Below, piece after piece: positions 1 to 64,000 of a stretch of DNA of 64,000 bases (its first letter is position 1; each line of letters opens with the position of its first letter). The stretch is taken from positions 34,618,527 to 34,682,526 of the forward strand of contig OX485808.1 in the NCBI GenBank assembly GCA_950295325.1. The letters are read 5' to 3'. This stretch comes from Polytrichum commune. Its lineage: Eukaryota > Streptophyta > Polytrichopsida > Polytrichales > Polytrichaceae. The position numbers and the translations under genes are program-made. A model generated the notes under the pieces. The model saw only the letters and a program-made list of their open reading frames with translations, did no database searches and had not been told where the DNA came from.

Positions 1-1769
1 ACACAAACTAGTATTAAGGGAGTTAGGCACAACAAAATAGGGTAAATGCCAAAATTAAGCTCTCAATATGCCTCCTAGCTTTATGCCATCCACCAACACA
101 AACTAATGTTCGAGGAGTGAGACACAACAAAAAATGGCAAATGCATCAGCATAACTCATGGTTAGCGCAACCAAATAAGGTAAGGGTAGTGGTGTTCTCC
201 CTCAAGGAGGTGATTATTGGAATTTTAGAAAACCACTTGAGATGAAAAAAAAATGGTCAATTTAATTCATTTAGGGTCAAATTTATAATTTCGTTAGATC
301 TACTTTAGTATTGGAAATGTGACCTCTACATGATTATAAGTAAAACATGGTGGTGGTTAATTCCTTCATTTTAGTAATCCATAGAAAAAAATAAGGTCAT
401 AGATATAGGATCCCCCTAAAAGTATGTGGTAGGATCAATAGAATAATTATGGGTATGACTACTTGAATGAAGAAAAGTGTAATTTTTGTCCAAATTTGAA
501 TCAAGTGTGTTAGTATGGAGGGAAATGTCATGGGATTTTTTTGGGAGAAGGAATGTGTTGGCGCTCCTCAACAGCCATTGGGTTTTGCAATGGCGTTGAA
601 CATCTAGGACCTCACTAGATGCTTAAAACCTGGCAGCCTCCATTGTCACCCTCAACCGCTTCATCTGATCGGTTTGGTTTTGTCACAACCTCGGTCATCG
701 ATCGTCAAGTTCACATTTTTTCCGAGCATTTTTCAGGGTTTTTCCCATGCAGATTGATGGTGCAGAGTGGCCACTTCCTTTGCAATGTCCAATGTGCCAA
801 CCTTGTATTGATTACCTTTTTGTTACAACAACCCATTCTAGACGATTGACGGTGCGCTACAACATTTGGCAACCTCACCGTGGTAGAGTTGGAGGATTGT
901 CCTTTGCCTTGAAGGAAGACAAGATGAGGTGGTTGGAGACTTTGAAGGTTGGCCCCCTCATGCCATCATCTACTTTTAGATATTCGTCGTCATTAGTTCT
1001 AAACCTCTCACAATTTTTTTGTTTTATCATGACATTGTAAAGGATGTTGAACATGTATATTGATAGTATTGGAGGGTGCATAGTTGTATCCTACCCTTCA
1101 CATTGTAAATGTTTGTTACAAGGTTTGAATGGGACTATAGTTGAATGTGTTTGTGAACACAATTAGAGTAAGAGTTTTAAATGTTTTGTATTTTTCTTTC
1201 TTGTATTTGAATGCCACCTTGTTTTTTTGGGAGTAGGTAGTTGTGCAAATTTTCATGTCTTGTCATAACTGATTGTATTTCTTGTTTTGTTCTATCCGTG
1301 TTTACAACTTATTTATTTAAGCTTGTATATTTTGTTATCTTTGTTTATTGATAACCCTTTAACCAATATTCAAGTGTTATTGGTTGTGTTTTGAATGATT
1401 TAGGATTAGTATTACTAATTGAAACCAAATAAATAACAATTTGAATGGTATGGAATGTTTGTTGCTCACATAGTCGGTTTCGCAATGCTATGGTATTCCG
1501 TCCATTATTTGATACTTGTACGATTTATTTTTAAAAAATGGCCAAAAATGAGCCTCTCTAAACAATTACAAATAAATATAGGGTGCTTTAAAATACGTCA
1601 AAGTAGCTTCTTATTTACAAATAGAGAGGACAAAAATATTGAGAGGTGCATAAATATCCCCCCATTAAAAACCCCATTATCGCATGTGGTTACAAAACGC
1701 AAGGGAGTGTGATCGTCCCAAGTGTTCAACGTTTAATTTGACTTTCTAACAGTTTTGAAAGTTTTCTAA
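1..1769. other. Intergenic, no gene seen
   Basis: AT-rich sequence left of the pogo-type transposon. Open frames are short and show no recognisable domain or splice-supported structure. Poly-A and poly-T tracts are scattered. I see no RNA gene and no clear inverted repeat. Confidence 0.6.
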
Positions 1770-1771
1770 TA

Positions 1772-1797
1772 CCGTACCTTAGGGGCAGCTTCGGCAA
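1772..1797 (+). repeat. Left terminal inverted repeat of the pogo-type element
   Basis: A perfect 26-bp match to the reverse complement of 5273-5298, preceded by the TA target duplication at 1770-1771. Confidence 0.95.
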
Positions 1798-2163
1798 CTC
1801 GTGGCCGAATAATTAATTAATTTCAAATTTTAATGTCCGGCAGAAAAAAAAGTAATATTTAAGAATTCGACTTTTTGAAAAAATAAATAACTATAGGTTC
1901 GACTTTCATCCACAGTTCATGGCGTTTCATTCTTTGTTTGCTACTTCATTATGATGTTTTGAAAGTGGCAGCCGACCTTTACCTTAACTTAACCTAAATG
2001 TTCACTTAAGTTTGCTTAACTAACCCTAATCTCAATGTTTACCATGGGGGCCTGTTTGTGCAAATGCTAGTTTGTCAAGGGACTTGTGAGAAGTTTGCAA
2101 CATTGCTTTGATTCTTGTAAGTGCTTATAAGGTTAAGTGTCTTGCCAATGAGTGATTGAGAGT

Positions 2164-4205
2164 ATGGGTAAACAACAAGTTTTGAGCAATATGTTCACAG
2201 TCATAGACAAAGAGGAAATGGAAGATAGGGTTGAGCGTGACTTTGCTCAGCTACATGTGAAGATGGAGTTGGAGAAATCAATCAAGAAAGAAGTTCAGAA
2301 ACGTCCAGTGGGGAGGCCTAAGAGGGAGATCGAAGCTGTACTTGTTCCAATCAAAGAGGATAAATGTGACACAACACCGAAGAGGAAAAAAACTAGAGGA
2401 CCATACAAGAACTGGTTTGTACCATCTCTCTGGGATCCTATCTATGCAGCTGTAACACATCATAGAAGTATTGGTCATGCTTTGAAGTATTTGCAAACAA
2501 AATACAAGTTGCCTGGACAAACCAAGAGTGTTTATGATGATTTAACCAGAGGTTCCATGAGAGAATGGTTCACTAAGACAGGGGAACTAAAAGATGGTAC
2601 AAAACAAGCAATCTTCAAAGAAACAGCAGCTTACACAGGTGGAATTCAACATGCTTATGTTCTTTCTAGCCATCGTGAATTGGAGGAAGAGATAATTACC
2701 TTGTTGAAGGCACATCGTGAAGCAGGTCAACCTCTTTTTGCTTCTACTGTGAGGAACTTAATTCGAACCCTCATTCAAAAGAGAGAGCCCAACCTTCTCA
2801 ATTTTGAAAGTCCAAGTGGATTTAGGGTTTCTTTAGAGTGGACACGAGATTTTGTGAGAACGAATTTGAATTGGAGCTTTAGGAAAGGAACAGGAGCAGC
2901 TAGAAAACTACCGAAAGATTGGGAGCATAAGGGTTTGCAAATGGCACAACGGACAGCCTACCTTGTCAAAGCCCATTCCATTGCACCAGAACTGGTCATA
3001 AACACTGACCAAACAGGGATACATCTAGTACCAGTGGGAGGTGCACGCACTTGGGTAGAGAAAGGGTCCAAACATGTACAAATCTTAGGTATGGAAGACA
3101 AAAGACAAATTACAGTTTCAGTGTCTTCTTCAGCTGCAGGAAACTTGTTACCTTTTCAACTTGTCTTTACAGGGACTACAGATAGATCTCTCCCACCTCG
3201 AAATGAAGGTCGCCAAATGTGTGAAGATGCTGGTTGGCATTTAACATATAGCAGCAATCATTGGAGCAACTTGACCACTTGCAAGCAATTTGTTGAACGA
3301 ATTTTACAACCTTATAGAAGAAAACAAGTGCAAGAGATGGGATTGGATGAAGAAACAAAGTTGATATGGCTGTTGGACTGTTGGAGTGTTCATATTTCTA
3401 AGGACTTCATTTGTTGGTTGAAGATATCACATCCACAAATTCTACTTATCTTTGTCCTTGCAAATTGCACCAGCGTTTTTCAGCCAGCAGATGTGATTTT
3501 ACAGCGCCCATTCAAGCATGGTTTCAGACAGCAGTTTGACAATTACACTTCTGAAAATATTGGCAAACAGATTGACGAGAAGGAATTACAAGATGTAGAG
3601 TTAAATACAAAAATGTCAGTGCTTAAGCCTTTGTTGTGCAGCTGGTTGTATCAAGCATGGCAACATATCAACAAAAAGACATGATTAAACGAGGATGGAG
3701 CATGTGTGGCTTAGATCAAGCATTTGAATCATCGTTTCAGACATCTGCTATGGAGGAACACATGAAGAGTTCATTGTTCAACGAAGTACAAGGTGCAGAA
3801 GAAATTTGCAAGGAAAAGGATGACGAAACAGATCCAGACGAAAGTATTGAAGCCATAATGGAGAAGAATCTATCTCTTGTTGCTACTACAAGGGAAAACA
3901 AAAGATCTGTAGTGACAACCATGAAAGATCGAGCCAGAAAAAGGTATGTTCATTCCAAACAAGTTCAAAGAAAAAGTTGAAGTTACATCTGAAGTGTTAA
4001 AATGTGAGATCTTTTTATTGCCATAAACTTGTAATTTTCTTACCAAGACTAACTGCCTACAATTTGAATTTTATCCTATGCCAGAACCCTACACGCAGAT
4101 GACAAGCACGACACTGATCAGGGTACGAAAGATAAGAGACAACGAAGCAGGAAATCAAGTGCACAAAAGAATGTTTCAAGAATGGACAAGTTGAATGAAG
4201 ATTGA
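2164..4205 (+). pseudogene. Pogo-like DDE transposase with one frameshift
   Basis: The main frame runs 2164-3684. I chose ATG 2164; the frame opens twelve bases earlier only with a GTG. Near residues 47-55 is an AT-hook-like GRPKR motif, then a helix-turn-helix-like region, then a DDE_1-type catalytic domain. Its acidic triad is visible in order: NTDQTG, WLLDCWSVH and FQPAD, the last being the third-aspartate region. The frame ends early at a TGA just after a run of five A (3673-3677). The family continues in the next frame (KDMIKRGW), so loss of one A explains the break. After it an acidic/basic tail is open to 3980. A plausible GT-AG intron (3944-4084) would join it to a charged final exon, 4085-4205. 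That intron is inferred, not shown. Known role of the family: cut-and-paste transposition in the nucleus. Confidence 0.85.
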
Positions 4206-4982
4206 CAAGTTGGAGCACACATCTTTGGATACAGGTTCTTGCAATTGTTCATCCCCAATCAATCTAGCAGATTCAAATTTGTGGGCAAGCCTTGATTTCC
4301 TCTAGTTATAGACTGCACGTTCAAAGCAAGATGCAGTTTAGATGATTCAGACTTGTAAAACAAACTTATACCAGCTCCGCCTTTTCCACCAATGCGAGTG
4401 CTTATCTATATCTATAGATATATGTGTGGTTTTCCTCGTTTTGATGCTCCCATTGTAGTAGCCATCGCCCCACACTAAGTCCCTGTCATTCATACATAAA
4501 ATCCGATGCTCAGGGACCACAAATCTGATCAGCACTGAAACCGAATCCCCACTCTACATGCACCAGGAGTTTTGGTACCAGGCTCCTCAGGTTATGTTGG
4601 ATAGACATCGGGTTTAATAACCTCCACAGCTGTGGATGATCTGTACACAACCCAACTGCAAGACACAACAGCAGACACAACTGTAAGCAAGAAATTCTTG
4701 CCAGTCACCACCAAGACTAGAAGCTTCTGCAAGTTCAAAGAGCATGTAAGATCTCATTGTGCAATAACACCAAATCAAGTCACCTCTTGCTCCTCTCGTC
4801 CTTCTAAAGAGAAACTCACAGGTGCTACAAACCCTAAATAGCCGAGTCCCTTCGAAATCCCAGAACTCCAAACTCGAAGCGAAGAGAAGATCTAAGAGGA
4901 AGAGGCACTAACTTATGTGTGAGCAAGAGGCCATAATAAGACTTGTCGTTGCAATCCCTTTTGCTTATTCACTGCCACTGCC

Positions 4983-5105
4983 AGCCTTGTGCTCCATAAT
5001 GGATTTGACTTTTACCTATTATTGAGTAGGCAAGAGACTTGTGCCAACCTTGTGTTCCTTAATGAGTTTGAAGTTTGTCTATTATTAAGTAAGCAAGGGG
5101 CTCGT
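4983..5105 (+). repeat. Two imperfect ~60-bp tandem units near the right end of the transposon
   Basis: The stretch 4983-5042 (from GCCTTGTGCTCCATAATG) is repeated at 5043-5105 (from AACCTTGTGTTCCTTAATG), each followed by a matching CTATTATTRAGTA segment. Subterminal repeats like this can be transposase binding sites; here that is inference. Confidence 0.6.
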
Positions 5106-5272
5106 GAGGTCCTAATGGACTTCATGTGATTAGACCTACAGTTTTTTATTTCTTATTCATGAGCTGGATTTTTAGGACATTTCGCCATTCACCTAAATTA
5201 ATTTCCTAACTTTCTGGCAAATTGGTTGCATAATTTTTTTTTAATTCCGACATTACTATTTGGAATTATTAT

Positions 5273-5298
5273 TTGCCGAAGCTGCCCCTAAGGTACGG
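5273..5298 (-). repeat. Right terminal inverted repeat of the pogo-type element
   Basis: The reverse complement of 1772-1797, followed by TA at 5299-5300. Confidence 0.95.
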
Positions 5299-5300
5299 TA

Positions 5301-7027
5301 TCCCGAAATGATTCATTTTTGTTCACCATCTTACCCACTAAACTCAATGATCACATGGTCCAATAGGAGATGTCTGGACAACATTGAAAATTTTCATTTT
5401 AACCCAACATTATATGATGTTGAGCCACACATACAAGAATAAAAGTTCATATAAGCCATTTTGATAGTATGGAGGATGTCAAGACCATATACATGTGAGA
5501 TGTAGTTTGGTTTTTATCTAACTAATATGTTAGACATATATCCGTAGTACATAAATGCCAAATTCTAAAATCTAAACTCCAACTCTAGGTTATAATTGTT
5601 GGTTGTAATATGTGTGATGTTGGTCTTTGTAATGAGGTGACCATACTATAACTAATTTGATATGTATGATTGATATTAATGAAACCACTAGATATTATTT
5701 GCACATAAATTGTGAACCAATATTGAGTATACATGTAAATGTATTGGAAATGATAGTAGAATAATGAAGGCATGAAAACGAATCCACAATAAGGCTATAG
5801 CAATATCTAATACTACGAGGGCATCACAACTAACTAGTACTACATGTATATTATAACATTGCACCCTACACCAAATCAAGGAATATGCGTGCTTTTTAGG
5901 GTAGGGCCTAGATTGAGATTGAACATTAAGGTTACTAGTCAAGTCATATAGTCTAACAAAGGTATTTGATGTCGTTTAACACGTGATTTGTGATTTAGGG
6001 TTTAGGGGTTATTGTAATTTAATGCTTATGATATAATTATTTCTTATTGTCAATCTAGAGTGACATCATAAAGATGATGATATTGTGAGAAAATATGTAT
6101 GCAATTTTCATAATTGGAGGATACAAATCAATATTCTTTTATAGAGTTCCGAAGATATGAGCAACCCAATAAGTGTGGTGGATTAGGAATAAATATCAAA
6201 TCATATTAATTGATTGCATGATTTAACAAGAAGGATCTAAAGGCACATCCTGCACACCTTATCACCCATTCTAGCTCAATACTTTTGGAAAATAAAAATC
6301 CGAACTCATCAAGTCCAAAATGTTTATTTCTTTACATGGAGATTAGGAAAGAGGGGACAAGGAGGGCCTACTAGCCAACTTGCAACCCACCTTCTAAAAC
6401 AAAGCCCATCTTACATACCCAATGAACTCATCTAATTAATTTTTTTAAACCGGAGGAGCTTAAGTAGACATTATGAATCCCAGATTTCCCTAGATGACCA
6501 AAAAAGGATGTCATGAAACATTCAATCTTTGCAAGTCTCTTGCACCCTCGGATGTTACATGAATACTTTGAGGGGGGGGGGGGTCCATTGGTTGGCCTTT
6601 GCCTCTTTCTCATGTGACTACATCAAGAAAACATGATAATTATGTGGCCAAGGACACGATCACTTAAAATGTTCATATCTTTTACTTTTAATCTAAGTAG
6701 ACTATCTAATTTTACACCTTTTGGTGTCACTTGTCCATGATATATTTTAGTAGTCCTTTAATGTTTGGATATGAAGAAGAACAATTGAAATGCATTATGC
6801 AACTCTCTCAAAATTGTTGTTGCCAAGACTCCTCCATGTTGTGGTTATTACAAAATTCAACTAGGAGGGCTATGTATGAGAAAATCATATGCCCAAAAGG
6901 AGCAAACAAAGAATTGAGTCTCCAAATGGCTAGAATAAATAACTTGTTCTTAAGTAGTTGTTTTAGGTTCCAATGTGAATGACATGATTCTTAGGTAATC
7001 TTGATAACTTAAGAATGATCTTACTGA
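5301..7027. other. Intergenic, no gene seen
   Basis: AT-rich sequence without recognisable coding exons. A 12-base G run at 6572-6583 is the only simple-sequence feature of note. Short open frames here lack domains, splice-site support or codon bias. Confidence 0.6.
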
Positions 7028-7035
7028 GGATGCAC

Positions 7036-7534
7036 CACGGGTAGATCACTCTAAGGCATTTTTGTGCACCACGTGCGGCTGGGGGTTTTTTTTTGTTTTG
7101 GGGCTATTTACCTTCAAGGGTTGAATTAAAGCCTCCCTATAATTACTTAAATTTCAAAAATGGCCCATTTGTTTGCACCCTTCCATTACTTATATTGTCC
7201 AAGTCGCTGCAATTTTTTGTACTCTGTATTCCTTTTAAGTAATTTTGGACAGACAAAAATCCCAATTATCATCCATCCCCGTGAGTCCTAAACCCATTTA
7301 CATACCATACTAAACATACCTTCTAGGATCCTTATCTTCAACCCCTATATTAATTTTACAAAAAATAATGCCCCACATTTTATGTCCATCTAGTTTACTT
7401 ATAATGGGATTGTCTACATTTAATGGCCCCTTCATTATTTGGAATTCCTTTATAATTTTTACTTCAAATGATTTTAATCCTCTTTATATTATGCCGCACG
7501 TCGTTTTTAAAATGCACTAAGTGATCTACCCGTG
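7036..7534 (+). mobile_element. MITE with 8-bp target duplication, copy 1
   Basis: A non-coding 499-bp element. It starts CACGGGTAGATCACT and ends with the complementary AGTGATCTACCCGTG. The inverted similarity reaches about 43 bp at each end, including CACGTGCGG against CCGCACGTC. It is flanked by an 8-bp direct repeat GGATGCAC (7028-7035 and 7535-7542). An 8-bp duplication is typical of hAT-type integration, so I infer a hAT-derived MITE. A second copy lies at 46373-46932. Confidence 0.9.
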
Positions 7535-7542
7535 GGATGCAC

Positions 7543-8016
7543 CCCTTCAATTGAATCTTAACTCATGGCTAAGACGGTTGGTCATTAGTGTAACCACATA
7601 ACACTTTTCATTGGCATGTTCAAAGCTATATTTCTTCAACACAAAATTATCATCTCAAGTACCCCAATATGCTATTCTAAATGCTATAATGTAAATACAT
7701 TTATGCTTCAAAAAATTACCAATCTTGAAAAATAATGTCATGTTGATAATAAACAAACGTAACACTACCAGACCTCTATGCATCTAGTTTAAACCCTTTG
7801 TAAATAGTGTACGTGATATTAAATATCCTACATGTTGTACTTTAGAAGGCTTTGTATCCAAAGATAAGCAACAATGAGGTGCCGACCAATTGAAGCATGC
7901 CACTTCACTATACTCAACATACATGCATGAACTTAAGGACATTGATTCTTGAAATTCTTGAATATAAAGAGAGTGTCCTTACACATCCTTGGGAATGTTA
8001 TGAAAAGGTGGGTCAA
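7543..8016. other. Intergenic, no gene seen
   Basis: AT-rich spacer between the 8-bp-TSD MITE and the first AGGTAAG-ended element. I see nothing coding. Confidence 0.5.
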
Positions 8017-8460
8017 GTGAGGTAGTTAACTCTTATTCGGTTACCTTTCTTATTGGGACATCTATCTATCTATCTAAGGACACATGTATTTGACTAGTAT
8101 GTGGTTTGTCGGGGGTCCAAGAATTGATATCAAAAGCTCATTTGTTTGAAAGAGATTGGATTGCGTGCATGCTCAAAATATGATGACTATTCTAGGTTCA
8201 ATCATCAACATTATTATTATTATTATTATTGGGGGGGGGGGGTTGGAGGAGGGACTTATATGACCATTTAATGAGCACGAGTATTCACTTTGATAATATT
8301 CACTTCATATGAGCTCTGAAATTTTCGAGAAAAGTGACCATGACCTCAATTTGGATTTGTTGACCATCTTGTATTAAGTGCATGTTTCACATCCTAGGAG
8401 AAGTGGACTAGTCAAAACATATTACTAATTTAAGATCCGTCTACATTAGGTTCGCACCCA
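8017..8460 (+). mobile_element. AGGTAAG-ended MITE family, copy 1
   Basis: Recognised by blocks shared with the six other copies in the window: a left part with CTTATTGGGACATC and TATGTGGTTTG, the middle ACCATTTAATGAGCACGAG, and the right end CATCCTAGGAGAAGTGG. Its termini are degenerate (GAGGTAG left, ACATTAGG right). An (ATT)n tract and a 12-base G run (about 8208-8242) interrupt it. Confidence 0.7.
8208..8242 (+). repeat. (ATT)n followed by poly-G
   Basis: About seven ATT units run into twelve consecutive G inside the first AGGTAAG-ended element. Confidence 0.9.
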
Positions 8461-8630
8461 GAATCACACACACACACATTTGGAGAATTCCATAATTGAT
8501 TGCTCATCCAAGAGTAGATGGGTTATCAAAACTCATCATACATTTTAATGCATAAAAACATGATGTCATCCTTAATTCTCAGTTTGTGTCCGTGAACTGA
8601 TTGGTTATGACTCAGAACCATCTTGAGTAG

Positions 8631-9200
8631 GTGGATGACTCGCCCCTCCTAGGAGTCATTGCCCACTCCCCTCTTGTTGGTTATCTAGTCCATCCATCCT
8701 CCATCCATCCACATACTTTCATTCAGCTAGTCACCAATACATCCACTCAGCGAACGCGGTCATCCGCGTGGCTAGTCGTCTTCCTGCTCGCAAGAGGCAC
8801 TCGCAATTTGGCAGGCTAGTCGCCCATTGCACTCGCCCTCCAATCGATCGCCATGCGATCGGGCCCCGAGGCCACGGCCACGACGGCGCAGGGCGGCACC
8901 GGCGGTAGTCCGCTGCCGCTGCACATCACGAACCCTGCGCAACAAGCTTACATTTCGGAGCTTCTGGCGCTCAACTTAGAGCGATTCCATCAGGTATTCA
9001 ATTCTCCCCACTCCACTGGACCTCGCCTCTTCTGTCGCCTATCCCCCATTCGGAGCAAGAGTTTTGAATTTAAGGTTTCAGATTGAACTCATATTACCAC
9101 CCATGAACTTGAGAACGAGAAATTCTCAGCTGGCGGTTCCATTGCTCCGCAAGAATATAGGTTCAGACGGGGTTGGGACTGCGACCACAAAGTCATGACA
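8631..9200 (+). pseudogene. Duplicated COG8 5' end: promoter/leader, exon 1 and part of intron 1
   Basis: Positions 8853-8993 are a 141-nt copy of exon 1 of the intact COG8 gene at 30084-30224 on the other strand. Length and phase are the same, the frame is open, and identity is about 91 percent by eye. It keeps the start codon and the GT donor at 8994. The leader upstream (from about 8631) also matches the COG8 leader. Intron-1 similarity continues past CTCCCCACTCCACTGG and again around 9090-9190 (AACTTGAGAACGAGAAA), then fades. Exon 2 and everything after it are absent, so this cannot encode COG8. Two changes sit at conserved end residues (LHK in the intact gene, FHQ here). It could still supply a promoter and first exon to the downstream phytocyanin. 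Confidence 0.9.
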
Positions 9201-9687
9201 CATCTACAAGAAAAGAATCCCAGACAGTTGTGAGGTGAATTACCTGTTCCCAGGCGTTTGTCGTCAAAAAGTGGTTTTGAAAGAAGTATATATGTCATTG
9301 GCAAATTTCAATGTAGTTCAACCGGGAAGAAACTTCAACCAAGGAATCTGTGTACAAATTTTGAGTGATGAATCACCGACCTCGCAAATGCCGGCTCCGC
9401 TTATATTCAGGGTCACGGAAAATTTATAGATCTCAAGTACACCCTAGTGAAGCTCTAACAAACTCAACAGAAAATCCCTCCTTCAGGAATTGCATGCTCT
9501 CATCAATGGATACAGTATGTTGCAGACTGCAGTTCACGGACATAATATTAACTGTGTAGAAGAGAATGGCACAATTTGCAGGCATCGTGGATACCATGGG
9601 TCCCCAGGATGCCACCGACACAAGCTCGGAAGGAAAATGTGGAGTCTCGGAGATGGCGATTCCGGCGTTGCGGACGTTGAGAAACTT

Positions 9688-9719
9688 GGGCAGGCGGGCA
9701 GGCGGGCAGGCGGGCAGGC
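9688..9719 (+). repeat. Four tandem GGGCAGGC units
   Basis: Four perfect 8-bp copies of GGGCAGGC in a GC-rich patch between the COG8 duplicate and the phytocyanin. Confidence 0.95.
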
Positions 9720-10185
9720 TTGTTTCGCAGGCGTCGACATTATGAAGTGACTACGAGTCATTTCAAGGTAGTTTTGTTTCTTTTCTGATGCTTTAGTAGT
9801 GTCAGGCCAGGTTAATCCATGCAATTTGCTTTTGTGCACCCATCCTCCGCCTTATAACGTTTTAGGATTAGTTGTTTCGAGATCCTCTTTCCCCCTCTTC
9901 TTGTAAAGCCTTGCAGTCTCTGGTGCCATCCAGCTCTGATTGCTTGAAGGAATAGGTTTGAGTATTAGTCAGAACTTTATCTTCCTAGGTCAGTGATTAC
10001 TTTCTACATAATTTCCAATTCAATTATCATGAGGCGTGGAGTAAAAGTTTAACATATTCAAGCCTATCCTGACTCTAGTATGTTGTGCTTTCCTTGTGGA
10101 AGAATCGAACTCACTACACAAAAGATGTCTGTCTCTTGTGCTTTTTAAGTTTTGTCAAGGTATGAATCTACTACATGTCGTTTGT

Positions 10186-10838
10186 ATGTGCAGAAAATAC
10201 AAAGTGGGTACATGCCTCCTCCAAGTTGCTCTTGTGGTGGTGACAACATGATGGTGGTGAGCCTCCAAGGCACCATGGCCATCAGAGTCCCAACCCGCTT
10301 CGAGGTGGGAGGGCCGCTCGGCTGGGGATTTCCGCGCTATCCAACCTTCTGCGATGATTGGCAATCGAGCAACATGCTCTACATTACCGGCGATAGTTTT
10401 GGTACCTTTGTAAATGATTCACCTTTTAATTATTGTGCAATATAGATCTATTAATTGGATGCAGCAGCAGCTTCTTTTCCTATAATCCGACTATTAACTC
10501 CACAGTCTTAAATTCAAGAATATGTAGTCATTGTTCCTTCCTTTATCAACCAGTCAAGTACTACATAGTGGAGCTCATGATGTTGCTGAGTTTCTGATAT
10601 TGTTGCAGATTTCCAGTATGGGCGCGGTGGTCATGACAGCGTGCTGGTGGTAAACCAGAACGACTACAACACTTGCAATGTGATGCAACCGATTGAAGTG
10701 CGGACTGATGGACCCCACGATTTCATCCTCCAGAGCTACTCCATGGTCCACTTTATCAGCGGCGCCCCCGGCCACTGTCAGGCTGGCCAGAAGATGAGAA
10801 TCGAGACCTTCGGATTTGATAGAAATCCATCTCACTAG
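10186..10838 (+). CDS. Phytocyanin (plantacyanin/early-nodulin-like), frameshifted signal peptide
   Basis: Two exons form a phytocyanin domain: one ends at 10401, then a GT-AG intron (10402-10608), then 10609-10838. The intron follows ITGDSF, the position typical of phytocyanin genes. The domain shows FEVGGPLGW, GGHDSVLVV and PGHCQAGQK. Of the type-1 copper ligands both histidines are kept and the axial residue is Gln as in stellacyanin. The ligand Cys is replaced by Ser (FISG where the family has FxCG), so copper binding is doubtful and the protein resembles early-nodulin-like members. The two disulphide cysteines remain. An ATG at 10186 opens a textbook signal peptide (basic MCRKYK, then LLQVALVVVTT), but this frame hits TGA near 10249. 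The domain frame opens separately, with ATG 10212 and internal ATGs. The gene is therefore a pseudogene, starts internally, or borrows another first exon. No GPI tail; it ends NPSH. Confidence 0.82.
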
Positions 10839-11373
10839 CTCATGAAAATCAAGCAGCTGCAGTAGCCTTTATAAGTTACATGGTTGCGTACGTTTCGTAA
10901 GAAGAACATCCACTGATTACCCCACAAGATGGTACCGGTCACGCTGCAATGTTAGGCGTTTTGCAAATAATTACCATAATAAGAGCCGGCTCTGGTGCAG
11001 TATTCCTCTCTGCAAAATGTGTTGGATTGCATTCTAGTCTCGCCAACTCAAAATTGCTAGACTTGCTGAGGTTAGGTAATAGTGAAAGAAAGTGGACCGT
11101 TGCAAAGAGGAAGAAAAATTAAGTGGAATCTCAAGTTGCAGGTCATTGTCATATTCCAACCGTACATGTGGGCCTTCTGGAGTTGTCCATATACAGCCTC
11201 AAAATTACACTATGTGTCTTGACTTTCAGTTTGTCCATGACCACGTTCAATCTCATTTTTGATTGTGATCTAATCCAACAGTAGGACTCTGTGGGACTGA
11301 GGAATTCAGTCTGGATACAGTAGAATATTGGCTTGGAAAGAACAGGTGTTGCCAAGTGCCCAAGGTGCACTAA
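10839..11373. other. Phytocyanin 3' flank, no further gene seen
   Basis: The probable 3' UTR of the phytocyanin followed by non-coding sequence up to a foldback MITE. No poly-A signal could be assigned with confidence. Confidence 0.45.
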
Positions 11374-11494
11374 GGGTTAGTTTCCATGTAGGCTGATCGC
11401 CCACTAGATTCTAGTAGAAATATAGATTCCACAAGGTAGAATCTACGTTTCCACTAGAATTTGGTGGGCGAGCAGCCTACATGGAAACTAACCC
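11374..11494. mobile_element. Tourist-like foldback MITE, TAA target duplication
   Basis: A 121-bp near-perfect hairpin. The left arm starts GGGTTAGTTTCCATGTAGGC and the right arm ends with its complement. The arms meet around CACAAGGTA. It is flanked by TAA on both sides (11371-11373 and 11495-11497), as in PIF/Harbinger-derived Tourist elements. Longer, degenerate relatives lie near 60770-60972 and 63086-63316, with a solo end near 61200-61255. Confidence 0.9.
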
Positions 11495-11578
11495 TAAGCT
11501 ACCTCTCTGTTGAATGTTCACTTAGATATACGCTTCTGTGCATTTGATTGATGTGATGAGTAAAACATACAGATACTA

Positions 11579-11752
11579 GAGTTATCCCCAAAGACTCTCA
11601 GAAACTCATGTTTTGGTAGGGAGTTGTGCCCCACTTTTGACAATTTATGAATGTTTAAAGAGTGTTGGAGTGGTGTTGGACCTCCAATTTATGAAAGTGG
11701 GCAAAACTCCCTACCAGAACATGAATTTTTGAGAGACTTCAAAGGACAACTC
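11579..11752. mobile_element. GAGTTATC foldback MITE, copy 1
   Basis: A 174-bp inverted-repeat element flanked by TA at both ends. Both arms carry GGTAGGGAGTT and the ends read GAGTTATC and its near complement. A longer copy of the same family occupies 43484-43855. The TA duplication suggests a mariner/Stowaway-like origin. Confidence 0.85.
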
Positions 11753-12398
11753 TACTACCCACTAGTTCTTTGGAATATAATGCAGGTTGATCTATTACCA
11801 TCATAAGATTCTGAATTTCACACTGTGCACTTCAAGAAATCAAGATTGTACTTTACTGCTGGTTCAGTTGTGCATTTGCCAATTCAGTTATCTTAGTTTG
11901 TGTTATTTTGTATCCCTAACAGACATTTGGAATACTAGTTATGTTTATACTTCAATAACAAGAGATTGAGAACATTATAGCATACTGTATAAATGGAGGT
12001 CTTAAAAACTGCAGGGCATGAGACACTGCAAGCACCGAGACCACAAATCAGGAGTACATGACTTTCTCAAGAGGCCAAAGAGATCCATATCTCTTACAGT
12101 TACACAGCACAAAGGTGAGAAATTCTTACACAAAAGTATCCAGCCACCAGTGTCTGCAAGCCAAAGACACAAGGTTTGCATGAAAAAGGTTGTGTATACA
12201 CAGCTCCTCCAAATCTATATTACACTACTCCTAAAGACAATGCACTCACCCATCACACTTGGGGCAAAAAACACCGTTTTTGCTGATTGATAAGCCTTGA
12301 TTCCTCTCTTTGAGCTATCATCTACATCATCTGAATAATTCTGACAAATAATTTTACACTGGATGGGGTGTGTCTGATCTTGGGTACACATTGAACAC

Positions 12399-15300
12399 TC
12401 AGTCAGTATGATGAAGCTTTGTGTGAGCGCCTAACACAAACTCTGCATAGAGATTCTTTGCCGCAAGGAGGACCGTCATAATCAGCGGTCCCATTATTGC
12501 ACCCTGCAAGTAAAAGAAACAGAGCAACAATAAGCTCCTCAATCTGTTTGGAAGTTCAGAATTTTAAGGTTTTTGAAGCTGCGAAGCTGCGAAGCACAAT
12601 ATATTGTGGGCATTGTTCCATTAAGGTATTTAATTTTGGGAGCCCCATAAGTATTCAGAAACTAAATAGCAACAACCACTGAGGGCAGTGAAGAGTATGG
12701 AAGCTAGGGATAAAGCTAGAAGAATTAGGGTATAGACCTATTAGGGCATGTGTGATTCCTTGGACAACCATGACCACTGGAACTAGAGGCTGTCAATGTA
12801 GTATTTCTCATATTGAAGGGGCAGCTTAGTGGCTTAAAGCCAAAGCCTTAAACCAGATCCCATGGGTACTCTGACGTTACTGCCGAAGGCTGGAACAGTA
12901 CTCGGAAAGGTGAGCTTCCTAGCACTTGATTTCTAGTGCACCCTACCACCTATGGTCCACCCAATCATAGTGAGAGTATCCAAGTGAACTAGATATTTTC
13001 AACCAACCATGTGGGAACCCAAGGGGTTGTCCTTGGGGAAGATAGGTGCCAGCCAAATTGTCTGCACCCATTGAATTCAAAAGGAGGCAGTAGTCTTCAA
13101 GGGCCTTTTAATTCTCGTATTGCCCATTTCGGAATTACATATAGACTTGGACCAACTCGAAAATGAAGCAACACATAATCCACGCTAGTGACAACATTGG
13201 AGTCGTCTTTCTTTCTTCCTTCCTTACTATATTTATCTTCTTGTATTGAATAGTATTTGCATGTCATTTATCTGGCTTGATTATATCATAGCTTCTTGCA
13301 ACTTACTAGAGCATACTCAAACACAATGTATACAAAGGTAGGGAAGACCCAAGAAATGCATCAAGGAAGGAGGAGAGAATTACGAGAGAATTCCAAGGAG
13401 ATGAAGGAAGGGAAGGTAGATTTTACTTGTTTCCATTAGACTATATGTAGTCATCTTGGTAACCATGTGGGACCTCTACAGAATTCTCCTTCCCAAACAT
13501 TTATGGGATATTGCTAAGGGAGGTCCTCTGTTGTAAGCAGATGTGAAAAAAGTGTAGAAAGAGATTGAGCTTTTGAGGTTACCTCGAGGGCGGGAGAAAA
13601 CAAGGCCATGCCACCAGCAATGCTGAGCCCGGTGAGGTAACCATTGTGGCCTGGAATCTCCTTATGAATTTTGGAAAGCCCGTAGTCCATCCCATAGACA
13701 TGAATGATCATGAGAACCACAGCCTCCACGTATCGGCCTTCGAGTGCGAGCTGTGCACCCCCAGGAAGCGCTGCCAGCCAGTTGGGGAAGAGGGGCAACA
13801 CGGCTTGAAACATGGCGAGAAATGTTGACATGTACAGGAAGTGGATTCGGAACCACGTGAACAAGAGCCATGTGAATGTTGCCTGCACCCAAAACAAAAA
13901 AAATCACATAAAAAAATATGCATAAAAGAGTATCATGTGAACTTCAACAATCAACTTGTATGGGTGACCGTCCTAGCACTTGATTTCCAGTGCACCCAAT
14001 CATAGTGGGGTATCTAGATGAACTGGATATTTTCAACCAACCATGTGGGAACAACCTAGGGGCTTGGCCTAGGGGGAGGTTAGGTGTGGGTTGGCTTGTC
14101 CGCGCACGTTCAAGGTGTTCACCTTTGAATATAGGCAGTAGCCTTTAGGGCCCTCTAATTCTCGTAATGCCATTAACATAGACTTAGACAACTCGAATAT
14201 GAAGCAACACCATAATTCACGCCAGTGGCAACGTCGGAGTCATCTTTCTTTCTTTTCTTTTACTTGTCACTGGTGCCTGATTATGAACAAACTCACTGAT
14301 CTCGTTCGTGGGTCAAATCCCAGAGCTTTACAGAGGCCAACACCTTCCCAAGATCATATGCTTTCACTTACCCACCCTTACACTAAGTAAAACATGAAGC
14401 AACACCAGAATTCACACCAGTAACTACATTGGAGTCATCTCTTTTTGAGTCACTGGTGCCTGAAACAAATAAACTCACTCTTGTTTGCAAGTGGTTTACA
14501 TCCCTGGGGTTTAGGGAGGCACACAACTTCCAGAGATCCAGGTATCCAGGTATCAAGAAATAATATAATTGGACAAGCATTGCAAGAACAATATGGATTC
14601 TTTTCCTCTCAAGTGACACATTCCGAGGCTCCTCAAGTGGCACCAATTAATTTCTTCCAAAAAATAAAGATTAACAACCCTTATTCATTTACTTTTCTTA
14701 TTGAGACCCCTATATTTGAGTGGTATGCGTAGTATGTGGTAGGTGTGCCTCCAAGAACGGATACCAAAAAGACATGTATTTGAAAAAGATAGGACTACGT
14801 GCGCAGAATTTGATAACCATTATAGGCTTCATAGTCAACATAATTGGGCAGACCTATATGACCATTTAATGACCACAAGAATATTCACTTTCATTATGAG
14901 GTCAGTGCTCGTTTTGGAATTGCTAACCATCTCATACTTATCATGTGTTTCATATCCTAGGAGAAGTGGGCTAGTCAGAAAGAGTAACCATTCAAGGATG
15001 ATGTACCTTACCTGAAAAAAAGATGCCTTGAGGGTGGCCAGAAGCACTGAGCTGACAGCATGGTCGAGCACATCTGCACAACGGCTCCGCACCGAGTCCG
15101 AAAGGGGCACCATGTTGAGCACCTGGTTCATGACGGCAGACTCGGATGTGATGAGATAATACAACACCGAGAAGAAGATGATAGTCTTGGTGATGAAGTT
15201 GATCACGCCTGCCGCACCCGACGCCAGCGAGCTCCAGAGAAACAAAACAAAGTAGAAACCCTTGCCCATCAAGTTTGAGCCACTGACCACCACCGTTTTC

Positions 15301-16618
15301 CCAATATCGGACGATTTCTGCAACATTTGCTTCACCTTTTCCATTAGATCCTCCTTCCCAATCTGGAAGAGCTCAAGGCCAAGGCTGCTGGCCGCCTCTG
15401 CCTCTGCATAGGCTCCTCCAAAGTCGTACATTCTCAGCTTGGCCTGTCACAAAAATACATACATAAGGTAAGTGGGCCTAATTCTGTTACTCTTCTTAAA
15501 AGGAAACTTATATTTGAGTGGTGTGTGGTTAGGTGTGGATCTAAGAATAGACACCAGAAAGGCATCATGTGGTTAAAGGAGATTAGACTACATGCTCAAA
15601 TTTTGTCAACCATTCTAGGCTCAATAGTCAACATAACTGGGGGGACCTATATGAACATTCAATGAGAAAGAGAATCTTCACTTTGATAATGAATAAGATA
15701 TTCATATGAGCTCTGAAAATTATGAGAAAAATGGCTACGGGCACAATTTGGATTTGCTATTCATCTCATACTAATTGTGTGTTTCATATCCTATGAATAG
15801 TATGTGCAGAGCTAAAAGTGTCCATTTAAGACATGCTTACCTTGATAGGACTAAGACCTCATCGTACCATTCAATGACTTTTCCTTGGTGTTTCATCCCC
15901 TGGGTTGTTTTGCATGCGATATCAATAATTTCTTTCCACTTGTGACCTTGCATGCTCGGAGGAAGTGTTTGAATTTGAATGAGGAGCAACCTATTTTGGT
16001 TCAATGAGGGCCAAACTCATTTTATCACCTCTAGATGGCATGCCAAAATGAGTTTGACCCTCAATGAACCAATATAGGATGTTCTTTGTTCAAACCTCCA
16101 CACTGCCTCCAAGCATGCACCAAAAAAATTCTGAACATGGAAAGTATTGTTTGCAAAACAACCAACTCTCCACCCAAAGACACATTAAGTTAGAGGATAA
16201 CTCTAAGGTAGAGAAACAAAAAAAAAAAGTTGGTAGGAAAATCTTGTTGTCTACAATGAATCTTTCACTAGAGTACTTGGTGATGAGAAAAACTTACCTT
16301 GATGTTTTGGAGCCTCTCCACAATGGGGTGTGATGGTACAGACACAGCCATCGCCTCCGTCTCATTCTCAGCTCCAATAACTTTTCCCTTGTGAGACAAC
16401 CCTCCCAGAAACTCTTTTCCTACCTTTGCTGCCTCAGTCATGTTGTTCTTCTCACCAAATGCATCAATCTGGGGATTGAAAGAGATGTATTCAACAGTTT
16501 GGGAAAAATCCACTAGACTACAGCTCAAATCTGAGGTCAATACAACTACTAGGCAATCCTACAACGGTAACCATTAAAAAGCCCCGGTAAATTTTCTAAG
16601 GCCTCCGTGATAGTTCAC

Positions 16619-16650
<32 letters not shown>

Positions 16651-19600
16651 TCTGATTGAAAGAAAACAATTCATGGATGACTTGATTTTAGATTTGACAT
16701 TTTCAGCTTAAGATAGCAATAAGTAACTTTAAACACCTCTGTACAACACCTTCAGGCCCAGAATGGGCCTCTTGGACATTTAAGGGTTAACCATATGACT
16801 TCTGAGTTTTATCACTATTTCATTCACAGAAACTAGGATACCTTCTTCACTCACAATATCAGATGCAAGTTATACATCAAACCAAAGAACTCCAGAACTA
16901 GGATCAGAATTCGAGCTAGAAGGAGGAAAAAACAAACAACAATTGCAATTGAAAATCCATCCAAATGGAATTAGTACCTGCTGCAGCAATGCCTCGTAGG
17001 CTTGAGACATGTAGGAGTCAATCTGTTGCGTCACATTGTTCTCTTCTACCCACTTGTTCAGCCCCATCGTCTCTGCATAGTTACTGTGGTCCACGTGAGT
17101 CTTGAGCGTAACGATCGCATCCTTAGCCTCCATGCCCACTTTGTAGGTGAAAAGGATAGAGCCACTGAGGAATCCCACAAAGATCATAAGAATGAGCACT
17201 ACTGCCACCAGGGTGGGTAGGCTTGCTGCGATCGAACGTGTCAACCCTCGGTTGCTCCACCTACACATTCACAATAATTACGTCAAACTTCAAGGATTCC
17301 AAATATAATCTAATTTACCCTCAAAACCAAGATTCCAGATTCAGCTAACACAAAGCGTTGTCATATAAGTGAGTTAAGAAGATACACGGTTGTGAAAACA
17401 AGTTTTCAACCTATCCCAAAGAGCAGATTGGAAACTTGATATGTCAGACATGTCACAAATTTTCTGGTATGCTCAACTTTGATTAATTTGATTCGTGTGC
17501 AAGCGAGACAACTCTGAGGTTGCCACTGCCGTGAATTATGGTGTTGCTTCATCTTGTAGATAGTCTAATTCTAAATGTGATTCTGAAACGGACCTCACAA
17601 GAATTAGAGGGACCTAAAAGAACACTACCTCCTTTCAAAGGTGAACACCTTGAATGGGCATCAACAAGCCGGCCCACAACTAATCTCCCCAAGGACAAAC
17701 CCCTAGCCCCTATGTTCCCACATGGTTGGCTGACCCAGATACTCATACTATGATTAGGTGGACCATAGTGGGTGCACCGAAAATCGATCCTAGAAAGGTC
17801 ACCCATCCAACCATTAGTCCGGCCTTAGGCGGCTTAACCTCAGAGTTAAACATAGGATCAGGGTTAAAGCCTTGGGTTTAGGCCACCTTACGATTAGTAC
17901 TAGTCTAAAGTTGACACTGATGAAGAGAAGACATTAAGTTGGGGTTTGCACCAATTGGAGGTTAAGAACTTTTCTTATCTCAAGATGCTAAACCTAATTA
18001 GGGTTATCCTCTAACTCAACATGACACGGTGGATGCTTGGAGGTTGTGTGGAGGTTTGAACCGTTGAAAACATTCTATATCAGCTCATTGAGGGTCAAAC
18101 TCAATTTGGCATGCAATCAAGAGGTGCTAGGATGAGTTTGGTCCTCGGGTTGCTCTTCATTCAAATTCAAACACTACCTCCGAGCATGTACTACGAGTGG
18201 AAAGAATTTATTGATATTGCATGCAAAACAACCAATGGAATCATAGGGGACAGTAAAACTCCTGACAAAAAGTCCCATTGAGTTCAAGCGTAAATCTGAT
18301 TTCTCTAAATGTGAAGTGGGAGGATTCTAACCTCACTGCACTGACCACTGGTTGCACAGTCCACCCATAAAATTGGGTCAGCCGAGTCCCTTTCCCATTC
18401 AAAGTGGGAGGATGGTCGAGAAAAAAAGGCAGCAAACTCTTCACACCCGCATAGACCAAAATCCCCACAAACGAGGTCGTAGCTAACGCCACAGGACCAA
18501 GAAAATCATACACAAGTGTGCACACCGCAAACGCAAGTAACCATCTAGAAAGCTTCGCAAACCCGATTTTCTTCTTCGGCAACGACAACTCCCTCTTGCC
18601 CACCATCCCCAAAATAGCGTCCTGCATGTCGTCACCGGTTTCCACAAGATTCTTGAGGATAAAAGCCGGAGCGGCCAATAGGGTTTCCATTAACCCGTTC
18701 CGCAGCGGCTCCTCCCAAAAGGTCACCAAAGCCCCTTGGATTTCCCGCAACGGCATCGAAATCAACACTGCCCATTGTATGGGCTTGTAGTAGCCTTTAA
18801 GCAAGAGGCCGATCCCAAAAAACACCAAAATGCCCAAGACAAGCCCTGCATGTGCCATTGCAATGTACATGGCGAGCTGTGCATTAGCGACATTTAGGGA
18901 ACTCGGGTTCACGATTTGTTCTAAGGTTTCGGAATCTGTTGTGTTTGTGTCCCTTTTTGCTGCTGCTTCAACTGTTTGTGTTTTTTGTTGATCTGGTAGT
19001 GCTGGTGGCGTTGTTGTTGTTGTGGAGACGTGATTGGTCTCCTTGTTTTCCACCTTTTCCTCTTCCTTGGGCTCCATGGCTGAGTTGTTGTTCATTAGCT
19101 TCGTGAAGGAGCCGTTGTGGTATTCATGTCGTGCGGGGGACCCCGGCAAACTCACAGTATGCGGTACACCTGTTCGGGCCACTGCAAGAAAGTTAGTGGA
19201 ACATCAAACAAATTATTGATAAGCAACAAAGAAGACCTGTACTGCAGATTCACTTAAAACCGTGCCAATGATGCATTTCAATCAGCTGTCCTCACAAGAT
19301 TATGAAGTGACGGAAAGACAAACTTTTCCTCCTAATGACCTCACATAGTCTTGCTTCTGATCTTATGGAGCCTACATGAGCGCTTGCAAAAGTGTATCTA
19401 GCAGTAGACTTGTGCAACCAAGAACTTGAAAAGGTTAGTATTGGGGAACATCAAAGGATCCGTTGAGTAGCAATGACATGCCCACCACAAACCCAAACTG
19501 CAAATACAGATCAGGTCTTCTTTGTCACTGAAGTAAATTTGCGGGGTTGTTGTGGGGACGTGATCTGTTCAAACAAGAGTTGTGAGGTGATTCTGAAAAA

Positions 19601-21691
19601 AATTTGCCTCAGCTCACAGTCTTACAAGGGAAGGTGATGCAGAAGCATTGATCGCCACTGATTCGAGAAAAATTGCAATCAAGTTCTAATCTTTTCAAGC
19701 TCTTGGTTTCTCAAATACATATCTATATACACTATCTCAAGCACTCATGGAGGATCCATAAGATCAGGAGCAGGATCATGTGATTCAAGTGGATTTGCTG
19801 TACAGGCCTTCTTTGTCAATGAAGTAAATTTGAGCGACCAAGAGCTTTAAAAATGGGACTATACTATATTGTGTTCTCAAAGCAGTGGGAGACCTTTTGT
19901 ATAGAGTGGGAGTCCATGGAAATGTACTCAAATTCCCTTTAAAAAGGAACTCGAGTACAACACCCACTCAAGACACTGCCAGTTGCTGCTTCTGCATCAC
20001 AGGACTATGAGCTGAGGTGAACCCTACCATACATGATCACAATTCTGATCTTACATAGCCTACTTGAGTGCAGTACAACTCTCCCTCCAACTCTGAAAGA
20101 CCACAAACACTCGTCCGAATTCACGTCCCAAACAAAACCAAAACAAAACTAATGCACAATTCAAGTGTATCAGTGCCAGTAAATGCTTCCGCCCCCCTCT
20201 CCCTTACAAGATCGTGAGATGAAACAGACTTTTCCTCACAAATCGCCCTACTTTAATTGTTTCTAATCCAATGTCCCTATAACTTTTGTGCAACCATGGT
20301 GAATTCACTCGAATCAGCTCCAACAAAGAAGTCTGCAGATTCACCTCCTCTTACAAAATTGTAAGTTAAGGCTAAAGCTCTTGTCAAAATCACCTTAAGA
20401 ATACCTCCGCAGCCTCGACCGTCTCGAAGGCTCAGAGATAAGATAAGCATATCACTCTGATGTATTGCAGGCATCAAACTCAAAATCACCTGGAAGGGTG
20501 ATGTGGCCATCCCACCTGTCGGCAATGTGAGCAGGATGCTATTCTGGGATTCATGCACTGACAGGTGGTGGATGGTGAACAGTGATAATCTACAAGTCAT
20601 CATCTCTCAACAGACTCTCAGCCCTAAAAAATGGTACCAAGGTGCCGAAGAATAAGTTGTTGCACGAGGAGCCACAAGCTATGCCAGAGCAGGTGGGGTC
20701 CCCCCACAAGCATCTTGCAGAAAGACTCCACCTCTCTCTTTTCTCTCACTCTCTCCCAAAACCCTGGCCTACGTTAACTTAAGTTTCCCAAACTTTCAAT
20801 GTAATTAACTCAGGGCAGTTTCTACAGTTCAAAGAGTTCTTCGGAAATGGAACTAGAACCCTGAATAGCTTGGCCACAATCTGCTTCCTCCGAAACTCAA
20901 TCTCTTGCCGGCCAAAAGCACAGAACAAGTTGACAAACTCAGAATTTTTTTCCCCAGGCATCTTGAAGAAAACCTTTACCAGGTTCTTAGTCAAACCCCG
21001 GGATAACCCAAAAGGTTTGATGCAATTCGGGCAGCTTCTACAGTTCAATGGCATCCACAGGAATTCTTCGAAGAAAGAACTAGAACCCTGAATAGACACA
21101 ATCTGCTTCCTCCGATTCTCAAGCTTTCGCAGGCCAAATGCACAGAACAAGTTGACAAACCCAGAATTTGTTTTGCCAAGCATCTTGCAAAATGACTCTG
21201 CCTCGCAGCCAAACTACTGGTACCCGAACTTCACTCCTACTGTCCCAAGCATGCACAAAAGAATTTCTAGGATTCTTAATCAACACAATCTACTGCCTCC
21301 GCCCAAATGCACACAACAACAGGTCGACACACTCAGAATTCAGGAAATTCGGTAAACTAGAATTCTATTATATAGGAGAGCATTCTTGGCAACACGAAAA
21401 ATGTGCGGAAATTGCAGGAGAAGGAAGAGGTGTGCATTTGGCCGGATAGAGCCCAACAGGTTGACAAAGTAACCCAAAATTGAGGAAATTCAGTGGATTC
21501 AAATTTCACGTAATGATTCTTGACAAAACGAGAAAATGTGCAGAAATTCCAGGAAAAGGAGGGTGGGGAAAATTGAGGCTGAGATTCGTACGTGGAGGTC
21601 GAGCGGGCGAGCTGCGGGTGGAGCCGGAATGGAACATCTCCTTCCACGAGACGGTGCGCGCTAGCTCGCTCTCCCTTCCATGGCTCGCCAT
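12399..21691 (-). CDS. TMEM245-like multi-pass membrane protein (AI-2E transporter-like fold)
   Basis: Seven exons, all GT-AG and phase-consistent: 21592-21691, 18332-19181, 16978-17260, 16298-16468, 15012-15443, 13583-13882, 12399-12503. They total 2241 nt, or 746 aa. The product matches Arabidopsis At5g55960 along most of its length, for example YIAMAHAGLVLGIL, FTYKVGMEAKDAIVTLK, YYLITSES and HFLYMSTFLAMFQAVLP. That protein is about 650 aa; the extra length here is a Thr/Glu-rich linker at about residues 65-130, before the first membrane segment at about 138-163. Exon 1 codes for a soluble MASHGRESELARTVSW segment like the Arabidopsis start; its phase-1 end joins exon 2 as a CTG codon. The C-terminus ends NLYAEFVLG plus a short tail. 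Related proteins are polytopic with two membrane bundles around a soluble loop; the transported substrate, if any, is unknown. The introns are packed with repeats. Confidence 0.93.
12819..13217 (+). mobile_element. 5S rRNA-derived SINE-like repeat, copy 1
   Basis: Lies in the last intron of the TMEM245-like gene. Its first ~130 bp follow the layout of plant 5S rRNA: an AGATCCCATGGGTACTCTGA block, a TACTCGGAAAGGTGAGCTTC block, and an AGTGCACCC end. A body shared with copies 2 and 3 follows (CCAACCATGTGGGAAC, then GAAGCAACAC), ending in a CTTT-rich tail. See copies at 13955-14262 and 17505-17892. Confidence 0.75.
13955..14262 (+). mobile_element. 5S rRNA-derived SINE-like repeat, copy 2 (5'-truncated head)
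   Basis: Begins inside the 5S-like head at ATGGGTGACCGTCCTAGCAC, runs through the shared body, and ends in TCTTTCTTTCTTTTCTTTT. The body matches copy 1 and copy 3 over about 250 bp. It lies in the intron between the 15012-15443 and 13583-13882 exons. Confidence 0.75.
14391..14450 (+). mobile_element. 3' fragment of the 5S-derived SINE-like repeat
   Basis: Only the terminal block is present (ATGAAGCAACACCAGAATTC to GGAGTCATCTCTTTTT), matching the 3' ends of the longer copies. Confidence 0.6.
14666..15013 (+). mobile_element. AGGTAAG-ended MITE, copy 2, abutting a splice donor
   Basis: The right end is CTTACCT at 15007-15013. On the minus strand this reads AG|GTAAG, which is exactly the 5' splice site after the 15012-15443 exon of the TMEM245-like gene. 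The left end (AAGATTAACAACCC) is a degenerate counterpart of AAGGTAAACAACCC in copy 4. Internal blocks such as CATATCCTAGGAGAAGTGGG match the other copies right up to the terminus. Confidence 0.8.
15464..15842 (+). mobile_element. AGGTAAG-ended MITE, copy 3
   Basis: The left terminus is TAAGGTAAGTGGGCCTAATT and the right terminus is GCTTACCTT. It starts about 20 bp upstream of the acceptor of the 15012-15443 exon, so that exon sits between two copies of one family. Confidence 0.8.
15902..16120. repeat. Foldback repeat in a TMEM245-like intron, copy 1
   Basis: An inverted-repeat element. An inner pair (GAGGGCCAAACTCATTTT and AAAATGAGTTTGACCCTC) is spaced by about 25 bp. Outer segments such as TTGTTTTGCATGCGATATCA recur in opposite orientation at 18030-18234. 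Confidence 0.75.
16622..16650 (+). repeat. (TG)n microsatellite
   Basis: An uninterrupted TG dinucleotide run in the intron between the third and fourth exons of the TMEM245-like gene. Confidence 0.97.
16735..16795 (+). repeat. CACCTTCAGGCCCAGAA repeat fragment
   Basis: Contains ACACCTTCAGGCCCAGAATG followed by GGGCCTCTTGGACATTTAAG. The same block ends two longer repeats in introns of the PPR-SMR gene (33890-34125 and 35130-35350). Confidence 0.65.
17505..17892 (-). mobile_element. 5S rRNA-derived SINE-like repeat, copy 3 (best 5S head)
   Basis: Read on the minus strand, the head follows 5S rRNA closely: CTGATCCTATGTTTAACTCT, then GAGGTTAAGCCGCC, then GGATGGGTGACCTTTCTAGG, then TTTTCGGTGCACCC. 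Plant 5S rRNA has CCGGATCCCATCAGAACTCC, GCAGTTAAGCGTGC, GGATGGGTGACCTCCTGGG and TGTTGCACCC in the same order and at similar spacing. The shared body and GAAGCAACACCATAATTCAC end follow. It is in the second intron of the TMEM245-like gene. Confidence 0.8.
18030..18234. repeat. Foldback repeat in a TMEM245-like intron, copy 2
   Basis: Matches 15902-16120 in opposite orientation (TTGATATTGCATGCAAAACA, GAGGGTCAAACTCAATTT). It runs to the 3' edge of the intron that follows exon 2. Confidence 0.75.
19190..20790. repeat. Degenerate direct repeats in TMEM245-like intron 1
   Basis: Blocks such as CAAGATTATGAAGTGACGG, ACTTTTCCTCC, CTGATCTTATGGAGCCTAC and GCAGATTCAC recur in altered form around 19240-19430, 19560-19650, 19980-20070 and 20190-20350. 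They look like an old tandem or local duplication within the 2.4-kb first intron. No exon is apparent. Confidence 0.5.
20812..21345. repeat. ~220-bp tandem repeat in TMEM245-like intron 1
   Basis: GGGCAGTTTCTACAGTTCAA at 20812 recurs as GGGCAGCTTCTACAGTTCAA at 21028. CAGAACAAGTTGACAAAC recurs about 222 bp on. A shorter third unit lies near 21290-21345, with a trace near 21455. The minus strand is open across two units (20779-21183), giving two similar ~70-aa blocks sharing FVNLFCAFG and RRKQIV. There is no independent support for translation, and the location is intronic. Confidence 0.75.
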
Positions 21692-23059
21692 TGCAGGCCC
21701 GTTTATTTTGAACCCAACCTCCTCCAAAGGTCTCCGAGTTGAGCTGATCACTCACTCACTCACTCACTTCTTGCACATGGATGCAGATGGACACTCCATG
21801 GCTGATCCCACCTTGCCTCTACATGGCTATGGCTTTCCGCCCCAAAACTTTGCCACTCCCGCAATTGTCACTAGACCCGCCACAACCAGCTCTGTCTGGT
21901 TACTGCAATGAGGAGAGCCCGCAACCTTACAGTGTAGCCCGAACAAACAAACCAGTCCAATCCTAGTCAAATACTCCCCCAAAAGTTCCAGCTTCCAAGT
22001 GCCCGACCGAAGTAAAGCTAGCCCGTTTGCAGGTCCAACTTGATTAGAACTCGGAAACCGAAGGAGCTCCAAAACCTGCTGGCTGCAAGATCGCCCCTGC
22101 AACTTGAATGGCCTCCGAAACAGTCTAAAACACACCGATGAGAGAATTGGTGATAGTGCCTAGTTTGCTTCTAGATCCAGCAGCTCCATCAGACTTGATA
22201 GCGATGGTGATGATGATGAGTACATGAGTACATGAGTACTCTTATCATCATAGCCCTCCTGACACCCCCTCCCCTACTCAAAGTACCGCTCCTTTCTAAT
22301 GATGCGGCATCGCAGCCAGCAATGCGCACTGGTGCACTCAGGGCTAACCCTTCACCTACCAAAAATCACCACAACAACGTCAACTGGAACAGCAGGAAGA
22401 CCTGGAACAAGAGGAACCTTCACATCCGGGATTGAAACTGAAAGCACCCGAATGATTCAGTCAGCACCGCTGAAAGTCACTTCCACATTTAGTCACTCTC
22501 GAATCTCCCTACCACAAGGTTGCTGCAATGCTCTTGAACTCGGCTGCTCCGAAGATTCATCATCTTGTTGTGCAGAGAGGGTAAAATTGTGGCAAGTTTC
22601 AAGGGGGATGTGGGGCCTGCCATCATCTGGTGCCAAGTGCTCTGCAAGGCTGAATTTCTACTTAACTGAAAGTTACTGGAGCGTCCAATCTGGCCACTTG
22701 GAATTAGCCAACACACAAGTTCAAGAGGGAATTGAAGACCTACAACAACAACAACAACATCAACAACACCTTGATTCAAGCCTGGAGAAGGTGTTGGGGG
22801 AAGGAAAGATTGGGGACTTGGACTCAGCCCTTGCCAAACCAGTGCCAGCTAGTTTGAGTGGAAATGATATGACAGCTTGGCACATAATATAAGTTAAGGG
22901 ATGTGGGCCTGATGCAGATGTGGTCATTGGCCTTCATAATTGTGCACACCTAATATTTGTAGTTAAGAATGATGGAAACCAATATATTGTCTATTATATA
23001 TTTTGGAGATGGACGGTGGCGGGTTGGGGCCATGGGCATTGACGCATTTCACATGCTAA

Positions 23060-23432
23060 ATGGGGCTTTAAATGGTTACCTTTTCCGACCATTCCACTTT
23101 CTCCTAGGATATGAAAACACGCAACTACTACAAGATGATTAGCAAATCCAAATCAAAGCCGTAGAAACGTTCCTCGTAATTCTTGGAGTTCGTATGAATA
23201 CCTTATTCATTATCAGAGTGAAGAATTGTTAAAATGCTCATATAGGTCCTCCCAATTATGTTGATTATTATGCTTGGAATGGTTATCACATCTTGAGCAT
23301 GCAGTGCAATTATCTCTTTTAAACACATGATGTCTTTTTGGTGTCCGTTCTTGGAGCCACGCTGACCAAACCACATGCCACTTGAATGAAGGTGTCTTAT
23401 TAAGAAAGTAATTGAATAAGGGTTGTTTACCT
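23060..23432 (-). mobile_element. AGGTAAG-ended MITE, copy 4
   Basis: Inverted relative to copies 1-3. The terminus at 23426-23432 reads TTTACCT followed by TA. Internal blocks (TCCTAGGATATGAAAACA, GACACCAAAAAGACATCATG on the minus strand) match the family. Confidence 0.75.
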
Positions 23433-24291
23433 TATGTGGGCATGGCCCATGATGTTGATATATATGCATGGGTGCAATGGACCACGGCAACAAGGGCCCA
23501 AGCTTTTACTCTTTCTTCTCTATAGAGCATTGGGTCCTAATTTTTTAGATAATGTTTTTACTAAATCAATCATCTTCTATCCACATATTTAGAAACTAAT
23601 CATTCTTTGACAAACAATCTCAAATACCAATTATTGAATGACACATACCCCACCCGCATTGTTCAAGTAACCACACTAAAGAGAAAGATAGAGTGTATTG
23701 TGTTAAAATAAAATTGGATTGTGTGCTCAAAATATATAAACCAATCTAGTAGGCACAACTGTTACCACAACTAAGACAACGCATTTGAAGGTGATCACTA
23801 AAAGAGAAAGGTAATGTTCATTTTGACCTCTTATAACTTTTGCATCCCAACTCTTATTTAAAGATTCTTTAAACACAATTTGAATGATTTGCAATTGCTA
23901 ATTGGTCGAGATAATCCATCGGTACATATTGTATGTTCTGAAGTGCCTTCATACCTTCATACCAAATCATTGCATTTGCGCTCATAATGGGGATGGTGTT
24001 GCATAATACACATTTATTTCTCATTCATCTAGTGGGTTTGAAAATTAATGTGGGTCACACAGTAATAGGCATGAGAATTATGCATGTGCTCTATGAAAAT
24101 ATCACGGTCCATAGTAATAGGCTTGTTTAGTGTAGTTGTCACTTAACATATTCACAAACTTGTTGACTGTGTCTACCATGCTTCTTACTATTGATTGTAT
24201 GCCAAAAATATGTTGCGAAGGTTCTCTCCCATGGTGAGCGTCATATTAATGTTTAGTGGAAAATGATATAAAGTTTTCCAAAACAAGGTTG

Positions 24292-24651
24292 ATGGGTCTT
24301 AAATAGTTACATTTTCCATCTAGCCCACTTCTCCTATGACATGAAACACATGATTAGTATGAGATGGTTAGCAAATTCACATCAAGGCCATAACCACTTT
24401 CCTCGTGACTTTTGGAGGTCACATGGAATATCTTATTCGCTGTCAAAGTGAATATTCTTGTTCTCATTAAATGGTCATATGGGTTACCCCAATTATGTCA
24501 ACTATTGAGCTTAGAATGCTTATCATATTTGGAGCACATAGTCCAATCTCTTGTGAACACTTGTCATTTTGGTACCCATTTTCAGAGACCCACCTAGCCA
24601 CATACCCCTCAAACATAGGTGTCCAATTAAGATTAGTAACCAAATTAGACA
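24292..24651 (-). mobile_element. AGGTAAG-ended MITE, copy 5
   Basis: Inverted copy sharing TCTCCTATGACATGAAACAC, GTGAATATTCTTGTTCTCAT and GATTAGTAACCAAATTAG with copy 7 and others. The outermost bases are degenerate. Confidence 0.7.
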
Positions 24652-25198
24652 CATCCGCCTTTAACCAAATTTTTAAGTTGATGAGACACCGGAAAGGTTC
24701 AAAGATCTTGAAACAGTTTAGTGAGACTTGGCTGGGAGGAATTAGTCACAAACCTATGAGCCACATACTGTATGTCTCCTGACTAAAAATGAGGTCTCTC
24801 AAGGTATCCATACAAGCTGACATATTAATCAGGAAGGAGAAAAGGCTATCTGAAGGATGATTGACACGAACCCAAGCAAATCTGTGTAAATGGAATCAAA
24901 TGGTCATGCACTTCATGCCAACAATGTGGCCAGACATTATCACACCATGATCAGCGTTTGTTTAAAGTACTAATATGATTTCAACAGGAAAGAGATATGA
25001 CAAGACATAATGGATCGATTGGAAGAGCACAAGAACATTCACAAAGCCGCCATCCAGGCAATTTACACCCAAGACTCTTTTGCATGTGCACTGTGTATAT
25101 CATGTTATACAGGTGAGAACACCTTACATCTAAATAAGAGAAGAATTGAGAGAAAATGTAAGCTACAAAATTAATTCCCATCATGAATATAATCAATA

Positions 25199-28100
25199 TT
25201 AGGAAGATTGGGCATTCTGTGGGTCAGTACCGACATTCAAATCAGGTGTATCTTTCTCTTGTGGCTCATCAATGACATTGGAGTTGTTTTCATGAACTAC
25301 ATCCTCTGATACACCATGCCCGTTTTCTGTGACAACACCATTTGACTCTTCAACCTTGCCATTTACAGCATCACTGCTTGTTGTTGAAAGTGGTAGGCTC
25401 TGTCGAATGTCGTTAAGGTCAAGTGAAGAGTCCCCTCTGCGACCTCCGTTCCTTGCATCCCTTGGGTATGGTGATTGTGTGGACACTAGCTTCCGAATAC
25501 CTTCCAGGACCTCTCTGGTTTGTATCAATGCAGCTCCACCTGAGTAGCATTTTCCAAAGCATAGCACACAATATGGGCAGACCACCTACAAACAAGAGGA
25601 AAGCTTGTCATGTTTGGAAGGAGACTGACCCCTGTTATTAATGAATGGAACAGATACTAACCTGAAAACATGATACTGATTTGTTCTCTATATGATTCAA
25701 AACAAGTGTGTGCAATTTCGTTGGTATCCTAATTTAAATGCGACTAATATACTAATAAGGAAGGCCTGAAACTCACAGGTGACAAGAATCAAACTGCATG
25801 TAGGATCTAGCCCAAACCAGGGTCCAGAAAATACCTCAATAAATGCCCGGCACATGGCCAAGAAGAGGCTCTTTTCACTGTCACGAACTATGCGAGTTGT
25901 GTTGTATCGGAGAAGAGAATCAGCCACATTCTGCAATGCACATTGAAGCTCCAATGCTAGTACTCCTTTCAGGTTGATAGGAGCACAATGTCTCAACTCA
26001 TTCAGTGCAGCCAAGACACCTGTGCACAGAAAATGTCAAACACAAGTTACTGATTTTGGCTATAGCATACTGGCTAGCAACAGATCACAAAGACTCCACC
26101 AGAAAATCTCCATATGTTGATATCCTGAACTTGCTCAGGTGATTATAAGTGACCCCACTCAAAGAACTGCAAATCTATTCCAACCTATCAACTTTTAAAC
26201 CAACATCAAAGAAACTCCAAATTCAAATATCAAAGAACCAGATGTGGACCACTTATTTGTAAAAAAAACAAGCCATAACCTACCATTGACAAAAGCTGCC
26301 AAAGGAGGATTTTCCATCAACGAGTATGGAGGAGCCACATCTTCAGAAGTATTATCTAGACCACTGGAACCTCTTCCAAGTCCCACAGGTGGCAGAGGAA
26401 CCCAGCGATGTGAGTCCAAGACATGCTGCCATCAATTAAATTGACCATCAGTACCCTCCGGTAAATTCAGTATAGAAAGAATATCAAACTGCACCATTCA
26501 CATCTCTTTGAAAGGATATGGTCAGACTGTTAAAAAAATACTCGTGTGACCTACTCATCGAGATCTTACATACCTACTCAAGGATCATTTAAGGTGTAAA
26601 ATCATCCTGCACTACTTTGCGCCATTCAGCTATACCTGAATGATTGAGGAAAGGTCTCTTCAGAAGTTAATTCTATTTTAGATAATAAATAGATTGCATT
26701 AGTATATTTTACTTCTTACCTGCATAAAAAACAATACAAACCTATATTCAAGAGAGAACAGGAGAGAGCTTCTCACACCTGGAAGTTGTCAACTGTGACA
26801 GACATGTTTCGCACAAACAATTCATGTACAGATCTGCAAAGCAGCAGCAGTGTTAGACTCCAAGCTCAGTTCTACAACACGTGTGAGAAAAGAATACTAG
26901 TCATTGGAGATTAAACCACCACCTGATATATAAGGATGAGATGCACCCTAAACCTCTACAGTGCTCTAGTTGTAGGACACACAACATCCTTATAATGTTA
27001 CACTCCAGATGAAGTGTCCACCAATAGACTTGTGTTAAACTCATGGACAATTGAATGCTTACCCTTCAAAAAGCGGGGGAAGAAGGCCTCTAAAGTCCAG
27101 CCCCACCCTCCCAAGGCTCATTCCACAATACTGAATCAAAATGTTCCAAAAAGTCAGCTCCCACATCATAATTATCCCAAGGTGTTAAATTGAGGTCAGA
27201 AAAGGAGTAAGTGTGGATTCCCCCACCTTATCCACAAAATATCCCATATACACTTAGCAGCACCTATTCTTTGCAAGACAAGTCTAAGAGGGCAAGCTTT
27301 GCTTTTACAGTGTTCAGTGTGAATTCCACAGATAAACATCTTTATACTACATCCTCAGGACAAACTTGCTTGGACTCTCACTAAAAAAGAAGACATGTAA
27401 GAGAGTCATATACCATGCACTGCTCAAGAATAATAGCTAGATTTGGACCCTCAGTAATTTGTGGCAGTACTTCATGCAGCACATTGAGGTGTGATGATAT
27501 GCGATGCATGGCCCAACTGTACAGCAGACCTCCATCAGTGTTTTCCTCGTGACCAGAAGTGTCGTCAGAAAATATAGCTCGATATTGATTCACTACGTCA
27601 AACAAGTGCACACGGTGGCAATCGGCCATCCTCTTCAAGTACTCGTATGGGTTGCTTTGGTCAAGATCATCAATTATACCCACCAGCCAAGCTTCTCTGC
27701 ATCTCAAGAACTGTGACATAAGGAGAACCCTTGTTCAGTTTTGGGAACGGCAGGTACTGCATACATGTGGCATTGCTGAGTTGGCAACATGCACAACCAA
27801 CCATCCTGTAGCTAAACTTCAACTTGGGTGACAAAACTTCTCATATTGGCACACACAAACAGAACAAGACTTTAATGAACACATGCAAAAGGGAGAAGAT
27901 GAACAGAAACCTGAAACCTGAACAAATAAGAACAATAGATTAAGCATGACCCTTTGCTAATTTTCCATGACGTCATAGATGTTTTACAGATGTACTTCAC
28001 AACCATACTGAGATTCAAACCATTGTAAGTGGAAACCAGTAAGTGCAGATTGTACCTGTAGGCGAATTTCTTGCTCATTAAATACAGCCAAGCGCCTCAA

Positions 28101-30224
28101 GTAGCCAATCACTCTCAAGCACTCTGGTAACTGTAGAATAAGAACACAACATTCAAAACAGTACACTAACAAAACAATTGTTGGAGATAGCATGAATCCT
28201 ATCAGTTCTGTAATGGTGTGTAGCAGGCAGAGAGCACTAAGTCCACAATGCCTCTGAGGTTTCTTATGGAAAAATGTTCACTTCTGAAATTTAAGTCTGA
28301 CCTGAATGTTTGATCGCAAACGTTGCAAGATCTGAGCAAGTAATGACTGAGTTGTTTGTCTCACATCAGCCTCCAAGGACTGAATCACTGGAAGTCTGTA
28401 GTCCATATAGAATAAAGGCAAATGAGTGCAAGTCAACACCAAAATGAAGGAAGTGCATGCAAATTGATGAAGGGGCACAGGTTGATAACCTGGAATGCAT
28501 TGTTGAAAGCTTTGTGACAAAAGCTTCCAGATCAAGAGCTTCATCATAATTTCCATTTCGCACACATCTGCACATTAGTTCAAATGAAATGTCAAAGTCA
28601 GCAGATTCACATCCTGAGCTGCACATATGCAGACTCAAATAGGCAAAAGTTGGTGAAAGTCCCTGGAGTGCTCATGAGAATCCCTTCCAGCACTAATTTC
28701 ATACTCAAAGTTGTTGATAATCAAAGCAAGGAATAACTTACGTGTCCATAAGTTGTGGAATCTCCAGCAGATCCAAAAGAGTGCTGTGATTAGCAAGCAA
28801 TGTCCTATTCAGCTTTCGTTTCTCTAGAATCTGTTGTGCTTCATCCATGAAGTCATTGCAACCAGCAGTGAGCTTCGGAATTTCTGCAATCTGGCACACA
28901 TTACAATCACTTTTAGTAAAAGAAAGTATCTCAATTTTTAAAAACCTAGCAAATATCTGTCCAACCCCAAACAGAAATTCACACACTCCATACAGAAGCA
29001 GGTGCAATTAGCACTAAGCCATGACTTGTCTGCAACTACTCAAGAATTTAGAATGCACTAATAGAGAACATCTAACCCATCAGCCTCAAGATTGGAAGTG
29101 AAAGTTGAAGGAAACCAATATGAGCGGTCAGCATTGTATTTAAGGGAACTTATGTGTGAGGAATGGTGTGATCCAAACAATGCCGTCATACCAGAGTAGT
29201 CAAGTGCTCATCCACAGATGTGATTTCATGAGTGATGTTTTGAACTGCATCAGCTGCACTGATGAATGCTCTATAATGTCCAACTGCAACCTCTTGCATC
29301 TGCCGCCGAATTCGCTCTGCATCCACCCGTAGCAGCTCCGGCTCCTGTAAATGATCATTAATTGATCTCAGAAAGACTTCATGTCGTGACAGAATTTGAG
29401 ACAGGAAAGAGCAGGCCCCATTCTACATTTTTGGTCATTGCTTCAAGACCGACATATCATGCTATTATGCAATTTCAAGCCAACAAGATCAATCTAAACC
29501 TACAATCTTGCCATTTAATCAAACCACCAGCTGAGGTTTTCTCATTCTCAAGTCCATGGATGTGATATCAGATCAATTCAAGGAATCCACGGGAGAATCC
29601 TTAGAAGAAAATTTAGCTTGAACTCAAAGTTCACACAGAATCTGATGACTCCAAAAAATGCATGCGATTTCCAGAATCTCGCCAAGTCGTCGATATACTC
29701 AGAGCTTTATAAAAAGAATCAAGCACATTTTGTTCAATTGAACTTAGATATAGTCAACATTCGGGTCGACAAGAGATAGAAGAATTAGAGTGCAAGCTCC
29801 AACATTAAGGAATCACGTGTGCAGCTGATCCTTGAAATTCACAAAAATCTAAAATGGCCATTCCTATGCTTCCATCGACTCAAAGAGCTCACAGTCCTCG
29901 CAGATCATTTCACACAGGATTTCATTAGGGTAACGACTTACAAGAAAGAAAGAAAAAAACAGAGTTAATCCAGGGAAAAAAAATCCTTGGTTCGACTGGC
30001 AAAGGTGTTAGACATTCAAATTAATCGATATGTGGTAACTTACAGAAGAGGCGAGGTCCAGTGGAGTGGGGAGAATTGAATACCTTATGAAGTCGCTCCA
30101 AGTTGAACGCCAGAAGCTCCGAAATGTAGGCTTGTTGCGCAGGGTTCGTGATGTGCAGCGGCAGCGGACTGCCGCCGGTGCCGCCCTGCGGCGTCATGGC
30201 CGCGACCTCGGGGCCCGATCGCAT
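25199..30224 (-). CDS. COG8: Conserved oligomeric Golgi complex subunit 8 (Dor1 family)
   Basis: COG8 is a subunit of the eight-part COG tether, which captures retrograde vesicles at the Golgi. Twelve GT-AG exons with continuous phase: 30084-30224, 29192-29344, 28742-28890, 28490-28567, 28302-28395, 28056-28130, 27414-27710, 27063-27130, 26779-26833, 26284-26425, 25835-26019, 25199-25585. They total 1824 nt (607 aa), close to other plant COG8 proteins. Hallmarks in order: [131 protein letters not shown]. The N-terminal 30 residues (Gly/Thr-rich) and the acidic C-terminal tail after about 540 are lineage-variable. The start at 30224 is the first ATG before the conserved region; the frame stays open upstream. 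The 5' end is duplicated at 8.6-9.2 kb. Confidence 0.97.
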
Positions 30225-30600
30225 GAGATCTGTTGCGATCGATTCGACTGCGAGTCTGCGAGCAATGGCGAGTCTGCGACAATGCTGGTCTAGAGAGCGA
30301 GAGCCCCCGCGAGCAGAGAAGCCACGAGGAGGAACACGACGAGAGACGTGGATGATTGTGGATGATATACATCTGCAGCTGATGAATGCGTGGAGGAGTG
30401 AATGGATGAAATTTTCTCTCCTAGTTCCCATTTTCTTTTTCTTTTTTCCTTTTCTTTTACCACCCCAGACTCCGTGGGCAGTACTAAACAAAAATCGATA
30501 ACCGGGGTCCATACCCGGTTGAAAGGTGAGAGCCACGTTGGATTTCATCGTTGTGCTTGGTGACGTGGACAAGACCCAAACCAAGGTAGGCGTACCCAAT

Positions 30601-30957
30601 ACCGACTAGCAATAATATATAGACTCTTGTATTAGAGTGGTATGTAGTTAAGTGTGGATCTAAGAATGGACATCAAAATGATACGTGGATAAAAGAGATT
30701 GGATTACGCCTTCGAAATATGCTAATCACTCTAGGGTCAATAGTTAACATGACTAGGGGGGACCTATATGACTACTTAATGAACACGAGAATCTACACTT
30801 TGATTATGAATAAGATATTCATATGAGCTCCATAAATTATGAGGCAATTAATTGTATGTGTATTTGAAATGTGCTAATCATCTTGCACCAGTTGTGTGTT
30901 TCATATCCTACGAGAAAGTGGGTGCAAAGAGAATAGTATCCAAATAACACACGCTTA
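30601..30957 (+). mobile_element. AGGTAAG-ended MITE, copy 6
   Basis: Lies just upstream of the COG8 leader. The right end is CGCTTACCTAA. Shared blocks include GATCTAAGAATGGACATCA, GGGGGGACCTATATGACTAC and GTGTGTTTCATATCCTACG. The left terminus is worn. Confidence 0.78.
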
Positions 30958-32064
30958 CCTAACTCATAATGAGCTATAATAGTCTTTGAGTGCTACTTAG
31001 CATGGTTTGATTGTCTTGGTATTCATGCTAGTCCCTAGATGTCATGATTTGCTTCATGGCTTTGGATTCACATGATTTTTCTAGCAGCATGGATTGATCT
31101 AGAGGTTGTGGAGGGGCAAAGTGCACCTGTTGAATTAGGGTTTGGAAGTGGCACTAGAGATCATGTGCCATCATGCAAACTTTGTTTCAGGGGATTACAA
31201 TGCCTTTAAAGAAATGTGATTTGCATGTTGTAAAGGAGACTAAGGTTTTACAATAACCTATTTGCTTTTTTTGGGGTGTCTTCATTCTTTTGATTTCATG
31301 AATTTCTTTGTCTTCTTGTAATCATGTGACTTATGTTCATGGTAGAGTGGTCAATCATCCTTTTAAAGAAGTGTTACCTTAATGAATTTAGATACAAGAG
31401 ATACTATAGTATGATAAGACCAAGTACAAAGATTTAGCTTTATGCAATGGACCAATAATGATAGGAGAAATCATTGTATAAATACTTACAATCATAATAC
31501 ATAAGATGGGCTTCATGATAGGTATTCGAAGTGAAGCATGGAGGAACTCCAATTTCAACAAGCTTTCGGGCTAGGCATATGGAAAAGCACAAAGGTTGAC
31601 ATTTGAATCAATGGGGAGGGTGAAGGTCCATGCAACAATATATGCATGAAAGACTCATTGACATTCTAGTTAATTTGACTCATAACCCTACACCGTGCTT
31701 CACATTGTTTCCCATAGTTATTGCTTCCATTGGTTGAGTATGATCTATTGCACTTCACTCTCAAGGCTACTACAAGCCTTTTCCCCTAGATTATTAGGGT
31801 GCACAACATTGACACAACCACCCCTTTGAACCCCACAACCCACCTTTCCTCATGAAAAGTGATTTTATGTCTCATGGTCCCACTCATTAGCCCCTAATTC
31901 TGAAATAAAAAGTGTCCCAAGGGCAAAGAAACCCTTCATTCATCTATCCATCCATCTATCCATCTATCTTCCTATACTACTTACCACCTTTTACAACTCC
32001 TAACTATTGAACTATTGGTTCAAAGTAATTATTCTTGAGTCCCTTCTCTACCACATTCCCAATT

Positions 32065-32097
<33 letters not shown>

Positions 32098-33137
32098 TAG
32101 ATTCCCAATTTTATTTTGATGTTGATATTTATATTTATTTGACTAATTTCCTTAACTTAATGCGCCTCCATATTCTCTTTGGCTTTGTGCAAACTTAGAT
32201 GCATCCAAATGTTGCTATTCAGAGATCTTTGTTGAAAGGAACTTACCTCCTATCAGTGCTCAAAATTTCTTAATTTTTGGTTTTCTCCTGAAAATATCAA
32301 AAGATGCCATGCAAACTTCAGGATAGCTTCCTCAAAATGCTGGTTTCTCACGACAAAGTACGGGACCATAATTTAGTAGCAACTGCTCCAAGATCATATC
32401 GAAAGCTCTTTCGTGTGGGGATGCTCGTTCTGTAGAGGTTCTTATCACCACCTTTGGCACTAAGAGTTCGCTCGGTTGTGAGCTGAGGATGGTGGTCAGA
32501 TCACACAAACATGGTTTCTTAATATCCAGATCTTACTTAGACTTTGAGGAACTCCAAAGTTTTGCAAAATTATTTTGAGACTGATACATGGAGATGGAGA
32601 CGAAGATGCTGAACATTTTGCCCAAGGCAACATAGTTTTGAAAACCTCAGAGTTTCAGTTTCAGCTTCAGGTTTGAACCTTGAAACCCACCATGTTTTGA
32701 ACCTTTGGGGAAGATCTTCTCGAGTCTGCTCTAACTACCTTCTGCGAAAGTTTTTCAGTCTGTGATTTATGAGTCCGCTGATTAGATGCATTGCAAACTC
32801 CACGCAATAGCTGACATGGGCTCTTCAGCAGCCAAGATTTGTATTTTGTCTCATCTTGAACTTGACAATAGCTTATGCAGAGGCATCAAGTTGAAGGTTA
32901 TAGATTAGATGGGCAATTGGATGCACATACTTATATTTGAGTATTTCTGGAAACAGATTTGCCTAGGTGGTGGTTTTACAGTTCCCAGCGCTAAACCCTG
33001 AGCTCCAAACCCTAAATCTTGTTTGAGGCATTGATGCACCCAATTTTTGCAGTGTGGGAGTGGCAGTGATTGTAATGGAATCATACTTGTAACGGTCAAT
33101 CTGTTATCTATTTTCCGAGGACAAATTGGTGGCAGCA
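30958..33137. other. Intergenic; 3' part is the probable PPR-SMR promoter and leader
   Basis: No coding exon recognised. A (CATC/TATC)n tract sits near 31939-31972 and a (TA)n(CA)n tract at 32066-32097. The last ~150 bp before 33138 probably contain the PPR-SMR leader. Confidence 0.5.
32066..32097 (+). repeat. (TA)n(CA)n microsatellite
   Basis: An alternating TA run passes directly into an alternating AC run. Confidence 0.95.
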
Positions 33138-35848
33138 ATGTCAACCACTTCACTTTTTCTGCCTACCCAAGTTGGAAGGATCGGCTATGATGGCCGAGCC
33201 TCAATTTCTACTAGTGCAGGCTGTGGGTGCAACTTCTGTAAGTGCTCTTGTTGGAGTATAGCTCCTGCATTTCACTGCTTTCTTTGCTTCTTAGTGGTGG
33301 GGTAGGCGTTCACGTACGATTTTGAAACCGGTTATTATCAATATTCAAGGTTTCTCTCTCGTTTCGGTAATTATGTGGGGTTTTGTGGGAATTTGCAGTA
33401 GTGAAGACCCAAGCAAACTACAAAGAGACAGGGTTTGGCTTAGGGTGGAGACAATCTGTAGTAGCAGCAGATTTCAATGCTAGAGCTTTCTTGCTGCTCT
33501 CTTCTGATTTTTCTCCAGAGAGGCTGTGGAAGTCACACATTTACACAAGGGAGGCAAATAAAAGCGAGGAGACTCTTGCTCCAGGTTTCCAAGTGAGATG
33601 TGTAAGCAAGCCCGCGACACGAGTGCTGCGGGAGGCAGACATGGGGAGAGGAGATGCTGCAAAATTCGTGCTCAGAAAATCTCGAAGTCTCTCACGAGGA
33701 GCGCAACTGGAGGTTCTGGAGGAGCTCGTGCGAAGAGGCCGGTGGGAGGTCGTGCTTCCGGTATGGTCTTATTGTATGTCTTGGATGTCCCGAAGACACT
33801 GATTTTGTGGCATTTCAGTCAATTTATTCTATTTTCGTTGATCACCACATGTATTGACCTATACTCTGCATGCCCTGCTATAAAGCCTTTGTGGGCCTAG
33901 GTCATTTATACGAGCTCAAAAATTGTAGTTTCTAGGTCTCCTTATAATCCAATTTACATGTAAATATGCTCAGATTGAAATATTGCATATGATAGATATG
34001 ACAAATTTAGATAGGGTCGATTTTGACACTTTTGACTAAAACATCTTTGGAAGTAAGTTCAAATCCCTCTGTATGACACCTTCAGGCCCAGAACGGGCCT
34101 CTTGGAGCTTAAAGTTGAAACAGGAATAATTCTGGTGCCATAAATGTGACCCTTTCTAGTACCACCTATGTGCTAATGGTATGGTCTTTCAATCTATTTT
34201 GTTGTGGTATTGTTCTGCTTATATGCAGGTCTATGAAGCAGTGAGGAAGGAAGATTGGTACAAATGGAATCCAAAACTTCATGCACGAATTGTGGCAATG
34301 GTTACCAAGTGTGAAGGACTGGATGCTCTTACGTCAGACTTACTTGGACTGCAGGATTCCTTAACCCTAAAACAAAAGATAGATCTAGGGTGTGCTCTGA
34401 TAGAAAGTTACGCTTGTCAAGGTCTCCAAAACGAGGCACATAAGGCTTTCCAAAGTTTATGTGAGTTGCCAATAGCAAAGGCTCGTCCCCTCGGCTACAA
34501 AGCTATGGTGCGTGCTTACGCTCTTTTAGGAAACCCTGTGGCAGCTGAAAGTCTATTAAGGGATATGAAATCCAACAGGTATTCAGCCTCTACTGATGAA
34601 TGGAAGGCGCTCCTCTTTAGTTATGGGAAATCTGGAATGTTGACTGACATGGAGAGGATAGCAGAGGAGATTCAAAGGGATGGAATGTCACTTGAACCTG
34701 CAGGGTTCAATATGATGATATCAGCTTACTGCCTTGCTGAATCGCTTGAAAAAATGCTTGCAACTCTATCAAGAATGGATGAGGCTGGTACAAGTCCAAA
34801 TATGGTTACGTGGAATGCCTTAACTAAGGCTTGTCCAACACTGGCTGCGGTTGGTCTTGGGGGTACCTGTGCACTGCTTAATCCCAGTACACTACTCGAC
34901 AGGTAATAGAGGTCTCATTACATTCATCTGCTAGATTAATCTCTTTTGACTCTTAAAGGACCAGGGGTGTGTTTATACAGGATATGTGACGATTTGTACA
35001 AACCCCAAACAAGTATTAAGATAATATGTTATTTGGTCTATGATATTGAATCCATATTTTGCACACCCTATTAGAAAGAGGACGAGAAAATGAAGCCATT
35101 TGTGACAACAGTGATTAGCTATACATGGTATGTATTGAGTCTAGGTCACTATACGAGCGCAAATCTCCCTATGATTCATTTTACATATATGTATGCTCCG
35201 ATTTGAATATATATCCGATTAATGGACTAATTTTAGATAGTCTCTCTTTGGCAATTTTAGCTAAAATTAAGAAGAGGTAATCTTAACCCCTCCGTATGAC
35301 ACCTTGAGGCCCAGAGTGGACCTCATTAACCTTTAAGAGTTAAGTCCTTAAAACATGAATACATGTTGATAATCTGTTATGTACAGGGAACCGAGTTTTC
35401 TTGATTGTGTCTTAGATGTTTCATAATTGGACAAGGGTGTCTTATCAGGCTTCATCAGCAAGGGGCTTCATCTGAGGAGATCAGTATTGTTCAAGCTCTT
35501 CTAACTCGGGGTATTCCAGCTGAGACTCTATCACATTCATCAACCTCCTGGCAGCTGGATATGCACAAAATGTCAATCGGGACTGCTTCTGTAATCCTAC
35601 CTCTCTGGCTGAGGTATCTCTCTCACCAATTTGAATCAGATGTACATGAGAAACTTCCTCTGGAAGTGCGGCTTGTCACAGGCTGGGGCAAACACTCAGA
35701 AGGAGATGTTAAAGCTCCCGTGCGAACTGTGATCATAAACGAACTTGCAGCATTGGCAAGCCCCTTCAAAGTAGACAGTCAGAACCGTGGGGCAATTCAT
35801 GCACGAGGCTCTTCCGTCAAAAAATGGTTGTTGACCTCACAAGCATAG
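33138..35848 (+). CDS. Organelle-type PPR protein with C-terminal SMR domain
   Basis: Four GT-AG exons: 33138-33237, 33399-33760, 34229-34902, 35449-35848; 1536 nt, 511 aa. ATG 33138 is inferred: the frame of the second exon has no upstream ATG and needs a phase-1 donor, and this short Ser/Thr-rich exon provides one. Residues 1-60 look like a plastid or mitochondrial transit peptide. Then come RRGRWEVVLPVYEAVRKEDW and NPKLHARIVAM, then PPR helices such as GYKAMVRAYALLGNPVAAE and GFNMMISAYCLAESLEKM. The C-terminus has SMR hallmarks: LDMHK (415-419, for the usual LDxHG) and VTGWGKHS (455-462, TGxG motif). The layout resembles the Arabidopsis At2g17033 group. PPR-SMR proteins bind organellar RNA; some SMR domains cleave nucleic acid. 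The RNA target cannot be read from the sequence. Introns 2 and 3 each carry one copy of a shared repeat. Confidence 0.92.
33890..34125 (+). repeat. CACCTTCAGGCCCAGAA repeat in PPR-SMR intron 2
   Basis: Shares blocks with intron 3 (35130-35350): a TCTCCCTATAAT-like start, an AATTTAGATAG middle, and TATGACACCTTCAGGCCCAG ... GGGCCTC at the end. Confidence 0.75.
35130..35350 (+). repeat. CACCTTGAGGCCCAGAG repeat in PPR-SMR intron 3
   Basis: A second copy of the repeat at 33890-34125, in the same orientation; its terminal block also occurs at 16735-16795. Confidence 0.75.
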
Positions 35849-35945
35849 ATCAGAGCACTAGATCAGGTTCCTTGCAAAGAAAGCCCTGTATTCATTGTGA
35901 TCCGTTTCATCATCAAGGCCTTCATTTGGAGAGCATGTCTAAACA

Positions 35946-36232
35946 TAAGGTAAGTGGCCTAAAGTGGTCACCTTTATCTCTGCACCCAATTCTTTTAGGA
36001 TATTAAACATGCAAATCCAATTCGAGGCTGTAGCCATTTTCCTCATAGTTTGTGTATCCAATTATCTTGACTATTGAGCCAAAAATTGTTAGCAAATTTT
36101 GAGCCCTTAGTCCAATCTCTTCTAAACACATGTCTCTTTGGTTCAATTTTTTCTTAGATCCACACCTAACCACATGACTCAAATGTAGGTTTATGGTTAA
36201 GATGAGTAACCAAATTAGGCCGTCTTACCTTA
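35946..36232 (-). mobile_element. AGGTAAG-ended MITE, copy 7 (best termini)
   Basis: Starts TAAGGTAAGTGGCCTAAA and ends TAGGCCGTCTTACCTTA, giving inverted repeats AGGTAAGnnGGCCTA flanked by TA. It lies about 100 bp past the PPR-SMR stop codon, perhaps in the 3' UTR. It is the shortest copy. Confidence 0.85.
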
Positions 36233-36544
36233 TATGTTGCCGGTGAGTGGTGCCCAACATTGTTGAGCATACAGACCTAACCTACCACACCCTCACCTGT
36301 TGTAGTGTAAGGACTTAGATTGTTCCGACATTTGTTGTATTTTGGTATCAGCAGTGAATAATTAATTTCATCAATCAACCACACTAATCATTCAAAACGC
36401 AATATTTATTATGGGTTTTAGAGCAGATTCTCTATAAACCAACTTTTTTACAAGAGAAATATCAACCAACAGCAGTGTATCAACCCGCACAGGAGCTGAT
36501 ATATAAATTTTTGAGTACTTAGATTTCTCAATCCAGAACATGGT

Positions 36545-36561
36545 GCTGGAATAGCTCAGTT

Positions 36562-36594
<33 letters not shown>

Positions 36595-36618
36595 GAGGTT
36601 CGACCCCTCCTTCTAGCG
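36545..36618 (+). tRNA. tRNA-Asn (anticodon GTT)
   Basis: A complete 74-nt cloverleaf. The acceptor stem GCTGGAA pairs with TTCTAGC and the discriminator base is G. The D arm is around AGCTCAGTTGGTTAGAGC. The anticodon stem TGTGG/CCACA encloses CTGTTAA, so the anticodon is GTT. The T arm is GGAGG-TTCGACC-CCTCC. There is no intron and no encoded CCA. It lies about 700 bp downstream of the PPR-SMR gene and reads as a normal nuclear gene. Confidence 0.97.
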
Positions 36619-36659
36619 TGCCTTTTATACTCTTTTCGATTATACTTCTCACAGTTATT

Positions 36660-38940
36660 CTTAGTGGCCTTCAACATTTTGCCGATGTCTACAGCTACTG
36701 TACCCATTCATGGAACTATTTGCAGTTGAAGTTTCGGCGGTGAGACACTTATCACATTTTTATGATAATTCCCTCTCTCCCAATTTTCTGCAGTTGATGA
36801 TAGCAACTGAAGAGGACTTGTCATGAGAGGCTGCATTCTACAGAGTTAACGTGGGATTATGGGTAGCATGCTTTTCTTGCTGTGGTCCTGATCTTTGTTG
36901 AAATTGCTCCCTTCTTAAGAGATGGTGAATTGTGATCTTTTTAGAAGCATAAAACAGCTGGACCTATAACTGTAGTAAGGACACTGTTGTTTCATCAATC
37001 TGTTTGTGTTTGTTTGGGACTTGTATTTTTTAAATGGACTCTCATATTTTAAATATGAAGTGATTCATCAGCTTAAATTAGTGCTGATTGACTTGTAAGC
37101 TTTGCAATTTGCAACTCTTTGAGTCCAGAGAAACTCTTACCAAATGGTAAGAGAAATTAACCACTCCTACACTTTTTGCACATGGCAAGGGACAATATGG
37201 GCACATAATTACAATTTTCTCATTCTGACAACTGGGTATAAGCTATCCTGTATGGTGGTAAATAGGCATCACATGGGCCTCTTGTAGGCACTTGTGGAAT
37301 TTAAGCGACTCTTTTTTATGTTGCTTCTTATATCCATTTGGCCTAGTCATGTAGATTGTAAAACAAGTGTGCAATCACTATCCGGCAGGAAGTTGTTCTC
37401 ACCATTATATCTTTGTTGGGGTTCATCTTGTTCAAGTCTCATTAAAATGAAGAAACAAATAATATGTAGTTTAGTCAAACATCTTCCAAGATCTGTCTAT
37501 TGTAATCTCTCACCCATCAAATTTTGTGTAGGCATCAGCATATTAAATCCCTCAAATCCAGAAATATTATGCATGGATTTTTATTTGGTATGAAGTTGCT
37601 AAGTAGCATGTTGTATGACTGGTCAAAGGCTTTCAAATGTCGAGACTACACTACTGAAGAACGTGGTTATAGAATACACTCCCCCCCGACAAGAATTGAA
37701 TGCAATCCGTAGATTGAACTCGACATGTGTAAGTGGGGTCCATGTCTTGGTGACCGCCCATGTTGAATGGGAAGTGTGTTCTAGGTCCACATTTTGTAGT
37801 AGTGCAACTTCCAATACTTATTAGTTGGTTCTTGGATAGAATGCATTAGGATTATTGCATTATAATAATTGGTAATCCACGTGTAATAACTCCCACCAAG
37901 TCCAGCTTAACTCTGGGGACTTGCTTGGATGTGGAAGGGCAAGCTAATTGGGTTGATGCCCAGTCGATAATTATCATGATATACAAAATATTTTACCAAT
38001 GATCTCAAGTTCAATAGAGATGGTTTCATATCATGTGTATGGTTTTGATTGGCGCACATGGTATGTGCCCTTGAAAGTTGGAGAGGGCGATGAAGTTAAA
38101 AGCAATGGCCTCTCATGTCATGTGTCCAATTCACATTGGCCCTTCAACTTCATGTGAGTGAAGTGAAATTTCTCTTTCACAAATCATGGGGCCAACTATG
38201 AGTTCACAACCAAATCACTCACCCAAGTGGAAAACATTTCCAATTAGTTCCTTGTGATGTTTGTCATGATCCCAATCCACCCTTTGCTCTTGGGTTTTGC
38301 AATGGCAACTGCACATATGTATATGAAGCTCCAAGACCCCATGGCAACATAGTTGCCAACTATCAGTTCACAATTGGTCACTCATCCAAACAACACTTCC
38401 AATAACTTCCTTGTGATGTTTTGTCCAAATAGAGAGCATTTCATCCATAACCTCTAGCTTCTATCCATGAGCACATTACATGTAGGTCATATATCCCCAT
38501 AAACAACTTGGATAGATGGATGTGTCTCGAAGCTCATCATCCACTCTCTCGCCAGTCTGCAGTCAACCTTCTGCTCCTGGGTTTTGTGGTGGCAATTGCA
38601 CATACGAAGCTCCGAGACCCCACGGCGACTATGGATTTGCTGAACGTCCATAGAAATGTGCGGCCAAAAATTGTGTTGGTGCGATTGTGGCTCAAGAGGT
38701 CATACACATCGATGTTAATTGATTTGTTATACATAGGCATCCAAATTTTTAGCACCGGTTGCTGCTGTACTAGGTCGCAGCACCATATGTCAAATTCAGC
38801 TTAATCCAATCGAGTTTCTTGCTGCTGACCAAGTCTAAGGATAGCATTCCGCAGCCGGTGATGGTAAGGGAAGTACATTCGCTGGTTCAGGTTGTCGTGA
38901 ATTTTCTACTAGTATGACTCGAACAGGCTTGACAACCGCA
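36660..38940. other. Intergenic, no gene seen
   Basis: Open frames (for example around 37294-37593) lack an ATG-initiated, domain-bearing product. A direct repeat is visible: 38265-38350 and 38533-38630 share CTTGGGTTTTGCAATGGCAA-like and AGCTCC(A/G)AGACCCCA segments. Confidence 0.5.
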
Positions 38941-38944
38941 TTAT

Positions 38945-39250
38945 TGCAAACTCAGGTGCCGTCAAATCTGGAGCCATTTGTCAGCTATCCTCTTGAGCCA
39001 ATGAAATCAGAAATTACCGAATTTCAAGCCTTCGTCGTCGACGGCGAGCTTGAGCTCGCTTCGAGAGTGTTGCTTGAGATCCTGCTTGTCCTCCGTATTA
39101 TTGTTGTCCTCAGAATGAAGCTGTCTGTTGGTCTCAAAAGAGATCACCTCTGACAAGAGGCAGTTACGCTCTGTAAACCCACCTCGGGTTTTACATTTTC
39201 GTTTGCAGATTTGATCTAGGGTGAAGCGTTTCTCATTCACATCAACCTAC
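38945..39250 (-). pseudogene. Partial copy 1 of the coiled-coil gene 3' end
   Basis: The plus strand shows CTATCCTCTTGAGCC, GACGGCGAGCTTGAGCTCGC and GATTTGATCTAGGGTG, which match the 3' part of the gene at 39553-40134 (CTATCCTCTTGAGTC, GACAGCGAGCTCGAGGCG). The frame is degraded. Confidence 0.75.
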
Positions 39251-39280
39251 GGTTGGCGTCATCTCTCTGTGTGTCTGGTG

Positions 39281-39552
39281 TGAGTCACTTCTCGTTCCAC
39301 AAATGTACGTGTCGACTATAAGTTTGGAGAACTTGTCAGTTTTCGAGCTAATGCTCGGCGACGGCAAGCTCGGCATGTTTCAGGCACATCGCGAGCTCAC
39401 TCCCAAATGCTCGAGTCCTTCTCGATTTTCGTATTCTTAATGTCCTTGAGATTTATCTGTCTGCAGGACCCAAAAGAGACCACCTCCGCCTTGTCCCTCA
39501 GCCATGCTCCATAAACCCGCCTCGAGTATAGATTTGAGATTGTGGCTTTGAT
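39281..39552 (-). pseudogene. Partial copy 2 of the coiled-coil gene 3' end
   Basis: A second tandem 3'-end copy: GTACGTGTCGACTATA, CGGCGACGGCAAGCTCGGC, ATGCTCGAGTCCTTCTCG. It is separated from copy 1 by about 335 bp measured at the shared GATCTAGGGTG motif. It is not open. Confidence 0.75.
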
Positions 39553-40134
39553 CTAGGGTGCAGCGGCGATTTTGTACTCACGCCCCACACCACATATGTA
39601 CTTGTCGACTATCCTCTTGAGTCGGTGAGAGCAGAACAACGTGCCGGATTTCGAGCTATCCTCGACGACAGCGAGCTCGAGGCGTTTGAGGCAACGCGCA
39701 AGCTCGTTCCGGAAATGCTCGAGTTCCTGCTTGTCTTTCTTATTCTTGCTTTCCTCGACGCCATTTTTCAACCGCCCTGCTTCACCTCGACCCTGCTCCT
39801 TCTTCAGCCGCTTCGCTGGGTACTTGTCCACTCGCTTCTGTATCTCTTGCAAGAGCGATTTCAAGGCCTCCATCGCGAACACGGTCGCGACGCTTGCAGT
39901 AGGGGCGGTCTTCGCATGACCATGGCCACCACCGCTGGCGGTCATGAGATCTTGCAGCTGCTCCTCGGCACTCTCCACTTCTTTCTGGAGCTTCTCGAGT
40001 TCGTCCTGCACGTCCTTCTCGAGCACCTTCGCAAAGAGCGTCTTCCGGATGAGTTTCAGCAATGCCTTGGCGAGGGAGATCAAAACCGGTAGAGCAATGA
40101 CCACGGCCGTCGTGATGAGCACCACTTCGGCCAT
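39553..40134 (-). CDS. Small membrane-anchored coiled-coil protein, unrecognised
   Basis: A single exon of 193 aa starting at ATG 40134. Residues 3-25 form a hydrophobic segment (VVLITTAVVIALPVLISLA) followed by a basic stretch, the pattern of a signal anchor. Residues about 40-65 and 105-160 are Lys/Glu/Leu-rich with heptad character (ELEKLQKEVESAEEQLQDLM), suggesting coiled coils, separated by a Gly/His linker (GGGHGHAK). The tail is basic and ends YKIAAAP. GC content is higher than in surrounding DNA, as expected for a real coding exon. I do not recognise the family. Two degraded 3'-end copies lie just downstream and one 5'-end copy just upstream, so this locus has duplicated locally. Alternatives: an orphan gene or a lineage-specific family. 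Confidence 0.7.
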   Translation of the reverse strand: MAEVVLITTAVVIALPVLISLAKALLKLIRKTLFAKVLEKDVQDELEKLQKEVESAEEQLQDLMTASGGGHGHAKTAPTASVATVFAMEALKSLLQEIQKRVDKYPAKRLKKEQGRGEAGRLKNGVEESKNKKDKQELEHFRNELARCLKRLELAVVEDSSKSGTLFCSHRLKRIVDKYICGVGREYKIAAAP

Positions 40135-40369
40135 CTACCGCGGATTTTTCAATAGACGTCTTAGTTCTCGGGTAAGTATAGAAACAATTTAAACACACGC
40201 AATTCTCCATTTATACCCCCATCATATGTCAGAGAGAGGAGTTTCAGACAAGCTTTCCGAAGGTCCTAATTAAACTCAATCTATCAGATAGCGAGAAAGA
40301 TGGAGGATGAAGTCTGTGCAGATAGTGTGAAATCCCCTAATACTGGTGACGATTGCGATAATTTGACAT

Positions 40370-40630
40370 TCCATCACATGGTCGTCATGATGAGCACCAC
40401 TTCAAGGATCTACCATGGAGTTTCTGTCAAAATTCGCGACACAACCTCTTAATATTTGAGTAGTTAAGTCAAAATTGAAGCCACATGACCCATTAGCCTA
40501 TAATCATAGTGCATACAGCAGCGAGAGGCCGAGTTGTAGAAACAATTTTCCAAAAGTCCTAGTCAAACCCAATTAATCAGGAAGTTGCTAGATAGCGAGA
40601 AAGATGAACGATGGATCCTTGCAAATAAAT
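40370..40630 (-). pseudogene. Partial copy of the coiled-coil gene 5' end and promoter
   Basis: On the plus strand GTCATGATGAGCACCACTTC and the following GATCTACCATGG mirror the intact gene's start region (GTCGTGATGAGCACCACTTC, CATCTACCGCGG). The upstream part, through GATAGCGAGAAAGATG near 40600, mirrors 40201-40330. The ATG is replaced and the copy stops after the start of the gene. Confidence 0.75.
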
Positions 40631-40639
40631 TTCACACCC

Positions 40640-41770
40640 ATGAATACTTGAAGCACCTAGAAGCAGCTGGCGAGTTAAGATCTTTCAAAACTTGAAAGCT
40701 CTGACAACAAAGATCTGAACAGTAACTATGGTGCATAGCAGAATCAAATCCTTTTGAAAAGAAAAAGGAAGGAACGTTTTGTATCAGAAGCTCACGGATA
40801 CTGACCGGAATTGAATGCTGGAACTGGACAGACACACGTAATGAAGCTAACTTGATTCTAGGCATTTGTATCAGTAAGATCAATAATCACGAGGACTAAG
40901 CTTACGCAGTGGATTCGATGTTGGTACAAAAACACCAATTTAGTGAGCCAAAAAACAAGAAAAGTTCTTGCGACAGCACAATTTGGAGATCGTAGTGTGC
41001 TCACACCAACAACATTGAACACCGACACTTGTTGACATGCATGTGTGGCCTAGACAGAGAGAAGAGGGTGCTAAGTTAAGAGCTGCTGAGGGCGGTCGCA
41101 AATTATAAAGTTTGAGAGCCAATTCAAATATTTTTGGTGTGGCATGGGGCTTCACATGTGGTGTATTATAAAAGCATGGGTGACCCTCACATGACCGGGC
41201 CCTTAGCATGCATTACTTTATTGGTTTCCTAAAGGCTTTCATGGGTCCTTTCCAACATGTTAAGAAATATAAACGAGGGTTGTCAAGATTCTAGTTGTCC
41301 TTGTTCTCTCGGATCTTGCATGAAGTAGTGGAGCAAAACAAATCTAAGAGCCCATAGCTAATATAAGATTATGTAAATTTGGTTTCACGTAGCATAAAGT
41401 GCATGTCGACAAATTGGGTACATCCATTTATATAGAACTTAGTATGTCGGTCGCTAGCTATTCCTTCCATGATGAACTTGGACTCTTGGACTTTTTCTTC
41501 AAGAACGAACGAAATGAATTGGAAATTCAATGATGATTGGCACAAGGCCATTGTGTCTATTGTAAAGTATGCTTTCGTTTGGCTAGATAAAAAGACCTTG
41601 TCAATCTCCTCGAACCCAATGCCAAACATTTATCAACTTGGTGGGGTCAACACAATGGGGACGAAGAATATTCAGAATCTGAAAACTCAACTTGGTAGGG
41701 CCACCGTAATTGCCATCAAGAAGATTCATTCGAAGGTTTGGATCCCACATAAGCTACATTTATACATCAC
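40640..41770. other. Intergenic, no gene seen
   Basis: Non-coding or unresolved. A minus-strand frame at 41369-41629 has no recognisable domain. No repeat stands out before the foldback at 41779. Confidence 0.5.
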
Positions 41771-41778
41771 AAGTGAGG

Positions 41779-41955
41779 CATAACATTATTAAGATTCATA
41801 ACAATGTCTTGTTATGTGGGATTGACAATATTCCATAGAATATTTCAAGATATTTTTCACATTTAGACTGAACATGGAAAATATTTTGGAATATTTTGTG
41901 GAATACTGTCAATCCTACAGAACAAAACATTGTTATGGATCTTAATAATGTTATG
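41779..41955. repeat. 177-bp foldback element
   Basis: The left arm starts CATAACATTATTAAGATTCA and the right arm ends with the complement (TGGATCTTAATAATGTTATG). Pairing continues for about 80 bp per arm with scattered mismatches and a short loop near TTCACATTTAGACTG. A transcript would form a long hairpin. It is likely a MITE; target duplications are unclear. Confidence 0.85.
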
Positions 41956-43483
41956 GGTAGGTTTGTAGAACAATATGGAGGGAAACATGGTGGTTAAAGA
42001 AAAGTATTCCCCCTTTACAAAATTTGCCATGTGTTATTTCAAGCAATGGTGCTTTGTCTCTCATGAGTCCGGGGGTGGATTCTTCATACCACGTACGAAC
42101 TAACGTGAGTGTAAGAAGGGGTATTATTTGAGGCATTAGCATACATAGTATACCTAAGGAAGAGGCATTATTTTTTCTAGTGTCTATATTTTAAAATGCT
42201 ACTAATTTTTATGAAGTAAAGGTAGATGTATAAAAGGGGGCCCTAAGATTTAGAGAAATTTTTGACGAATAGATTTGTTAGTTTTACAAACTAGAGATGC
42301 TTGGAACACTCATGGGTCCTTGAGGTATGCTCTCTGGTCTGTGGCTACGTTATTATGCTTTTGTCTTTGTTTGTTTGATATAATTGTTGAGTAACATGCT
42401 ATGGATCAAAACAACTTTTTCATTGGAAAGTGGAAAGGATTTCATGCGCAATACATGCAATTTTATTTCATGATATATAGTATATATAGTATATATATTG
42501 GAGACATTTATCATATTATATTGAAAAACTTAGTATAAGTACACGAGTCCATTTAACTTGCCGTAAGTACGTATACACTTTATAATAAACTTCTTGTACA
42601 TAGATGATATATGAGGTTTCAATTCTTGCAATGCTAAAACCCTAAAATTGCCAACTGGCCTAAAATATCTTTGGCCATTTAATTTCCAAAATTTTCAAAA
42701 ATCATCTAGTGACTATTTTTCTAAGACACCAACCTATTGCCTTGGTCGAAATTCAAGACCTTTGAGTCAAAATCTAAATTCCAAACTCACCCTCACAATG
42801 GAGGTAGTATTGGAGCTAGATAGTCTTTGTGTCTCCTTACATTACGGGACAAACCTCTACCCCCCATATTATGCTTAAATCATATAAAGACACGTGATGA
42901 CAATGTATTGGTATTAACTCCTGCGCTCAACTTTTGCAGAAGAATTGAGTCAATTTGAATTTGTCCATAGAGCTCTAACACCCTCTCCAAAACAACCTTT
43001 GCGGCATTTAGGGGACCGATTATCAAAGGTAGTGGAGATTAAAACCTAGGTGTTCATCCCCTAACCATTATGTCTTCGGTATAACTGTAGAATCTTCAAG
43101 GACCCCTTGAAGTCTTAGCTTCCAACATGTTTTTATTTTATTTTTTATTTTTTAAATACCTAGAAAGAGTTGTGCCAATTTCTTTGCAACCTAGATCATG
43201 TATGTCATATATCTATCTAGTCACTATGTACCCTTCGTACCATCATTTGTAGACAAATAACATCAATAATTGAACTCAAAGCTTCTCATCTTTTGTAGCC
43301 TGCAAGCAGAGGCAAATGAGATTTTGAGTTTTTATTATTTTATTTGAAAAAAAAACATTTGCTTGAGTGTGGGTGGTGGCAAATATGAAGATTTTGTCAA
43401 AACGAGAATTAATTTCCCATTTTTGGGTGGCATTATGGTTAAGTCTACCTTCTCCAAAACTTTTTCACAACTTATACTTGATT
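41956..43483. other. Intergenic, no gene seen
   Basis: AT-rich, with TATAT runs near 42475-42500. I see no coding exon or inverted repeat. Confidence 0.5.
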
Positions 43484-43855
43484 GAGTTATCTTTGGAGTT
43501 CTTCAAAAAGCCATGCTTTGGTAGGAAATTCTACCCCATTTTTGATAGATTATAAGGTTGAATTCCGAGTGTTCAAGCAGTGTTGGAACCTCAATTTTGG
43601 TGAATCGAAGGGGAGTTGTTTGGTCAATAGATAGTTATAATTTTGAAATGAACCCCTTGTTAAACTTTTGAGAGCACCATTTTAGACCTGTCTTCAAAAG
43701 TTTATCGAGAAATTTATTTTTATATAGCCATTTTTTCGCCAAAGTCAAACATCTCCGCTTCAACTTCACCAACACCACTTGGACAGTTCATTTACATTAT
43801 TAATCATACAAAATGACGCAAAACTCCCTACCAAAATACAAAGTTTTGATAACTC
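43484..43855. mobile_element. GAGTTATC foldback MITE, copy 2
   Basis: Begins GAGTTATCTTTGGAGTTCTT and ends AAGTTTTGATAACTC. The arms share TTTGGTAGG(A/G)A with copy 1 at 11579-11752. At 372 bp it is about twice as long because its centre is larger. Confidence 0.8.
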
Positions 43856-44016
43856 TATGTAATCACTTCTCCATAACATTGCTCAACAAGAAGAAACTAC
43901 CATGTGCCAAGGCTAGCTATGAATCTTGAACCTTGCACTGCAATTTTGCAGTACATATCAATCTGAAATTGAACCATTATCAGAAGTGAACACAACTCAT
44001 CTGCTAAGCACTCTTA

Positions 44017-44516
44017 GGGCCACTTCACACACGAGACTGAGAACCTGTGACCAATACACTTCAAGCACTCTCATCGGTGGAAAAGACGGAGCCGGTCCAA
44101 GTTCGCTTCACACTACGCTTGAGGGACCAACGGAGAATGTGAATGCAAGATGGATGTAAAGTATAAATGATTTCCTACATGGCATCGGACAAATCATGTT
44201 TCATGGTCACTTGGATTATTTTCAAAAACCACCTCTTGGAGGTAGGCCTAACACAAAACCAGGAGACCATGGCACTCCGAACGCTCACAACTGTTGGTTT
44301 ATTCTATTTTTATCAAACATGAGAACCCGCACGAATAGAAATGCATTGAAACATCATTTGGTTGAGGGCCCAGCCACATATGACTTCACAATACACTTGA
44401 GGGTCCGTGACCACACTACATGATTTTGGAAGTGTGTTGGGACGGCCTTTGGACGCTTTCTTTTGGGCTCTCACAATTCGATGGTCACGCCTCTTGGCTC
44501 GTGTGTGAAGTGGCCC
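44017..44516. mobile_element. PIF/Harbinger-like MITE, TTA target duplication
   Basis: A 500-bp non-coding element with GGGCCACTTCACACACGAG at the left and its exact complement CTCGTGTGTGAAGTGGCCC at the right. It is flanked by TTA (44014-44016 and 44517-44519). The 3-bp TWA duplication is typical of PIF/Harbinger. A relative of its right end (GTGTGAAGCGGCCCTTA) appears near 60678-60694. Confidence 0.9.
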
Positions 44517-44519
44517 TTA

Positions 44520-46015
44520 TGCCAAGATCTTTCCACCTATAAGCTTAATTAGTTTTTAAAATTGGGTCGCTGACTGGTTTGCATGCCGTGTGTGTTTTCT
44601 AAAATAGTATACTATAATTGACGTTGGGTAACTTGCCTTTCATAGTAGCTGACTGTGGAACTAAGTACTTGCCTGGGTCTTGAGGGCCATGGCACCAAAA
44701 CATTTATGCCATGTAGACATGCATGTCACCTATGATGGTTCTTGGGAATTGGGAGTCTCGGGATATTGTGTGAAACCACTTGAATTCACTTTATAAATTG
44801 TTGGGACTCATTGGGAATCAAGACTATGTCCATGCCTCCTTCATGCAACATGGTATTTAAGTTGTTGATATTCAAGTATGAAAGACATATTGGTGGTTAG
44901 TCATTTTCTCGTCATGGGTTGCAATGGACAAGTTGTAACAAATGGTTGGAATAAATAGATTTCTCCTAGTGATAGCAATCACCGTTTTCACCCTCCCCTC
45001 CCCAATTTGTGATCCCCTTCGGTAGGTGTTATGAGCAAGTATCTAACCTTTACCATGGATTATGACAAACTTAATCCCCAAGGTTAACTGACATTCACTA
45101 GAAAACACAGTGCAATAAAAGATAGGGACCTATTTATTATTCTAAAGTGAATATATCACTATATCCGGTAATTGGAGACCTTTTCATGATTTTGAGACTA
45201 TTTAAGGGCGTGGTCTTCAAATAAAAGAACATGAAAAGCACAAAAAACGTATTCAATGTGACTTAATAAAGCGATTTGCATGGACGGAACTAACTAATTT
45301 GGCACAAATACATGTCATCACAATAAGAAATTGAACGAGATATTAAATCATTTGCATTTATTTTGAGACTTTCCCAAGTCTCTGATTAACGAATATAGTG
45401 ATATATCCTAAAATAATAATCTAGGTTATAGATGTTTGATTCATGGAATTACATTGATTATTTTCTAGAAATATCTTGCAAATATGCGCATTTACTCAAT
45501 AGCCCCTCCCCCTTGTTACTTCTTTATCTCAAGTGGTTCATATCTAGGTACAAGAGAGAAAATGGTAATCAAAAGTCTGATAGACATAACAAGAACATTG
45601 CTCAAGATAAATGTCCACTTGAATTTGGAAGCATCTAATGAATATCTCCAATCTCAAGAGCCCCAGGGGTGGACTCTTCATTGGAAACCTAAATTACGTG
45701 CGTGCATGTGTGATTATGAAATAAACCCTCCTATGTACAAGAAATCTATAGATAAAAAAAATGCATACATACTAATGTTAGACTAGAAAATGGACTTATG
45801 TATTTGTACTAAGCTTTCAATTTAATATGGTAATTGCCTCCACTGCATACACAAAATATAATTCATGAACTTAATAGGCCTCTGCTACATAAACAATCTA
45901 CTTTCGCTTTACATGTAAAAATCATTGAACACTTTTGCATGCAGAGGATGCCACTCATAATGATTTGACCTTAAAACATAGGCCATTGAAGCTAAGGCAA
46001 TAATAATTGTAATGA
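44520..46015. other. Intergenic, no gene seen
   Basis: AT-rich spacer; open frames are short and without recognisable domains. Confidence 0.5.
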
Positions 46016-46018
46016 ATG

Positions 46019-46185
46019 GAAAAGTAATTTGGAGGTAACTACACTAAATATGTTATTTAGTGTCATATGGTATTCTATGTCCCTATAGTAATTTTTTGGA
46101 TGACACTTCTTATGACTAAATGAACAAAAACTCTCATGGATGATGGATGAGTTCATCCATTGGCCAAAACCCTACCTTGTCTTGT
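46019..46185 (+). repeat. ATTTAGTGTCATATGG repeat, copy 1
   Basis: Shares TACACTAAATAT, ATTTAGTGTCATATGGTATT, CATGGATGATGGATGA and TTCATCCATTG with 47812-47965, in the same orientation. No clear termini. Confidence 0.75.
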
Positions 46186-46372
46186 TAGCAACTTGTGATG
46201 TAGTATTGTCATGGATGATTGAAAATTGGATGAAAAATCACTTGGTAAGTGACAGTAATTGCAACAATGTAAATCTATAATCCCTCAAATGTTTTACAAG
46301 CAATGACGAATAATGTTGCGTTAACATTTAGTGTTGGTGACACTACACTGCGGTTTACAATTAGTACAGAGC

Positions 46373-46932
46373 CACGGGTAGGTCACTCTAAAGCATTTTT
46401 GTGCACCACGTGCGGCTGGGGGTTTTTTGTTTTGGGGCTATTTACCTTCAAGGGCTGAATTAAAGCCTCCCTATAATTACTTAAATTTCAAAAATGGCTC
46501 ATTTGTTTGCACCCTTCCATTACTTATATTGTCCAAGTCACTGTAATTTTTGGTACTCTATATTCTTTTTAAGTAATAAAAGCTAATCTACTTCCTAACG
46601 CATTGACGAGTGTTAAGGGAAACCATGGAAACAAAGAAGGGTGCAAACATTAATATCATTGCAAACAAAGTTATGAAGAAAACACATAGGAGACCATAGC
46701 AAACATACTAAACATACCTTCTAGGATCCTTATCTTTAGCCCCTATATTAACTTTACAAAAAATAATGGCCCACATTTTATGTCCATCTAACTTACTTAT
46801 AATGGGATTGTCTACATTTAATGCCCCCTTCATTATTTGGAATTCCTTTATAATTTATATTTCAAATGATTTTAATCCTCTCTATATTATGCTGCACGTC
46901 ATTTTTAAAATGCACTAAGTGACCTACCCGTG
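46373..46932 (+). mobile_element. MITE with 8-bp target duplication, copy 2
   Basis: Same ends as 7036-7534 (CACGGGTAGGTCACT ... AGTGACCTACCCGTG), flanked by an 8-bp direct repeat TACAGAGC (46365-46372 and 46933-46940). Both ends align well with copy 1. The central ~150 bp, roughly 46565-46715, is unrelated to the shorter centre of copy 1. Confidence 0.93.
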
Positions 46933-47134
46933 TACAGAGCAAGACAATTAGGATTGGTGTAGCACATCTATCGTAAGTTTTTTTTTCCTGTAAACCCTCT
47001 AAGGACACTTTTTATACGTCCATCTTTACTTCGGAAATATTACTAACATTTTTAAATATACACACTAAAGAAAAGAAATACCTCTCCCTCATACATAATA
47101 TGTACACTAATATCTCAAAGGGTTTTATTTCGTA

Positions 47135-47578
47135 CTCCCTGTGGTCCACAATAAAATGCCCGTAGGGACTTAACTGCTGGTCCGAAAAAGAAATGACTTT
47201 TTCTTTTATTCGCATGAAATGAAAAGTTTGGCATGTTCAATGAGCTCAGAATTGACCGACAATGCCACCGGAAGATCATTCCAACGTCGATTCGCGGCCT
47301 TGGCCAAGTGTGGCAGTTTATAGGAATTTGCACCATCAACGCGCATTACCTTGAGCATTACCGATTGCAAGGAAAGGACAACATTGTCAATTGTATCACG
47401 ATCCGTTTCATCATAGGCATGTTTGATTGCAGTGATAATATCATCAACTGTCCGCTGCACCAGTTGGTGCTGGAGCAAAACACTATTAATAGAGTGCTAA
47501 TGTTCGCCAATCATGACAATACACTTCATAATCAGCGCACCTTTTTGTTACAGTCATTTTATTTTGGACCAGGGGGAG
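47135..47578 (-). mobile_element. Internally deleted plant mariner-like element
   Basis: The ends are Stowaway/mariner-like: CTCCCTGTGGTCCACAATAA at the left, and at the right the complement of CTCCCCCTGGTCCAAAATAA. Both are flanked by TA (47133-47134 and 47579-47580). At 444 bp the element holds only the 3' end of a transposase (minus strand), which shows how an autonomous mariner shrinks towards a MITE. Confidence 0.88.
47206..47478 (-). pseudogene. 3' fragment of a mariner-like transposase
   Basis: About 90 codons are open on the minus strand. The order of motifs (DIITAIKHAYDE, then DNVVLSLQSVMLKVM, then NSYKLPHLAKA, then RRWNDLPV) follows the C-terminal end of plant mariner-like (DD39D) transposases, which have a NxVFLTLQ...MxVxGxNxYKIPHxxK pattern. 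The catalytic part is missing, so it is inactive. Confidence 0.8.
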
Positions 47579-47811
47579 TATGTGGTATGAAGAGTCCACC
47601 CCATGTGCTCAAGAGAAAGACTAGCTGATTTTGAAGTCTCGGGAAAGTGCTTTTGCCAAAAGTGTCACAAATAAACACTTTTGAGGTTGCAATCAGGCTC
47701 CCTGACCAAAACATACACTCATGTAATTCTGGACCTTAAGGAAGTCCGGAATTTGCATCCAAATGCAAAAGGGCAGCCAAAAATTGACCTTTATCAATTA
47801 ATGTTTGGTAC

Positions 47812-47965
47812 AGTTACACTAAATATCATATTTAGTGTCATATGGTATTTTATGTCACTATGGTAACTTTTATAATGATACATCTCATGATTAAGTGTGC
47901 AAATGATGTCATGGATGATGGATGATAACTTCAAGTTCATCCATTGCCCAAAACCCTGCGTGCTC
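47812..47965 (+). repeat. ATTTAGTGTCATATGG repeat, copy 2
   Basis: Same blocks as 46019-46185, including a CATGGATGATGGATGA core. Confidence 0.75.
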
Positions 47966-48002
47966 TTCTTCGCCCACTCTTCTTTGGGTTGCATAGTCTC
48001 CA

Positions 48003-48062
48003 CCCTACGAGCACAATTTGGATGTTACTAATCATCTCGCACTAATTGCGCATTCTTTTGTG
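48003..48062 (+). mobile_element. Fragment of the AGGTAAG-ended MITE family
   Basis: GAGCACAATTTGGATGTTAC and CATCTCGCACTAATTG match the right-central block of the family (GGGCACAATTTGGATTTGC, CATCTCATACTAATTG in copy 3). No termini. Confidence 0.5.
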
Positions 48063-48779
48063 GCTCTCAATGTATGTAACTCTCACTTCCTCATGTTGAA
48101 CTCTCTATCATACATTTCACAATGGTCTATTCTCAAATATAGTTTCTTCCAATGACCAATCTTATTAATTAATACATATTTAAGATCATTGGCTAGATTG
48201 CCTATTTGTAGTTTGTCATATAAGAATGATCAAACATTTGGATTAAATTATCTAAAAAAAGTGGTTAGAATACTTGGTATTGTAACATTGGATCTTGGAT
48301 GTATATTTTCCAATATTAGAAATTTGGGGGCGTAGAAGGTAGAGCATTAGATTGCTCGTAGTCAATAGAAACGAAATGAAAGAGGCATGAAAAACAATGA
48401 GGTTAGAATAAGGCTACAACGCTAATCCGGAGAGGAATAAGAGTTATCCCATATTGTTTGTATGAACTAATGAAAAAAAGAAAAACAAGAAAAACAAAAG
48501 CAAGGAGAGCATGAGAGCATCTCACTCCAAACATTGTTCACGTGCCTTTGTGTATGTGTATATGCTTATACAATCTTATCTCTAGTCCTATTGACATCCA
48601 ATAGGTTATGGACCCACCATGCAGGTCAAGTGCCCAAATATTTGATTGCTTTGAGGTTGCAGAGTGGATCTTAAGGGGTAAGCGCTCCAAAGTGTTGGAG
48701 GTATCCGAGGGTGCATTTGGTTGTTGTAAGTATTTTTTTTCCATTTTTGCTTGAATGTATGTTTGATGTAAGAGCATGT

Positions 48780-49600
48780 GATTTGAGTTTCTTGAGTGTT
48801 GAGAGGCTTATTTGAGAGGTTTGGAGGTGTTTAGACTTCAAAAGTATTTGACTTGAATGTTTTGAACATTCAAGGATTTACTTGAGAGCTTTGAAGGTGT
48901 TTAGACTCCAATACCACATGACTTGAGAAGCTTGATTGTTGATAAATTTATTTGAGAGTGTAAGACATATTTGAGGTGAAAAAAAAACCTTGATTGAGTG
49001 ATTTGAGTGTATTAAGAATTGCTTTGACATGTAGAAGATCTAACTTGAGGTATTTGAGGTTAAAAAAATGAAACTTATTTGAATGATTAAATGATTTAGA
49101 AATCTTTTGAGGTGTAGAAATTCTAACTCAAGGTATTTGAGAATATACAACATCTAAGGTAAAGAAGATCTTATTTGAGTGATTGAATGTCTTAAGACCT
49201 CTTTTGATCTATAAAAAATATAACTTGAGGTATTTAAAAATGTAAGGCATTTGGAGTGAAGAAAATCTTATTTGAATGATTTAATATGTTAAGAACCCTC
49301 TTGAAGCATAGAAGATATGACTTGAGGTATTTGAGAATGTAAGGCATTTGAGGTGAAAAATATTTTATTTAAATGATTTGAATGTTTTAAAACATCTCTT
49401 AAGGTGTAAAATATCTAACTTGAGGTATTTAAAAGTGTAAGATATTTGAGGTGAAGAATATCTTATTTGACAGATTTGAATGTCGTAAGAACTTTTCTTG
49501 AGGTGTAGAAGATCTAACTTGAGGTATTTGAGATGAAGGAAATTTTATTTGAATGATTTGAATATCTTAAGACATCTCTCGATGAGTAGAAGATCTAACA
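48780..49600 (+). repeat. ~97-bp tandem repeat array (minisatellite)
   Basis: The block CTTGAGGTATTTGA recurs at 49044, 49128, 49224, 49321, 49420 and 49519, a spacing of 84, 96, 97, 99 and 99 bp. Each unit also has a GAAGATCTTATTTGAATGAT-like block and a CTTAAGACATCTCTTGAGG-like block. More degenerate units extend left to about 48780. Units differ by scattered substitutions. No coding capacity. Confidence 0.88.
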
Positions 49601-49782
49601 CTTTAGAGACTATGAGGCCCATTTGACAACATATGGACATGTTTCCACTACATTGAGGTGCAAACGTATATTTTGAGTGTAAAAAATTACCTTTTAGTTT
49701 GGGTTGGTTGATTGTGGGCCTAAAAGACTAGTTTGAATGTTTTGATAGTATATCTAAGCGTACAATAACATCATTTAAAAAC

Positions 49783-52560
49783 AACGCCGCTATAATCATT
49801 AACAAATTTAATGGAGGAAATTTTAATTTTTGAAAGTTCACAATCGAAATGTTGTTGGCATCCAAGAATCTTTGGAACATTATGGACGGATTTGAAGAAA
49901 CTCTACCTTCCAATGTGTATCCCAAAGTGTTAAAAGAGTAGTAAAAAAACTAAGAAGACCATATCTATCATTGGCCTCAACTTCACGGATAACTAACTTA
50001 CGTACATCAAGAGTTGTAAAAGACCCGTGGAGACGTAAAAAACCCTTTGCAACATTCACAAGATGAATAATTTGTCCAATATTCTATTTTTTTGCCGCAA
50101 GTTCTTCACATGTAAGATGCAAGAGGATGATGACTTGTTAGACTACATTAACAAGGTCAAAGCGCTTGCAGATCAACTTGCTTGTTTGAAGGTATTTGTG
50201 GAAAACAAAGACAATTTCATGACCTTGCTCGAGAGTTTGCCGACATCGTACAAATATTTGATTACCACCTTGGAAACGATGCTCATGAAGGAGCTTACCA
50301 TGGACCATGTGATGATACGTTTGATGCACAAGATATCGAAGTACAAGAAGGAGTCCCAATGTGGGGATGATGTCATGGTGTTACGAGAAAGGAAAGGGGA
50401 CAACTCATTTCTGCGCTAAGGCATAAAGTCATCATTCTATTGAAGCAAACCGGGCCACATTGCGTGTTTTTGCTGCAAAACAAAAAACAAAGAGCATGAA
50501 AATGCGAAAAATATGAATAAAAATAACAGCTACATATTTGTAATGCATAATAGGACACATTCCAAGAGCATGTATAGGTGGATTATGGATTCGGGAGCCA
50601 CCAAGCACATGACTTCGTATAAGGTTGCATTCGACATATATGAGGTAATTATTCCACATTATGTGCATTTCAATAGTATTAGTGTTGTTGAAGCCATCAA
50701 ATTGAGATCTATCATCGTAGAAGCAATAGTGAGAAGAATAATCAACCGAATTTGTATAAAAGATGCACTCTACGTACGTACCCAAGTTGAAATCAATTTG
50801 CTCTCGTTGAGCAAACATGTGTCGAACGGTTTAAAAGTGCAATTCAACCTAAGCTAATGTTTTTGAAAAACATAGAATGAAAAAGCCATTACAATTGCGT
50901 CACACGAAAGCAACTTGTACGAAATAAAATTTGCGATGGTGCATGGAGCGGATGCGACCAATTTGGTACAATCTCCGACGGGAGATGGTGCACTTGAGCT
51001 TTCACATCACCACCTTAGACATTTAAATGTGAAAGATGTTCATACGCTCCAAAACATGGTAAGTGACATGACCATTGGCAAATTTTCTTGCCTAATATCC
51101 TTGTTGCTTTGTAAAACGTGCATTAAAAGCAGTAATATAGGGTTGGATTTCTGAACAAGAGATATGTGAGTGACCAACTCTTTAGAGATTGTATATTCCA
51201 ACGTGTGTGGTCCCACGAGGAGCATGTTTATGGGTGGCGTAAGATATTTCATGACCTTCATTGATGGTTTTTTGAAGAAGATCTGGTTGTATGCGTTGAA
51301 GTCTAAAGGAGAGTGTTTTGAAAAGTTCAAGGAGTACAAGGCACTTGTAGAAACGCAATCAGAGTACAAAATCAAGCCATTTTGGTCGGATAATGGTGTA
51401 AAATACATTTCCAAAGCATTCGAATGGGCTTTGAAGGATTATGACACTGGGAAGCAAACGTCCATGACATATAGGCCTCAACAAAATGGAATGGTAAAAT
51501 ATGCCAATCACATCATCGTGGAGACGGCTATGACCATGCTTTATGCTCAAAACTTTCACAAATCATTTTAAAGCTGAAGATGTGGCCAATGCAATTTACA
51601 CATGAAATTGATGTCCAACAAGGGCAGTAGACCCTATTATGCATGAGGAAGTGTAAAGTGGGAGGAGACCTTGCATTGGACACATGTGTATGTTTGAATA
51701 TATTGCCTAAGAAATTATGCCAAATGAAAGAAGGATAAACTCAATGCAAACAATTTTAATATATGTCCAAGTGGGAGTAATGAAGGCCCTACGGTGGTTG
51801 TTGTGAACGAATCTTCCAAATCACCTTCGTATGATGACGGTGAAGAGCAAATGGGAGATCATTTGGTTGCAAATGAAGAAAGCAATTGAAATATCCACGG
51901 AGAATGACGACCACATTAAAAGATTCGGCAAAGACGGAAAATCTTTTAAAAGGGAGCGATTTCTGCGTGGAGAATGGTGGAAGAATCACATTCTACTCCA
52001 ACACAGCGAAGAACAAGCCAGTGTGGCATTTTTTAATGATCATTTGAATTTGTGCAAAACATAAAGATCCGAAGATGCGAGCAAGTGGGAGCTGCAATGC
52101 AAGAGCAATACAACTTGCTCATGGCCAACGGTACTTGGAAATTAACCAACCTTCCAAAGAATTGCAATAGTGTAGGATGCAAATGGATATTTCGCACCAA
52201 GAGAGATGCATCGGGTGAAATTATTAGGTATAAGATGTGATTAGTATGAAAGGGATATTCTCAAGTTGCCGGAGTGGATTTCAACAAGACCTTTGCCCCC
52301 ATGTCGAAATTTATGACCATTAGATGCATTCTCGCAATTAAAACGGCCATGAATTGGGAGATACTAATCGCAAAGTACATTTGTTTAGCCCTGGGACCAA
52401 AATTGTCATTGTAATATCTAGGGATTCCAATTGAGTATATGTATGAAATCATGGAAGGTGAAAGTCGAAGTTGAACAAACCATAGTCCCAACTGAAAGAA
52501 TGAGCTTTGGTGGAATCTTGGAACTGTTGAAAGCATTGAGTAATGAAAAGTTAAGAAGAG
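49783..52560 (+). mobile_element. Decayed Ty1/copia retrotransposon
   Basis: Fragments lie in copia order on the plus strand. A gag start is near 49800 (KFTIEMLLASKNLWNIMDG). A UBN2-type gag follows at about 50063-50419 (YINKVKALADQL, LLESLPTSY), then a protease motif WIMDSGATKHM near 50580. A GAG-pre-integrase block lies near 50990-51070, and an integrase core at about 51170-51571. There the first two aspartates are recognisable and the usual Glu of GVVERxN is Lys (GMVKYAN). A reverse-transcriptase start lies near 52120-52350 (VGCKWIFRTKRD, then VDFNKTFAP after a stop). Stops and frameshifts separate all blocks. No LTRs, primer-binding site or target duplication could be found. Confidence 0.88.
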
Positions 52561-55500
52561 AATGGCGATTGATTACCATGGTGAAATGATTTCTAGATAG
52601 TTATTTTTCATTTGAAGATAAGTTGAATAGTTGAAATGGATGGTATATTTGTCAAGTATTAAAATAAGAAAAATTTATAATAATTAAATTTTACGATAAA
52701 GAAGGGGAAAACCCCAGAAGAAATCTATTGTCTTCAAACTCAGATGGAGTGTGAGATTATAGTGATGCTTGGAACAAGTATGGACAAAGTGATTGGACAT
52801 CAACAAAAGCCTATAGCCTAACAATTGCCTCATAGTAAAAATGATTAATTAAAGAACATTGTCACCTCTAGGTGAGAACCGAAGTGTCATTTCAAGTTAC
52901 ATTAAAATGGATAAATTAATATGTGACAATCGACTAATATATCAAAGTGCCCTTGGCTTTGGTAAAGAACCTAAAATGGGATACTTTATGCAAGACTTTG
53001 GTCAATGGCTATGCCTATATTGAGCACCACACAAGGTCCAGTTAAAATGAACCCACTACCAAACTATTGACTAGGTATATAGAATGAGGTGTGTGACAAT
53101 CACAAATGCATGTATTGAAGTCGAAAGATTTCCCTCATCTTTTGTTTGTATAAGTGAATGAATTGTCATCTTCAATCCTAAATCATGTGAAAAAAAAACC
53201 TATAATTATATTGATTAAACTTATCTAAGCACCTAGAAGATACAAGAATCACCTTTACAGTCTTCTATGATTGTTTTCTTGGGGATTATTATTATTATTA
53301 TCCAAAATCTAAATCACAAACACCTTTTGCAATTCTATAGTGTGCCTACTAAGTTGTTATAATTATGTTGGGTAACACAAATATCCTTGTAGTTCTATGG
53401 CAAATAATCTTGCAAACTAAATTGATCATCATTATTTTTGCAGACTTTTGATTATTTATATTCAATCAAGTTGTTATGTATTTGTCAACATCTTGTTGTT
53501 GTTTGTTCCTTGTACATCTACATCTTTTGGACTCTGGAGAGTTTACAATGTGGATCAACAATGATAATGACATTATTGATTATAATGTCTATTTGCAAAT
53601 GTAGTGGATTTGTTGATCCTCAATCTCATGAATTGCATCTTGCAATCTTGGTATAAGTAGATGTCCTTCTTGATCTACAAGCTACATATAGGAAGCAGGA
53701 TGGCATTGATATCCAAGGATCATGGGAAGATAATCATGCAAATGATGAAGATAAATATAATCTTAAGGTAAATCTTAACATTCACCTTTGTGATTTGACT
53801 TGCTCTGTAACAATCTTTCTATCTTGTTACAGAAGTAGAATTGAAATAGTGGATGTTCCCCTCTTTGATGCATATTTGTCAACCTTGTTGACATTTCCAT
53901 TAATTCCTTGTACTCATTGAACATGTCACTGAGGGGTTCCAGACTGCAAAAGAAACATGACCTTCAAAGTTGTACATACACTTTAGTTTCAAATAGATAT
54001 TGATTGAGGATTTTTATTTTTTACCCGTCTCCAGTCAATTGTTCTATGAATTAATTGCTCCCTCCGGCTTGCTTAGATGGCAATTTTGTGTTAATCATGA
54101 TCATTAGTAGTGTAAAAATTTGTTGAACAGAATTCTAAGACAATGATGTGTTGTAACCCCTTTCAACTACGAAGTGACTTCAAAATTATTCAAAAGGAAG
54201 ATAAGCCTTGTCGTATTGAAGTTCAAGTCAGGTCAAAATTCCAACCTGCAAGCAAGGGGACATTTGTAGTGTCGACATTGCCATGAGGCAACCCATGATT
54301 TTGAGTTCATCCAAATTACTGACTAGTGGGGCAATCTAGCACTAAACTGAACTCGAGGTCATCCATTTTGCAGTTCAATGCAACTACCAGTGGCAATGAT
54401 TTAAGTGTCTCAACTACATACACAAAATAAAAAAATCATAAAGAAATAAGTCTTCATTTTATATGCAAACCATTTTCACTTTTCATTGAAAAGACCTATT
54501 AAAGACTTCCTCTTCCATAGGATCATGTAAGTCATAATAACTTGATCCTACAACATACATCATTGAAGCTCGGGACAAAAACCAATTGAAAACTTAATTT
54601 AGATCAAAGTAGGTCCACATCTATTGTCAACTTTTTCATAAATTTGAAGGACCCCTTTGTACATCTACTACTACTTAAAGATCTTCATAATCTATTGATT
54701 TGTACACACTAGAGAAAACCAATATCCCCCATTTTGTACATTGTGTACATTAATGCCTCAACCTCCGTTTGTATTATGAAAACAAGCAAAATGTCAAATA
54801 TTAAGAACACTAATGACAAATCTAGAGCATATGTGTACAAAACACCCACAAAACACAAAGTACTGCCAAACACTCTTTGCCTCTTTTGCCTCTCAGATTT
54901 TCCCCCAACCCGGCCATTGCCCATCCATTGAAGCAACCATACTTATTTACTTCAAAGTTGAAATTACATAACCTAGATGCACTAACCCTATGTGAGGCAA
55001 TTGCCTCAAAAATGTGGATTTTGAACAATAATTGGAGCGCAAACCTTGTGGTTATAGGAAAACTCATGATTAAGACTATGACAATCTGGGAATAGAAAAT
55101 GGATGAAGACTTGCTTTTCTCAACACAACTATCAATCACAAAACTATTTGCGGATTGAATGAACAACATAAACACTCAAGGTGTTGGCATCTCACAATGT
55201 TCATAATTTGGTGCGGACCATGTCTCTAGAGATCTAGTTGTCTATTTAAATAATGCACACCATCACATATTCAGCAAAGAGCATGCGTTGCTTTGAATAA
55301 CTTGTAAAATGATAGACACCAACTCCAGCTTGAAGGCCTCCAACAACTTCCAAGGTTTTCAAGCACACCACAACTGGCCCATAACCCAAAGACTCACAAT
55401 CTATTCCTAGCTCACACTCAATTTACAAACTTGCACAAGCAACTGTAGTTAAGCCACCATCGTTATAATATTTAGTGACCCTTGCATTGGGAGACATCAC

Positions 55501-55995
55501 CCTGGAGGCTCATCTCATTATAACATGTTTCTTGTTATCATAATAATTATAAACTACAAGATGCTCATACAAGTATGATCTTTGATACTGAATTATCTCT
55601 TTCTGTACTCGCAACAAGCATTCTTGACATCAAAATCTCCTATTAAACTAAATGTCTGCAAAATATCTAAAAGTGCTATTGATGGGCTCATGTAATGATG
55701 TCATATGACCATTTCTTATGCCACACCTTGTCCACAAAATGAGTGACTCCTGAATGAATCACTCAAACCCAACTTTAAGCAGTCATAGTCCATGTGCCCC
55801 TTCCAGGATGCAACCACCGCACAATACTCCCTAGACTGATGTATCAAGAGTTTGACACCCTAGAGTAATATGGCGGAAAGTTTATTGAGCTAGTGGACTA
55901 CTCAAACATTGACAGGCTATATATAATATCTTTAAACATGGAGTACTCCCCTTTAAAAACATGACACTAGACAAATTTTGACACGCAGCCCCGTG
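52561..55995. other. Intergenic, no gene seen
   Basis: AT-rich sequence with no recognised exon. A short ATT run sits near 53283-53300. A minus-strand frame at 54822-55175 has no domain or ATG-supported structure that I trust. Confidence 0.5.
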
Positions 55996-57624
55996 TTAAG
56001 CTGTTAATGCCCATCTAAAGCAATAGCAGCATCGGATGTGATCCTCATGAGTTTGTTCCGTCTTACGCTTGATATATGCAAACGTACCCATGCACAAATA
56101 ATAACTGATTTGTTGCGGTGTCTTTCGAAAGGAGGAGAAACAACAACACCAAGTGTGGAGACCTACATAGTTTTTATTGACATCACCCCAAACGAGAGGG
56201 TTGCGCACCTCAAACACCTGGCGGTCATCTTCGATGTCCATGGGCATGCTGGGTCGATCACTGTATGGAAGAAAAACATCTCGAATTCTGGGAGGTTTAC
56301 CTGGCTCGGTAACTTGTTGGTAAATTGGGTCATCAAAAGGAGGCAGATATAAGGGGTTAACCCCTTGTTCAACCAAGCTGGTCTCCCAAGCCAACCAGTC
56401 TGGATGCAGGCCATCATCTGGAGGTAAAATTCCAGGCCATATTTGGACAAATTGGTGTTTCCTGGTGTAGCACAACACTACAGATGCCCAAGCTGTTGCA
56501 GTCCATTGTAGCCAGAACGTTGCGTCACTGACATTTGAATGTATGAGTCGTAGGAGAATCCACATGTCAATAGCGATACTGATGGTAACATAACCAACGT
56601 GTGCCAACACCATTAGCAGGTTCGTGGTGCCCAGGTAGCCTCGGTCGCATTCATCACTGATGACGACGGGTGGCAAGGGAAGGAGTTGCAAGGTTAATGT
56701 GATGGAAATCAATAAGTGTACAATTACTACAAGGTATGTCACTATCATTCGTGCAACATTTCTGCATCCCTCAAAATGGCTGTATCTTGGCCATAATATA
56801 AGCCAGAATATCACATTGTAGGATGCCATGACAAGGGTGTACAATGCAACTTGGACACACAACCAACAACGGTGTTTAAAAGCTTCGTTTACTTCATCAG
56901 GGTGGAGGCCATTTTCACAATGGGCTTTCCGAATTCTTTCCAATATAACTTGATCAGGGTGCTTACCTGTTCTTTGGGCATCCTGATTTATTTCTTCCTC
57001 CACCAAATTAGAGTGTAGACAAGCATCAACACACCGGGCTTCACGAATTCTTCGGTCGGCCCGTTGTTCTCTGCTACACTTTTTCCCTAACAACTTGAAG
57101 CTCGCCTTTGCAGACCAAAGGTTGCCACAAAACAAGATAGATACATTCGTAGCAAATTTGAGTACAACAAGGCCTGCCATTCTTGCAACAGAGAGCCAAT
57201 ATGTCTCTCCATCAACATTTTTCAAAATTTGGTTAGCTAGAGAAAAAATCCTGAGGTAGTAGTCCACAAGGCCATCTCTTCTCAGTCGCTCGATCATTCC
57301 AACACGTGATGAAACCATTTGTGCTAGGTCATTTCCTCCCAACCGCAAGTTCCAATCAAGCAGGACAGCATGAGGCACAGAAAAGATTTCAGTGGTTGGC
57401 ATTAACCTAACCCATAACCGTCTGGAATATTGCAATGCCATGCAACACCACCATATCCCAATTGTTAGACCAAAACGTAAACTCTTCTCATTTTTGCTCA
57501 GCTCGTGTGTTGTGGGTTGGTCCTTATCACATACTACTGATTCTCCACTCACAGTAACCAATAATAGGCTTCCCAACAACACCTTCAATAGCATAGCAAT
57601 GCCATCGGATGCCATTCTCTTCAT
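55996..57624 (-). CDS. Multi-pass membrane protein, unrecognised family
   Basis: An intact single-exon frame of 542 aa from ATG 57624; the frame opens seven codons earlier only with GTG. Residues 11-28 form a signal-peptide-like hydrophobic stretch (LLKVLLGSLLLVTVSG). Further membrane segments lie at about 50-66, 145-168, 253-278, 293-322, 334-360 and 366-386. Between 169 and 250 is a charged cytosol-like loop (REQRADRRIREARC, HPDQVILERIRKAH). The C-terminal third is soluble and Pro-rich (IWPGILPPDDGLHPDWLAWE, YLPPFDDPIYQ) and ends in a Cys-rich stretch (RCCYCFRW). The length, lack of stops and organised hydrophobicity argue for a real gene. No family could be named; plant DUF-type membrane proteins have a similar layout, but I see no diagnostic motif. 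Confidence 0.72.
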   Translation of the reverse strand: MKRMASDGIAMLLKVLLGSLLLVTVSGESVVCDKDQPTTHELSKNEKSLRFGLTIGIWWCCMALQYSRRLWVRLMPTTEIFSVPHAVLLDWNLRLGGNDLAQMVSSRVGMIERLRRDGLVDYYLRIFSLANQILKNVDGETYWLSVARMAGLVVLKFATNVSILFCGNLWSAKASFKLLGKKCSREQRADRRIREARCVDACLHSNLVEEEINQDAQRTGKHPDQVILERIRKAHCENGLHPDEVNEAFKHRCWLCVQVALYTLVMASYNVIFWLILWPRYSHFEGCRNVARMIVTYLVVIVHLLISITLTLQLLPLPPVVISDECDRGYLGTTNLLMVLAHVGYVTISIAIDMWILLRLIHSNVSDATFWLQWTATAWASVVLCYTRKHQFVQIWPGILPPDDGLHPDWLAWETSLVEQGVNPLYLPPFDDPIYQQVTEPGKPPRIRDVFLPYSDRPSMPMDIEDDRQVFEVRNPLVWGDVNKNYVGLHTWCCCFSSFRKTPQQISYYLCMGTFAYIKRKTEQTHEDHIRCCYCFRWALTA

Positions 57625-57639
57625 GTGCAGAGTTTCTTT

Positions 57640-60180
57640 GAACACTTTGCAATTCTCTCTATTATTCTCTCATATTCTAGAAATCAAAGCATTTCTGAAG
57701 CTTCATCTACCCATGGTAGGTAGATGGTGGGGAGATGAATACTTGACCAAAGGGGAATGTGCCCTCAGTTTCTTCAAAACACATCTCCTTCATTTGTTCC
57801 TTTACGGAGCTTGAAAGCCCTCTAATTTCTCCAGCGAAAGAAGGTGGCTATCTCAGAGCCAAAACTCGATGGCTCCAGTGTGCACAATAAGGACTACGGA
57901 ATTGTCAAGAATCCACAATCACATTTGTCCACTCCAGCTGAATTCCTGGCAAGGTTGATAAATCTCTTCATGTGAAATGGCTGATCACTGACCAATATGT
58001 AGGGACTCGTCACGAGCAATTCCATGGATATAGAAAGATCAAATTAGACTCCACCTTTGACGTCCGAAAAAAACCTCACATGAGGTGTCCAGAAATGTCC
58101 TCGAAGTCCTCAATGATTGACGTAGGTATGAGGTGTCTTACTGATATGCCAAATTCAATTTCTTGGATCGCCAGTACTTCCTTCCTTCATTGCTCGAGAC
58201 ATGATTTCCTAGCATAGAGTCGAGCTAACATCGTTGAGTGATACTGATTCAAATTCATAAAACGTCAACACAAGGAAGATCCTAACCAACTTCATTTGAA
58301 AGGAATGAGTGACTGACTATGTATGAGCACCAAGAGCAAATTTAGTGGAGATTAAAGGTGTGGACGGCCACGGTGAAATGACATAGGAGCTGAAAGGGGC
58401 TCTCATTTTCTCACTATTGTACTCCTGGGCTTAAAGAAGTCAGATGTAAACTTATAATGACATCTCTCACTAACAATAAAATTGCAAAAACTACAAAAAA
58501 TTTGGGATATTTGACAATTTATAAAGATGGATAGAAATATCTTCTTCGCATAAAACCCTAGATCTTGGATCGCACTAACGTTTTTACGGTTTAGGGTTTA
58601 TCGTGAGATGCACTAACTACACCAAACTTCATGGCATGCTTTGCAATCAATTGCTAGTCAACTATTTGAAACGTGTAGAGACATTGTGGAAATGCAAAGC
58701 CGTGAAACACCAAAGACCATGACCATGGATGTTGAACACTCGTATAGTCAGCATGAACACATTACTGTACCTTCTTCGTGACCAACAGCTACACCTATTA
58801 CGGACCACTTCTATGTCAAATAAAGTGATTGATTTTGTATACTGAGAAAACTTGCAATACCGAGACATGTTAAACAAATGAGAATTCTTCTTCAAACTCT
58901 TCTTCAAGCTTCTTCACTGAGACCATGGTGTGAAGAGGGCCTAAGTAGAGATGTATGTGATTCGGCCCTGTACGAACTCAGTATATAGGGTCAGGTTGAA
59001 ATGATCATTGCATTCGATGAAAGACTCACCTGTAATTTAACAGAGACGATTCTACTTTGACCCATTCACCAAATTGCCTCTTTGTATAATGTAGTGGCAC
59101 CCCTGTCTTTAGATCAGCCACCGACACACCATATTCATTATTCACCTCTCTGGAAACCTAAGATTCACAAAAACAAGGCATCCTGTCAGCATTGGATAGG
59201 AAAATGAAGAAGAGGTAGCAAAAGAGTCCGAAGACATTCTTTTCTCAGCATCTCCTCACATACTTAGGGAACTCGGACTATGTTCGACTCAATACAATCC
59301 ACCCTCGATATTCGGAACAAGGAAACTTGTAACACTTATGTGGTGTTAACACTGGATTACTGACGCGCCTTCCTTTCAGTCGATTGATCTTGTAACTCTA
59401 CTACTTAAAAAAGACTAACATGAAATACAGCTTAGGAAGAGATGTCAGGACTAAAGATAATCCAGTGACTGGTATATCACCATTCAAGAGCATAACAAGA
59501 CATCGGATAATTCAGACCTGCAAATGACTGTTCTGCCCTTCTCCATTGCTCAAGGCTACCGTAAATAATCAAGCCCAGATTTCGCTATGTTGTTGGATGC
59601 AGCCTGATTGAACCAGCTTGTGTTCACAGAATCTAGAGTAGCACTCTCTAGATAAAACTTCTGAAACCCACGATCTCACTCTACGATTCTAAAAAGCGTT
59701 CTTCACGTGGCAGAAGTAACCAGAACCTCTCTTAAAAGACCTCTCTTAAAAGAGTGAAATCTGCTAATCCCACAACTATACAGAAAACAAACAGTATCAA
59801 GCAGATTAACATTCGTGCACTGCAATGGAAACCGCATAATACATCTGAACCTACAAAATAACAACTAAGTGGCTGTGAATCGTAAACACGTATGGAAGTG
59901 CCGGAGGAGAACTGAGGAAGAGAGCTGCGGGAAACAAGGCACAAGGGAAGAGAAAAAGGAATGACGGGGAGGCGACGGGCGTTATGAGAGAGGAAACTTC
60001 CAACATGAGCCGTTAGATTGACGCTGTCCTAGCCGTAAATGGTCGTGCACTAAATCCTGGCAAACCCTACTTGCCAATCCTAGCCGCCAACCATCTAGCA
60101 CCATATATCGAATGCCCATGCTTAGTTCTTTACGTTCCGTAATGCATATGGAAGGGTGCATTATGGGGGAATACATCCAC
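57640..60180. other. Upstream of the membrane-protein gene, no gene seen
   Basis: Probably promoter and leader of the 55996-57624 gene at the left. A CT-rich patch on the minus strand at about 59880-59990 looks like a plant 5' leader, but no following exon could be supported. Candidate exons failed on frame. Confidence 0.45.
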
Positions 60181-60189
60181 TATAGCTCG

Positions 60190-60696
60190 GCTATGCCTCG
60201 CACAATGTGAAGCCTCCAAAACATAGGAAATGGAGCCTTCGGTTGGGCCCAGTGTGAAGCTTTCAAAGGCCAAGTTCAAAGTCCAAACCTTTGGCCATGA
60301 ACTCTCATGGCCTCTTCACTTGAATGGCCATAATGTGAAGTCTTCGAAGGCCAAGCCTGAAGTCCGAAGAAAGAAGGAGCATCCCCCTTCATTCCTTGTC
60401 CAAAATAGCCCCTCCAATCTAATGGCCAAGATCGTGTCAATGTGTGTTTTTTTTTATGGAAAAAAAATCGACGGCCTCTCGACCGTAATTTGGGTTTCCA
60501 TTCCCGTCCCACCCAAATTTATTCTGAGAGTCCATCGCCTTGATCAAAAAATAGGCATTTTGGAAAGCGACAGCCTTTGGACTTTGGCCTCTAGTGTGAA
60601 GGGTCAAGAGGCCGAATTCTTGGTTTCTTGCAATCTGATTGGTGGAAATTGACAGCCTCTCGACATTCAGCCATAGTGTGAAGCGGCCCTTATTCC
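60190..60696. repeat. TGTGAAG-rich repeat, related to the TTA MITE
   Basis: The motif (A/G)TGTGAAG plus a GGCC-type block recurs about five times (near 60205, 60250, 60330, 60594 and 60678). The right edge, GTGTGAAGCGGCCCTTA, resembles the terminus of the 44017-44516 element. The left terminus was not found. Confidence 0.55.
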
Positions 60697-60769
60697 CCAC
60701 AATGCCCCCCCCCTCATGCATTACCTATTACCAATTTTATGATTGTGAAACTGGAGTTGACATGATTTA

Positions 60770-60972
60770 GGGTGAGCTCCGTGTAGGCCGCTAGCCCACT
60801 AGATTCTAGAAAATAATGAGTTAGAGGTGTTCACATGTAGTTAAGGACACGCCATCATCCAACCACATTCTAGTGGTCCACTAGAATGTAAAGGGCCATG
60901 GGTTAGTTTCCACGTGGAATCTACATTTCCACTAGAATCCAGTGGACAAACGGCCTACATGGAACCTTACCC
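60770..60972. mobile_element. Tourist-like MITE, relative of 11374-11494
   Basis: The left end is GGGTGAGCTCCGTGTAGGCC and the right end is the complement of GGTAAGGTTCCATGTAGGCC. CCACTAGATTCTA and its complement lie further in. It is larger and more diverged than the 11.4-kb copy; target duplication unclear. Confidence 0.7.
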
Positions 60973-61472
60973 CATGGACACAGGCCCCTAGACTTCCATG
61001 CACCCAACTAAAGAATCTTCAACCTACAAGTTCCAATCATTGAAAATTTCAAGATCCGGTTTTAAAAGGAGGAAGAGGTTTTAACCTAAAGGAAGAGGTG
61101 AGTCAGTGGACTCATATTTGAGAAGATGGGAGTAGCTAGTTGGCACATACGAACCCTACCCCACCAAACCCCCTCTATATTTGGATGGGTTTGCGCTTAT
61201 TCACACTAGAATTTGGCGGGCAAGCGGCTTATAAAGAAACTCACCCTTGTGACTATAATCAAGAGTTGTCAACCATATTCTGCACCAGAAAGATCCTAAA
61301 CAACTACGTGGCAAGAGGATTGATAGCCCGGCCACACTAGGGAGACCAGCGGCCCCCCAAGCCAGTCAACCCGGTTTCGGGGCCCCTGCAACTGGAGGCA
61401 GCCAGCCAAGGCACTTTGGACCAACTACATGAGAGCCCCGAACCAGACATGCTGGTTGGGGGCTACTTGTCT

Positions 61473-61489
61473 CCCCCCCCCCCCCCCCC
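61473..61489 (+). repeat. Poly-C run
   Basis: Seventeen consecutive C in the right-hand intergenic region; its exact length is prone to sequencing error. Confidence 0.9.
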
Positions 61490-64000
61490 AATGTGAGTGA
61501 CCGCATGCAAGGTTCACATGTACTAGTGGAGAAAAAAGATGTGGACAACTTATGGCATGAGCTTCCTCTAGGACACTTGCAACTTCAAGTAAGTCCAAGT
61601 GCAAACTCCTCCAGCGTCCATGGAGATTTTTGGGCATAATTGGTCAAGATCCTACTGTTTCCAAGTCCAAGCAATTACATGTTGACATCTTCAAGTTTTT
61701 CTTCAATAATTTGAGGTATATTCTTTAAATTCCTCTAAAATGATGGGTAATTTTCTTGAAGTCTTGAACTTCAACTGGTTATTCCACAAACCCAACCGGT
61801 TCATTGGTAACTAGCGGTTAGTTCCCCCCGTTCACTGGACTCCTCATCAATATATTTATGGTCATACGTGGTGGGCCCTCCCTATTTCTGACATACACAT
61901 TCAGCTTGTTTAAATTTTGTTTTACTACAATCAAATTAATAAAGCATAATCAATTGAGTACACAATTTCTGATTAATTTTTCTGGTTATTAGTTTTATAG
62001 AATCTAATTTAGTTAGGCTTGATTAATGTAAAAGTGTATGAATACTTGTAGAAACTTAGTGATTGAACTTAATTATGTTTAGTCGTGCTTAATAAGTTTG
62101 AATTTGCATGAATACTTGTGAAAGGAGAAGGCATTAATTATATTATTGTATTATTGTTATTGTTATTAATTTATTAATTATCTAAAAGTATAAACTAATT
62201 CTTAATTCAAATTCAAAATGACAAGGGCCATTTCAAATGGTAAGTCAAAAAATTTAGCCTCAATGCTAATGAGGATTTTTTTAATATTTTGATTTTTGAA
62301 TTTAAACATGCTTTATTGATGGTTTCACTTTAGGATGGAATCCAAATCAATTGCTTATTTACTAAGTGGAAGTGAACATATATATATATATATATTGATT
62401 GGATCTCAAACCTTGAAGGTGAGGTGCACTCAATGTGGATTTATGGACAAGTGGCCTTCAAGAATGCAAGGGCAACTTATTTTTTAAGTTGGACAAGGCG
62501 AGCAACAAAACCGGGCAGGGCAAGAGAGGCACGACCCCTCTATAAGGCATGTTAGTGCCAAGGATTGGCTTCCCAACTTCTTGTTAATGAAATGATTTTG
62601 AGGATCAAATTACAACTACACTATTTTGTCTAACTAGTGTGGGCCACACTAATACCCAACTATCCATAATATTTTTAGTTATGATTTGAAGTGGCCCACT
62701 ATAATTTCCTACGTGAGAAATTAATGTGTGTTATTATGATTGCATATTTGGTTCAAATTTAAGACAAGACGAGTACTATAAATTCACTAATGCTAACCAA
62801 GGCAAATACTATGAAATTAATGTGGGCCACACTAAACTCCAACCCACACTAATTATACAAAATAGTGTAGCATTTGAATTGTTGCATTGCAACTTGGATG
62901 TAGAGACACTTGATAATTTAGTGAACATTGAAGTATGTAGGTAGAAAGTATGTATTTAATTGTATGCAGTAACCCATCCCCATTAGCTTGCCTCGGTCAC
63001 GTGAAGCATCTTCATTAAGAGATGATACCGATGGAAGTGTTTGTAGCTACTTATTTACAGAATGGGCATGCCTTGGGGAACTTTAGGGTGCATTTCCATG
63101 TAGGCCGCTCACCCACCAGATTTTGGTGGGATTAAGGACAAATGTAAATGGGATATGGTGGGGTAATGTTCATATGTGCCAATCAAATATTGCTATTTCA
63201 AGTGTTTAGTTGGAGCATGGAAGTCTAGTGGCCCATGGCCATAGCCCTCCACATTCTAGCAGGCAACCAAAATGTGGTTGGTTGCTTTCTTTTGTTTATC
63301 TACATGGGAACACTTCCAACTTATTAAGACACCACCGTTGATGGCAACTGGGTACCATTAGACCCAACTTCATCATTATAGGATGTTATCTTTACTAACA
63401 AGGCATGCTACCTCACAAGTATCAATTTTCTATATATGTACATGAGTAGAAGGTCAATAAAGAAGAAATGACCCGTCACTCTCATGCTTTCTTGCTTATA
63501 GAGTTTTACCCATCATTACTCTCTCATTTTTTTGTAGCATGTTATCAACACAAAGCTCTAACCAATGTAATTGTTATTGTGGTGGTGGACTTTTGTTTAA
63601 ATGATGCGAGGTGGAGGAGAATAAGGTGTGATAATTTTGAAAATCATGATCCAAGAAAACAACAATATACAAATGAATTATTAGGTTGCACCAACCTATT
63701 TTGTGACTCGCAAAGATAACTTTTTTACACACTCTCTTTGATGATGTCCATAAATGCATTGGTATCAAGTTGTGTATAGTCAAATTTCTTTTATTTATCC
63801 ACAATTAAAAATAAACAATGTGAATAAAGGTCACTTAAAATGAGACATTCAATTAGCATATGATAAACGAGGCCATAGACTAGGAGATATGAAGAAGATA
63901 AGATTGTAGAAGCTCATGGTCTCATAAGAGTTGTCACCAACATACAAAATCAACATATGCCTTGTTGTTGCTATATATAGGAAATGATTTTCTAAAGAAA
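61490..64000. other. Intergenic to window end, no gene seen
   Basis: AT-rich, with a (TA)n run at 62379-62395. Apart from the Tourist-like element at 63086-63316 no feature is supported. Open frames at 62726-62944 and 63468-63719 have no domain. Confidence 0.5.
63086..63316. mobile_element. Probable Tourist-like MITE, diverged
   Basis: The left end GGGTGCATTTCCATGTAGGC matches the 11.4-kb and 60.8-kb elements. The right end is a weak complement (CTACATGGGAACACTTCC). The centre is unrelated. Confidence 0.5.

Follow-up and report, generated by a model that had tools for sequence, protein, structure and literature searches.

Decayed repeats with a 5S rRNA-like head in a land plant, probably a dead SINE3-type family

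The 64,000 nucleotides of Polytrichum commune DNA that we analysed (the window) carry, on the minus strand, a gene with a match to the Pfam family AI-2E_transport (E 1.7e-8; 34.5 bits, cut-off 34.3) when four of its exon pieces are joined by eye. The name TMEM245-like, given to the gene in the preliminary description, agrees with this match. Three copies of a repeat, here c1, c2 and c3 (Table 1), were recovered at the places and on the strands at which that description had located them. It had also put the whole family inside the gene, which is right for c2 and c3, since both lie between coding pieces; c1, however, lies past the last piece that we used and could be either in an intron or beyond the 3' end of the gene. 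Relative to the gene c3 is in sense orientation, and c1 and c2 are antisense.

In the same gene, a MITE-like repeat that forms a hairpin is present twice, in inverted orientation (15895-16206 and 17998-18241). The arms of this repeat (15949-16023 and 16045-16119) are 75 nt long and 80% complementary, and it gives weak, sub-threshold Rfam matches to MIR405 and MIR946. A second repeat pair (14679-14967 and 15477-15801, pieces 76-84% alike) flanks one TMEM245-like exon piece. Elsewhere, the window includes a PPR-domain frame, a tRNA-Asn(GTT) gene at 36545-36618 (+), and an open frame of 510 codons at 2152-3684 (+) that encodes an endonuclease domain of the DDE_1 superfamily (E 7.7e-8), which we take to be a pogo/jerky-like transposase. 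Broken open frames at 50039-51571 read, by eye from their translations, like a Copia-type retrotransposon, and a tandem array occupies 48968-49533, its units, 76-77% alike, measuring about 83-97 bp and 195 bp.

Table 1. Repeat copies, their 5S-like heads and a duplicated 3' end, in window coordinates (head scores from nhmmer with the generic 5S query)
Feature	Position	Strand	Description
Copy c1	12819-13217	+	Most complete plus-strand copy: 5S-like head, body, CTTT-rich tail
Copy c2	13955-14262	+	5'-truncated within the 5S part; body, CTTT-rich tail
Copy c3	17505-17892	-	Full length; tail degenerate
5S-like head of c1	12850-12922	+	5S nt 25-99; 15.9 bits, E 5.8e-4; score reached by 0/1000 shuffles
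5S-like head of c3	17771-17862	-	5S nt 28-117; 18.4 bits, E 9.8e-5
Tandem duplicate of c2 3' end and 3' flank	14376-14537	+	Source 14182-14354; homology crosses the tail/flank junction

The copies are about 310-400 bp long (308-399 bp). By BLASTN, c1 and c2 are 72% identical over 324 columns, c1 and c3 68% over 401, and c2 and c3 75% over 224; counted over aligned letters only, the identities are 81%, 74% and 80%, and the Kimura distances are 0.22, 0.33 and 0.24, respectively. Judged by the sequences of its copies, the family is old. A profile of the three copies, searched against the whole window (--max), found only one further strong match, which scores 36.4 bits and covers 69 nt of the 3' end (14378-14446), and four weaker matches at E 0.37 or worse. 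Outside the window, two family patterns had no hits in viral_contigs, one had none in genome_contigs, and c1 matched nothing in plasmids; none of these collections is intended for plant nuclear genomes, and the outcome carries no information on plants. All three copies thus identified sit within 5.1 kb (12819-17892) with no other copy in the 64 kb, an arrangement that random placement gives with p of about 0.02. As to coding capacity, none of the 29 open reading frames of at least 120 amino acids in the window overlaps any copy. The 250-bp flanks of the copies showed no meaningful similarity in six of six pairwise comparisons (a single 9-base match, E 0.31), and because the flanks are unrelated the copies look like separate insertions. 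Upstream of the unit, c1 and c3 have no sequence in common beyond chance (p 0.37).

The unit runs from the 5S-like head through a body to a 3' domain common to the copies (ATGAAGCAACACCATAATTCACGCCAGTGGCAAC..., ATGAAGCAACACCATAATTCACGCCAGTGG...), and ends in c1 and c2 in the CTTT-rich tail. The heptamer TGCACCC, which is the 3' end of 5S, is kept in all three copies, and the body starts immediately after it. The preliminary description had assigned to the three copies a common body and a CTTT/T-rich end; the body and 3' end are indeed common to all (the 68-75% BLASTN identity given above), but a CTTT-rich tail is seen in c1 and c2 only, that of c3 being degenerate. Truncation at the 5' side is confined to c2, whose 3' end is kept. 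Neither c1 nor c3 has terminal inverted repeats (p 0.94 and 0.49). The best direct repeats flanking c1 are of 8 or 7 bases (p 0.073); the best for c2 is the 6-base ACTTGT, which has the expected placement but overlaps 5S-like bases (whole-flank p 0.36); and around c3 no direct repeats were found (p 0.93). None of these makes a convincing target-site duplication, which after such decay is not surprising. We found no compensatory pair changes in the 3' end (none in eight pairs), and the predicted RNA folding of c3 is no better than that of shuffled sequences (z -0.76). TTTT runs occur inside the unit, and these could act as early pol III stops.

The extra tail at 14378-14446 is most simply taken as part of a local tandem duplication of the c2 end and its flank, since the homology to c2 continues without a break from the tail into the flank. 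On the sequence, such a duplication would explain this tail without a second SINE family. Such a family, tRNA-headed and with the same tail, had been a candidate at 14262-14450, where there is a B-box-like GGGTCAAATCC; the homology of tail plus flank led us to drop it, and the A/B signal of this segment was equalled by 216 of 300 shuffles.

The similarity of the head to 5S rRNA was measured with two plant 5S queries, one generic and one Arabidopsis-like. Against two published 5S primers, as printed in the source (PMC5672272), the Arabidopsis-like query is exact over 2 x 25 bases and the generic one differs by one base in each. With either query, nhmmer found significant matches to 5S at two places only in the 64 kb, the c1 and c3 heads. 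With the generic sequence (scores in Table 1) the next match has an E value of 1.2, and with the Arabidopsis-like sequence c3 scores 15.6 bits (E 7.7e-4), c1 14.7 bits (E 0.0015) and the next match has E 1.5. The preliminary description had reported that the heads of two copies follow plant 5S; the search bears this out, the two being c1 and c3. None of 200 block-shuffled windows reached the c1 or c3 scores (best 10.7 with the generic and 9.9 with the Arabidopsis-like query), and the reversed window gave at most 1.8 bits against generic 5S. In local alignments to 5S, none of 1000 dinucleotide shuffles equalled c1 or c3 with either query. For c3 the scores are 138 and 165; its reverse complement reaches 94 and 104, which is more than the shuffles average (67-68) but less than the best of them. 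A gapped alignment extends the c1 head to the 5S 3' end, with TGCACCC at 12937-12943; in c3 an ungapped stretch of 52 nt has 38 positions identical to 5S, a figure that is descriptive only, the stretch having been chosen from the earlier match.

The profile of the three copies aligns co-linearly with generic 5S, profile positions 30-121 corresponding to 5S positions 27-118, at 22.8 bits, and 5000 mononucleotide-shuffled 5S sequences scored 1.9 or less; with Arabidopsis-like 5S the score is 18.6 bits (shuffled at most 2.8). With profile position 30 opposite 5S position 27, the 5' end of the unit falls within a few bases of the first nucleotide of 5S, given the unit ends chosen in the preliminary description, on which the profile was built; the homology of c1 and c3 itself begins a few bases further in. 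Over the first 26 nt of 5S, 15-16 of 27 positions are identical when gaps are free, which is not a demonstrable match; the length of this leader fits. The 5S remnant of c2 is not significant on its own, its score being reached by 202 and 446 of 1000 dinucleotide shuffles with the two queries; it is the homology of c2 to c1 and c3 that identifies this part as 5S. The Rfam 5S covariance model, which takes structure into account as well, run on the window, on 12501-18300 and on the c1 and c3 heads, gave a best score of 11.1 bits against a cut-off of 38, for c1 only, and no match for c3. The preliminary description had proposed weighing the likeness to 5S against random expectation; the likeness clearly exceeds chance, and the alignment keeps the order of 5S from nt 27 to nt 118. 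Within these limits, our answer from sequence comparison is yes: the head of the family appears to derive from 5S rRNA.

Chance similarity in an unclassified repeat of unknown origin can hardly be credited, even with the Rfam 5S score below threshold and the box motifs alone not above chance, as the only significant 5S matches in 64 kb fall at two homologous places and the profile match is co-linear.

What remains of the pol III promoter was judged against the motifs of Cassandra. Box A has three mismatches in c3, is absent at the expected place in c1 and has been truncated away in c2; box C has three, two and one mismatches in c1, c2 and c3, respectively; and the IE is conserved at three of six positions in c1 and c3. 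c2 starts inside the 5S part and retains a C-box-like ATGGGTGACC, which matches 5S at 13 of 17 positions, as does a C-box-like site at 41172. In c3 the gap between box A and box C is 18 nt, equal to the Cassandra spacing in the published text (PMC7215508). Taken alone, box pairs are at chance level in the window: c3, with four mismatches, is second to a site at 2131 with three, which is probably accidental, and a three-mismatch score was also reached in 5 of 40 shuffled windows. An intact A-box, IE and C-box, to which the preliminary description had looked for support, is not confirmed; the boxes of the copies are decayed, and in c1 box A is missing from its expected place. The three copies are old fossils and probably no longer active.

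We suggest that c1, c2 and c3 probably represent a dead family of 5S rRNA-headed SINEs, of SINE3 type and with a CTTT-rich tail, in a land plant. The SINE3-type interpretation had already been offered in the preliminary description, and it draws support from the 5S likeness above chance, the terminal position of the 5S part, the unrelated flanks and the CTTT-rich tail of c1 and c2. The common unit, the 5S-derived head, the unrelated flanks, the one 5'-truncated copy and the CTTT-rich tail in two copies are observed directly. The name "SINE3-type family" is our best inference and not proof. Such a family would have worked as follows. The internal control region of the 5S-derived head (A-box, IE and C-box) would recruit pol III, which would transcribe the unit of about 400 nt from near its first base. 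A LINE reverse transcriptase would then recognise the common 3' domain and the CTTT-rich tail and, through target-primed reverse transcription, insert copies of the RNA at new sites and so spread the family through the genome. Some copies would be left 5'-truncated by this process, as c2 is.

The alternative that survives best is that a 5S pseudogene or 5S-like promoter was captured by some other mobile element (a DNA transposon, a Helitron or an unknown composite) and was not moved by a LINE. The direct-repeat p values of all three copies, given above, are consistent with such a capture, no LINE partner is known, and other repeats, hairpin elements included, are found in the same introns. We nevertheless consider capture unlikely: c1 and c3 are without terminal inverted repeats, and the asymmetric unit, its simple-repeat 3' end and the 5'-truncated copy are a better fit to target-primed reverse transcription.

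The copies might instead be solo LTRs of a Cassandra-like TRIM, Cassandra being a known plant retrotransposon with 5S in its LTRs. Like the repeats described here, it has 5S sequence in a plant mobile element, where it serves as a pol III promoter. It bears the 5S internal control region, its LTRs in legumes are up to about 400 bp long, and it is recorded in ferns and angiosperms in the published excerpts (PMC10853983, PMC7215508); the box spacing kept in c3 is also Cassandra-like. The same excerpts place the 5S sequence at about the middle of the LTR, with a common core of about 70 bp, and describe a methionine primer-binding site and a polypurine tract (PMC10853983, PMC7215508). Here, in contrast, the 5S part is terminal in c1 and c3, starting at the 5' end of the unit, and their homology stops at that point. 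The Cassandra primer-binding site TGGTATCAGAGC matches the window at three places with two mismatches, where 4.28 would be expected; the nearest is at 29563. TG...CA ends are also missing from c1 and c3. Nor can c1 and c2 be the two LTRs of one element, because part of the coding sequence of the host gene stands between them (they are about 1 kb apart and point in the same direction). We regard this explanation as quite improbable. More generally, membership of the copies in some larger DNA or LTR element, which the preliminary description had named as fatal to its proposal, is not what we see: the flanks are unrelated, c1 and c3 are without terminal inverted repeats, and the Cassandra primer-binding site occurs at chance level and nowhere within 11 kb.

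A tRNA-headed SINE, the usual kind in plants, with an accidental likeness to 5S, is very improbable. c1 does start with an A-box-like CAGCTTAGTGG that has one mismatch to the degenerate A-box. However, the A/B-box composites of c1 and c3 were equalled by 143 and 142 of 300 shuffles, such composites are not in excess over the whole window (74 against a mean of 80.5 in 20 shuffles), Rfam tRNA gave no match to the c1 and c3 heads at E 10, and the match to 5S is far above chance.

Returning to the 5S-headed SINE, its closest parallels are in animals, where SINE3-type elements with 5S heads include zebrafish SINE3, DeuSINEs such as AmnSINE1, and the lepidopteran HaSE3. These likewise carry at the 5' end a 5S-derived head with its internal control region, joined to a body and 3' tail that come from elsewhere. 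They differ from the present copies in that the latter are in a plant host, have a CTTT-rich tail and are known from three decayed copies; the comparison extends to the head and the overall plan. The moth element HaSE3 is reported to resemble 5S most closely within the boxes and to have relatives in introns of a gene; its 5S head is followed by a body and tail that it has in common with a tRNA SINE, and its partner LINE is known (PMC3272025). More than one origin of SINE3 has been stated in print, several in all (PMC10886601), so common descent with the animal elements is not implied.

Among plants, the tRNA-headed SINEs Au, p-SINE1 and TS are likewise short and non-coding, with a head, body and tail, but unlike those of the present copies their heads are derived from tRNA. 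Plant SINEs are described as tRNA-derived in one review. The tails of the Au and p-SINE families are T-rich and not A-rich, according to the available text of PMC3747384, which also gives Chlamydomonas SINEX-2_CR a (CTTT)n tail and, as partner LINE, RandI-2 (RandI-3). The latter element, from a green alga, resembles c1 and c2 in its CTTT tail, the feature compared here. In general terms, 5S heads are allowed for by the plant SINE annotator AnnoSINE (PMC8825457, in part). No plant 5S SINE was named among the open-access matches listed, so far as their visible text goes, and the 5S SINEs that were named belong to insects and a fungus; a plant SINE3 may already be known in subscription papers, Repbase or SINEBase.

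A 5S-headed SINE would come as a surprise to plant SINE specialists, and the case for it rests on three decayed copies, all in one 64-kb window. The CTTT-rich tail could indicate a LINE partner other than the poly(A)-dependent L1, a hint that we take from the alga, whose CTTT-tailed SINE is paired with RandI LINEs in the text cited above (PMC3747384). If the interpretation is true, the family would also offer a candidate 5S donor, hitherto missing, for Cassandra. An insertion of SINE3 into an LTR has been proposed as the origin of the Cassandra 5S sequence, in the excerpt available (PMC10886601); that an ancient land-plant lineage of 5S-headed SINEs donated the 5S promoter of the Cassandra LTR is a long shot. 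The plant family would, if real, represent another birth of the 5S promoter trick, in a further kingdom.
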